A stretch of DNA of 37,350 nucleotides from a virus. Below the pieces are notes generated by a model. The model was not told the DNA's origin, ran no database searches, and saw nothing but the letters and a program-made list of their open reading frames with translations. The DNA is taken from the IMG/VR virus record IMGVR_UViG_3300044641_001438, positions 1-37,350 of that record, one strand, 5' to 3'. The position numbers and the translations under genes are program-made. Numbering within the stretch: the stretch's first letter is position 1; the number at the start of each line of letters is the position of its first letter. This document shows positions 1-37,350 of the stretch, piece after piece.

Positions 1-1155
1 CCCACCGAGGTCGTTACTGTTGAATCAATTGACCGTCAATTCCTTCCTGCTGAGTTTCAAACAGAAGCAATCAGGAATGTCAATGATGTAGCTGATAATA
101 CTAGTGCCCCTAGTGTTGATGTTACCGTTGGTGAGAATGAGGTCGCTGTCTATACTTGGGCTAAACTCAAGGATGGACAATGGCGTTGGCGTCAAGAAGT
201 CGAAGGTAAGGTTCTTCCTGATTCCTTTGGTAAGGCTCCAAAGAATACAACCCCTTGGCTTCCTCTCCGCTTTAATGTGGTTGATGGGGAAGACTATGGA
301 CGGGGCCGCATTGAAGAGTACCTTGGCGATCTGAGGTCCCTTGAGGGGCTCATGCAGGCCATGGTGGAGGGTTCTGCTGCCGCTGCTAAGGTAGTGTTCC
401 TTGTTAGCCCCGCCGCTACTGTGAAGCCCTCTACGCTTGCTAAGGCAGGCAATGGAGCAATCATCCAGGGCCGTGCTGAGGACGTGACTGCTGTTCAAGT
501 AAGCAAGCAGGCTGACTTCTCTTCTGCCTATCAGATGATCCAATCGCTCACCCAGCGGCTGTCAGAGGCGTTCCTGATTCTTTCTGTGAGACAATCAGAG
601 CGTACTACCGCAGAAGAGATCCGTGCTACCCAGCAGGAACTTAATGAGCAGCTTGGAGGAATCTATGGTAACCTTACCGTAGAGCTGGTTCGCCCGTACC
701 TCCAACGGAAACTCTTCACCCTTCAACGCGCCAAAGAACTTCCACAACTACCTAAGGGTATTGTATTCCCGACCATCATTGCTGGCCTTGAGGGCATTGG
801 ACGTGGGCAAGACCGTGAGTCTCTCATGATGTTCCTACAAACAATCTCTCAAGCACTGGGTCCCGAAGCAATGGCTCAATACATTGATCCAGAGGAAGCC
901 GTTAAACGTCTTGCTGCTGCTCAAGGTATTGATACCCTCAAGCTTGTTAAGACCGCAGAGATGCGTCAACAAGAACAGCAGAAGGCCATGCAACTTAATA
1001 TGTCCACCAGTCTTGTTGGACAAGCAGGCCAACTTGCTAAGGCTCCTATGATGGATCCAACCAAAAACCCTGATTCTATCGAAGCACTTCAAAATGTCGT
1101 CAACACAGCCGCGCAAGCAACCGGCCAACAGCAACCAGCCCAACCCTCCCAGTGA
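1..1155 (+). CDS. Portal protein, T7 gp8-like (5' truncated)
   Basis: The frame is open from the first base, so the gene begins outside the window; 384 residues remain of what is about 536 in T7. Portal proteins form the dodecameric ring at the capsid vertex through which DNA is packaged and ejected, and they join head to tail. The visible part has the acidic and aromatic middle and the long Gln/Glu-rich helical stretch (SERTTAEEIRATQQELNEQL, about residues 197-216) typical of podovirus portals, followed by a Gln/Pro-rich tail. The identity is supported mainly by that helix and by the scaffold and capsid genes directly downstream. An internal ATG at 277 is not the start, because coding continues upstream of it. 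Confidence 0.88.
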   Translation, partial: PTEVVTVESIDRQFLPAEFQTEAIRNVNDVADNTSAPSVDVTVGENEVAVYTWAKLKDGQWRWRQEVEGKVLPDSFGKAPKNTTPWLPLRFNVVDGEDYGRGRIEEYLGDLRSLEGLMQAMVEGSAAAAKVVFLVSPAATVKPSTLAKAGNGAIIQGRAEDVTAVQVSKQADFSSAYQMIQSLTQRLSEAFLILSVRQSERTTAEEIRATQQELNEQLGGIYGNLTVELVRPYLQRKLFTLQRAKELPQLPKGIVFPTIIAGLEGIGRGQDRESLMMFLQTISQALGPEAMAQYIDPEEAVKRLAAAQGIDTLKLVKTAEMRQQEQQKAMQLNMSTSLVGQAGQLAKAPMMDPTKNPDSIEALQNVVNTAAQATGQQQPAQPSQ

Positions 1156-1261
1156 AGTTGAGGAGGCTCCTGTAAAGATCACCCCTAAGGAGCAATTTAA
1201 GTATGGTGATGTGAAAGTCACCTCTCCTGGTGTTGGTCGCGTTTCTATTGTTATCCACTAA
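1094..1261 (+). CDS. Small ORF overlapping the portal end (55 aa)
   Basis: The ORF starts at ATG 1094 in the +1 frame relative to portal, overlaps its last 62 bases and ends 3 bases before the scaffold start. It fills the whole portal-scaffold gap. The product begins MSSTQPRKQPANSNQPNPPS, is Pro/Asn/Gln-rich at first and becomes strand-like (KEQFKYGDVKVTSPGVGRVS). No family is recognised. Translational coupling between portal and scaffold is plausible. The alternative is that these residues extend the portal through a +1 frameshift, which the sequence alone cannot exclude. Confidence 0.5.
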   Translation: MSSTQPRKQPANSNQPNPPSEVEEAPVKITPKEQFKYGDVKVTSPGVGRVSIVIH

Positions 1262-1264
1262 ACC

Positions 1265-2116
1265 ATGTCTGAAATTGTTTTTGATGCTACGGATCCAGAT
1301 GTTACATCTGCCCGTGAAACAGAAGAGCTACGGCTCATTGAGCAAGGTAATCAGCTCATCGAAAAACAAGAAGCTGAGGTCGAAGAAAAGTATCGCCGCA
1401 GTCAACTTGAAGCAGAAGAACATTCTCAGTATGCTGGCAAATTTAAGTCAGCAGAAGATCTTGAAAAAGCTTACCTAGAACTTCAGAAGAAACTAGGTCA
1501 AAAAGAAACCGATGAGTCCTCTTCGACCGAAGAAACCGAGAGTGATGACGGTGAGGCTGAGGATACTCCTGAAACGGAGTCCCCGGTAGCCAAACGTGTT
1601 AGCTTCCTCAAGGAGGCATCAGAGGAGTATTACTCCAATGATAATCAACTTAAGCCTGAAACAATCGAGAAGCTTAAGGAGATGCCTTCGGAAGAACTCA
1701 TCGAGGCATACATGGAATGGCAAAAAGGTAATCCAACCACCCAGTCACAGCCTCTCTCTGAAGATGCTGCTAAGGAAATTGTTGCTTCTGTCGGGGGACA
1801 GGAAGCTTATAACGACACCCTAGCATGGGCAGCCGATAACCTCAAGCCTGAGGAAGTTGCTGCTTATGATAATGTTGTTAACAGCGGCAACAAGGATGCT
1901 ATCTTTTTTGCTGTTCAATCCCTCAATCAACGTTATAAGGATTCCGTTGGATTTGAAGGTCAACAAGTGTCGGGCAAGGCACCGAAGAGTACGGTCAAAG
2001 GATTCCGTTCTAATGCTGAACTAGCTTCTGCTATCAGTGATCGACGGTATCGCACTGACCCTGCTTATCGGTATGATGTCGAACAAAAACTAGCCGCTTC
2101 TGGCGACTTGCTCTAA
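1265..2116 (+). CDS. Capsid scaffolding protein, T7 gp9-like
   Basis: This is a 283-residue acidic, strongly helical protein. Its first third is Glu/Lys/Gln-rich and coiled-coil-like, with the phage scaffold motif AGKFKSAEDLEKAYLELQKK near residues 59-78; the middle is a Ser/Glu/Asp-rich linker. The C-terminus ends in a basic patch (SDRRYRTDPAYRYDVEQKL), as in T7-like scaffolds where the C-terminal helix contacts the capsid protein. The protein assembles inside the procapsid and is lost at maturation. T7 gp9 is about 307 aa, so the length fits. Position between portal and capsid confirms the call. The ATG at 1265 has no strong Shine-Dalgarno sequence. Confidence 0.88.
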   Translation: MSEIVFDATDPDVTSARETEELRLIEQGNQLIEKQEAEVEEKYRRSQLEAEEHSQYAGKFKSAEDLEKAYLELQKKLGQKETDESSSTEETESDDGEAEDTPETESPVAKRVSFLKEASEEYYSNDNQLKPETIEKLKEMPSEELIEAYMEWQKGNPTTQSQPLSEDAAKEIVASVGGQEAYNDTLAWAADNLKPEEVAAYDNVVNSGNKDAIFFAVQSLNQRYKDSVGFEGQQVSGKAPKSTVKGFRSNAELASAISDRRYRTDPAYRYDVEQKLAASGDLL

Positions 2117-2130
2117 ATTGGTTCCCACTA

Positions 2131-2337
2131 ATGGCAACACGTAAGCCAAAGTTGGCTCAATCTATGCCGATTGATCCACGCAAACATAAAGATGCCCAAA
2201 AGCAACAAAAGCTTTACAATAAGGGCAAAGGAACAGATAATCCTTATGAAAAGGAAATGTTCCTTAAGCGTAGTGGACCCCAACTTCCCCTTGCCAAAAA
2301 GGCAACTAAAGGGAAAAGCAAAGGTAAACTAGCTTAA
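2131..2337 (+). CDS. Small Lys-rich basic protein (68 aa)
   Basis: This ORF follows scaffold after 14 bases. The product is very basic, begins MATRKPKLAQSMPIDPRKHK, contains a KQQKLYNKGKGTDNPYEKEMF segment and ends in a Lys/Gly tail (KGKSKGKLA). No domain is recognised. It shares its Lys-rich, low-complexity style and polar tail with the basic proteins encoded beside the terminase. A DNA-binding or minor virion role is possible, but that is inference from composition. The frame is intact and tightly packed with its neighbours, so it is probably real. Confidence 0.65.
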   Translation: MATRKPKLAQSMPIDPRKHKDAQKQQKLYNKGKGTDNPYEKEMFLKRSGPQLPLAKKATKGKSKGKLA

Positions 2338-2385
2338 GATAAAGAAGGCGCTGTAAGCAATATAAAAGTTCTTTGCAAAAACCTC

Positions 2386-2682
2386 ATGCTACCTCTTCTA
2401 ACTACTCTGTCTGTTATCAGCTCTTGGTATGGTCCTGGCTTCCACGGAAACCTAACTGCCAATGGCGAACGATACAATCAAAACGGCCTTACGGCAGCGC
2501 ACAAGACACTACCCTTTGGAACACGCCTTAAGGTGTGCTTCAATAGGTGTGCCGTTGTTCGGGTCAATGATCGGGGCCCCTACGCTCATGGTAGGAGTCT
2601 TGATCTAAGTAAAGGTGCGGCTGACAAGATCGGTCTAACCGGCTCTGGAGTTGGTAGAGTATCAATTACTCGCCTTAATTAA
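2386..2682 (+). CDS. RlpA-like double-psi beta-barrel protein
   Basis: Of 98 residues nearly all form an RlpA-type double-psi beta-barrel: SSWYGPGFHGNLTANGERY (12-30), LTAAHKTLPFGTRLKV (35-50) and VRVNDRGPYAHGRSLDLSKG (58-77). Asp62 and Asp73 lie in the conserved NDRGP and DLS motifs. Bacterial RlpA is an outer-membrane lytic transglycosylase acting on peptidoglycan without stem peptides. This copy lacks the lipobox and SPOR domain; only a short hydrophobic stretch precedes the barrel. It sits between scaffold and capsid, so it may be a virion-associated wall-degrading protein or a lysis helper. The fold call is strong; the enzymatic role is inferred. Confidence 0.85.
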   Translation: MLPLLTTLSVISSWYGPGFHGNLTANGERYNQNGLTAAHKTLPFGTRLKVCFNRCAVVRVNDRGPYAHGRSLDLSKGAADKIGLTGSGVGRVSITRLN

Positions 2683-2691
2683 CTTTGGATT

Positions 2692-2720
2692 GGGGGCACC
2701 TCGGAGTAGGACCCCCTTTT
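2692..2720 (+). terminator. Possible terminator after the RlpA-like gene
   Basis: GGGGG (2692-2696) can pair with CCCCC (2712-2716) around a 15-nt loop, followed at once by TTTT. The stem is short but pure G-C and lies 10 bases after the stop codon, so it could end or weaken transcripts arriving from the portal-scaffold genes before the capsid control region. Confidence 0.45.
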
Positions 2721-2749
2721 CTATTGAGGAAGGATACCTCGTTAAAAAA

Positions 2750-2855
2750 CCAACCGGTTGGAGTATTGGCCCGCTGCGGTGGACACCCAATACGACACAT
2801 CCTTATTGCTCATTAAAAACTGAATATTATTTGCGCAACAACTCCTAGTACTAGG
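2750..2855. promoter_or_regulatory. Palindrome-rich leader before the capsid gene
   Basis: The 200-bp gap before the capsid gene holds two perfect 12-bp palindromes, CCAACCGGTTGG (2750-2761) and CCTAGTACTAGG (2844-2855), and the 8-bp palindrome TTGCGCAA (2831-2838). A possible sigma-70-type pair, TTATTG and TATTAT with a 16-base spacer, lies between them (about 2803-2830). T7 carries a strong phage promoter at the same place. These may be protein-binding sites or mRNA hairpins; the sequence does not say which. Confidence 0.45.
2788..2805 (+). promoter_or_regulatory. Candidate phage-polymerase promoter (T7-like half)
   Basis: CAATACGACACAT starting at 2788 matches the upstream half of the T7 class III promoter (AATACGAC, positions -16 to -9) but not the CACTATAGG half. 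It lies about 82 bases before the capsid start, where T7 has promoter phi10. The downstream half is T-rich, so a different initiation element would be needed. Low confidence, because no second clear intergenic copy was found. Confidence 0.3.
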
Positions 2856-2886
2856 GAACTGATAAACATTATTCATTCCCAAAACA

Positions 2887-3906
2887 ATGACTGCAACTGT
2901 AACTTATCTGGGCGAAGTAAATAAGACGGGTGGTCAATCCCCCTCTTACGCCCAACGTACTAACCTCTTCCTGAAGCTCTTCACGGGCGAAGTGTATGAG
3001 GCTTTCCGTAACTCCACTATTGCTAAGGATCTGGTGATGAACCGGACCCTGCGTGGTGGTAAGCAAGCTCAATTCATTCACACTGGCCGTATCTCGGCTG
3101 GTTATCGTACGCCTGGTGTGCCTATCCTCGGTTCGGGCAACCCCCCGGCAGCCGAAACCACCATCGCGCTGGATGACCTGCTGGTGGCATCTGCCTTCGT
3201 TGATAACCTCGACGAAATCATGAGCCAGTATGACATCCGTGGCCCGATTGCCCGTCAGATCGGTCAAAGCCTGGCTGAGTTCTATGATCGCCGTATCTTC
3301 CGCGTTCTGGACAAGGCTTCCTCTGCTTCGGCTGCTGTGACCGGCGAGCCTGGTGGCTTCCAAATCAACCTCGGTGCCAACAAAGAGTATGATGCTCAGG
3401 CCCTGGTTGATGGCTTCTTTGAAGCTGCTGCCCGTCTGGATGAAGTGGCTGCTCCTAAGGATGGCCGTGTGGCTGTTCTGAGCCCCCGCCAATACTACGC
3501 CCTGATCTCTCAGGTCGATACCAACATCCTCAACCGTGAGTATGGTGCTGCCGGTGGTAGCATGAACTCTGGTGATGGTCTCTATGAGATCGCCGGTATC
3601 TCCATCAAGAAGTCCAACAACATCCCCTTCCTGGGTAAGTATGGTTCGGCTTCTGGCGCTGCTATTGATGCTGCTGCCGTGACTGGTGAGAACAACAGCT
3701 ATGGTATTGCTACTGACTTCACCAACAGCTGCGGCCTGATCTTCCACCGTGACGCTGCTGGTGTCGTTGAGGCTATTGGCCCCTCCGTGCAAACCACTGG
3801 CGCCGATACGAAGGTGATCTACCAAGGCGACGTGATCGTGGGCCGTCTGGCCTATGGTTGCGGTGCTGTGCGCGTCGGCGTTGCCGGTGCCTTCCGTAAC
3901 GTTTGA
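2887..3906 (+). CDS. Major capsid protein, T7 gp10A-like
   Basis: The 339-residue product matches T7-like capsid proteins in length (T7 10A is 345 aa) and in landmarks: N-terminal TYLGEVNKTG, the FLKLFTGEVYEAFRNSTIAKDL helix (28-49), GGKQAQFIHTGRI near residue 60, then DDLLVASAFVDNLDEIMSQYDIRG and the C-terminal KVIYQGDVIVGRLAYGCGA. It adopts the HK97 fold and forms the icosahedral shell. Codon choice is richer in CTG, ACC and AAC than in its neighbours, as expected for a very highly expressed gene. It is preceded by a 200-bp control region and followed immediately by hairpins. No T7-type 10B frameshift extension is convincing. Confidence 0.95.
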   Translation: MTATVTYLGEVNKTGGQSPSYAQRTNLFLKLFTGEVYEAFRNSTIAKDLVMNRTLRGGKQAQFIHTGRISAGYRTPGVPILGSGNPPAAETTIALDDLLVASAFVDNLDEIMSQYDIRGPIARQIGQSLAEFYDRRIFRVLDKASSASAAVTGEPGGFQINLGANKEYDAQALVDGFFEAAARLDEVAAPKDGRVAVLSPRQYYALISQVDTNILNREYGAAGGSMNSGDGLYEIAGISIKKSNNIPFLGKYGSASGAAIDAAAVTGENNSYGIATDFTNSCGLIFHRDAAGVVEAIGPSVQTTGADTKVIYQGDVIVGRLAYGCGAVRVGVAGAFRNV

Positions 3907-3910
3907 GGGT

Positions 3911-3957
3911 AACCTTTAACAACGGGGCTGACTATTAAAGGTTGGCCCCTTTTCTTT
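3911..3957 (+). terminator. Interlocked hairpins and U-tract after the capsid gene
   Basis: AACCTTTAA (3911-3919) pairs perfectly with TTAAAGGTT (3935-3943). GGGGC (3924-3928), inside that loop, pairs with GCCCC (3945-3949), which is followed by TTTTCTTTT. The two stems cannot nest: they form either alternatives or a pseudoknot. The second stem plus the U-tract looks like an intrinsic terminator, at the place of T-phi after T7 gene 10. Confidence 0.7.
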
Positions 3958-3974
3958 TAATACCTGTCCGAACT

Positions 3975-4574
3975 ATGACAACCCAACTTCAAGCTATCAA
4001 CCAGATGTTGACTGGCATCGGGCAGGCACCTGTGGTGTCGCTCGACATCGCTAACCCAGAGATTGCTACGGCACTTTCAATTCTTGATTCCGTCAATCGT
4101 GAAGTTCAAGGGGAAGGATGGCATTTCAATACTGAGATTGACTATCCGTTTACTCCTGACGCGAACGATGAGATCGTTGTACCTTCTAACGTTCTTCAGA
4201 TCTCCGACAATAAGAATTCAAATGTTCAACAATACCAGACCGTATTAAGGGGTGGCAAACTCTACGATAAAGTAAATCATACTTATACATTTACTAATCC
4301 TATTCCTGTTCGTTGTGACGTGGTGTGGTTATTTGACTTTGAAGATCTTCCTCAGGTCTTTAAGGATTATATTACCCAACGTGCTACTCGTGTGTTTGCT
4401 GGAAGCACCGTGGGTTCAAAGGAGATGTTCCAGTTTAACCAGCAAGATGAAGGAATCCTAAGAGCTAACTGTATTGCCTATGATACAAATACCTCTGAGG
4501 TTAATATCTTTGGCGTGGAAACTGGTCAGAACTTCTACATCTCTTACACTCCGTTCCGCACGATTGCACGATAA
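3975..4574 (+). CDS. Tail tubular protein A, T7 gp11-like
   Basis: The gene encodes 199 residues from ATG 3975 (MTTQLQAINQMLTGIGQAPV); T7 gp11 is 196 aa. The start, LQAINQMLTGIGQAPVVSLD, is the hallmark of T7 gp11 and other podovirus adaptor proteins, and YITQRATRVFAGS near residue 135 is also typical. The protein forms the ring joining portal to the gp12 nozzle. An upstream TTG at 3942 is in frame, but it lies inside the terminator hairpin, so ATG is preferred. The stop overlaps the next start by one base (TAATG), implying coupled translation with the nozzle gene. Confidence 0.93.
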   Translation: MTTQLQAINQMLTGIGQAPVVSLDIANPEIATALSILDSVNREVQGEGWHFNTEIDYPFTPDANDEIVVPSNVLQISDNKNSNVQQYQTVLRGGKLYDKVNHTYTFTNPIPVRCDVVWLFDFEDLPQVFKDYITQRATRVFAGSTVGSKEMFQFNQQDEGILRANCIAYDTNTSEVNIFGVETGQNFYISYTPFRTIAR

Positions 4575-7486
4575 TGGCAGCTATTTCACAGAAAATCAGT
4601 AGTCTTATTGGTGGTGTTTCCCAGCAACCTGACACTGTTAAATTTAATGGACAACTAAGAAGCTGTGATAATTACTATCCAGACGTTGCCCTTGGGTTGA
4701 TGAAGCGGCCAGGGCTTCAAGCAATTCGTAAGCTGGATAACCCAGTTGCTGATGGTACATGGTTTATGGTCTTTCGGGACAATAATGAAAAGTACATCAT
4801 GCAATTTAGCCAAGCGGGTGCTCTTAAGATTTGGAGTGCCAACACTGGTATTCAGCAGACTGTTAACGCAGTGGCGGCAGAATCCACGGCTTATGCTGTT
4901 CATGATTCACAGGACGATCTTCAAGTTCTTCAAATCAATGATTACATCTTTGTTCTTAATAGGAACAAGACCGTAAGCATGGCAGCCACGACAAGCGCAG
5001 CAATTACTCCTTACGCATTTGTTGCTATTAATACAGTTGCTTATAAATCAACATATACCATCAAACTCAATAGCACAGAGTTTACCTACACGACACCTGA
5101 AAATGTTACCTCTGGCACTACAAACCAGCTAAACGTTAAGGATATTGTTGATAACTTGGTTACTACCATTAACTTAAATACTGCTTGGGTAGCTACTGGT
5201 GTTGGTAATAACATTCATATCAAACGTGCTGATAATGCTGACTTTGCTATCGAAGCACGGGGCGGTAATGCTGGTACATCTATTGAAGCGTTTAAGGGGT
5301 CTGTGACTGGTCCTGGTCAACTTCCTAAACAATTCCTTGATGGACTTAAAATTAAAGTATCTGGATCCAATGATACGGGTGCTGATGATTATTGGGTAAT
5401 CTTTCAGACAACTGATAACACTGCTAGTGGTGCTGGGGTGTGGGAGGAGACTATTGCTCCAAGCACGGTAACCACCATTAATGAGGAGACAATGCCTCAT
5501 GCAATTATCAGGGAAGCAAACGGAACCTTTACTTATCGAAAACTTGATGAAGCTTCGGCATTGGCTAGTGCTGGCTTGACAAGTGTTACTGGCATTCCTA
5601 ATTCCATTAGCATCCTTTCTGCCACTACAGGTGGACATGTCGTTGATGAATCCTTTGCGGTAACTGGTGGTTCAGGTAGTGGTCTGAGACTTTTGGTAAC
5701 AAAAATTAAAACCAATATTACTACTTCTACAACCCTAGCAACGTCTTCTAGTTACGTTGTTCAAGGTAAGTTTTTCAAGACTTGGTATCTTAATGGAGAA
5801 GAAATTGGCGATACTTTTGGATCATCTTTAACTGTCGGTAACATAGTTTATACACCTAACGGTGCGTTTGTTACTATTGATAATACTCTTAGAGCTGGCC
5901 TAACAATTACTACCACAACAACTGGTGTAATTGATACTGTTCGTATTCAGCAAGCCGGTCAAGGGTATACAGCAGCAAACACGGTAACCAGTGCTGCTGG
6001 AGATACATTTACTGTTGTATCCGTTAACTCTGCAAACCTAAGTGGAGACGATACGAGACTTAAATACTGGAAACCAAGAATTGTTGGTGACATTGAAACA
6101 AACCCAACTCCAACCTTTGTTGGTTATCCAATTGATGCCATTGCCTTTTATAAGAATCGTTTAGTATTTACTTCTCGTCAGAATGTAATCTGCTCACAGG
6201 CAGGAGATTATTTTAATTTCTTTGCTGATACAGTGATTACACTGATTGACAGTGATCCAATTGATCTTAGTGCCAGCTCTCTTAAACCCATCCGATTTAA
6301 AGATGCGTTGCCGGGCCCCAATGGTCTTTATATTTTTGGAGACAATGGGCAGTATCTACTTAATACGACAACAGAAGCCTTCTCTCCTAAAACAGCTGAA
6401 GTAAACCTTTTGGCTAATTATAGCCTTACAGATACCATTTCTCCTGTTGACATTGGTCCCAGTTATGTGTTCCTTGAAGAAGGACAAAGAGCATCTTCTC
6501 TTTATGAAATGGATGCAACTAGTAACACTGGAAAGCCTGCTGTTGTTGAATTGACGAGGTTTATTCCTTCTTATATTCCTACTGGCATTTCAAGAATTAA
6601 GTGCTCCACAAGTGCTGGAGTAATGGCCATCCTTAGTAAATCTGAACCAAGTTCTGTTTACATCTATCGGTGGTTCCAAAATGGTGATCAAGGTAGATTG
6701 TCTTCATGGTCACGTTGGACGTTCCCAGGAACTGTCGAAGCATTTGACTTTGACCAAGACATGATGTATATGGTTACTAAACAAGGTAGTAACTATGTAC
6801 TCAGTAAGATGGCATTGCTGACGGATACCCCCAGTCAATCAATGCTGTTTGAAGGTCAATACATTGATGTAAGGTTGGATTTCTTTGATTACAATCCAGT
6901 CATTACTTATGATTCGGCTACTGATCTTACTCGCATTTGTTTTAAAGATGGGTTTGAGAACACAGCTGAGCAGCCGGTATTGATGTATATGAATCCAGAT
7001 GTTGCTGGATACTTTGAAGAACAAACTTTGCAATTCGATAATACAAAGCCAGCTGGACAGAAGTATTTTCTTACAGCTGAGGGTAATCAAACAACATCAA
7101 AGTTTGCTGTTGGATACAAGTATACTGCTACTGCTGAACTGCCTGCCTTTTATTTTGTAAGGGATGTAACCAGTGCTAGTAAGGATACCCTAAACATTCC
7201 TACTGTTCATCGACTGCGAATCAACAGTTATAACTCCGGCCCTTATAAGGCTGTTGTTAGAGCTGAGGGACGTGCTGACTTTACCTTGGATTTGCCACAA
7301 ATCAATGCCAACTATTATCTAGCCAATAATGTTCCTATCATCCGTAATGCTCAAAGCGTGGTTCCTATCATGGCTAAGGGTGATCGGTTTGAATTTGAAC
7401 TTGTTGCTGATAATCCATTCCCAACGGCATTTACTTCAATTGATTGGGAAGGAACTTACAATAACAAGGGAATCCAGTCCCTTTAA
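4574..7486 (+). CDS. Tail tubular protein B (nozzle), T7 gp12-like, enlarged
   Basis: The product has 970 residues versus 794 in T7 gp12. The N-terminus (KISSLIGGVSQQPDTVKFNG) is diagnostic for the nozzle family. The core holds FYKNRLVFTSRQNVICSQAGDYFNFF (about 526-551), and the C-terminus ends in WEGTYNNKGIQSL, as in gp12. It forms the hexameric distal tail tube and carries fibre-binding sites. The extra length is partly explained by an insertion near residues 350-480 (VTGGSGSGLRLLVTKI and RIQQAGQGYTAANTV), a beta-rich domain like the one in the protein at 22777-23325. It is coupled to gp11 by a one-base overlap. Confidence 0.93.
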   Translation: MAAISQKISSLIGGVSQQPDTVKFNGQLRSCDNYYPDVALGLMKRPGLQAIRKLDNPVADGTWFMVFRDNNEKYIMQFSQAGALKIWSANTGIQQTVNAVAAESTAYAVHDSQDDLQVLQINDYIFVLNRNKTVSMAATTSAAITPYAFVAINTVAYKSTYTIKLNSTEFTYTTPENVTSGTTNQLNVKDIVDNLVTTINLNTAWVATGVGNNIHIKRADNADFAIEARGGNAGTSIEAFKGSVTGPGQLPKQFLDGLKIKVSGSNDTGADDYWVIFQTTDNTASGAGVWEETIAPSTVTTINEETMPHAIIREANGTFTYRKLDEASALASAGLTSVTGIPNSISILSATTGGHVVDESFAVTGGSGSGLRLLVTKIKTNITTSTTLATSSSYVVQGKFFKTWYLNGEEIGDTFGSSLTVGNIVYTPNGAFVTIDNTLRAGLTITTTTTGVIDTVRIQQAGQGYTAANTVTSAAGDTFTVVSVNSANLSGDDTRLKYWKPRIVGDIETNPTPTFVGYPIDAIAFYKNRLVFTSRQNVICSQAGDYFNFFADTVITLIDSDPIDLSASSLKPIRFKDALPGPNGLYIFGDNGQYLLNTTTEAFSPKTAEVNLLANYSLTDTISPVDIGPSYVFLEEGQRASSLYEMDATSNTGKPAVVELTRFIPSYIPTGISRIKCSTSAGVMAILSKSEPSSVYIYRWFQNGDQGRLSSWSRWTFPGTVEAFDFDQDMMYMVTKQGSNYVLSKMALLTDTPSQSMLFEGQYIDVRLDFFDYNPVITYDSATDLTRICFKDGFENTAEQPVLMYMNPDVAGYFEEQTLQFDNTKPAGQKYFLTAEGNQTTSKFAVGYKYTATAELPAFYFVRDVTSASKDTLNIPTVHRLRINSYNSGPYKAVVRAEGRADFTLDLPQINANYYLANNVPIIRNAQSVVPIMAKGDRFEFELVADNPFPTAFTSIDWEGTYNNKGIQSL

Positions 7487-7489
7487 AAC

Positions 7490-7957
7490 GTGAACCTAAT
7501 CCACAAAGCGAGCCGCTCAGACGCAATCTGGGTGGCTCAGCACCTACAAGAAGATGATCGAAGGGAACTAGAGGGTCTTGGCCATACTATGTTGGAGGCC
7601 GCCCTCTGCCTTTCTATGGACCTCTCAGACAACCCTGTGACCTTCAGGAATCCCCTTGGAGAGATCTGCGGGATAGCGGGGGTATCCAGAACCGATGCCC
7701 ATTGCGGAGCCATATGGATGCTTACTACGCCACATGTCCGTCCGTATCCCAAACTATTTTTTAAGGAGGCTAAGAAATGGGTCGAACAACAGACCTCCTA
7801 TGAGATGTTACATAACATTGCTGATCCAAGAAATAGGATGCACATGAAACTGCTTCATATGCTTGGATTTAAAAAGCTTATGTATGTTACCACTCAAACC
7901 AATCTTACTTATGTTGAATTTGCTAAACTAACAAAATGTGTGTACCCGCAATTGTAG
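7490..7957 (+). CDS. Internal virion protein A, T7 gp13-like (GNAT fold)
   Basis: This 155-residue product starts at GTG 7490, 4 bases after the nozzle gene. It resembles T7 gp13 (138 aa) in size, position and layout: an N-terminal region ending in LGEICGIAGVSR, a WMLTTPHVRPYPKLFFKEAKKWV helix, then RMHMKLLHMLGFKKLMYV like the acceptor part of N-acetyltransferase folds. In T7 it is needed for correct virion assembly and has no known catalytic role. The end overlaps the next gene by 22 bases. A GNAT enzyme modifying host or phage protein is an alternative but less likely given synteny. Confidence 0.75.
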   Translation: MNLIHKASRSDAIWVAQHLQEDDRRELEGLGHTMLEAALCLSMDLSDNPVTFRNPLGEICGIAGVSRTDAHCGAIWMLTTPHVRPYPKLFFKEAKKWVEQQTSYEMLHNIADPRNRMHMKLLHMLGFKKLMYVTTQTNLTYVEFAKLTKCVYPQL

Positions 7958-8550
7958 GTATTGCAACGGGCTTGATGAGTGCCGTTCAATCCATCGCTGG
8001 TTATCAAGCTCAAAGTCAAGCTGCTAAGGCTTCAGAACGTGCCTACCAGCAACAACGTAATCTTAATCAGGAAGCCGCTAATCGAGCTTACCAACAAACA
8101 CAACTTAAGTTGAAGGGTGAGCTGGATCGTGCATCTCAACAGGCAGAACAGGGCCTTGTACGGCGTCTCCAGGCGCAAGGGGCTACTTTAGCTGCCGGGC
8201 GTAGTGGACAGTCCATCGGGGGCCTTCTAGCCGATGCTGAGCGTGTTGAAGGAAAGGATCTTGGGGCGCTTGGTATGAACCTTGCCTATGCTCAACAGGA
8301 TTACTTCTTTGGCATGGAAAGCATTTATAACCAACAGAAGTCTGCGGATATTGGAGCCGCCTCTCAAAGGATTGCTGCTCCTAGTGCGGGCGGTTTGGCT
8401 CTTGGACTTGCTGGAGCTGCTATGTCTGGCGTTCAAGCTGGTTTGGCTCTTAAGGCTCCTTCTGCCGGAGGCGGAACGCCTAGACCTACTCAAATTCCTG
8501 GAGCACAACTACCTGGTGGACGCGCCGGAACCGTTATTCGTTGGAGTTAA
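7936..8550 (+). CDS. Internal virion protein B, T7 gp14-like
   Basis: The gene encodes 204 residues (T7 gp14 is 196 aa). It has an N-terminal hydrophobic segment (VPAIVGIATGLMSAVQSIAGYQ), a long Gln/Ala-rich helix (about 25-75), RLQAQGATLAAGRSGQSIGGLLAD as in other gp14 proteins, and a Gly/Ala-rich hydrophobic stretch near 150-175. In T7, gp14 leaves the virion first and forms the outer-membrane part of the ejection channel. It overlaps the gp13-like gene by 22 bases and precedes gp15 by 3. Confidence is good from fold pattern and order. Confidence 0.85.
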   Translation: MCVPAIVGIATGLMSAVQSIAGYQAQSQAAKASERAYQQQRNLNQEAANRAYQQTQLKLKGELDRASQQAEQGLVRRLQAQGATLAAGRSGQSIGGLLADAERVEGKDLGALGMNLAYAQQDYFFGMESIYNQQKSADIGAASQRIAAPSAGGLALGLAGAAMSGVQAGLALKAPSAGGGTPRPTQIPGAQLPGGRAGTVIRWS

Positions 8551-8553
8551 TCA

Positions 8554-11247
8554 GTGGCTAGTATTTATGAATCCCCTGGCCAGCAGGTTGCTCTAACTGG
8601 ATCTCAAACAGGTGTCTCCTTTCAACCCGTTCAAGCATACGATCCTTCGCGGATGATGCTTCAACAGTCGGAACAAGATCTTAGGGCCTTTGCTAACTTT
8701 AGCGAAAGTCTTACTAAGTTTATCACTGATAAGGCAAAGGAAAAGAATGAGCAGGAGTTGAATCTTGGTATCGCTGATATTCTCAATGGAGAATTGACGA
8801 TGAAGCCAGATCAAATGAATGCTTATAAGCAAAATGTAAAGCTTCTTGAGCAAGCTGCTGACAGCGAAATCAATGCTGCTAATCAATTAGCTGAAGTTGA
8901 TCCAGGTGCTGGTGAAACCTATCGCCAACAGAATCGTGCAATCAGTGGATGGCGGGCATATGGCCAAGCCGTTGGTAAGGCACAGATGGCTGCCAGTCAG
9001 GCTGAGACGCTGCTTGGATCCTTTCTGAGGGACAACAAAGAGCCTCTTACGATCCGTCAACCTGATGGTAGCATTAAGCAATTCACCGCAGCAGAAGCCG
9101 AGAATGAACCAGAACTGATGGCTGCTTATGGGGTAGGTCTTCAGAAGTTCATGCAAGCCACTGGAATCGTTGGTTTGAATCCAGCTATTCTTGTTGAAAA
9201 TCTTACCCCAACAATGATGAGGGTAAGGGCTAAAGTAATTGGTGAGCGGATGGGTGAAATCACCCGTGCTCGTCAAGCAGCTGAACAAGAGCAGATTAAT
9301 ATTGGAGTTGGACAAAACCTAGAAGGACTTGCCAATCCAGATACTGCTCAACAGATTCTTACTGGACTTTTGACTAGTGCTCGTCAAACCTTTAATGGTA
9401 ACTGGGCACAAGCTAATCAATTTGTCAACGAGGCTGTTCTCAGCAAGCTAGTGGCAAAGGGTGCTGCTGATCCAAAAGGGGCTTCCGCTATTCTTGACTC
9501 CTATTCAGGTCTTTTGCTGAATCCTGAAAAGCCAGAACTGGGTACGGTTTACAATCGCTACGCAGAAGAAATCGAAAAGGCTCGTGCTTCTATTAATGGG
9601 TCTGCTAGGGAACAGGCTGCTGAACAGGAAGCTGAAATTAAGGATGAGATTGAATCCATTGTTAACACTTTTAGATCTGCTTCTGAAACTGGTAGTCTTG
9701 CTGAATCACAGCGAGCCTTTGATGCTGCGGAACAGGAGCTAGGTAAACTGGCTTCTACCTATCCTGAAGCTACTGAAGCCCTTTCTCGCATACGTCAGAT
9801 TGGTAGGAACTATAATAGTCTTACCGAGGAAAGCGTTACCAAAGCTGTTGCCGGGGGTTCCATTAAGAGCCGTGCTGAGCTTCAACTGTTGGCTGCTAAT
9901 GGGTACATTAGTGCTGATACTGCTAGTAAACTGGCAGAGCAGCTTCCTGAGGATGATTCTTCGGAGATGGTTAAGACTCTGCGTCCTCGGATGGAAGCAT
10001 TTGTCCGTAACCAACTTCGTGGCATCTTCAAGGTTCAAGGTGCTGACTTTGATTCATTCAAGGATCAAACCCTTCCTCTTGTTGGAGCATTGACTGATGA
10101 GCTAATGGAAGTTGGTCTGTCCAAGATGCTTGAGCTTAAAGCTGCTGGTAAAACAACGGGCACTGCTCAACTTCAATCACTCTTGGAAAAGCAAGCTTTA
10201 GATGCTCTAAAAACTGAAAGATTCAAGCCTATCATTCAAAACGGTAGAGTAATTCTTCCTACTCCTGGTCGTAACCTTCCCGCTGTAGTTCCTTACCAAA
10301 CGGGTCCTAACGGTAGGGACTATTCTCGGCAGATTATCAACCGTCTTCCTCCAGTAGTCTCCGCCAAGCGTGATGTTCTTCTTGATGCTGAAAAGGTTCA
10401 AGCAAACATTGATGCCCTCAATAATGGTGGAGCACCCAGTTCGGATCTGGTAACGATTGCTAAGGCTTCTGGATTGTCTGTTCAACAAGTCCTTACCCAA
10501 CAGGCCCAAAAGAACGGAATCACCTACACTCCTAGCTCCTCCGATAAGGCGGCCCAGCAATTCCAAACTAACTCTCGGCTGGATCCTTCTGCTGCTCAAA
10601 TTCTTGCTAATCCACGATCAACAGCTTCCCAGCGTATCCGTGCTACGGCAAGACTGGCTGAAGCGAAACGTAGACAACAACAAACTTCTATGACTACATC
10701 ATCAAGTGGTAAAGCTTTTGGTGCTGGAGACTACGGTGGTCTGGCATCACTGATTAGTAGCGGAGAGGGTGGCTTTAATTCGGTCAACCGTGGAACTGCT
10801 GGTGACACGCCTCAAGGCATGAATCTTACATCCATGCGAATTGGAGATGTTCAACAACTTCAACGTCGCTACAATGAAACCAAAGGACGTGAAGGTGTAT
10901 TTGCTGTTGGATTTGCTCAGTGGGTGTCTGACGGCCAACTTGATATGGCAGTTAAGGCTGCCGGTTTGGGACCTAACGATAAGATGACTCCAGAAAATCA
11001 ACTGAAGATGTTCTGGGCTTATGTTCTTAACTCCAACAAGCGTCCTGCCCTACGGGATTACCTCTTGGGTAAAAATAATGACCTTTTAAAGGCTCACAGA
11101 GAAATGGCCCTTGAGTGGGCGGCTGTGGCAGGTCCAGAAGGCTATGGTTACTATGACAACGATAAGGCGGGCAATCGGGCCAGCCTTGCAGCTAAACGTG
11201 TTCAACAGGCTCTTGTAGCTGCTCGTAAACAAATTAGCGGCACCTAA
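8554..11247 (+). CDS. Internal virion protein C, T7 gp15-like, with C-terminal lysozyme-like domain
   Basis: The product has 897 residues from GTG 8554 (T7 gp15 is 747 aa). Most of it is a long helical, Gln/Ala/Glu-rich body, as in ejection proteins that form the periplasmic tunnel. After a Thr/Ser linker near residue 715, a separate C-terminal domain begins: LISSGEGGFNSVNRGT with Glu738, then GVFAVGFAQWVSDGQLDMAV. This resembles phage lambda-type and related lysozyme-like domains, in which the Glu is catalytic. In T7 the wall-cutting activity is instead at the N-terminus of gp16. Here it appears to have moved to gp15, letting the ejectosome bore through peptidoglycan. Domain activity is inferred. 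Confidence 0.85.
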   Translation: MASIYESPGQQVALTGSQTGVSFQPVQAYDPSRMMLQQSEQDLRAFANFSESLTKFITDKAKEKNEQELNLGIADILNGELTMKPDQMNAYKQNVKLLEQAADSEINAANQLAEVDPGAGETYRQQNRAISGWRAYGQAVGKAQMAASQAETLLGSFLRDNKEPLTIRQPDGSIKQFTAAEAENEPELMAAYGVGLQKFMQATGIVGLNPAILVENLTPTMMRVRAKVIGERMGEITRARQAAEQEQINIGVGQNLEGLANPDTAQQILTGLLTSARQTFNGNWAQANQFVNEAVLSKLVAKGAADPKGASAILDSYSGLLLNPEKPELGTVYNRYAEEIEKARASINGSAREQAAEQEAEIKDEIESIVNTFRSASETGSLAESQRAFDAAEQELGKLASTYPEATEALSRIRQIGRNYNSLTEESVTKAVAGGSIKSRAELQLLAANGYISADTASKLAEQLPEDDSSEMVKTLRPRMEAFVRNQLRGIFKVQGADFDSFKDQTLPLVGALTDELMEVGLSKMLELKAAGKTTGTAQLQSLLEKQALDALKTERFKPIIQNGRVILPTPGRNLPAVVPYQTGPNGRDYSRQIINRLPPVVSAKRDVLLDAEKVQANIDALNNGGAPSSDLVTIAKASGLSVQQVLTQQAQKNGITYTPSSSDKAAQQFQTNSRLDPSAAQILANPRSTASQRIRATARLAEAKRRQQQTSMTTSSSGKAFGAGDYGGLASLISSGEGGFNSVNRGTAGDTPQGMNLTSMRIGDVQQLQRRYNETKGREGVFAVGFAQWVSDGQLDMAVKAAGLGPNDKMTPENQLKMFWAYVLNSNKRPALRDYLLGKNNDLLKAHREMALEWAAVAGPEGYGYYDNDKAGNRASLAAKRVQQALVAARKQISGT

Positions 11248-11250
11248 ATA

Positions 11251-11293
11251 GATGGAACATAGAAGTCTATTCTGCGGGGTAGACTTCTCCATC
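11251..11293 (+). other. Long hairpin between gp15- and gp16-type genes
   Basis: AGAAGTCTA (11261-11269) pairs perfectly with TAGACTTCT (11280-11288), and outside it GATGG (11251-11255) pairs with CCATC (11289-11293) across a 5-base bulge. No U-tract follows, so it is not a typical terminator. An RNase III processing site, as T7 uses between its genes, or an mRNA-stabilising hairpin fits better. Confidence 0.6.
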
Positions 11294-11314
11294 ACCCTTA
11301 CCTATCAATAACTC

Positions 11315-11328
11315 ACCTCTGCGGAGGT
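11315..11328 (+). promoter_or_regulatory. Small hairpin holding a GGAGG sequence before gp16
   Basis: ACCTC and GAGGT enclose a TGCG loop at 11315-11328. The second arm includes the only good Shine-Dalgarno-like sequence (GGAGG) before the gp16-type start at 11346, but 18 bases separate them. The site may be masked by the hairpin or may not be used. Confidence 0.35.
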
Positions 11329-11345
11329 AATTAACCAACACAAAG

Positions 11346-14300
11346 ATGGCAGAAATTGTACCTGGACGGTCCACTGGTGGGCCAATTGAAGACTTTACTC
11401 AAACTAGAAAACGCGAGGAAGAGGCTGCTCTTCAAAAGAAACAAAAAGAAGAGGAAGCTAAACGAAAGAAACTTTTGGCTCAACAAAAGGCTGAACAGGA
11501 ACGTAAGGCTAAGCTTGATGCCAGGACAATCAATCCTGTTGAAGGCTTTCAAGGTGCCATCCGCGCAGCCACTCAAACTGGTGACATTCCCAAGCCACTT
11601 AAAGGTACGATTCTTGAAGGACCTGCGGAAGTTTATCAAGAAACCCGTAGAACCATTCAAAAGGGTATTGCAAGTGTCGCAGAGGGTGTCCTTAATGTGG
11701 GTACCCAAGCGGTAATGGATCTCACCGTTAACCGTAACAGGGAAAAGGATGAGTATCTCCGTGCTGCTTATGACTTCGGTGTCACCCCTAAAACTCAAGT
11801 AGGTCAAGCTGCTTCCAAGATTCTTGGATTCATTGTTGGAACCCGTGTTGCTGGTAAGGCCCTTGGCCCTGTCGGGAAGATTGGATCCAAGCCGGTTCCT
11901 GCTAACCTAAAGGGCGGAGCTAAGCTCGCTGCTCAAACCCGTAAGCTTCTTACTGATGGTTTGATTCCAGGTGCTGTTGCTGACTTCATCCTTACTGACC
12001 CCCAAGAGGGTAACCTCAGTAGTTCGATTCGTGATCTTGTTCCAGAACAGTATCAGGACAATGTAGCCTTTGCTCTTGCGGCGAAGGAGGATGACAACCC
12101 TTGGGTTAACCGACTCCGTTCGGTGTTTGAAGGCGGTCCCCTCAATGCTGCTGGTAATGGTATCACTGCTCTTATCTTTGGTAATAAGGCTGCTAGGGCC
12201 GTTAAGGCTGCTGGTGGGTCCGATGACGAGGCCCTAGGCGTTGGCATCAAGGCTGCTGCGGACAAGTCCGAGGAGCTTATGCAAAGCGACCTTAAGGCGT
12301 CTGAAGTTGAACGGGTACGGTGGACCGATGCTCAGGAACAGGAGATGCTCAGTCTTCAGAGCCGTGAGCAGAATATCCAAGACCGTCTTGCTGGTTTGGA
12401 TCCTGAGGATGAAGTATCCATCAAACTTAATGAAGAGCTGGAGCAGGTACGTCTTGCTCAGGCTGATCTGGAAAACACCATCTTTGAAGGTGCTGATCCT
12501 AATGTTAAGTATGAGTATTGGGAATCACAAGCAGCAATCCGTACTGGCGACATCAATGATGCTGTAGCCAAACAAATTGAACTGGAGAGTGGTTATACTC
12601 GTCCTCAAAGTGAGACTGGATTTATTCCTGGTAGACAGATCTCTCAAGGTGGTGGCGATAAGGTCTTTACTGATGCTCAACTCCGCATTATGAATGTGAG
12701 TGAGGGGGCAGAAGAAGTCATCAAAAAGTATCAGAAACAGATTGACTTTAAGCAAATTGCTCGTAAATCTGGCCGCACAGTGGATCAAGTGGTGGCAGAT
12801 GCAACTCGCATCTACACTGATTTCATGGACTCCCTTCGGACCTATGATGATATTGTGTCGGAAGGTGATTTGATCAAGAAGCTGTCGGAGGCCGGTGGTA
12901 CCCTAACTGAGGCAAAGGGAACCTTCCCAACTCCTGAGGGTAACATTGCTGTCAAGGCAATTGCTTCGGATCTCTCTGCTCAGATCTATGACATTGCTTA
13001 TGGTGCTGAAGAGATTGACTTTGCTCAACTTGGAGGTGCTAATAACTTTGATCGCCTTGTGGATCGGTTTACTGGCCTTCTTGAGATCTATAAAGCTGGT
13101 GCCCAATACATGGGTGGTGGTTTGAATGTCTTTAAGATCAAGCTAGGCGCTGATGCTCCTGGTGAGGCTGCTGAAGCTCTCCGTAACTTTGAAGGGGAAG
13201 ATTCACTAACGATCCGTCAAATCCGTAAATGGGCAAGTGACATCAAGGAAGCCTTCCGTCGTGGAGATCCTGATGCTCAAGATCAAATGCGAGCATTGAC
13301 TAGGGCAATGGTTCTTGCGGGAGGCGACCCCTCAAAAACTGTTTCCTTTGGTCGTACTGCTATTGAGATCTTTGGCAAGACTCAGATGGGTGTGTTTTAT
13401 AACAGCATCCTGTCTGGAACCAAGACCATGATTCGTAACCTCAGTGCGGCGTATCGTCTTGTTGAGGCCCCTACTAGCATTGCCATTATGGGTATGAGAA
13501 GGGGCGATCCTGCGCTTGTCAGATCCGCTATGGCTGGGTTCCATGCCATCAGTACTTCAACAAATGAAGCCTTTACGGTTGCGGCTAGGACTTGGAAAAC
13601 AGGCATCCCTCAATCGTGGACTCCAAAGATGGTTGTGGAACAAGCCGAAATGGCTGCCATGATCGAGTCCATGGAAAAGATGGCCAAGAATCCACGAGAG
13701 GAAATGGCTGTAGGATTCCTTAAGGGACACATGCGTGTTGCTCAAGCATTCGACTTTCCAAGCAAGATCTTGATGAGCACGGATGATTTTCTTAAGACCA
13801 TCCTTGTAAGGCAACGGATTGCTGAGCAGTCCATGTATAAAGCAATGACCGAAAGCAAAGATCCTATGGATGTTGCTGGTAAGGTCAAGGTTTACATGGA
13901 TGAATACTCTAAATTTATTGATCCTCAGACTGGACGTGTTAAGGATGCGGGCCTCCAGAAGTATGCGGAGATTGGTACGTTTCAGGAAGACCCCGGCATT
14001 GGTATCAATAGTCTGAGTATGTTCCTTGAGAATATGCCCTTTGTTGGTCCACTTGGTAAGCTTGTCATTCCGTTCCTTCGGACACCTGCTAATATTCTTA
14101 AGTATCAAGCACAGCATACACCTCTTGTTGGTAAGTATGCTAGTGAGTATTTAACTGTTAAACAATCTGGAGACGTTCTTCGTGTTGCTGAATACGAAGG
14201 TCGTGAGATGATTGGAGCAATGACTATTGCTATTGGAGGTAGTCTTGCTGCTGCTGAGATGATCACTGGAAATATTCCGGCTGATCCTCGTGAACGTGCT

Positions 14301-15305
14301 CGCTGGCAAACCCTTGGTATTCGTCCTCGCTCTGTCAAGATCGGTGATCGGTGGGTCTCCTACAATACTCTTGAACCTCTTTCTAATATTCTTGCTGCTT
14401 CGGCAGACCTTGTAATGCTGGCAAAGAGCGGTCTTAATGAAGATTGGGTAGAAAGTCTTGTCGGACAACTAGGTCTGTCTATTGCAGCATCGTTTACCGA
14501 AAAGAGTTACTTTGCCGGCCTTGAAGCCCTTGCGGCCTTTGCTGATCCTACTCAATTAATGAAGGGTGACACGGTTCTTAAGGGCCTCCTTCAGACTGGT
14601 AACAACATGGTGCCCCTTGCTGGAGCCCGGAGAGCCTTTGCCAACTCCTTGGACCCCTACATGAGGGAATTTGAGAACGAATATCAAAAGGCTGCTGCTG
14701 CCGCTATTCCGGGCTACAGCCGCTTCCTTCCCGAAAAGATCAATGTTCTTACGGGGCAACCCCTCAAGGGCCCTAATGGCGGTCCCTGGAACGCACTGGT
14801 GCCGTTTGAGACTGGTCCCGATAATAAGGATCCAGTTGCCAAGATGTTGATGGAAGCTGAGTTTAACTGGGGCGATACCCTTGAGGTAAGTCCTATGGGT
14901 TATCGACTCAGTGGTGAAGAGAAGAGCTACATCCGCACCGAAATGTCTCGCAACGGTCTTCGTAAGGAATTGGATGATCTTCGTAAGCTTTCTTGGTTTA
15001 AGCAAGATGTTGCTAACTGGAAGGCTCGTAGCATCGGTGACATTGGCACAGATCGTAACCAATGGCCACGATTCTATACTGCTATTCAAGACATCTGGGA
15101 AAGCAGTCGAAATCGAGCCTTTGATAAAATGGAAGCCGAAAAGATTGAAACTGGTCAGAAAGTCGTTCAGCTACGAAAGGCTCAAACTAACATCAAAGCA
15201 GGTCAATATGACCTTAGCAAACCCATGACTGCTGAGGACTTTAGTTCTGCGGATGAAGCTGGCGCTACCGAAGTCTATAATCAATTAATTAACTTTGGCA
15301 AATAA
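11346..15305 (+). CDS. Internal virion protein D, T7 gp16-like (1319 aa)
   Basis: The 1319-residue product matches T7 gp16 in length (1318 aa) and position. Its N-terminus is a highly charged helix (about 20-60, Lys/Glu/Gln-rich) rather than the transglycosylase that starts T7 gp16; no such motif was found elsewhere in it. The middle has a GVFYNSILSGTKTMIRNLSAAYR segment (about 680-702), followed by LENMPFVGPLGKLVIPFLRTPANILKY (about 896-922). Both are typical of large ejected phage proteins. It should form the inner-membrane part of the ejection machine and pull the genome in. The missing lytic domain is compensated by that of the gp15-like protein. Confidence 0.87.
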   Translation: MAEIVPGRSTGGPIEDFTQTRKREEEAALQKKQKEEEAKRKKLLAQQKAEQERKAKLDARTINPVEGFQGAIRAATQTGDIPKPLKGTILEGPAEVYQETRRTIQKGIASVAEGVLNVGTQAVMDLTVNRNREKDEYLRAAYDFGVTPKTQVGQAASKILGFIVGTRVAGKALGPVGKIGSKPVPANLKGGAKLAAQTRKLLTDGLIPGAVADFILTDPQEGNLSSSIRDLVPEQYQDNVAFALAAKEDDNPWVNRLRSVFEGGPLNAAGNGITALIFGNKAARAVKAAGGSDDEALGVGIKAAADKSEELMQSDLKASEVERVRWTDAQEQEMLSLQSREQNIQDRLAGLDPEDEVSIKLNEELEQVRLAQADLENTIFEGADPNVKYEYWESQAAIRTGDINDAVAKQIELESGYTRPQSETGFIPGRQISQGGGDKVFTDAQLRIMNVSEGAEEVIKKYQKQIDFKQIARKSGRTVDQVVADATRIYTDFMDSLRTYDDIVSEGDLIKKLSEAGGTLTEAKGTFPTPEGNIAVKAIASDLSAQIYDIAYGAEEIDFAQLGGANNFDRLVDRFTGLLEIYKAGAQYMGGGLNVFKIKLGADAPGEAAEALRNFEGEDSLTIRQIRKWASDIKEAFRRGDPDAQDQMRALTRAMVLAGGDPSKTVSFGRTAIEIFGKTQMGVFYNSILSGTKTMIRNLSAAYRLVEAPTSIAIMGMRRGDPALVRSAMAGFHAISTSTNEAFTVAARTWKTGIPQSWTPKMVVEQAEMAAMIESMEKMAKNPREEMAVGFLKGHMRVAQAFDFPSKILMSTDDFLKTILVRQRIAEQSMYKAMTESKDPMDVAGKVKVYMDEYSKFIDPQTGRVKDAGLQKYAEIGTFQEDPGIGINSLSMFLENMPFVGPLGKLVIPFLRTPANILKYQAQHTPLVGKYASEYLTVKQSGDVLRVAEYEGREMIGAMTIAIGGSLAAAEMITGNIPADPRERARWQTLGIRPRSVKIGDRWVSYNTLEPLSNILAASADLVMLAKSGLNEDWVESLVGQLGLSIAASFTEKSYFAGLEALAAFADPTQLMKGDTVLKGLLQTGNNMVPLAGARRAFANSLDPYMREFENEYQKAAAAAIPGYSRFLPEKINVLTGQPLKGPNGGPWNALVPFETGPDNKDPVAKMLMEAEFNWGDTLEVSPMGYRLSGEEKSYIRTEMSRNGLRKELDDLRKLSWFKQDVANWKARSIGDIGTDRNQWPRFYTAIQDIWESSRNRAFDKMEAEKIETGQKVVQLRKAQTNIKAGQYDLSKPMTAEDFSSADEAGATEVYNQLINFGK

Positions 15306-15318
15306 GCCCCCTAAATAG

Positions 15319-17067
15319 ATGGCAACAACCTCAAATACATACACGGGGAACGGCACTAACAAGCTGTTCTCCATTACTTTCCCATACATCGAAACGTCTG
15401 ACATTGATGTTTACCTCAATGGTACGCTTCAGACGATTACAACTCAATACACGTTTGCCAACGCTACAACGATTGAATTCGTAACGGCTCCTGCTAATGG
15501 AGCTACGGTTCTTCTGAATCGTTCTACGGATGATACGGCTCTTCAAGCTACGTTCTTTCCTGGGTCTTCAATCAAGGCAGCTGATCTAAACGATAACTTT
15601 GATCAGGCTCTTTATATTGCTCAAGAAACAGCTAATCAAACTGCAAGTGCCTTAACTACAAGTGCTGCAGCAGTTACAACTGCTAATGCTGCAAATACTA
15701 CAGCAAATGGTATTGCAGGCACTGCCAACACTGCGTTAACAAATGCTAATGCAGCAGTTGTAACGGCAAATACTGCCTCCTCTAATGCAACGGCGGCTGT
15801 TAGTACTGCTAACACTGCACTTAGTACAGCTAATACTGCTTCTACTAATGCATCTACTGCAATTTCTACTGCCAATACTGCCAATACAAATGCAACAAAT
15901 GCTGTTAATACAGCGAACACTGCAAATGCTAATGCTAGTGCAGCTATTAGTGCTGTATCTGCTGTTGTAGTATTCTCTCCTGTTGCTGCTGTTGCCAACA
16001 TTCCATCTAGTCCTACAAATGGACAAGGTGTTCAAGTAAACAACTCAACAGGTATTCAAAGTTTTACGCCACTTGCTAATATACCTGCTGGGTTTGTTGG
16101 CGATTCTGGCCTTAATGTTAAAATTCAATACACGACAACGGGCAGTACATGGAACTGGATTAGTTATGATGTTAATGATTCAGATTCTAGGTACCTTAAG
16201 AGAACTGGTGGTACGTTAACTGGTGCTGTGGCATTGTCGGCTGGAGGCACAAGCACTACAGCAGCGGTTGATAACAACAGCACCAACATTGCCACCACGG
16301 CTTATGTTGTTGGTCAAGCAGGCGCATCTAATCCACTAATTAATGGAACAGCCGCACCTGGAACTTCACTTCGCTACGCTAGGCAAGATCACGTCCATCC
16401 TACTGATACTACTCGTGCTCCTCTTGCTAGTCCCACCTTTACAGGTACTGTAACTATTCCGGCTGGGGCGAGTATTTCTGGTTTTGCCCCACTAGCCAGT
16501 CCGACATTTACCGGAACACCTGCGGTGCCAACAGCAACAGCAGGAACAAACACAACACAGATTGCTTCTACTGCTTTTGTTGCTACAAGTTATGCACCCC
16601 TAGCATCACCAGCATTAACGGGTACTCCAACGGCACCTACAGCTACTGCTGGAACTAATACAACACAGATAGCCACTACGGCATTTGCTTCAGCGTTGGC
16701 AGCCACTACTCTGCCCCTTAGCGGGGGTACGATGACTGGAAATATTACTTTTGTTAGTACGCAACCGCAAGTCTGCAAAGCCTGGGTCAACTTCAATGGC
16801 ACTGGCACTGTGGCGATCCGCGCCAGCTACAACGTCAGCAGTATCACAGATAACGGGACAGGTGACTACACGGTGAACTTTACGTCTGCGTTGGCCGATG
16901 CAAACTACGCCATTAATATTACTGCAAAACGTGGAAGTTTAAACGAAGCCTTAAGTGGATCTAACTCTTCAACTGCCCCAGCTGCGGGGTCGTGCAGAAT
17001 TATTACCGGTCAAGGTAGTTTTAATTTAACGGACGGCGATTATGTCAATGTTGCTGTTTTCAAATAA
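15319..17067 (+). CDS. Tail fibre, T7 gp17-type N-terminal domain
   Basis: The gene encodes 582 residues. Residues 1-105 (NTYTGNGTNKLFSITFPYIE ... SSIKAADLNDNFDQALYIAQE) match the T7 gp17 N-terminal domain that attaches fibres to the tail. Residues 110-215 are an Ala/Asn/Thr heptad-like stalk, probably a trimeric coiled coil. Residues 365-470 hold three PLASPTFTGT-type blocks, two followed by TATAGTNTTQIA, a common phage fibre shaft repeat. The C-terminal 90 residues form the presumed receptor-binding tip (ASYNVSSITDNGTGDYTVNF). It recognises the host surface. Confidence 0.92.
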   Translation: MATTSNTYTGNGTNKLFSITFPYIETSDIDVYLNGTLQTITTQYTFANATTIEFVTAPANGATVLLNRSTDDTALQATFFPGSSIKAADLNDNFDQALYIAQETANQTASALTTSAAAVTTANAANTTANGIAGTANTALTNANAAVVTANTASSNATAAVSTANTALSTANTASTNASTAISTANTANTNATNAVNTANTANANASAAISAVSAVVVFSPVAAVANIPSSPTNGQGVQVNNSTGIQSFTPLANIPAGFVGDSGLNVKIQYTTTGSTWNWISYDVNDSDSRYLKRTGGTLTGAVALSAGGTSTTAAVDNNSTNIATTAYVVGQAGASNPLINGTAAPGTSLRYARQDHVHPTDTTRAPLASPTFTGTVTIPAGASISGFAPLASPTFTGTPAVPTATAGTNTTQIASTAFVATSYAPLASPALTGTPTAPTATAGTNTTQIATTAFASALAATTLPLSGGTMTGNITFVSTQPQVCKAWVNFNGTGTVAIRASYNVSSITDNGTGDYTVNFTSALADANYAINITAKRGSLNEALSGSNSSTAPAAGSCRIITGQGSFNLTDGDYVNVAVFK

Positions 17068-17073
17068 CCCATC

Positions 17074-17481
17074 ATGAACAGAATCATTTATCCAACCCCT
17101 GACGGGGGAGTCGCTGTCATTATTCCGACAGAATCAGTTGAGGCTGCGCTTAAGGATGTGCCAACTGGCGTACCCTACGAAATTGTCAGTGCTGATGACA
17201 TTCCTACTGACCGCTTCTTCCGCAGTGCGTGGAAAGCCGACGGCACCACTATCGAAGTGGATATGGTAAAAGCCAAAACCATTGGTCACGACATCCGCCG
17301 CCAGCAACGCGCTGCTGAGTTTGCACCACATGATGAGGTAATTGCCAAACAAATTCCTGGCAAAGACGTATCTGCTGCTGAAGCTGCTCGTCAAGCAATT
17401 CGTGACAAGTTTGATGTGGTGCAAACAGATATTGATGCCGCTACCACTCCTCAGCAAATTAAAGAAGCTCTTCATATGTAA
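17074..17481 (+). CDS. Small protein after the fibre, possible fibre assembly factor
   Basis: The 135-residue product begins MNRIIYPTPDGGVAVIIPT and includes YEIVSADDIPTDRFFRSAWKADG, then a charged helical second half ending in TTPQQIKEALHM. Its pattern and place directly after a fibre gene resemble small phage proteins annotated as tail-fibre assembly or virion proteins, but no catalytic motif is visible. It lies 6 bases after the fibre stop, and its own stop overlaps the next start (TAATG). Role inferred from position only. Confidence 0.7.
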   Translation: MNRIIYPTPDGGVAVIIPTESVEAALKDVPTGVPYEIVSADDIPTDRFFRSAWKADGTTIEVDMVKAKTIGHDIRRQQRAAEFAPHDEVIAKQIPGKDVSAAEAARQAIRDKFDVVQTDIDAATTPQQIKEALHM

Positions 17482-17609
17482 TGGGAAAACCTAAATCAAT
17501 GACGAAGGTGGTCCACGTTCCAGGACCCCCTAAAAAGACCCGTCAAGGTCAAGGCCAACACAGCCTCCCTAAAGGAACTCGCAAACTTTCTCGCGGTCAA
17601 GGCCGCTAA
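17481..17609 (+). CDS. Tiny basic protein (42 aa)
   Basis: ATG 17481 overlaps the previous stop by one base. The product starts MGKPKSMTKVVHVPGPPKKT and has the doubled motif QGQGQ...RGQGR; it is rich in Lys, Arg, Gln and Gly and ends 4 bases before the next start. No family is recognised. The tight fit between two genes, in a region where everything is on the same strand, supports a real gene. Composition suggests nucleic-acid or membrane-surface binding, which is inference. Confidence 0.5.
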   Translation: MGKPKSMTKVVHVPGPPKKTRQGQGQHSLPKGTRKLSRGQGR

Positions 17610-17613
17610 ACCT

Positions 17614-17814
17614 ATGCTTACCATTCTTGGTCTTAAAGTTTCCTACGAAACTCTTGCCTTCTTTGTACTGTTTATTGGCTCTGAAGTTGTTGGATCCAGC
17701 AAACTCAAGGAGAACAGCATTGTTCAACTTCTTTTGAATGCTGTTAATTCCCTTAAACCTTTCCGTTCGGAAGACGATAAACTCCAGAAGATTAAGGATT
17801 CCATCCTCAAGTGA
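17614..17814 (+). CDS. Small membrane protein, holin candidate
   Basis: The product has 66 residues with one membrane segment near residues 13-30 (LAFFVLFIGSEVVGSS) and a charged helical C-terminus (KPFRSEDDKLQKIKDSILK). T7 places its 67-residue class II holin, gp17.5, in the same position just after the tail fibre. Directly downstream is a cysteine peptidase, so holin plus lytic enzyme is a reasonable reading. Holins make holes in the inner membrane at the programmed time of lysis. The call depends on size and position; sequence alone does not prove it. Confidence 0.5.
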   Translation: MLTILGLKVSYETLAFFVLFIGSEVVGSSKLKENSIVQLLLNAVNSLKPFRSEDDKLQKIKDSILK

Positions 17815-17818
17815 CACC

Positions 17819-18385
17819 GTGACTAACATTACGTTAGCAGTTCCTCAATACTATCTTCAAACGGATAGTGCTACCCAGCATGGGGACCGTATGTGCTTTT
17901 CTAGTACGTGCGCCATGGCCGTAAAATACCTAAAGCCTACTTCACTTTTGGGGTCTAACGCTGATGATGACTATCTCCGTACTGTGCTGCGGTATGGAGA
18001 TACCACTCAGGCCCTAGCACAGATCCGTGCTTGTTCCCATTATGGGGTTAAAGCCACCTTTTTAAAGAATGGCACCCGTACTACCCTTGAAAAGGAACTA
18101 GAAAAAGGCTATCCAGTTGGCTGTGGAATCCTTCATAAGGGCCCTGCTCACGCTCCAATGGGTGGTGGACACTGGATGCTCGTAGTGGGCCTTACCGATA
18201 CACATGTTATCTGCCATGACCCCTTTGGAGAGATGGATAATGGCAATGGTGGATACCTAAAACCCGGTGTTGGTGGTAAATATGTCCCCTATACCTGGAA
18301 AAACTGGTCCAAACGATGGATGGTGGAGGGTAATGGCTCTGGATGGTACATAACCTTCCGTCAAACACAGCCAAAACCTGATTAA
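17819..18385 (+). CDS. C39-like papain-fold peptidase, possible lysis enzyme
   Basis: From GTG 17819 the product is 188 residues. VPQYYLQTDSATQHGDRMCF gives the usual Gln14 and Cys26, GGGHWMLVVG gives His118 and CHDPFGE gives Asp134, consistent with the C39-like peptidase catalytic layout. The ORF extends upstream in frame into the previous gene, but GTG right after that stop fits the spacing better. There is no signal peptide. Beside the holin candidate it may cleave peptidoglycan peptides during lysis. It could instead process a virion protein. Fold call good, substrate unknown. Confidence 0.75.
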   Translation: MTNITLAVPQYYLQTDSATQHGDRMCFSSTCAMAVKYLKPTSLLGSNADDDYLRTVLRYGDTTQALAQIRACSHYGVKATFLKNGTRTTLEKELEKGYPVGCGILHKGPAHAPMGGGHWMLVVGLTDTHVICHDPFGEMDNGNGGYLKPGVGGKYVPYTWKNWSKRWMVEGNGSGWYITFRQTQPKPD

Positions 18386-18412
18386 TCTTATTAAGAAACG
18401 TACTTAATTATC

Positions 18413-19114
18413 ATGCCTTACGAATTTTTTATTGATGCTAACGGCAATGGTCCTAGCCGTGTTGCCCGGATGGAGAATCCTATTCCGGTAACCCTCGACA
18501 GTGGTTCAGTTACAATTGATAACATCACTGTTCCTACTTCAGTCACTGTTAATAATACAAGTGGTTCTCCAGTTCCCGTTTCTGATGCTGGTGGTACCCT
18601 TTCAATTGATGACGGTGGTGGATCTATTACCGTAGATGGTCCCCTTACCGATGTTCAACTCCGAGCTACGGCTCTTCCCGTGTCGGGACCCCTTACTGAC
18701 ACCCAACTCCGCGCTACTGCGGTTCCTGTGTCGGGGCCTTTGACGGATACCCAACTCCGTGCCACCCCCGTGCCGGTATCTGGTGGGTTGACTGACACCC
18801 AACTTCGGGCCTCTGCGGTGCCTGTGGTGAGTTCTGTGGCAGTCCGTACCCCTACCACCACGTCGGTGAATGGTACTGCTTCTAGCACGACCATCTTGGC
18901 GTCCAATGCCAACCGCAAAGGATTTTCTGTTAGCAACATCAGCACCAGTAAACTGTACCTTTCGTTCAGCAATCCAGCAACTGTTGCTAACTGCTTCATT
19001 GAAATGCAACCTGGATCGTTCCTGGTGTTTGATCAACAGTTGATTGTTACCAGTGCCATTTATGGTATTTGGAGTAATGCTACTGGTGCTGCTCAAGTTA
19101 CTGAGTTTGTCTAA
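18413..19114 (+). CDS. Fibre-like virion protein with LTDTQLRA repeats
   Basis: The product is 233 residues. The N-terminal part is beta-rich, with short Val/Thr/Ser strands (GSVTIDNITVPTSVTVNN). Four 16-residue repeats of the form GPLTDTQLRATAVPVS follow (about 76-139), a repeat seen in tail fibres and structural proteins of many phages. The C-terminal 80 residues look globular (SNANRKGFSVSNISTSKLYL). Probably an accessory fibre or adhesin. Its stop overlaps the start of the next fibre gene by one base (TAATG), suggesting that the two products are made together. Confidence 0.75.
   Translation: MPYEFFIDANGNGPSRVARMENPIPVTLDSGSVTIDNITVPTSVTVNNTSGSPVPVSDAGGTLSIDDGGGSITVDGPLTDVQLRATALPVSGPLTDTQLRATAVPVSGPLTDTQLRATPVPVSGGLTDTQLRASAVPVVSSVAVRTPTTTSVNGTASSTTILASNANRKGFSVSNISTSKLYLSFSNPATVANCFIEMQPGSFLVFDQQLIVTSAIYGIWSNATGAAQVTEFV
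18638..18829 (+). repeat. Four in-frame 48-bp repeats in the fibre-like gene
   Basis: Four consecutive 16-codon units encode GPLTDxQLRAxxxPVS. The protein sequence is nearly constant, while many synonymous positions differ between copies (for example ACTGAC versus ACGGAT for Thr-Asp, and CTCCGC versus CTTCGG for Leu-Arg). Confidence 0.85.
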
Positions 19115-21246
19115 TGCCTCAATATATTCCGGCTCCTGAAGGTAATGATAGTCCTGGTGTGGCACCTGGGGGTACTGAGAATCAATACCTTCGTAAAGCG
19201 AGCGATCTTAATTACGATACGGAATGGGCAACACTTCCGTCTTTAGGTTCTGGTGTAGCTGCTGCCACAGCGCCTATTACTTATGATACCAATACACAAG
19301 TCATCAGTACCAGTATGGCAACCAACAAATTGTTGGGACGCTCAAGTGCTGGTACAGGTGTAGCCGAAGAAATTAGTATTGGTAGTGGTTTAACTCTTTC
19401 TGCTGGTTCGCTGTCTGCAACAGGTGGTGGCGGTGGAGGTGGCGTAACCGATGGTGACAAAGGGGATATTACAGTCTCTGGATCCGGTGCCACTTGGACA
19501 GTTGATAATGATGCCATTACTTACGCCAAGATCCAAAATGTCAGCACAACTAATCGACTTTTAGGACGCAGCACAGCAGGCGCGGGTGATATTGAGGAGA
19601 TTACTTGTACATCAGCAGGGCGAGCACTTTTAGACGATGCAGATGCTGCGGCTCAGAGGACAACTCTAGGTCTTGGTACCCTTGCAACTCAAAATGGTAC
19701 TTTTTCTGGTACCAGCAGTGGTACAAATACTGGTGATCAAACAATAACTTTAACAGGGGATGTCACAGGTTCTGGTACGGGCAGCTTTGCCACCACGTTA
19801 ACCAACAGCTCCGTCACTTATGCCAAGATCCAAAATGTCTCGGCTACTGACAAACTGCTAGGTCGAAGCACGGCAGGTGCTGGTGTTGTAGAAGAAATCA
19901 TTTGCACAGCAGCAGGTAGAGCACTGCTTGATGATGCGAATGCTGCTGCACAGCGTACCACGTTAGGATTGGGTACTTTGGCAACCCAAAGTGGAACATT
20001 TTCTGGCACGTCATCTGGCACTAATACAGGTGACCAAGATCTTTCTCCTCTTTTGGTAAAGGCAAATAATCTTAGTGACCTAACAAATGCTTCTACGGCC
20101 CGCACAAACTTAGGCCTAGGTACACTTGCTACCCAATCAGGTACGTTTAGTGGCACCAGTTCTGGAACAAATACTGGGGACCAAGATCTTTCTGGCTTGC
20201 TGGTAAAATCTAACAATTTAAGTGATTTAACCAGTGTTTCGACAGCTCGTACAAACTTAGGTTTGGGAACGTTAGCTACGCAAAGTGGGACATTTTCTGG
20301 TACAAGTAGTGGTACAAACACTGGTGATCAAAACCTATTTTCTACTATTGCTGTATCTGGTCAATCCAATGTTGTAGCAGATGCAACTAGTGATACATTG
20401 ACACTAGTGGCGGGCTCCAACGTCACGATCACAACAGATGCCTCTACCGACACAATTACGATTGCTTCCACGGGTGGTGGCGGTGGTGGTGTCACCGATG
20501 GCGACAAAGGCGACATCACGGTTTCAGGCAGTGGCGCCACTTGGACAATCGACAGCGGCGTTGTCACCAGCGACAAAATTGCTGACGGCACCATCGTTGA
20601 CGGCGACATCAGTGGCAGCGCCGAGATCGCGGTCAGCAAGCTGGCGGATGGTGCCGCTCGTCAACTGCTCCAGACCGATGCCGCTGGCACTGGTGTTGAG
20701 TGGACCAGCAACGTAGACATCCCTGGAACGCTGGATGTTACTGGTGTCTCCACGCTGGACTCCACGGTTCGCATTGGTGTTGCCAGCACCAACGCAAATG
20801 GCGGGATCTTGCAGCTTAGTTCTGGGATTACCTTCCCAGCAACAGCAGTTGCAGCAACGGATCCAAATACACTGGATGACTACGAAGAAGGCACTTGGAC
20901 GCCAGTAGTAGAAGGAACTACAACGGCAGGAACAGGAACCTATTCTGGTCGAGGCGGTCACTACTACAGGATCGGTGCAGCTATCCTTATTCGAGGGGAT
21001 GTGACTTGGACTGCTCACACTGGGACAGGCAATCTTCGCATCAGCGGCTTTCCCTTTACATTTGGCAGCAACACGATTTTGTATACGACTTTCAGCAATC
21101 TTACTTTTACGGGCGTTCCTTTTGTTTTGGGGATAGACAACCAAAGTTACGCTAATGTGCACGTTAATCCAACCACTTCAGGATCGAATGCTGCTCTTGC
21201 TATGGACACTGCTGCCAGTCTCACCTTCTACGGTTGGTATCGTTAA
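19114..21246 (+). CDS. Large tail-fibre or spike-like protein (710 aa)
   Basis: The gene starts in a TAATG overlap. Two Gly-rich hinges followed by VTDGDKGDITVSGSGATWT occur near residues 105-135 and 455-480. Between them lie LLGRSTAGAG-type blocks and four copies of RTTLGLGTLATQxGTFSGTS...NTGDQ. The C-terminus carries DDYEEGTWTPVVEGTT (about 588-603), a motif widespread at the start of phage fibre tips, then a beta-rich domain ending in FYGWYR. It is probably a trimeric fibre forming the second host-binding appendage. Bases about 20,400-20,830 are clearly richer in G+C than flanking parts, suggesting mosaic origin. Confidence 0.83.
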   Translation: MPQYIPAPEGNDSPGVAPGGTENQYLRKASDLNYDTEWATLPSLGSGVAAATAPITYDTNTQVISTSMATNKLLGRSSAGTGVAEEISIGSGLTLSAGSLSATGGGGGGGVTDGDKGDITVSGSGATWTVDNDAITYAKIQNVSTTNRLLGRSTAGAGDIEEITCTSAGRALLDDADAAAQRTTLGLGTLATQNGTFSGTSSGTNTGDQTITLTGDVTGSGTGSFATTLTNSSVTYAKIQNVSATDKLLGRSTAGAGVVEEIICTAAGRALLDDANAAAQRTTLGLGTLATQSGTFSGTSSGTNTGDQDLSPLLVKANNLSDLTNASTARTNLGLGTLATQSGTFSGTSSGTNTGDQDLSGLLVKSNNLSDLTSVSTARTNLGLGTLATQSGTFSGTSSGTNTGDQNLFSTIAVSGQSNVVADATSDTLTLVAGSNVTITTDASTDTITIASTGGGGGGVTDGDKGDITVSGSGATWTIDSGVVTSDKIADGTIVDGDISGSAEIAVSKLADGAARQLLQTDAAGTGVEWTSNVDIPGTLDVTGVSTLDSTVRIGVASTNANGGILQLSSGITFPATAVAATDPNTLDDYEEGTWTPVVEGTTTAGTGTYSGRGGHYYRIGAAILIRGDVTWTAHTGTGNLRISGFPFTFGSNTILYTTFSNLTFTGVPFVLGIDNQSYANVHVNPTTSGSNAALAMDTAASLTFYGWYR
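19657..20331 (+). repeat. Four fibre repeats with scrambled codons
   Basis: Four copies of a unit encoding RTTLGLGTLATQSGTFSGTS plus SGTNTGDQ, with small variants, lie in this stretch. Copies at 19972-20037 and 20119-20184 encode the same 22 residues but share only 9 of 22 codons. Confidence 0.85.
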
Positions 21247-21317
21247 TTTACTGACACTACAGCCCGCAACGGCTCAAAACTACGGCCTAAACCCGCTACG
21301 TCTGGAGGACGTTTCTA

Positions 21318-21566
21318 ATGGCTTTTACCGAACGCCACGAACATAAAATTGAAGTGCTTCCCCCTTACTCAATCCTGCAATGCCGTCGTGCGGACATTGT
21401 GGAGAAGGATGGCGTGGAGGTCGGCAAGACCTACCACCGCCACGTCCGAGTGCCCGGCGACAACTTGACTGACGAGTGCCCCGAAATGCAGGCCATCGCC
21501 GCTGCACTCTGGACTCCTGAGGTGATCGCGGCGTATCAAGCCAGCTTGTCACAACCATCTGCTTAA
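21318..21566 (+). CDS. Small protein after the second fibre (82 aa)
   Basis: The ORF starts at ATG 21318, about 8 bases after GGAGGA. The product reads MAFTERHEHKIEVLPPYSIL then CRRADIVEKDGVEVGKTYHRHV and ends in a short helix (TPEVIAAYQASLSQP). Small proteins of this design follow fibre genes in many phages and are usually left as hypothetical or virion-associated. G+C is higher than in neighbouring genes, like the middle of the preceding fibre gene, so the two may have arrived together. No function is claimed. Confidence 0.7.
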   Translation: MAFTERHEHKIEVLPPYSILQCRRADIVEKDGVEVGKTYHRHVRVPGDNLTDECPEMQAIAAALWTPEVIAAYQASLSQPSA

Positions 21567-21579
21567 TGATCTTTTAATT

Positions 21580-21807
21580 ATGCAACGAGCAAATGAAGAT
21601 CAGTTCAACGAACTCCATGGGCTCGTTACAAATGAACTGATCATGCGTATTAAATCAGGCACAGCCACTACACAAGATATTAAAGCTGCTGCCGATTGGC
21701 TTTCTAAGAATAATATTACGGGTGTTCCCGTACTTGGTTCTCCACTTGCCACCCTCTTTAATAGTCTTGAATTGGAGATGGAGGATGTCGAAAGGGCCAT
21801 CCGATAA
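21580..21807 (+). CDS. Small terminase subunit candidate, T7 gp18-like
   Basis: The 75-residue product contains TATTQDIKAAADWLSKNNITGVPV, matching the small-terminase pattern of a helix followed by a WL/FLK-N-I segment. It lies in the position of T7 gene 18 (89 aa), after the fibre genes and before large terminase. TerS proteins form rings that recognise phage DNA and regulate the TerL motor. The last 23 bases overlap the next gene. The match is by pattern and order, so moderate confidence. Confidence 0.65.
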   Translation: MQRANEDQFNELHGLVTNELIMRIKSGTATTQDIKAAADWLSKNNITGVPVLGSPLATLFNSLELEMEDVERAIR

Positions 21808-22024
21808 TGAAGATGGGGAAATGTCCACAATGCTCAGGAATCTAGCGGCTACCGCCTTCCTGGGCCTCTTTAGTTGGCATTTAATTACCCTACATAACAT
21901 TGCTAAATCAGTTGAGGTGCTGGTCGAAAGAGTAAGTGCTTCTAACACAAGGATTGAGCGCCTTGAAAACGAAGTATTCTTTAAGGATCAAAACTATGGC
22001 ACCCAGAAAAGCAACAACCCCTAA
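21785..22024 (+). CDS. One-pass membrane protein with coiled coil, i-spanin-like
   Basis: The preferred start is ATG 21785 inside the TerS end, giving 79 residues: an acidic N-terminus, a membrane segment near 20-37 (LAATAFLGLFSWHLITLH) and a coiled-coil-like helix (KSVEVLVERVSASNTRIERL). T7 gene 18.5, the inner-membrane spanin, sits at the same place, and this topology fits an i-spanin, although T7's is 143 aa. No lipoprotein partner is seen. A holin is the other possibility. Overlap with both neighbours suggests coupled translation. Confidence 0.5.
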   Translation: MSKGPSDNEDGEMSTMLRNLAATAFLGLFSWHLITLHNIAKSVEVLVERVSASNTRIERLENEVFFKDQNYGTQKSNNP

Positions 22025-22274
22025 GCGAAGTGCTGCGTATTATCGGAGTAACCCCGAAGCCTACGCAAAGAAACTTGCTTACGATACAAAAGAAAACAAA
22101 TCCCCAAAGGATCGAAAGTATCGGGCTGAACTTGCTGATGCGCGACGGAAACGTGGCGTAATGGGCAAGGGTGGCTCTGATCTTTCCCATACTAAGAGTG
22201 GCCGTTTGGTAAAGGAATCGCCCTCAAAAAATCGCGCTAGAAACGGTCACAACGGCAAGAGTACCAAAAAATGA
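21996..22274 (+). CDS. Basic protein with a possible degenerate HNH-like end (92 aa)
   Basis: ATG 21996 starts inside the preceding gene. The product is strongly basic (MAPRKATTPKRSAAYYRSNP) and ends KESPSKNRARNGHNGKSTKK. The stretch from KGGSDLSHTKSG to SKNRARN resembles the C-terminal half of small phage HNH-type proteins, whose usual motif is DxDH...SKNRxRN, but the expected Asp-His core is not intact. It could be a DNA-binding relic or a structural DNA-binding protein. It overlaps the next start by four bases (ATGA). Confidence 0.6.
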   Translation: MAPRKATTPKRSAAYYRSNPEAYAKKLAYDTKENKSPKDRKYRAELADARRKRGVMGKGGSDLSHTKSGRLVKESPSKNRARNGHNGKSTKK

Positions 22275-22420
22275 ATAAAGGAAACGCCAAGCCTCCTGGT
22301 CTTTACGCCAATATGAATGCTCGCAAGGCAGCGGGCAAAAGCCGTCCTAAGAGTAAGAGTACAATCTCTAAAGCGGCTTATGCAAACATGAAAGCAGGCT
22401 TCCCCAAAAAGAAGAAGTAA
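22271..22420 (+). CDS. Tiny Lys-rich basic protein (49 aa)
   Basis: ATG 22271 overlaps the stop of the preceding gene. The product starts MNKGNAKPPGLYANMNARKA and ends in AGFPKKKK, with a YANM motif twice (residues 12-15 and 37-40). Short basic proteins with a GLYANxxxR motif occur widely in tailed phages without known function. Composition suggests nucleic-acid binding. It belongs to the run of basic proteins upstream of terminase. Confidence 0.6.
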   Translation: MNKGNAKPPGLYANMNARKAAGKSRPKSKSTISKAAYANMKAGFPKKKK

Positions 22421-22438
22421 ACCACACAGGATCCTTTA

Positions 22439-22756
22439 ATGGTTCTGAAAGCCCCTTCCGATTACCTTTACAACCTTAAGGCCATGACTTCCTCTGAAGC
22501 TAAAAGAATGTGGCGCAGGTCTATCAAAGAACATTGGAATAACCAGTGTGCTTATTGTGGATCTACGGATAATCTTACTCTGGATCATATTCATCCAAAA
22601 GCTAAAGGAGGACATGACACCTCGTCTAATGTCGTACCTGCCTGTCTCAAGTGTAACCAGTCCAAAGGTTCGAACCACTGGTTATCTTGGTGGATTGGTC
22701 AAGACTGTTTTGACCACTCTAATTTCTCTAAGGTCCTTTCTTGGACAACTAGCTAG
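22439..22756 (+). CDS. HNH endonuclease
   Basis: The 105-residue product has a complete HNH domain: CAYCGSTDNLTLDHIHPKAK (zinc Cys pair and DH core), then GGHDTSSNVVPACLKCNQSK with the second Cys pair and final Asn. HNH nucleases near terminase genes can take part in packaging or act as free-standing homing enzymes; the sequence does not settle which. ATG 22439 follows an AGGA-like site; an internal Met at residue 16 would keep the domain whole. The gene contains an inverted repeat at 22655-22683 around GGTTCGAACC. Confidence 0.85.
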   Translation: MVLKAPSDYLYNLKAMTSSEAKRMWRRSIKEHWNNQCAYCGSTDNLTLDHIHPKAKGGHDTSSNVVPACLKCNQSKGSNHWLSWWIGQDCFDHSNFSKVLSWTTS

Positions 22757-22776
22757 TTAACTTATTTATTAATCAA

Positions 22777-23325
22777 ATGGCTACTAAAATTACTGCTGAC
22801 AGTCTCACCTATGGTGGCATCTCTAATGCCCCCGGCAAGACCGATGAGACTCAACAGAACAACAAAGTTCACACCACTACCAATGTGTCTGGGGGCGTGA
22901 CTACCACCACCACTATTCCTGCTTCCTTTGGTGCTGCTGCCACCACGGTTGCTCTTAATGCCACGGTGGATGCTGCTGAGACTGCTATCCGTACCGTTCG
23001 TGCTACCCGTGTTAAGCCTTCTACTCTGCCTACCGCAAAGGTGACGGGGACTGCTACCCGTAAGGAAACTGGCTGCATTGCTACCTTTGGTACACGTGTC
23101 AACGGTACTGGTTATACTCCTGGTACTTATACCAACGTTGCCCTGAGTGGTGGCTCTGGTTATGGCGCTACTGCTAACCTGACTGTCAACGGTTCTGGTC
23201 ATGTAGCTGCTTCTACGCTGGTTAGGGGCGGTCAATGGTATCAAGTTGGAGATACTCTGTCCTGCGATCTGATTGGTGCTGGTACGGCCTTTGCCCTGCC
23301 CGTGGCAACCATTACCCAGGGTTGA
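22777..23325 (+). CDS. Virion-type protein with GGSGYG beta repeat
   Basis: The product is 182 residues. The N-terminal half is Thr/Ala/Val-rich (VSGGVTTTTTIPASFGAAAT). The second half reads NGTGYTPGTYTNVALSGGSG, then YGATANLTVNGSGHV, then QVGDTLSCDLIGAGTAFALP, a beta-rich unit common in structural proteins of cyanophages. A related unit is inserted in the nozzle protein at 4574-7486. Likely a minor capsid, decoration or tail protein, though it lies among packaging genes. No enzyme motif is seen. Confidence 0.65.
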   Translation: MATKITADSLTYGGISNAPGKTDETQQNNKVHTTTNVSGGVTTTTTIPASFGAAATTVALNATVDAAETAIRTVRATRVKPSTLPTAKVTGTATRKETGCIATFGTRVNGTGYTPGTYTNVALSGGSGYGATANLTVNGSGHVAASTLVRGGQWYQVGDTLSCDLIGAGTAFALPVATITQG

Positions 23326-23330
23326 TTGAA

Positions 23331-24095
23331 ATGGCTCCTAAAAAGAAAGGTCCGTCGATGCTGGAAAATCAGCGTCGTAAACTCCAAATGCAAAAGATCG
23401 CCAAAGGTGGCGTTCAAAAAAGCGGTGTGACGAAACCCGCTGCTACTCCTAAACCGACTCCTAAGCCTACTCCTGCTAAACCTGCGGGTCCAGCTCGCCC
23501 CTCGATTGGTAACGTTCGCGGCCCTGGTGGGCGTGGTCGCCCTGCTTCTGCTCAAGCAAAAGAAGCTAAGTCTTGGCAAAAGATGAACCAACTCGGTTCT
23601 GCCAAGTCCGCAAAGGCTGCTGAACCTAAGCCCCGGACTTCTGCTCCTGGGACGGGTAATGTCCTCAAAGCCGCCCAGCAGTTCAGTAAGGATAAAGCAG
23701 CAAAAGATCGGCAGGTCAATCGTGGTGTGGCGGCATTCCGCGCTAAAATGAATCAATCCATGGTAGGCAAAGCTGCCGCATTGGTTGGTGGTGCTAAGGC
23801 TCTTGGTCCCAAAGCTGTTGCTGAAACCGTGGCCCCGCGTCCTACCGCTAAAGGAACTCTTAAGGGTGGTGGAGCCGTAGGTCCCGCTATGCCTAAGCGT
23901 CTCCAACAGCAAGGCTATGCTGCTCAAGAAAAGAAAGCCCGCGAAAAGCTTGCTGCCCGTAAAAAGGCTGCTGGTTCTTCCGCAGCTACCCCCAATACTG
24001 CGGCTTCCTTCGATGATGCCTTTAGGGATGCTCGTCGTGCCAATGTTAGCACCTTCACTTGGCGTGGTAAGAAATACACCACCAAAATGAAGTAA
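23331..24095 (+). CDS. Large basic Lys/Ala/Pro-rich protein
   Basis: From ATG 23331 the product is 254 residues, extremely basic and low in complexity. It has a TPKPTPKPTPAKPAGPARPS stretch near residues 43-62, several Ala/Lys helices reminiscent of histone H1 tails, and a more regular end (FDDAFRDARRANVSTFTWRG) that could be a small folded domain. A longer in-frame reading upstream would overlap the previous gene and is less likely. DNA condensation or binding inside the capsid is an inference from composition and from its place before terminase. Confidence 0.65.
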   Translation: MAPKKKGPSMLENQRRKLQMQKIAKGGVQKSGVTKPAATPKPTPKPTPAKPAGPARPSIGNVRGPGGRGRPASAQAKEAKSWQKMNQLGSAKSAKAAEPKPRTSAPGTGNVLKAAQQFSKDKAAKDRQVNRGVAAFRAKMNQSMVGKAAALVGGAKALGPKAVAETVAPRPTAKGTLKGGGAVGPAMPKRLQQQGYAAQEKKAREKLAARKKAAGSSAATPNTAASFDDAFRDARRANVSTFTWRGKKYTTKMK

Positions 24096-24099
24096 GATC

Positions 24100-24465
24100 A
24101 TGGCCCGCAAACCAGCAAATAAAATTAGCAAAGGTCGAACACCTAAACCTGCTGCTAATAACATCAAAAGTGTTATTAAATCAGAACAAAAAGGCAGAAT
24201 TAGGGATTTGCAAAATAGGCTTTCTGCTGTCCGCAATAGACTTCCAGTAGGTGCAAATGCTAACAATGCCGTTTTTAATCGTGGAAACATGATGGGCGGT
24301 AAATCCCTAAAAGGGATCGGCGCAAGTGGCACTGTATTAAATGCCGCTAGTCCTGTTGTCCGCAAAGTTGGAACAGCAATGGGTACAAAACTTGGCAAAG
24401 CTTTAAAGCCAGTAGGTCGAGCTATTGATAAAACTTTGGGAATTAAACCTAAAAAGAAAAAATAG
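24100..24465 (+). CDS. Basic protein (121 aa)
   Basis: The gene lies 4 bases after the larger basic protein. The product is Lys/Arg/Asn-rich ([20 protein letters not shown]) with a short amphipathic segment ([20 protein letters not shown]) and a Gly/Lys-rich end finishing KPKKKK. No domain is recognised. With its neighbours it forms a contiguous set of very basic products with the same C-terminal poly-Lys design, which may bind DNA or the negatively charged capsid interior. Function unknown. Confidence 0.6.
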
Positions 24466-24467
24466 TC

Positions 24468-24602
24468 ATGCCCCTATCTCGCGGATCTTCAAATAAGGCC
24501 GTGTCTTCCAACATCAGCAAAATGATGAAGGAAGGTCGCCCTCAAAAACAAGCAATTGCTATTGCCCTTTCCAAAGCTGGGAAGAGTAAGAAGCGTAAAT
24601 AG
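24468..24602 (+). CDS. Tiny conserved-type basic protein (44 aa)
   Basis: ATG 24468 follows the previous stop by 2 bases. The product begins [20 protein letters not shown], continues [19 protein letters not shown] and ends in KKRK. Proteins with this SKGSS...[20 protein letters not shown] pattern are widespread in phages of many hosts, with no known function; the central helix could bind nucleic acid or protein. The close match to that pattern makes it one of the more secure small genes here. It is the last gene before large terminase. Confidence 0.72.
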
Positions 24603-24659
24603 CTGTCATAGGGGTCTAGGATCGTCTCCTTGGCCCCTCCACCCCACAATAGGTATCCT

Positions 24660-26411
24660 ATGCCCAAACAGACCCCAGAGGCCCCTTCTAGGTCCATAGA
24701 GGAGCGTATCTCAAGTTCATTCCCTGTTTTTCTTTCCCTTGTATGGAAGTCGCTAGACCTGCCTCGGCCAACAAGGGCCCAACTTGCCATCGCGGAGTAC
24801 CTTCAAAACGGACCCAAGCGTCTACAAATCCAAGCGTTTCGTGGTCTTGGTAAGTCTTGGATTGCTGCTGCTTTTGTGTTGTGGACACTCTGGAACGACA
24901 GAGACAAGAAGATCCTCGTGGTATCCGCAAGTAAACAACGAGCTGATGACTTTACCATCTTTTGTCAGAAGTGTATCCTTGAGTTTGACTGGATGGTCCA
25001 CATGCGTCCTGTGGATGATGACCAACGGTGGAGCCGTGTGTCCTTCGACATTGCCGGATGTCGCCCTGCCCAGAGCCCCTCAGTCAAGAGTGTGGGTATT
25101 ACTGGCCAGCTTACTGGCTCTCGTGCTGATCTGATTGTCTTTGATGACGTGGAGGTTCCCTCTAACTCAGCAACCGACATGATGCGAGAGAAACTTCTCC
25201 AACTCGTGACGGAAGGGGAATCAGTGTTGACCCCCAAGGGGGACAGCCGTATCGTGTTTTTGGGAACACCGCAGACTACCTTCACCATCTATCGAACCCT
25301 AAGGGAACGGAACTACCGCCCCTTTGTCTGGCCCGCTAGATATCCAAAAAACCTTGTTGGATATGAAGACATTCTTGCTCCACAGTTACAGGGGGACATC
25401 GACACGCAGGGACATGACACCCTGAGCTGGACCCCAACAGATACCCGCTTCTCGGAGATTAACCTTCTTGAACGTGAACAAAGCATGAGTCGTTCAAACT
25501 TCATGCTTCAATTTATGCTGGACACGTCCCTCTCGGACGCCCTCAAGTTCCCCCTCAAGCTCAGCGACTTCTCTGTGATGCCCCTAGACCCCGCTAAGGG
25601 GCCTTCGGACGTGATTTGGGGTGCTGATAAGGAGACCCTCCTTGACCTGCCCGCCGTGGCCCTTCCCGGGGACCGTTGGCATCGACCCAAAAAGGAAGGA
25701 GAGTTCGTTTCCTGGGGAGAGACTATTGTTGCTGTGGACCCCTCTGGTCGCGGAAAGGACGAAACTGTTGCCGTGATCCTCTCACAGATCAATGGCTTCC
25801 TCTTTATTAGGGACATCTTTGCTAGTCAAGACGGATATTCCGACAAAACCCTCTGTGAGATTCTCAGGAGGGCTAAACGATATGGTGCGTCCTCCTGCCT
25901 CATCGAATCTAACTTCGGTGATGGGGCCATCATGGAGCTGATGAAGAAACACGCTCAGGAAATGAAGGTCGGTATGAACTTTGAGGAGGTTCGCGCCACA
26001 ACAAGGAAGGAGGACAGGATTATTGATACCCTGGAGCCCGTCCTCAACCAACATAGATTGATTATTGACCAACGCCTCATTGACTGGGACTACCGGAGTA
26101 ACCCGGACCAAGCCCCTGAGGAACGCCTCCCCAGGATGCTGATGTATCAATTGACGAGAATGTGCCGTGAGAAAGGGGCGGTAAAACATGATGATAGAGT
26201 CGATGCTCTCGCCTTGGGCGTGAAGTACTTTCAGGATGTCCTTGCTATTTCCGCCCAACAGCAGGCCATCGACCATTCCCGACAACAATGGGCAAACATG
26301 GTAGATGGGTTCCTTAACGCACCTACCTTGGCCACAGATCTGCTGGTCGCGGGAAGCACCTTTGACGAGCCCATAACCCACGAAGAAGGACCCATTTTTA
26401 CTTGGATCTAA
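24660..26411 (+). CDS. Large terminase subunit, T7 gp19-like
   Basis: From ATG 24660 the product has 583 residues (T7 gp19: 586). Walker A is FRGLGKS (60-66) and Walker B is LIVFDD (158-163), preceded by the family signature SVKSVGITGQLTGSRAD. The nuclease domain has AVDPSGRGKDE (near residue 360), the ESNFGDG motif and the C-terminal HDDRVDALALG. It is the ATP-driven packaging motor and the nuclease that cuts concatemers. An in-frame TTG at 24630 could add ten residues; the ATG is preferred. It closes the late region. Confidence 0.96.
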   Translation: MPKQTPEAPSRSIEERISSSFPVFLSLVWKSLDLPRPTRAQLAIAEYLQNGPKRLQIQAFRGLGKSWIAAAFVLWTLWNDRDKKILVVSASKQRADDFTIFCQKCILEFDWMVHMRPVDDDQRWSRVSFDIAGCRPAQSPSVKSVGITGQLTGSRADLIVFDDVEVPSNSATDMMREKLLQLVTEGESVLTPKGDSRIVFLGTPQTTFTIYRTLRERNYRPFVWPARYPKNLVGYEDILAPQLQGDIDTQGHDTLSWTPTDTRFSEINLLEREQSMSRSNFMLQFMLDTSLSDALKFPLKLSDFSVMPLDPAKGPSDVIWGADKETLLDLPAVALPGDRWHRPKKEGEFVSWGETIVAVDPSGRGKDETVAVILSQINGFLFIRDIFASQDGYSDKTLCEILRRAKRYGASSCLIESNFGDGAIMELMKKHAQEMKVGMNFEEVRATTRKEDRIIDTLEPVLNQHRLIIDQRLIDWDYRSNPDQAPEERLPRMLMYQLTRMCREKGAVKHDDRVDALALGVKYFQDVLAISAQQQAIDHSRQQWANMVDGFLNAPTLATDLLVAGSTFDEPITHEEGPIFTWI

Positions 26412-26445
26412 ATTCCTTGAAACCCCTTGCTACCACTGGCCCCTA

Positions 26446-26465
26446 GAGAAGGTGCTCTTTATTAC
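26446..26465 (+). repeat. 20-bp sequence identical to part of the RNA polymerase gene
   Basis: Bases 26446-26465 (GAGAAGGTGCTC followed by TTTATTAC) recur exactly at 32461-32480, in the same orientation, inside the RNA polymerase gene. Flanking bases do not match. A 20-base identity is unlikely by chance in a sequence of this size. Confidence 0.75.
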
Positions 26466-26515
26466 CCAGGGAAGTGGTGCTCCTTGGGCGTGGAAACAGC
26501 GACAAGCTGAGGGGG

Positions 26516-26742
26516 GAGACCATAGAGGGGGGTCTCTCCTTCCGGTCTTCTCCCTCTCTTAGACCTAGCTCCACAATTAACCATTCCCGTCAACTAGGGC
26601 GCGTACTGCGTCCGCTTTGTAAACCCAGAGGGACGGGTATGGGGTATGGACGGATCATTGGGGATAGGGGCGACCCAATTCCCCAGTGTTTACTAAGCGA
26701 ACGAAGTGAGCGTCCCACTAGCCCAAGACCCTAAAGGGGACG
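26516..26742 (+). other. Series of hairpins downstream of terminase
   Basis: Three perfect short stems lie in order: GAGACC/GGTCTC (26516-26521 with 26531-26536), TGGGGA/TCCCCA (26659-26664 with 26680-26685) and CGTCCC/GGGACG (26711-26716 with 26737-26742). None has a U-tract. They may form a structured 3' leader, processing sites or packaging signals. Individually each could be chance; the series in one non-coding region is suggestive. Confidence 0.45.
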
Positions 26743-26765
26743 ACAAACAAAAGGGGGAAAGGGGG

Positions 26766-26808
26766 TATATATTAGACAGTAGATGCGAAGCCTACTGTTG
26801 GATATATT
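26766..26808. other. Long inverted repeat tipped by GCGAAGC
   Basis: ACAGTAG (26776-26782) pairs with CTACTGT (26792-26798). The bases between are AT then GCGAAGC (26785-26791), a sequence known to make an exceptionally stable DNA mini-hairpin with a GAA loop. Outside, ATATAT (26767-26772) pairs with ATATAT (26802-26807) across three imperfect positions, two of them wobble in RNA. The structure abuts an AT-rich tract and is a good candidate for a cruciform, origin or promoter element. Confidence 0.7.
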
Positions 26809-26879
26809 GTTAATTATCTTAATTAATAATATTAATAATAATATTCTTCTTTATTGTTCTTAGGGGAAGAATGTATAGC
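26807..26879 (+). promoter_or_regulatory. AT-rich tract with two candidate sigma-70 promoters
   Basis: The tract 26802-26860 is almost entirely A and T. Two promoter-like pairs with 17-base spacers are visible: TTGTTA (26807-26812) with TATTAA (26830-26835), and TTATTG (26851-26856) with TATAGC (26874-26879). Either could let host polymerase transcribe thyX at 26994. The same tract could be a DNA-unwinding element. AT richness makes chance matches easy, so confidence is moderate. Confidence 0.45.
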
Positions 26880-26911
26880 GATAGGTAGCGATGTGATACA
26901 TAGCGACCTAT
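26876..26911. repeat. TAGCGA repeats within a 31-bp dyad
   Basis: TAGCGA occurs at 26876, 26886 and 26901. Bases 26881-26894 and 26898-26911 form inverted arms matching at 12 of 14 positions (ATAGGT...ATGT against ACAT...ACCTAT) around GAT. The first repeat overlaps the second candidate -10 element, so the array could be an operator for thyX or an iteron-like initiator site. Confidence 0.65.
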
Positions 26912-26993
26912 TACGATACAGCTGTTATAGAAAGAAAAATATCAATAATAACTATTATTACTAATACTACTAACACTACTGTTTCCTTTAGCA

Positions 26994-27668
26994 ATGGCAC
27001 CCGACATTAAACAACCCTTCGAATCTCCTAACGCTTCTAAGGTACGTCTCATCTGGATCACACCAGCAGCAGAACACACCATTGAGTATTGTGCAAGAGT
27101 CAGTAATCCCAAAGGCCAACAGACGTTGGATACAACAGGGAAGCTACTCAGGTATCTTGTTAATCACAACCATTGGAGTCCGTTTGAGATGGCGAGTGCC
27201 TGCGTAGAGATTAACACAACAAGAGACATCTCAGCACAAATTCTCCGTCACAGGAGCTTCTCGTTTCAGGAGTTCTCTCAGCGGTACGCGTCTACGGTAG
27301 ATGGACTAGGTGGTCTGGAGATTCCGCATCTTCGCCGTCAAGACCTAAAGAACCGTCAGGCTTCCCACGATGACTTAACCCGAGAGGAGACTCAAGCCTT
27401 CTATCGACGCATCTCCAGTGTGTTTGAGGATCTTGAACATCTCTACCAAGAAATGCTATCCTCGGGTATTGCTAAGGAGTCAGCAAGGAAGATTCTTCCG
27501 ATGAACAGTCCTACCCGGCTATACATGTCGGGAACAATCAGGAGCTGGATTCATTACCTGAGTGTGAGGCGTGGTCCGGAAACTCAACTTGAGCATCGCA
27601 TTATTGCTGAACAGATCTATCAAATTCTCAATAAGGAGATGCCTAACCTATGGGAAGTTATCGGGTAA
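26994..27668 (+). CDS. thyX: Flavin-dependent thymidylate synthase ThyX
   Basis: The 224-residue product carries the ThyX signature RHRX7S: Arg85-His86-Arg87 to Ser95 (RHRSFSFQEFS). Other family segments are EYCARVSNP, LVNHNHWSPFEMASACVEIN and LPMNSPTRLYMSGTIRSWIHYL near the C-terminus. ThyX methylates dUMP to dTMP using FAD, NADPH and methylenetetrahydrofolate, supplying thymidine for phage DNA synthesis. It is the first gene after the terminase-side non-coding region, away from the replication block, so it is probably expressed early. It overlaps the next gene by 19 bases. Confidence 0.96.
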   Translation: MAPDIKQPFESPNASKVRLIWITPAAEHTIEYCARVSNPKGQQTLDTTGKLLRYLVNHNHWSPFEMASACVEINTTRDISAQILRHRSFSFQEFSQRYASTVDGLGGLEIPHLRRQDLKNRQASHDDLTREETQAFYRRISSVFEDLEHLYQEMLSSGIAKESARKILPMNSPTRLYMSGTIRSWIHYLSVRRGPETQLEHRIIAEQIYQILNKEMPNLWEVIG

Positions 27669-27961
27669 GTGACAAGCTCCACTTAGTTGAGTTTCGTAAG
27701 TTCTATCTTGTAATGAGGAAGGGTCTGCCTGATTGGGCGGCCTTTCTTCTTCTTGGATTCCTTGTGTGGGTTGAAGGAAAAACAATTAACAGGCGAGTTA
27801 TTAACACCGTTGACGCTGCCCTTGAGGAATATGAAAAGATTGACCCACCTACTCCTGTTGTGTCGCCTCCTGTTTATTCCGAATCGGGTAGTGACTTCTT
27901 TGACGAGATGCGTCTCACTGCGCCCTGGGCGGTCCAGGAAGACCCCTCCGACCCTCCGTAG
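27650..27961 (+). CDS. Small membrane protein after thyX
   Basis: ATG 27650 lies inside the thyX end. The 103-residue product has one membrane segment near residues 27-42 (LPDWAAFLLLGFLVWVEG) with a basic N-terminal side, then a short helix and a Pro/Glu/Asp-rich tail (EKIDPPTPVVSPPVYSESGS). No family is recognised. An acidic cytoplasmic or periplasmic tail on a one-pass anchor could serve host membrane takeover or superinfection exclusion, but nothing in the sequence proves it. It probably shares the thyX transcript. Confidence 0.65.
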   Translation: MGSYRVSDKLHLVEFRKFYLVMRKGLPDWAAFLLLGFLVWVEGKTINRRVINTVDAALEEYEKIDPPTPVVSPPVYSESGSDFFDEMRLTAPWAVQEDPSDPP

Positions 27962-27972
27962 GTGACGTAGCA

Positions 27973-28015
27973 CCTCCGGCCTCTCGGAGGGCCCCTCCTG
28001 AGGCTTCTAGGGGCC
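27973..28015 (+). terminator. Two back-to-back G-C hairpins
   Basis: CCTCCG (27973-27978) pairs with CGGAGG (27985-27990), and GGCCCCT (27990-27996) pairs with AGGGGCC (28009-28015). The stems share only base 27990. They start 12 bases after the preceding stop. There is no U-tract, so they may pause polymerase, stabilise the thyX mRNA or be processed. CATAAATTT is then repeated at 28018 and 28030. Confidence 0.6.
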
Positions 28016-28073
28016 ACCATAAATTTCAACATAAATTTGTGAAGTCTATACGCATGTACGGCGGCGCCAGACT

Positions 28074-28095
28074 CCCCCCATGCCCCCCCTCGCCC
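28074..28095 (-). other. G-quadruplex motif on the minus strand
   Basis: C runs of 6 (28074-28079), 7 (28083-28089) and 3 (28093-28095) give, on the minus strand, at least four GGG tracts with short loops. They sit in a G+C-rich block (about 28058-28120) unlike the surrounding sequence. Such runs can fold into a quadruplex and stall replication or transcription. Confidence 0.5.
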
Positions 28096-28124
28096 GGAGA
28101 AAACGCGGGCGCGCGCGATGGTCC

Positions 28125-28227
28125 GTGTCCAATTCCGTGTCCAAACCGCTGTGGACAGGGCCAAATGCCTTGCTATCACTAGGCTGATCAACTGCTGAAG
28201 ACACAGATACGCAAGCAAATTGGACAC
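28125..28227. repeat. Cluster of GTGTCCAA elements in both orientations
   Basis: GTGTCCAATT (28125-28134) is repeated as GTGTCCAAA 12 bases later (28137-28145). TGGACA, the reverse complement of the core, lies at 28152-28157, and AATTGGACAC (28218-28227) is the exact reverse complement of the first element. Four related sites in 103 bp look like binding sites for a regulatory protein. Confidence 0.55.
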
Positions 28228-28262
28228 AGCAGCAGTACAAATGCACCAGTGCTACATAGGTA

Positions 28263-28302
28263 ACGCGTATGCGTATGATACGCGTGTACTATTTACATAA
28301 AA
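28263..28302 (+). promoter_or_regulatory. ACGCGTAT palindrome beside a -10-like box
   Basis: ACGCGTAT (28263-28270) and ATACGCGT (28278-28285) are perfect inverted arms around a 7-base centre; GCGTAT is also repeated directly inside. TAAAAT (28297-28302) matches the sigma-70 -10 consensus at five of six positions, with the palindrome over its -35 region. TATACGC (28047) and GATACGC (28206) upstream repeat the half-site. It looks like an operator-controlled promoter for the early genes. Confidence 0.45.
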
Positions 28303-28627
28303 TCTGTGCCCTTCGCAATAACGCTTCCTTATTGAGAATGTTAAGAAATCTGCTCGATTCTTGACCATTGGCCTTGGTAGGCTCTAGGTTGCTTGCAACG
28401 GGGAAGACCGGAACGCCACCGGGCAGACTTAACCGCCAGCAGCTCTCAGGGTTGCGGTTTGTTACAGCTCCACCGATCTTAAGCCTGTCAGGCCTTAGGA
28501 TCAGCTCAGCACCTAGAAAACCGAATAACAGGCGCAACAGGCTTAGTAGGTCAATGCTGCCGCACCTATCTTCCCGGTGAACCTTCAGGGACTGGTGTGG
28601 GTTAGAGCAACTGAAAGGGCGCGTCAA
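28289..28627 (-). CDS. Possible minus-strand ORF (112 codons)
   Basis: The frame begins at TTG and has no ATG. The predicted product has a hydrophobic stretch (SIDLLSLLRLLFGFLGAELI) and a more polar end (SNLEPTKANGQESSRFLNIL). Composition is protein-like, but all other genes are on the + strand, there is no good ribosome site, and an overlapping + strand frame is also open. It could be a real small gene, a relic or chance in a leader RNA. Low confidence. Confidence 0.2.
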   Translation of the reverse strand: MTRPFSCSNPHQSLKVHREDRCGSIDLLSLLRLLFGFLGAELILRPDRLKIGGAVTNRNPESCWRLSLPGGVPVFPVASNLEPTKANGQESSRFLNILNKEALLRRAQILCK

Positions 28628-28724
28628 ATTTCTATTCTTTATTGGACAGAATAGCCAGCTATTTTATCAGCGTCGATTCGCTGACTGTCCCATTGCCTGA
28701 CACTGAGTCGGGCACACATTCACA

Positions 28725-29030
28725 ATGGCCAACCTTAACGACGCACTCACCGCTCGTTTCACCGATGCTGACGAGATCCGCGACACTGCCAACCATGGCT
28801 GTGCTGGCGGAGTTAATGGTTTCATTTGGACGCAAGATTGCGTTGATTTCTTTGACAATCATGAAGAAGAGATCTATGATTATCTGAACGACTGTGAAAT
28901 GTCAATGAAGAACTTTGCTACTGAATACTCTACCATTCGTTCTCTAAAGAATGACATGGTGTGGGCAGTTGTTGAGTTATGGTGTCAAGCACAAAACATG
29001 GTCAATGAGATGGAAGCTATTGCATCCTGA
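28725..29030 (+). CDS. First early gene, acidic small protein (101 aa)
   Basis: The product is acidic (about 19 Asp/Glu versus 5 Lys/Arg): MANLNDALTARFTDADEIRD, then GGVNGFIWTQDCVDFFDNHE and a C-terminal helix. The GGVxGFIxT motif followed by an acidic helix is familiar from small cyanophage proteins of unknown function. It occupies the position of T7 gene 0.3 (Ocr, an acidic DNA mimic that blocks restriction enzymes), but there is no sequence similarity to Ocr that I can see, so that role is only a hypothesis. A strong hairpin follows at once. Confidence 0.75.
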   Translation: MANLNDALTARFTDADEIRDTANHGCAGGVNGFIWTQDCVDFFDNHEEEIYDYLNDCEMSMKNFATEYSTIRSLKNDMVWAVVELWCQAQNMVNEMEAIAS

Positions 29031-29032
29031 TC

Positions 29033-29074
29033 GTTACAAATAGGGGACAGTTAATCGCGTCCCCTTTCTGTAAC
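29033..29074 (+). terminator. Strong two-part hairpin after the first early gene
   Basis: AGGGGAC (29042-29048) pairs perfectly with GTCCCCT (29059-29065), and outside it GTTACA (29033-29038) pairs with TGTAAC (29069-29074). The U-tract after the inner stem is short (TTTCT). It may terminate, or partly terminate, transcription after the first early gene, or be an RNase III-type processing site. Confidence 0.72.
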
Positions 29075-29089
29075 CATTAAGGTTACCCA

Positions 29090-29105
29090 ACACACACACA
29101 CACAC
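29090..29105 (+). repeat. AC dinucleotide repeat (8 units)
   Basis: Eight AC units run directly into the GGAG ribosome site (29106-29109) of the next gene. Slippage here would change the spacing between the upstream hairpin and that site but not the GGAG-to-ATG distance. Such repeats are uncommon in compact phage genomes. Confidence 0.85.
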
Positions 29106-29117
29106 GGAGTTAATCTA

Positions 29118-29291
29118 ATGTTTTATGTTTGTCGCATGACGGATGACTTTAAATGGGTAGGTCTACGTTCTACCCATGATGAAGACTATGCCGATAAACT
29201 TGTCGAATACTATTCCAACAAGTATCCTAACGCTTATGTTGATGTTTTAGATTACAATGATTATCATCGTAGTTCTGTTCACTGGCCGTAA
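29118..29291 (+). CDS. Small early protein (57 aa)
   Basis: ATG 29118 follows GGAG by 8 bases, one of the clearest ribosome sites in the window. The product begins MFYVCRMTDDFKWVGLRSTH, has an alternating helix (DEDYADKLVEYYSNKYPNAY) and an Asp/Tyr/His-rich end. No family is recognised, but the regular alpha/beta pattern suggests a folded small protein. It is encoded between the early hairpin and further small genes, where T7 carries host-takeover genes. Confidence 0.6.
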   Translation: MFYVCRMTDDFKWVGLRSTHDEDYADKLVEYYSNKYPNAYVDVLDYNDYHRSSVHWP

Positions 29292-29323
29292 CTACGTTAA
29301 TCACAAACAACTACATCATCATT

Positions 29324-29524
29324 ATGAAAACCGCCACCTTTCGCATCACCAGTAGCTACGGCAACGTTCGCTGTTATCCGGTTGACGCCACTGCTAAGCT
29401 ACTCTGTGAGCTGAGCGGATTTAAAACTCTGCTGCCAAACACACTAACTATTATGGAGGATTTAGGCTTTACTTGCATTAATGAGATTAACGATTCCACG
29501 ATCACCCACCAGATGCTGCATTAA
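29324..29524 (+). CDS. Small early protein (66 aa)
   Basis: The product starts MKTATFRITSSYGNVRCYPV and continues DATAKLLCELSGFKTLLPNT with a short C-terminal helix (NEINDSTITHQMLH). Beta strands then helices are predicted by eye. No known motif. It lies 32 bases after the previous gene and 2 before the next. Hypothetical, probably early. Confidence 0.6.
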   Translation: MKTATFRITSSYGNVRCYPVDATAKLLCELSGFKTLLPNTLTIMEDLGFTCINEINDSTITHQMLH

Positions 29525-29526
29525 TC

Positions 29527-29673
29527 ATGGATCAATTCAAGAATAATGATGAGTTCCTAGACTTTCTATTCTCAAAGGTTGCACCTATTAAGGATTGTGT
29601 CGATCTTTGGGATGATGATAGTTGCTGTGATCACCTAGCCTTAGAATCTGCTTTTCAACTTTCTCTTTTCTGA
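29527..29673 (+). CDS. Small acidic early protein (48 aa)
   Basis: ATG 29527 follows the previous stop by 2 bases. The product begins MDQFKNNDEFLDFLFSKVAP and contains the acidic cysteine patch DLWDDDSCCDH, ending in a hydrophobic helix (LESAFQLSLF). The Cys-Cys-Asp-His cluster could bind a metal, though it is too short for a known zinc fold. No family is recognised; spacing supports a real gene. Confidence 0.5.
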   Translation: MDQFKNNDEFLDFLFSKVAPIKDCVDLWDDDSCCDHLALESAFQLSLF

Positions 29674-29679
29674 ATCACA

Positions 29680-30297
29680 ATGACACGCGCCAACACTCGC
29701 CACATTTCTGGAATGCTCCAACTAGCAAGCCAGGCAGACATTATCTCAGGGTTACAATGGTATCAACGTGCCTCTGATTTAGCATTGCGGCTTATTCAAG
29801 CCTATGAAGGTCTCACAATGGGCCAAGCCGTAGGTGTCATTGCTGCACTTTCTCCTAACAACAAGTGGGAAAGGAATTGTATTGATGCTGAGGCTATGAT
29901 TAAAACATGGTCAGTTGGTGGTGATTACAACGCGATCAAGGTATGCACATTCAACCCTAATAAAAAGAAGGCTATCGACATTCTTAATTTGGACATGGAA
30001 TCAGCAGACGCTGAGGCTATTCCAACTATCCTAAATGGTCAGAAAGTTGTTGCCTTTTACAGATCTATTATGGGTGATAAGAATGCTGTTTGTGTCGATG
30101 GTCATGCTTATGCTATCTTTATCGGTGAGCGTATTCCTACCACGAAAACACCATCAATCACGCCTAAATTGTTTGAGACCATTCAACGCGCCTACCAATT
30201 AGTGGCAAAGCGTAGTGTAGATCTTTGCGGAGTAGAATTATCTCCCACTCAGGTTCAGGCTGTCACATGGGTAACCTATCGGAGGCTAATCAAATGA
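29680..30297 (+). CDS. Conserved phage protein, possible HhH-type DNA-binding fold
   Basis: The 205-residue product has segments seen in a conserved phage family of unknown function: WYQRASDLALRLIQAYEGLT, GVIAALSPNNKWERNCIDAE (about 52-71) and VCVDGHAYAIFIGERIPTT. The helical make-up with a Lys-rich middle and a VDGHAY motif is reminiscent of helix-hairpin-helix base-excision enzymes, but I cannot identify a catalytic pair with confidence. Start ATG 29680 is 6 bases after the previous stop. The stop overlaps the next start (ATGA). Confidence 0.75.
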   Translation: MTRANTRHISGMLQLASQADIISGLQWYQRASDLALRLIQAYEGLTMGQAVGVIAALSPNNKWERNCIDAEAMIKTWSVGGDYNAIKVCTFNPNKKKAIDILNLDMESADAEAIPTILNGQKVVAFYRSIMGDKNAVCVDGHAYAIFIGERIPTTKTPSITPKLFETIQRAYQLVAKRSVDLCGVELSPTQVQAVTWVTYRRLIK

Positions 30298-30404
30298 GCT
30301 ACTTTCTCAACACTTATGAACTTGATGAATGGGCGGATGATGCTGAAGATAGAGCGTATGCTGATGATCTTAATGAAGATGAAGAGGAATCCGACAATGA
30401 TTAA
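30294..30404 (+). CDS. Hyperacidic microprotein (36 aa)
   Basis: ATG 30294 overlaps the previous stop by four bases, and its own end overlaps the next start by eight. Of 36 residues about 16 are Asp or Glu and one is Arg (MSYFLNTYELDEWADDAEDR then an acidic tail). No family is recognised. Such charge could mimic DNA or bind a basic host protein. Coupled overlaps on both sides argue that it is translated. Confidence 0.5.
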   Translation: MSYFLNTYELDEWADDAEDRAYADDLNEDEEESDND

Positions 30405-30552
30405 ATCAATCACCAATCTATTCTTGTTCCTAATCCCTCTCACGATCACTTATGCTATCGTCTCCAGTGTTGGCACAGAGGGCAATCATTATCGTGCCCC
30501 TGATTCTATTGGTGTGTCTGATCAAGGTTTACCGCAACATAATGGGAATTAG
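30397..30552 (+). CDS. Small membrane or secreted peptide (51 aa)
   Basis: The preferred start is ATG 30397, inside the hyperacidic gene, giving MIKSITNLFLFLIPLTITYA as a hydrophobic N-terminal segment and a polar tail (GTEGNHYRAPDSIGVSDQGL). A longer upstream reading is Met-rich and overlaps the previous gene fully, so it is rejected. It may be an inner-membrane peptide or a cleaved signal-peptide protein. Unknown function. Confidence 0.5.
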   Translation: MIKSITNLFLFLIPLTITYAIVSSVGTEGNHYRAPDSIGVSDQGLPQHNGN

Positions 30553-30555
30553 GTA

Positions 30556-30720
30556 ATGGCAAGTTCCTTAAAGCAACAAGTTAGAGCTGCTATCAAACGT
30601 GGCGAGACAGAACTAGCCTTAAAGTTATTAAAGTCCCTTGAAAACCCTAAACCACCAAAACCTAAAAAGCCATCTAAATTGGATCAACCTTATTACTTTC
30701 CCTTTGTTTATTACAGCTAA
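30556..30720 (+). CDS. Small Lys/Pro-rich protein (54 aa)
   Basis: ATG 30556 comes 3 bases after the previous stop. The product begins MASSLKQQVRAAIKRGETEL with an amphipathic helix, followed by NPKPPKPKKPSK and an aromatic end (YYFPFVYYS). The stop overlaps the next start by one base (TAATG). No family is recognised. The Lys/Pro linker between a helix and an aromatic tail suggests a protein- or membrane-binding peptide. Confidence 0.5.
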   Translation: MASSLKQQVRAAIKRGETELALKLLKSLENPKPPKPKKPSKLDQPYYFPFVYYS

Positions 30721-30959
30721 TGACATCATCCACGAGAGAGCCTGATTGGGGTTCTTATCCACCAGAATTAAAAAGAGTTATTGACACAATCCGACAACAT
30801 GGTAGTGATGCTTTAGATGAGATGCAACGAATGTTAGTTGTACAGATCTTTAGGGTTGCTGCTATGACGGATGAGAAAAGGGTTATTCATATTCGTAATA
30901 AGATTCAGGAAGCACACCTAGAGTATTGCTTTAGGTTACCGGCAAGAAGGAAACGATGA
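30720..30959 (+). CDS. Small helical protein (79 aa)
   Basis: The product is mostly helical (MTSSTREPDWGSYPPELKRV, then DALDEMQRMLVVQIFRVAAM) with a very basic end (RLPARRKR). It starts in a TAATG overlap and ends in an ATGA overlap, a sign of tight translational coupling. No family is recognised. A small host-factor-binding protein is possible. Confidence 0.6.
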   Translation: MTSSTREPDWGSYPPELKRVIDTIRQHGSDALDEMQRMLVVQIFRVAAMTDEKRVIHIRNKIQEAHLEYCFRLPARRKR

Positions 30960-31162
30960 TTAAACCTTATTCTTATTGGTTTCCTGATGGTACATCTGGC
31001 TGTGTGTTGGGTCACACTAAAGCACATGCTATTATGACTATTATGGAGTTAAATCCTACTCAATCAGTCAACAATCTTTCTCTTCATTTAGAACCTGAAT
31101 GGACTTCGAATCCGCTTTGCGACTCACCAGCCGCCAACACCTGCCAAACCCAGAAGAATTAG
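30956..31162 (+). CDS. Small hypothetical protein (68 aa)
   Basis: ATG 30956 overlaps the preceding stop. The product starts MIKPYSYWFPDGTSGCVLGH and continues TKAHAIMTIMELNPTQSVNN; a YWFPDG start followed by a helix recurs in small phage proteins. The last 64 bases overlap the next gene in another frame, so the C-terminal residues (PAANTCQTQKN) are constrained by two readings. Function unknown. Confidence 0.55.
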   Translation: MIKPYSYWFPDGTSGCVLGHTKAHAIMTIMELNPTQSVNNLSLHLEPEWTSNPLCDSPAANTCQTQKN

Positions 31163-31344
31163 CGGGGCACCTGTCTGATGTATTGACTTGGAGGCAACTG
31201 CGTAGGTTGGCCAAACGGAACAACATCAAACAATACAGCTATCTCAACAAAAAGGGGTTAGCTACTGTTCTTGCTTATCAAGCCTTTAACAAGGCATCAC
31301 GTTATCCTAAAATCAATGGGTTGGAAATCGTACACGCCGGATGA
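31099..31344 (+). CDS. Small protein with Rho_N/SAP-like helix pair
   Basis: The product is 81 residues. The segment LTWRQLRRLAKRNNIKQYSY (29-48) followed by LNKKGLATVLA resembles the Rho N-terminal or SAP-type helix-turn-helix (xLRxLAKxxxIxxYSxLxKxxL) that binds nucleic acids. It overlaps genes on both sides (64 and 29 bases). Near RNA polymerase, it might modulate transcription or DNA binding; this is inference from the motif. Confidence 0.6.
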   Translation: MDFESALRLTSRQHLPNPEELAGHLSDVLTWRQLRRLAKRNNIKQYSYLNKKGLATVLAYQAFNKASRYPKINGLEIVHAG

Positions 31345-31642
31345 TTATGAGGCACAACTGTATAAGTTGTTGCATTGTAGTTTGGATAGGTTAATTGATC
31401 TTGGGTCTCGGCTTGAGGCTCACGGGGATGTTTTGGCTACTCATGAGCAGGATGTAGAAACAGGGGAAGTCACTAAGCTTCCTGATGTACATCCTGAAAC
31501 ATTGTTATTAGCTCAACTTGGTCTTGATGGGGCTGAGGAGGAGGCTGAGACTACTCAGGATTTAGTTAAAGTTTTATCTAGGATTATGATCATTCGTAAT
31601 GCTAGGGGTTTAATTAAACAACAACCAGTAACTGAATCCTAA
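31316..31642 (+). CDS. Small protein upstream of RNA polymerase (108 aa)
   Basis: From ATG 31316 the product is MGWKSYTPDDYEAQLYKLLH followed by a long helical region (LDRLIDLGSRLEAH), an acidic Glu/Thr stretch and a basic end (IIRNARGLIKQQP). No family is recognised. It ends 6 bases before the RNA polymerase start, so both are probably on the same transcript. Earlier in-frame Met at 31271 would make an odd basic leader and a larger overlap, so it is less likely. Confidence 0.6.
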   Translation: MGWKSYTPDDYEAQLYKLLHCSLDRLIDLGSRLEAHGDVLATHEQDVETGEVTKLPDVHPETLLLAQLGLDGAEEEAETTQDLVKVLSRIMIIRNARGLIKQQPVTES

Positions 31643-31648
31643 ACATTT

Positions 31649-33985
31649 ATGGCAACAACTGAGCAACTCGCCCGACAATTACAGCGAGAACTTGATGCAA
31701 GGAGCGAGGCAATCAAACGCCTCAGAGAGAGAACTAGAAACGCGGAAGAACGCTGTTATGCTAGCTCCACGGTTTATGGATCAGCCTTTATTAACAAGGG
31801 GCTCCAACTTATCACTGAGGAGATCAGCAGTAAACTCCACCGTGTCAGTCAAGGATGGGTTCAGGAAAAGGCTCAGGCTGTCTTACCTATCAAGGATTGT
31901 GACCCTTCTGTGTTGGCTTTGATCACCGCAAAGGGAGTTATTGATATTCTTGGGGTGAGAAGGATTGAACACCTTACCTACCAGGCAGCTACAACTCACA
32001 TCGGAACGTTGGTCTACCATCAAGTGATGTTGGATCAATTTTGCGGTAAGCACCCTGAGTTATTTAACAAGGCAAGACTTCACATCCACGATCACAAAGG
32101 TTATTCCTACAAGGTACAACGTTACCGGGCGGTGATGCGTCGTAATGATGTTGAGCCTTTGCGGTGGCCCACCAGTGTTAGGCACCTTGTTGGAGGATGG
32201 CTGTTGGATCGGCTGTCGGTTGCTACGGGGTGGGTAGCCACCAGAATGACCGCCAAGGGGCCCAATGATAGGGTGACCTACCTGGTATACCAACCAGAGT
32301 TTTTAAGGGCCAAGGAGGCGCTCCTAGCGCAGGCTGAGGCGTTTGCTGGCTGTATGTGGCCCATGTTGTGTGAGCCGAACGACTGGACGGAGGAGTTTAA
32401 GGGGGGTTACCTCACGAACGACCTGAGGAAGCTGACAAGGCTGATCAGGACTAGGATTCCGAGAAGGTGCTCTTTATTACAGGACAGCAAGGCCCTCGTC
32501 ATGCTGAACCTGCTCCAGAAGGTGCCCTATCGAATCAACGACAGGGTTCTTGAGCTGGCGAACTTCTGTATGGAACACCGCATCACTGTGGGTAAGTTCC
32601 GAGCGGAGGAGCCTACGCCCCCACCGCCAAAGCCAGAGCCATGGGAGACAGCCTCGGAAGAGGACAAGATCTCTTATCGGAGAATGAGAACTGAGATTGA
32701 AGATCAGAACTCAGCTCTGGCACAGAAGAATTACAGGACAACTGAAGCCCTGTATGTAGCCAACAAATACAAAGGAGATACCTTCTGGATTCCCTGGTCA
32801 TTTGACTTTAGGGGAAGGGTTTATCCAATACCGACTAGCCTTAGTCCTCAAGGAACAGACTTTGACAAGAGTCTTATTTATTTTCAAGAGGAAGGGCCAG
32901 TTAATGAATGGTGGTTAGCCTTTCAGGTTGCTACTACTTATGGACTGGATAAAGCACCAATGGAGGAGAGAATTGATTGGGTCGTTAAGAACCATGATTT
33001 CTTGAGTCATCTTGCTAATGATCCTGAGGGAACAATCTCTGAGTGGTCATCAGTAGAAGAACCTTGGTGTTTTATTGCTGCTGTGTTGGAGTATGATCAA
33101 TGTGTTATCAAGGGAATCAAGAAGACATCTGGTCTTCCTGTGTCTGTTGATGCTACTTGTTCTGGTCTCCAACATTTGTCAGCATTGGCATTGGATAGGA
33201 CTGCTGCTGAAATGGTTAATGTTGTTCCCACGGACAAACCTTCTGACGGGTATAAGATTGTCGCGGAAAAGGCTAAGGAAATTCTTCCTGAGCATCTTCA
33301 CGATCACATCACCAGAAAAGTAACCAAACGCACTGTCATGACAACGCCTTACGGGGTGACGGAGAACAGTGCTAGGGATTACATTCGTCAGGAACTCAAG
33401 GGCATTGAACTTGAGAAGGGTGAGTTACAAAAGATAGTTAAAGCTATCTACCGTTATGGTGTGAGGAAAGTATTTGATGGTCCTTGTCGATCAATGGAGT
33501 TTATCCAAAAGGTTGCTGGGGAACGCATCAAATCAGGAGCAACAACACTTGAGTGGGTCACTCCATCTGGATTCCCAGTTGTTCAAGAGTATCGTCGTAA
33601 CGAGACTGAACGTATCAACACTAAGTTACTTGGTCAACGAGTACAGACTTGGTTGTTGAAGGAATGGGAACAACGACAGATTGACCTACAAAAAGCTAAG
33701 ACGGCAGCAAGTCCTAATCTTATTCACAGTCTGGATGCTGCTCTGCTTCATCTGGTCTTTGCTGAATGGGACAGGCCCTTTACCGTGATACATGACTGTG
33801 TGTTGGGTCGTTCCTGCGACATGGATGACATGGGCAGTGCGATCCGGGACAAGTTCGTCGAGATCTACTCACAGCCAGTTCTTAAGAATTGGTCCAGGCA
33901 ACTGGGGGTTGACTTTGATGAGAGTGTCATGTTGAATACGCTTGACATCAACGATGTCCAACAATCCTCCTACTTCTTTTGCTGA
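31649..33985 (+). CDS. Single-subunit phage RNA polymerase, T7 gp1-like
   Basis: The product is 778 residues (T7: 883). Landmarks align with T7: DFRGRVYP at 386-393; catalytic Asp501 in VDATCSGLQH (T7 Asp537); Lys560 to Tyr568 in KRTVMTTPYG (T7 Lys631 to Tyr639, same spacing); catalytic Asp716 in IHDC (T7 Asp812). The specificity-loop region keeps Arg655 and Asn657 (T7 Arg746 and Asn748), while positions matching Arg756 and Gln758 appear to be Val665 and Thr667. The enzyme transcribes middle and late genes from phage promoters. Its stop overlaps the next start. Confidence 0.97.
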   Translation: MATTEQLARQLQRELDARSEAIKRLRERTRNAEERCYASSTVYGSAFINKGLQLITEEISSKLHRVSQGWVQEKAQAVLPIKDCDPSVLALITAKGVIDILGVRRIEHLTYQAATTHIGTLVYHQVMLDQFCGKHPELFNKARLHIHDHKGYSYKVQRYRAVMRRNDVEPLRWPTSVRHLVGGWLLDRLSVATGWVATRMTAKGPNDRVTYLVYQPEFLRAKEALLAQAEAFAGCMWPMLCEPNDWTEEFKGGYLTNDLRKLTRLIRTRIPRRCSLLQDSKALVMLNLLQKVPYRINDRVLELANFCMEHRITVGKFRAEEPTPPPPKPEPWETASEEDKISYRRMRTEIEDQNSALAQKNYRTTEALYVANKYKGDTFWIPWSFDFRGRVYPIPTSLSPQGTDFDKSLIYFQEEGPVNEWWLAFQVATTYGLDKAPMEERIDWVVKNHDFLSHLANDPEGTISEWSSVEEPWCFIAAVLEYDQCVIKGIKKTSGLPVSVDATCSGLQHLSALALDRTAAEMVNVVPTDKPSDGYKIVAEKAKEILPEHLHDHITRKVTKRTVMTTPYGVTENSARDYIRQELKGIELEKGELQKIVKAIYRYGVRKVFDGPCRSMEFIQKVAGERIKSGATTLEWVTPSGFPVVQEYRRNETERINTKLLGQRVQTWLLKEWEQRQIDLQKAKTAASPNLIHSLDAALLHLVFAEWDRPFTVIHDCVLGRSCDMDDMGSAIRDKFVEIYSQPVLKNWSRQLGVDFDESVMLNTLDINDVQQSSYFFC
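32461..32480 (+). repeat. Second copy of the 20-bp repeat, inside RNA polymerase
   Basis: This copy is identical to 26446-26465. Here it encodes part of RRCSLLQ near residue 272 of the polymerase, so it is constrained by coding. The direction of copying, if any, is more likely from this gene to the terminase-side region. Confidence 0.75.
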
Positions 33986-34245
33986 TGGATTATTCGATCA
34001 CTGACATTGCTGAACGGCTTGGTATTCACACTTCTGTGGTGGAGAACTACGAAGAAGAATGGCTAGCAGAACAGGAGAGTGAGGAAGAGGATTTCATTAC
34101 TGAATCCTTTACTGACTTTCTGTGTCGTACCTTTGCTGAGTGTACCTTCCTATTGGAAGCCATTGCTGGTAGTGAGGCAATGGGTTGTCTTGAAGCCTAT
34201 GATGAAACCTATGGCAACATTGAAGGTATTCTCTCTGATGACTGA
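33985..34245 (+). CDS. Acidic protein with HTH-like start (86 aa)
   Basis: ATG 33985 overlaps the polymerase stop by one base. The first 25 residues (MDYSITDIAERLGIHTSVVE) look like a small helix-turn-helix; the rest is rich in Glu and Asp, with a Cys/Phe segment (DFLCRTFAECTFLLEAI). T7 places its host RNA polymerase inhibitor gp2 and other regulators after gene 1. No sequence link is visible. Overlaps the next gene by 8 bases. Confidence 0.55.
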   Translation: MDYSITDIAERLGIHTSVVENYEEEWLAEQESEEEDFITESFTDFLCRTFAECTFLLEAIAGSEAMGCLEAYDETYGNIEGILSDD

Positions 34246-34453
34246 TACTGAAGCACTGTTGATGGACTCGATCATCCCCTCTGATGCGTATGCGTTGGAG
34301 TTGGCTGAACAGTTCAACATTGAGTATGGCCTTTCTTGGATACCTGAGTACGTCCAGTATTTGGCCACCAAGGCTGACCTACTGTTAGATGACAACTTGA
34401 TTGATCATCTTTCTCTTTTCGCTACCCACGAACAAATCACCAAAAATGTCTGA
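34238..34453 (+). CDS. Small acidic helical protein (71 aa)
   Basis: The preferred start is ATG 34238 within the previous gene: MTDTEALLMDSIIPSDAYAL, then YGLSWIPEYVQYLATKADLL. It is helical and acidic. A longer frame upstream is Met/Pro-rich and overlaps the previous gene, so it is not used. The end overlaps the SSB start by 8 bases, implying coupled expression with replication genes. No family is recognised. Confidence 0.5.
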   Translation: MTDTEALLMDSIIPSDAYALELAEQFNIEYGLSWIPEYVQYLATKADLLLDDNLIDHLSLFATHEQITKNV

Positions 34454-35024
34454 CTCTCGTTTTATTATCACCACCACCCTTGAAGGGTACATCAACGCCC
34501 TGGTTCCTGCTGGTAAGTTCAACAACTGTACCATTGGGTTCCGTATTCCTGAGGAAGAGATTCCTAAGTTTGATGCTGTCTATGAGCAAGCCCTTGAGTG
34601 GGGCAAGAACAAGATGGCAGGCAAGCGATTCTCTGCTGAACTCCCTAAGTGGGATGAAGAGGGAATGGTGAAGGTGTCGTATGGTGGTGATTCCAGTAGC
34701 CCAATGTTTCCTTGGGTGGATACTGATGGTGTTCCTATTGATCTCGATACTCAGATCTGGAAGGGCACTGTTGTTAAACTCATCGTTGATCTGAAGCCTT
34801 ATGTGTTCGGAGCAAAGGTGGGTTGTTCCCTCAAGGTACGTGGAGCACAGATTCTCAAGCTGGTTAGCGGCGGAGGTTCTGATAGCGGCGGTCTGGATGA
34901 AAACAGCGTGGCAGCTCTCTTTGGTAAGTCGGAAGGCTTTAAGACTGGTAGCCCCAGCTTTGAACCTAATGAGGATCCAGGGGAAGGCCCCGTTGGTTAT
35001 GACGAAGACGACGTACCCTTCTGA
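34446..35024 (+). CDS. Single-stranded DNA-binding protein, T7 gp2.5-like
   Basis: From ATG 34446 the product is 192 residues (T7 gp2.5: 232). The body fits an OB fold (GKFNNCTIGFRIPEEEIPKF, then LIVDLKPYVFGAKVGCSLKV), and the C-terminus is a flexible acidic tail ending DEDDVPF. In gp2.5 the acidic tail with a final aromatic residue binds the polymerase and helicase. Location next to endonuclease I and primase-helicase supports the call. It coats single-stranded DNA during replication and recombination. Confidence 0.88.
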   Translation: MSDSRFIITTTLEGYINALVPAGKFNNCTIGFRIPEEEIPKFDAVYEQALEWGKNKMAGKRFSAELPKWDEEGMVKVSYGGDSSSPMFPWVDTDGVPIDLDTQIWKGTVVKLIVDLKPYVFGAKVGCSLKVRGAQILKLVSGGGSDSGGLDENSVAALFGKSEGFKTGSPSFEPNEDPGEGPVGYDEDDVPF

Positions 35025-35026
35025 TC

Positions 35027-35170
35027 ATGGATAAGTACGCAGTCTTGGAACGCATTGCCGATCTTGAGGAGGAGATGTTGATGTATGATTATACCGAACC
35101 CAAACGGTATGAGATTGATCGACAGATCCAAAACCTTGAAGATTGGTTAGAGGATCTTAGGGCAGGATAA
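35027..35170 (+). CDS. Tiny acidic helical protein (47 aa)
   Basis: ATG 35027 lies 2 bases after the SSB stop. The product starts MDKYAVLERIADLEEEMLMY and is a leucine- and glutamate-rich helical pair, probably a small coiled coil (IDRQIQNLEDWLEDLRAG). Its stop overlaps the endonuclease start by one base (TAATG). No family is recognised. It may act as a small partner of either neighbouring protein. Confidence 0.55.
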   Translation: MDKYAVLERIADLEEEMLMYDYTEPKRYEIDRQIQNLEDWLEDLRAG

Positions 35171-35547
35171 TGCCACAGTACCGTAGCCGACTAGAAGAAA
35201 AGCTGGCACGGTGGTTTGAACTGAATGGGCACCAGTTTGAATACGAAACTCTAAAGCTTAACTACACCCTGTCTGCTGTTTACACACCAGACTTTATCTT
35301 GCCCAACGGGGTTATCTTGGAAGCCAAGGGTTACTTCAAACCAGAAGATCGGAGGAAGATGTTAGCCATTAAAAAGCAACATCCTAATCTTGATATTCGA
35401 CTTGTCTTCCAACAGCCCCACAACACGCTCACAAAGACCAGCAAGACTACCTACGGAATGTGGGCAGACAAAAATGGTTTTCTGTGGGCACCCGCACACG
35501 CTATTCCACTTGATTGGTTCGATGATCCTAACTGCAACGGCAACTAA
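35170..35547 (+). CDS. Endonuclease I (Holliday-junction resolvase), T7 gp3-like
   Basis: The 125-residue product aligns with T7 endonuclease I (149 aa): YRSRLEEKLARWFELNGHQF contains Glu9 (T7 Glu20), YTPDFILPNG contains Asp41 (Asp55) and LEAKGY contains Glu51 and Lys53 (Glu65, Lys67). HPNLDIRLVF and TTYGMWADKNGF are also conserved. The enzyme cleaves branched DNA and, in T7, helps degrade host DNA. It lacks the basic C-terminal tail of T7. It overlaps the next gene by 26 bases. Confidence 0.95.
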   Translation: MPQYRSRLEEKLARWFELNGHQFEYETLKLNYTLSAVYTPDFILPNGVILEAKGYFKPEDRRKMLAIKKQHPNLDIRLVFQQPHNTLTKTSKTTYGMWADKNGFLWAPAHAIPLDWFDDPNCNGN

Positions 35548-35749
35548 GGAACAAATCCTTAAGCAACTCGGTGAGCATTTTGCTGACACTCTTGTTGAAT
35601 GCCTGGACTATGTTCATACAAAGGACATTGGTCCTGATGACATTGCCAAGTTGATTATTGATGAGCTTGAAGACTGGATGGCTTATCATGCTTCAATGAC
35701 CAACGCTGCTGAATCGGTTCGACATGCACTCCGAGAGCGAGTTTCTTAG
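35522..35749 (+). CDS. Small helical protein between endonuclease and primase (75 aa)
   Basis: The preferred start is ATG 35522, inside the end of endonuclease I. The product (MILTATATKEQILKQLGEHF then DDIAKLIIDELEDWMAYHAS) is acidic and helical throughout. It overlaps endonuclease I by 26 bases and primase-helicase by 26. No family is recognised. Such double overlap implies translational coupling across the replication block. Confidence 0.55.
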   Translation: MILTATATKEQILKQLGEHFADTLVECLDYVHTKDIGPDDIAKLIIDELEDWMAYHASMTNAAESVRHALRERVS

Positions 35750-37334
35750 GCACGAACCATGTCCTAGTTGTGGTAGTAGTGATGCCCTTGCTCGTTATAC
35801 TGACGGACACGGGCATTGCTTTTCTTGCCTCCACTACGAACATGGGGACGACACACCACTACCAACTGTTTCTCACAAACCTCTCATGAACTTTACTGGG
35901 GACTTTGTTCCTCTCAAGGGTAGAAACCTTAGGGAAGATACCTTGAAGAAGTTCAACGTTCGATATGACCACGACTCAAAGACTCTCCGCTTTCCTTACT
36001 ACTCGCAGGCTGGCCAACTGGTTGCCTTCAAGAGTAGAGACGCAGAGAAGGACTTTCGATGGACAGGTAAGAACGAAGATCACACCCTATTTGGCCAACA
36101 GCTATGGGGACGTGGCAAGGAAATAGTCATCACCGAAGGGGAACTGGATTGCCTTAGTGTGTTCCAGTTGCGTCAGACCTGGCCTGTTGTGAGTCTCCCT
36201 AATGGAGCAGCAGGGGCTAAGAAGTCTCTTCAACATCAATTGAAGTGGCTTATGGGGTTTGAATCAATCATCCTATTCTTTGATAATGATGATGCTGGAC
36301 AACAGGCAGCACAAGACTGTGCAAGTTTGTTTCCACATGATCGGCTATTTATTGCCAGACTAGATTCCTACAAGGATGCTAATGAAGCTCTTATCGCCAA
36401 GGACTACGAAGCAATCACTTCCGCTGTCCTATGGAACAAGAAACCATTTAGCCCCAAAACCGTCATTGATGGACGAGACCTCTTTACCCTCGCAACTCGG
36501 CCTCTTCATGGTCGGGATGCTAATTGGCCCTACTCTGCTCTTGACAGCATCACTAGTGGTCTTAGAAGGGGCGAATTGGTCACGATCACAGCCGGGTCAG
36601 GTGTGGGAAAATCGACCTTCTGTGGTGAGATAGCTCAATCACTTGTCGATCAAGGCGAGAAGGTTGGCTACATTGCCCTGGAGGAGAGTCTTCAACGCAC
36701 TGCTTTACGGTTGATGTCGGTCAAAGCCAATAAACCACTTCATCTAAACAATGAACTGCCTGAGGAAGATCTTAAGAGGGCTTTTGATGCTTCTTTGGGC
36801 ACCGGTAGCGTATATTTACGTGATGGCTTTGGGTCTGTGGATCCTGACAGCATTCTTAGCGATTGTCGTTTTATGGCCCTTGCCAAGGAGGTTGGTTGGA
36901 TTATATTGGACCACCTATCTATTCTTATGTCCGGCAATGAGAGTCATGACGAACGTAAGCTCATTGATGTAACCATGACCAAGCTCCGTTCCTTTGTGGA
37001 AGAGACTGGCATTGGTATGCTGCTCATTAGCCACCTAAAGCGTCCTCAGGGTGACAAGGGGCACGAGGATGGCCAACAGGTCAGCCTAGGTCAGCTACGG
37101 GGCAGCCACAGCATCGTACAGCTCTCCGACATGGTGATTGCCCTTGAGAGAAACCTCTCTGCCGGGGACAACATGGCCAACATCCGAGTCCTTAAGAACC
37201 GGTTCAACGGGCAAACAGGACAGGCTGGAACCATTGCTTTTAACGGATCTACTGGTAGAATGACCGAAGATCTCACCACCGCCTTCAAGCCCACCAACAA
37301 AAACAATGACGATGACTATGAATGTGGATTCTGA
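35724..37334 (+). CDS. Primase-helicase, T7 gp4-like
   Basis: The product is 536 residues (T7 gp4: 566). An N-terminal zinc ribbon has Cys13, Cys16, Cys32 and Cys35. The TOPRIM primase part holds VITEGELD (Glu138) and FFDNDDAG (Asp187, Asp189, Asp190). The RecA-type helicase has Walker A GSGVGKST (291-298), the ALEES segment with Glu320 and Walker B IILDH (Asp396), then SLGQLRGSHSI. The acidic end DDDYECGF corresponds to the T7 tail that contacts DNA polymerase. It unwinds the fork and makes RNA primers. The stop overlaps the next start. Confidence 0.96.
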   Translation: MHSESEFLRHEPCPSCGSSDALARYTDGHGHCFSCLHYEHGDDTPLPTVSHKPLMNFTGDFVPLKGRNLREDTLKKFNVRYDHDSKTLRFPYYSQAGQLVAFKSRDAEKDFRWTGKNEDHTLFGQQLWGRGKEIVITEGELDCLSVFQLRQTWPVVSLPNGAAGAKKSLQHQLKWLMGFESIILFFDNDDAGQQAAQDCASLFPHDRLFIARLDSYKDANEALIAKDYEAITSAVLWNKKPFSPKTVIDGRDLFTLATRPLHGRDANWPYSALDSITSGLRRGELVTITAGSGVGKSTFCGEIAQSLVDQGEKVGYIALEESLQRTALRLMSVKANKPLHLNNELPEEDLKRAFDASLGTGSVYLRDGFGSVDPDSILSDCRFMALAKEVGWIILDHLSILMSGNESHDERKLIDVTMTKLRSFVEETGIGMLLISHLKRPQGDKGHEDGQQVSLGQLRGSHSIVQLSDMVIALERNLSAGDNMANIRVLKNRFNGQTGQAGTIAFNGSTGRMTEDLTTAFKPTNKNNDDDYECGF

Positions 37335-37350
37335 TGAGGTTTGTATCACG
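37334..37350 (+). CDS. Start of the next gene (3' truncated)
   Basis: ATG 37334 overlaps the primase-helicase stop and opens a frame of five complete codons (MRFVS) and two bases of a sixth before the window ends. In T7-like phages DNA polymerase or a small gene would come next, but six codons do not allow a choice. Confidence 0.4.

Follow-up and report, generated by a model that had tools for sequence, protein, structure and literature searches.

A hairpin, termed hairpin A, lies between terL and thyX of a T7-like cyanopodovirus; it is real and, judging from the comparison of related sequences, is kept by selection. Its structure and covariation, its fixed genomic place, a self-matching promoter-like pair and the strand bias of its tip were observed directly. 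We regard it as moderately probable that hairpin A is an RNA stem-loop module of the thyX leader transcribed from a predicted promoter, P2, with a function in stability or processing; the support for this reading is comparative throughout. We infer that P2 is active in the window phage, that its transcript reaches hairpin A, and that the role of the hairpin is in RNA stability or processing. This layout corrects the tempting reading of the site as a DNA origin and offers a testable alternative.

Gene context and features

The window, i.e., the whole stretch of DNA that was analyzed, is a linear IMG/VR record of 37,350 bp and represents only a part of a viral genome. An ORF scan revealed the gene content of a T7-like cyanopodovirus, with genes for a scaffold, the major head protein, tail and internal virion proteins, a tail fibre, TerL, ThyX, a T7-type RNA polymerase, a Gp2.5-like SSB and a primase/helicase. 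DNA maturase B is followed by thyX also in P60, S-SRP01 and S-CBP4. At 3811–3900, where the gene for the major head protein has its 3′ end, lies the local hairpin that ranks second in strength within the window. The features of importance are the following:

24630–26411, plus strand: terL, large terminase subunit, in the same order as in the isolates
26446–26465, plus strand: P2, predicted phage RNA polymerase promoter GAGAAGGTGCTCTTTATTAC, with an exact copy in the phage's own RNA polymerase gene, both at the places known from Syn5
26465–26488, plus strand: 5′ hairpin with the loop AGTGGTGC and covarying arms, located where the P2 transcript should begin
26509–26556, plus strand: strongest local hairpin in the window, placed like a terminator downstream of P2
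26696–26712, plus strand: core AGCGAACGAAGTGAGCG of a class-B GNA hairpin; relatives have AGCGAGCGAAGCGAGCG, from which it differs by compensated changes
26746–26765, plus strand: purine-rich tract (95% purine in the window) directly preceding hairpin A
26766–26808, plus strand: hairpin A, characterized by sequence, conservation, fold energy and covariation
26806–26855, no strand assigned: AT tract with 92% AT, more than in any other 50 bp of the window, adjoining hairpin A
26873–26919, plus strand: second covarying dyad, GTAT..ATAGGT..ATGTGATACAT..ACCTAT..ATAC
26994–27668, plus strand: thyX
31649–33985, plus strand: gene for the T7-type single-subunit RNA polymerase (phrog_414, E 5e-206)
32461–32480, plus strand: P1, second copy of the promoter sequence, inside the RNA polymerase gene at offset 812

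Structure and covariation of hairpin A

The initial annotation had described a hairpin with a GCGAAGC tip, 7-bp perfect arms and AT-rich arms, and all of these are present. The tip occupies 26785–26791, the inner arms ACAGTAG (26776–26782) and CTACTGT (26792–26798) pair perfectly over 7 bp, and the AT-rich outer arms are at 26767–26772 and 26802–26807. What had been missed is an unpaired 2-nt bulge, AT (26783–26784), between the left inner arm and the tip, and an internal loop of about 3 × 3 nt, possibly containing a T.G pair, that splits the inner from the outer stem. The adjoining AT-rich tract and the second dyad, to which the annotation had also pointed, are both real.

The fold energy of hairpin A is modest. 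As DNA it has a z-score of −2.07, and 6 of 200 shuffles were equally good; as RNA the z-score is −1.67, with 14 of 200 shuffles equally good. The heptamer GCGAAGC is not rare, as it was observed once in the window versus three expected occurrences. Hairpin A is the sole C(GNA)G-tipped hairpin of the window with at least 8 pairs. Conservation raises hairpin A above chance.

Hairpin A is known from about 30 IMG/VR contigs. The exact 24-mer GACAGTAGATGCGAAGCCTACTGT is present in 20 IMG/VR stretches, and about 10 further contigs have changed arms around the unchanged tip ATGCGAAGC. In one variant, the inner arms are ATAGTAG/CTACTAT and the outer arms ACATAT/ATATGT; in a second variant, they are ACATGAG/CTCATGT and ATATGT/ACATAT, respectively. 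In every contig in which both neighbours are visible, the hairpin is located between terL and thyX. A search of GenBank phages yielded no match to the region. An attachment site or host repeat was ruled out, because none of 84,980 bacterial and archaeal genomes contains the 21-mer core.

An alignment of 14 distinct sequences was used to quantify covariation. Pairing was found in 99% of the cells, with one contig (L109) misaligned by two columns in the outer stem, so that its real outer pairs went uncounted. Five pairs had changed on both sides with pairing kept, a number reached by 0 of 500 shuffles; as many contigs are closely related, sequence counts are not event counts, and the stem of hairpin A exists in about four states. 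When the partners were slid against each other as a control, at most one pair had a two-sided change. The 9-nt tip ATGCGAAGC never varies among the 14 sequences. The compensatory changes together with the invariant tip therefore show that the folded strand is under selection. A comparison with relatives for exactly such changes had been proposed in the initial annotation, and its expectation that stem and tip are kept was borne out.

When the window was scanned against Rfam, no family reached its gathering score. On the plus strand, a GC-rich stem with an immediate T run was not found at hairpin A, and an intrinsic terminator was dropped since the T run is missing. A leader peptide starting at a loop ATG was also dropped, because a stop codon follows within a few codons in relatives (e.g., L083).

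A self-matching promoter pair

The promoter of the Syn5 RNA polymerase has been defined biochemically, and two promoters were reported, one of them in the polymerase gene (PMC3950665). In the Syn5 genome, ATTGGGCACCCGTAA has exactly two copies, one in the RNA polymerase gene (offset 809) and one 8 bp after terL, before thyX. The window has the same arrangement. The 20-mer of P2 begins 35 bp past the end of terL and recurs only once in this part of the genome, as P1 in the RNA polymerase gene.

A self-matching pair of leader and polymerase gene copies, 13–23 nt in length, was detected in 18 of 20 phages, i.e., the window and 17 others. These include P60 (21 nt), S-CBP4 (21 nt), 13 IMG/VR contigs besides the window, and S-SRP01, whose 13-nt match is within the range of shuffling (maximum 14) and was counted solely for its place. 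For two of the 20 (L097 and L171), no self-matching pair was found. The copy in the polymerase gene is always at offset 808–815, and the sequence of the pair differs from phage to phage. Each leader copy matches the polymerase gene of its own phage; with the polymerase genes of other phages it shares only about 10 nt, except for close relatives. On this basis, P2 is very likely a promoter of the phage RNA polymerase, as predicted for the window phage from its sequence. A guide RNA as explanation for the shared 20-mer was dropped, because both places are those of the Syn5 promoters.

The T7-like cyanophage clade thus appears to keep two self-matching promoter copies, one within the gene of the polymerase and the other following terL, the latter with a long structured leader downstream that is rich in exchangeable GNA hairpins of fixed strand. 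To our knowledge, Syn5 is the only cyanophage for which the polymerase promoter has been worked out biochemically, and the self-match rule is a way to predict such promoters from the sequence alone.

Directly after the promoter follows the hairpin with the AGTGGTGC loop. The covariation of its arms extends as far as Syn5 and P60, and on the plus strand it has G.T pairs but lacks A.C pairs. The place matching 26465–26556 is occupied by a terminator-like hairpin with a T-rich tail in P60, S-CBP4 and Syn5, so that a short RNA of about 75–110 nt may be another product of P2.

Exchangeable GNA hairpins in the leaders

The leaders between terL and thyX were compared in 59 cases (L082–L171 and the window). 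Hairpin A is present in 20 of them and missing in 39. The latter have other hairpins in the same place, e.g., AAGCGAGCGAAGCGAGCGTC (class B) or TATATAATGCGGAGCGTAGCGGAGCTTATATT (class C), so that hairpin A and classes B and C are apical hairpins swapped on a conserved base. A stringent scan of the leaders without hairpin A revealed no other GNA hairpins, because classes B and C carry purine mismatches, and counting the word GCGNAGC was more useful. This word was counted 117 times on the transcribed strand versus a single time on the opposite one, a ratio that includes related copies of perhaps at least six module types and does not represent 117 independent events; about 5 words were expected in shuffled leaders. 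The variable position is A, G or T, and never C. At least one GCGNAGC word is found in 56 of the 59 leaders. The initial annotation had regarded relatives with the same gene order but without stem and tip as evidence against its reading: such relatives do exist with respect to hairpin A, yet 36 of the 39 contain other GCGNAGC words. The window has a class-B copy as well, with the compensated tip ACGAAGT (26696–26712). Among the isolates, S-SRP01 is the closest one found whose leader contains a class-B GNA hairpin. P60 has only about 130 bp from terL to thyX and lacks such a module. As other GNA-tipped hairpins can be exchanged for hairpin A in the same place, the presence of a GNA stem-loop, and not the exact sequence of hairpin A, seems to be needed.

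These exchanges might also indicate a mobile hairpin module that persists because phages exchange it, and that non-coding DNA tolerates although it does nothing for the phage. The replacement of different GNA hairpins by each other fits this idea, as does the scattering of similar class-B cores through unrelated bacteria. However, the compensatory changes and the invariant 9-nt tip reveal selection after insertion, and the orientation is fixed and the distance to thyX nearly constant, so that we judge a functionless module to be quite unlikely. The class-B core AAGCGARCGAAGYGAGCGTC was found in 33 stretches (L217–L249) from unrelated bacteria, none of them titled cyanobacterial, and occurs several times in one Clostridia genome and in one Fimbriiglobus genome. 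The bacterial copies are probably independent dispersed palindromes.

The strand bias also bears on the function as DNA that had been proposed in the initial annotation, i.e., a hairpin extruded from supercoiled DNA that is recognized as a promoter of the N4 virion polymerase type or as an origin as in single-strand phages. d(GCGAAGC) is a known, very stable DNA mini-hairpin, and stem and tip are indeed conserved. However, the orientation of the tip is tied to transcription (117:1), the stem is broken by the internal loop and the AT bulge, and the window has a single copy, whereas several hairpins ahead of early genes are expected for N4-type promoters. Furthermore, neither an N4-type virion RNA polymerase nor a rolling-circle initiator was found among the ORFs scanned in this partial genome, which instead encodes T7-like internal virion proteins and a T7-type RNA polymerase. 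Beyond the tip sequence, the extruded-DNA promoter is unsupported, and we consider extruded DNA highly improbable. The proposed mechanism, in which an extruded hairpin serves as an origin, an initiator site or an early promoter, is not supported. Of the promoter idea, it remains that a predicted phage promoter does lie in the same non-coding region, but 300 bp upstream and for a single-subunit polymerase of the T7 type.

Folding of the leader as RNA

Hairpin A lies about 300 nt downstream of P2 and about 210 nt upstream of thyX. Its position behind P2 leads to the expectation that it is part of the RNA leader, and the GNA tips, whose orientation is fixed with respect to transcription, also point to an RNA leader. 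In the 20 leaders with hairpin A, its distance from the 5′ hairpin is 193–322 nt. The leader folds better than its shuffles, with a z-score of −5.0 in the window and a mean of −4.6 in 29 relatives, compared to +0.8 to −3.7 for 17 control stretches of the window. An additional conserved stem at 26584–26640, TTCCCGTC...GACGGGTA, is shared by many relatives within the clade. The covarying leader, which has no match in Rfam, is a candidate for a structured RNA.

To separate RNA from DNA folding, one-sided changes of the G.T and A.C types were counted, a test that is informative for the 5′ part of the leader only. In this part, the ratio of G.T to A.C was 118:74, which favours RNA folding. Downstream of 26750, the ratio was 166:147, and RNA and DNA folding are not separated there. 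In hairpin A itself, one G.T-type change (L213/L214) and zero A.C changes were present.

Together, these results suggest the following course of events. The T7-type phage RNA polymerase would start at P2, directly after terL, and the transcript would run into thyX with an untranslated leader of about 530 nt. Hairpin A would act as RNA, forming a stable stem-loop with a C(GAA)G tip that is flanked by a purine-rich and an AU-rich single-stranded stretch. The stem-loop might protect the thyX message or set a processing site, comparable to the intergenic RNase III hairpins of T7. Some observations argue against this leader RNA: the terminator-like hairpin just past P2 could stop most transcripts before hairpin A is reached; P60, with its short terL–thyX region, manages without the module; and the z-scores are similar for both strands of the leader, in line with the nearly balanced changes around hairpin A.

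Elements flanking hairpin A

The 20-nt purine tract immediately before hairpin A has a mean purine content of 86% in the 20 leaders, and the AT tract behind it is conserved in about 37 relatives. Both might belong to a right-end replication or packaging region similar to phiOR of T7, a phage promoter that lies to the right of terL and close to the right end of the genome. In this case, transcription from P2 would generate an RNA–DNA hybrid on the purine tract, hairpin A and the AT tract would aid duplex opening, and the RNA would prime DNA synthesis, or transcription would assist concatemer processing. The place of P2, right of terL and near the right end, is in agreement with this possibility, as is the distance of only 1.4 kb between the terL-side promoter of Syn5 and the mapped end. 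With P2 upstream, the two tracts are reminiscent of a transcription-primed origin of the T7 type, but P2 and the AT tract are about 340 nt apart, more than in T7, and the AT tract is absent in the isolates checked (Syn5, P60, S-SRP01 and S-CBP4). In addition, there is no sharp switch in GC skew at the site, and contig ends do not cluster at hairpin A. A phiOR-like region appears unlikely.

A genome end or terminal repeat at hairpin A was dropped for the same lack of clustered contig ends. In P-SSP7, the right terminal repeat follows talC/thyX (PMC3350473), and the same is true for Syn5. Therefore, a repeat is expected downstream of thyX, at 27962–28720, and not at hairpin A. A non-coding stretch is present there, behind thyX and a small ORF, and, by analogy with P-SSP7 and Syn5, it is the likely site of the terminal repeat and early promoters.

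The base of the second dyad is kept via compensating changes (ATAGGT/ACCTAT, ATATGT/ACATAT and AGATGT/ACATCT), and its apical part is exchanged between relatives. In L158, a frame resembling a NUMOD4/HNH homing endonuclease was recognized by eye between this dyad and thyX. Downstream of the dyad, at 26923–26934, a conserved TGTTATAGAAAG has the look of the extended −10 region of a host thyX promoter. The region could accordingly be read as a thyX promoter for the host polymerase, with the dyads as operators. However, a consensus scan did not find a sigma-70-type site, and the change of arm sequences with pairing kept argues against an operator that is read as duplex sequence, making a host promoter region very unlikely.

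Comparison with known systems

The promoters of the N4 virion RNA polymerase consist of a small hairpin with a three-base purine-rich loop. Hairpin A is likewise small and has such a loop, but it occurs in one copy, is not at a transcription start, and no virion polymerase was found. T7 phiOR and P2 have in common that both lie to the right of terL and close to the right end of the genome. In contrast to phiOR, P2 is followed by a structured leader of hundreds of nucleotides and thyX, and a role in replication or packaging is putative. The PeSL cassettes of T4-type phages are intergenic stem-loops that are shuffled as modules between related phages. The modular exchange of intergenic stem-loops is the same here, but hairpin A is confined to a single fixed locus in T7-like phages, and no promoter was shown to travel with it.

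The RNase III processing hairpins of T7 lie between the genes of a transcript made by the phage polymerase. Hairpin A resembles them in its irregular two-part stem with an internal loop, a likeness seen in shape alone. It differs from them in its conserved C(GNA)G tip and in the exchange of modules among relatives.

For the promoter pair, the comparison is with Syn5. The promoter sequence differs, as it is self-matching in each phage, and Syn5 has neither the GCGAAGC hairpin nor the AT tract. The start at the Syn5 promoter has been demonstrated (PMC3950665), whereas the pair of the window is predicted from sequence. In both phages, two copies are present, in the RNA polymerase gene at about 810 and just after terL, and the latter is followed by a covarying hairpin with the AGTGGTGC loop.
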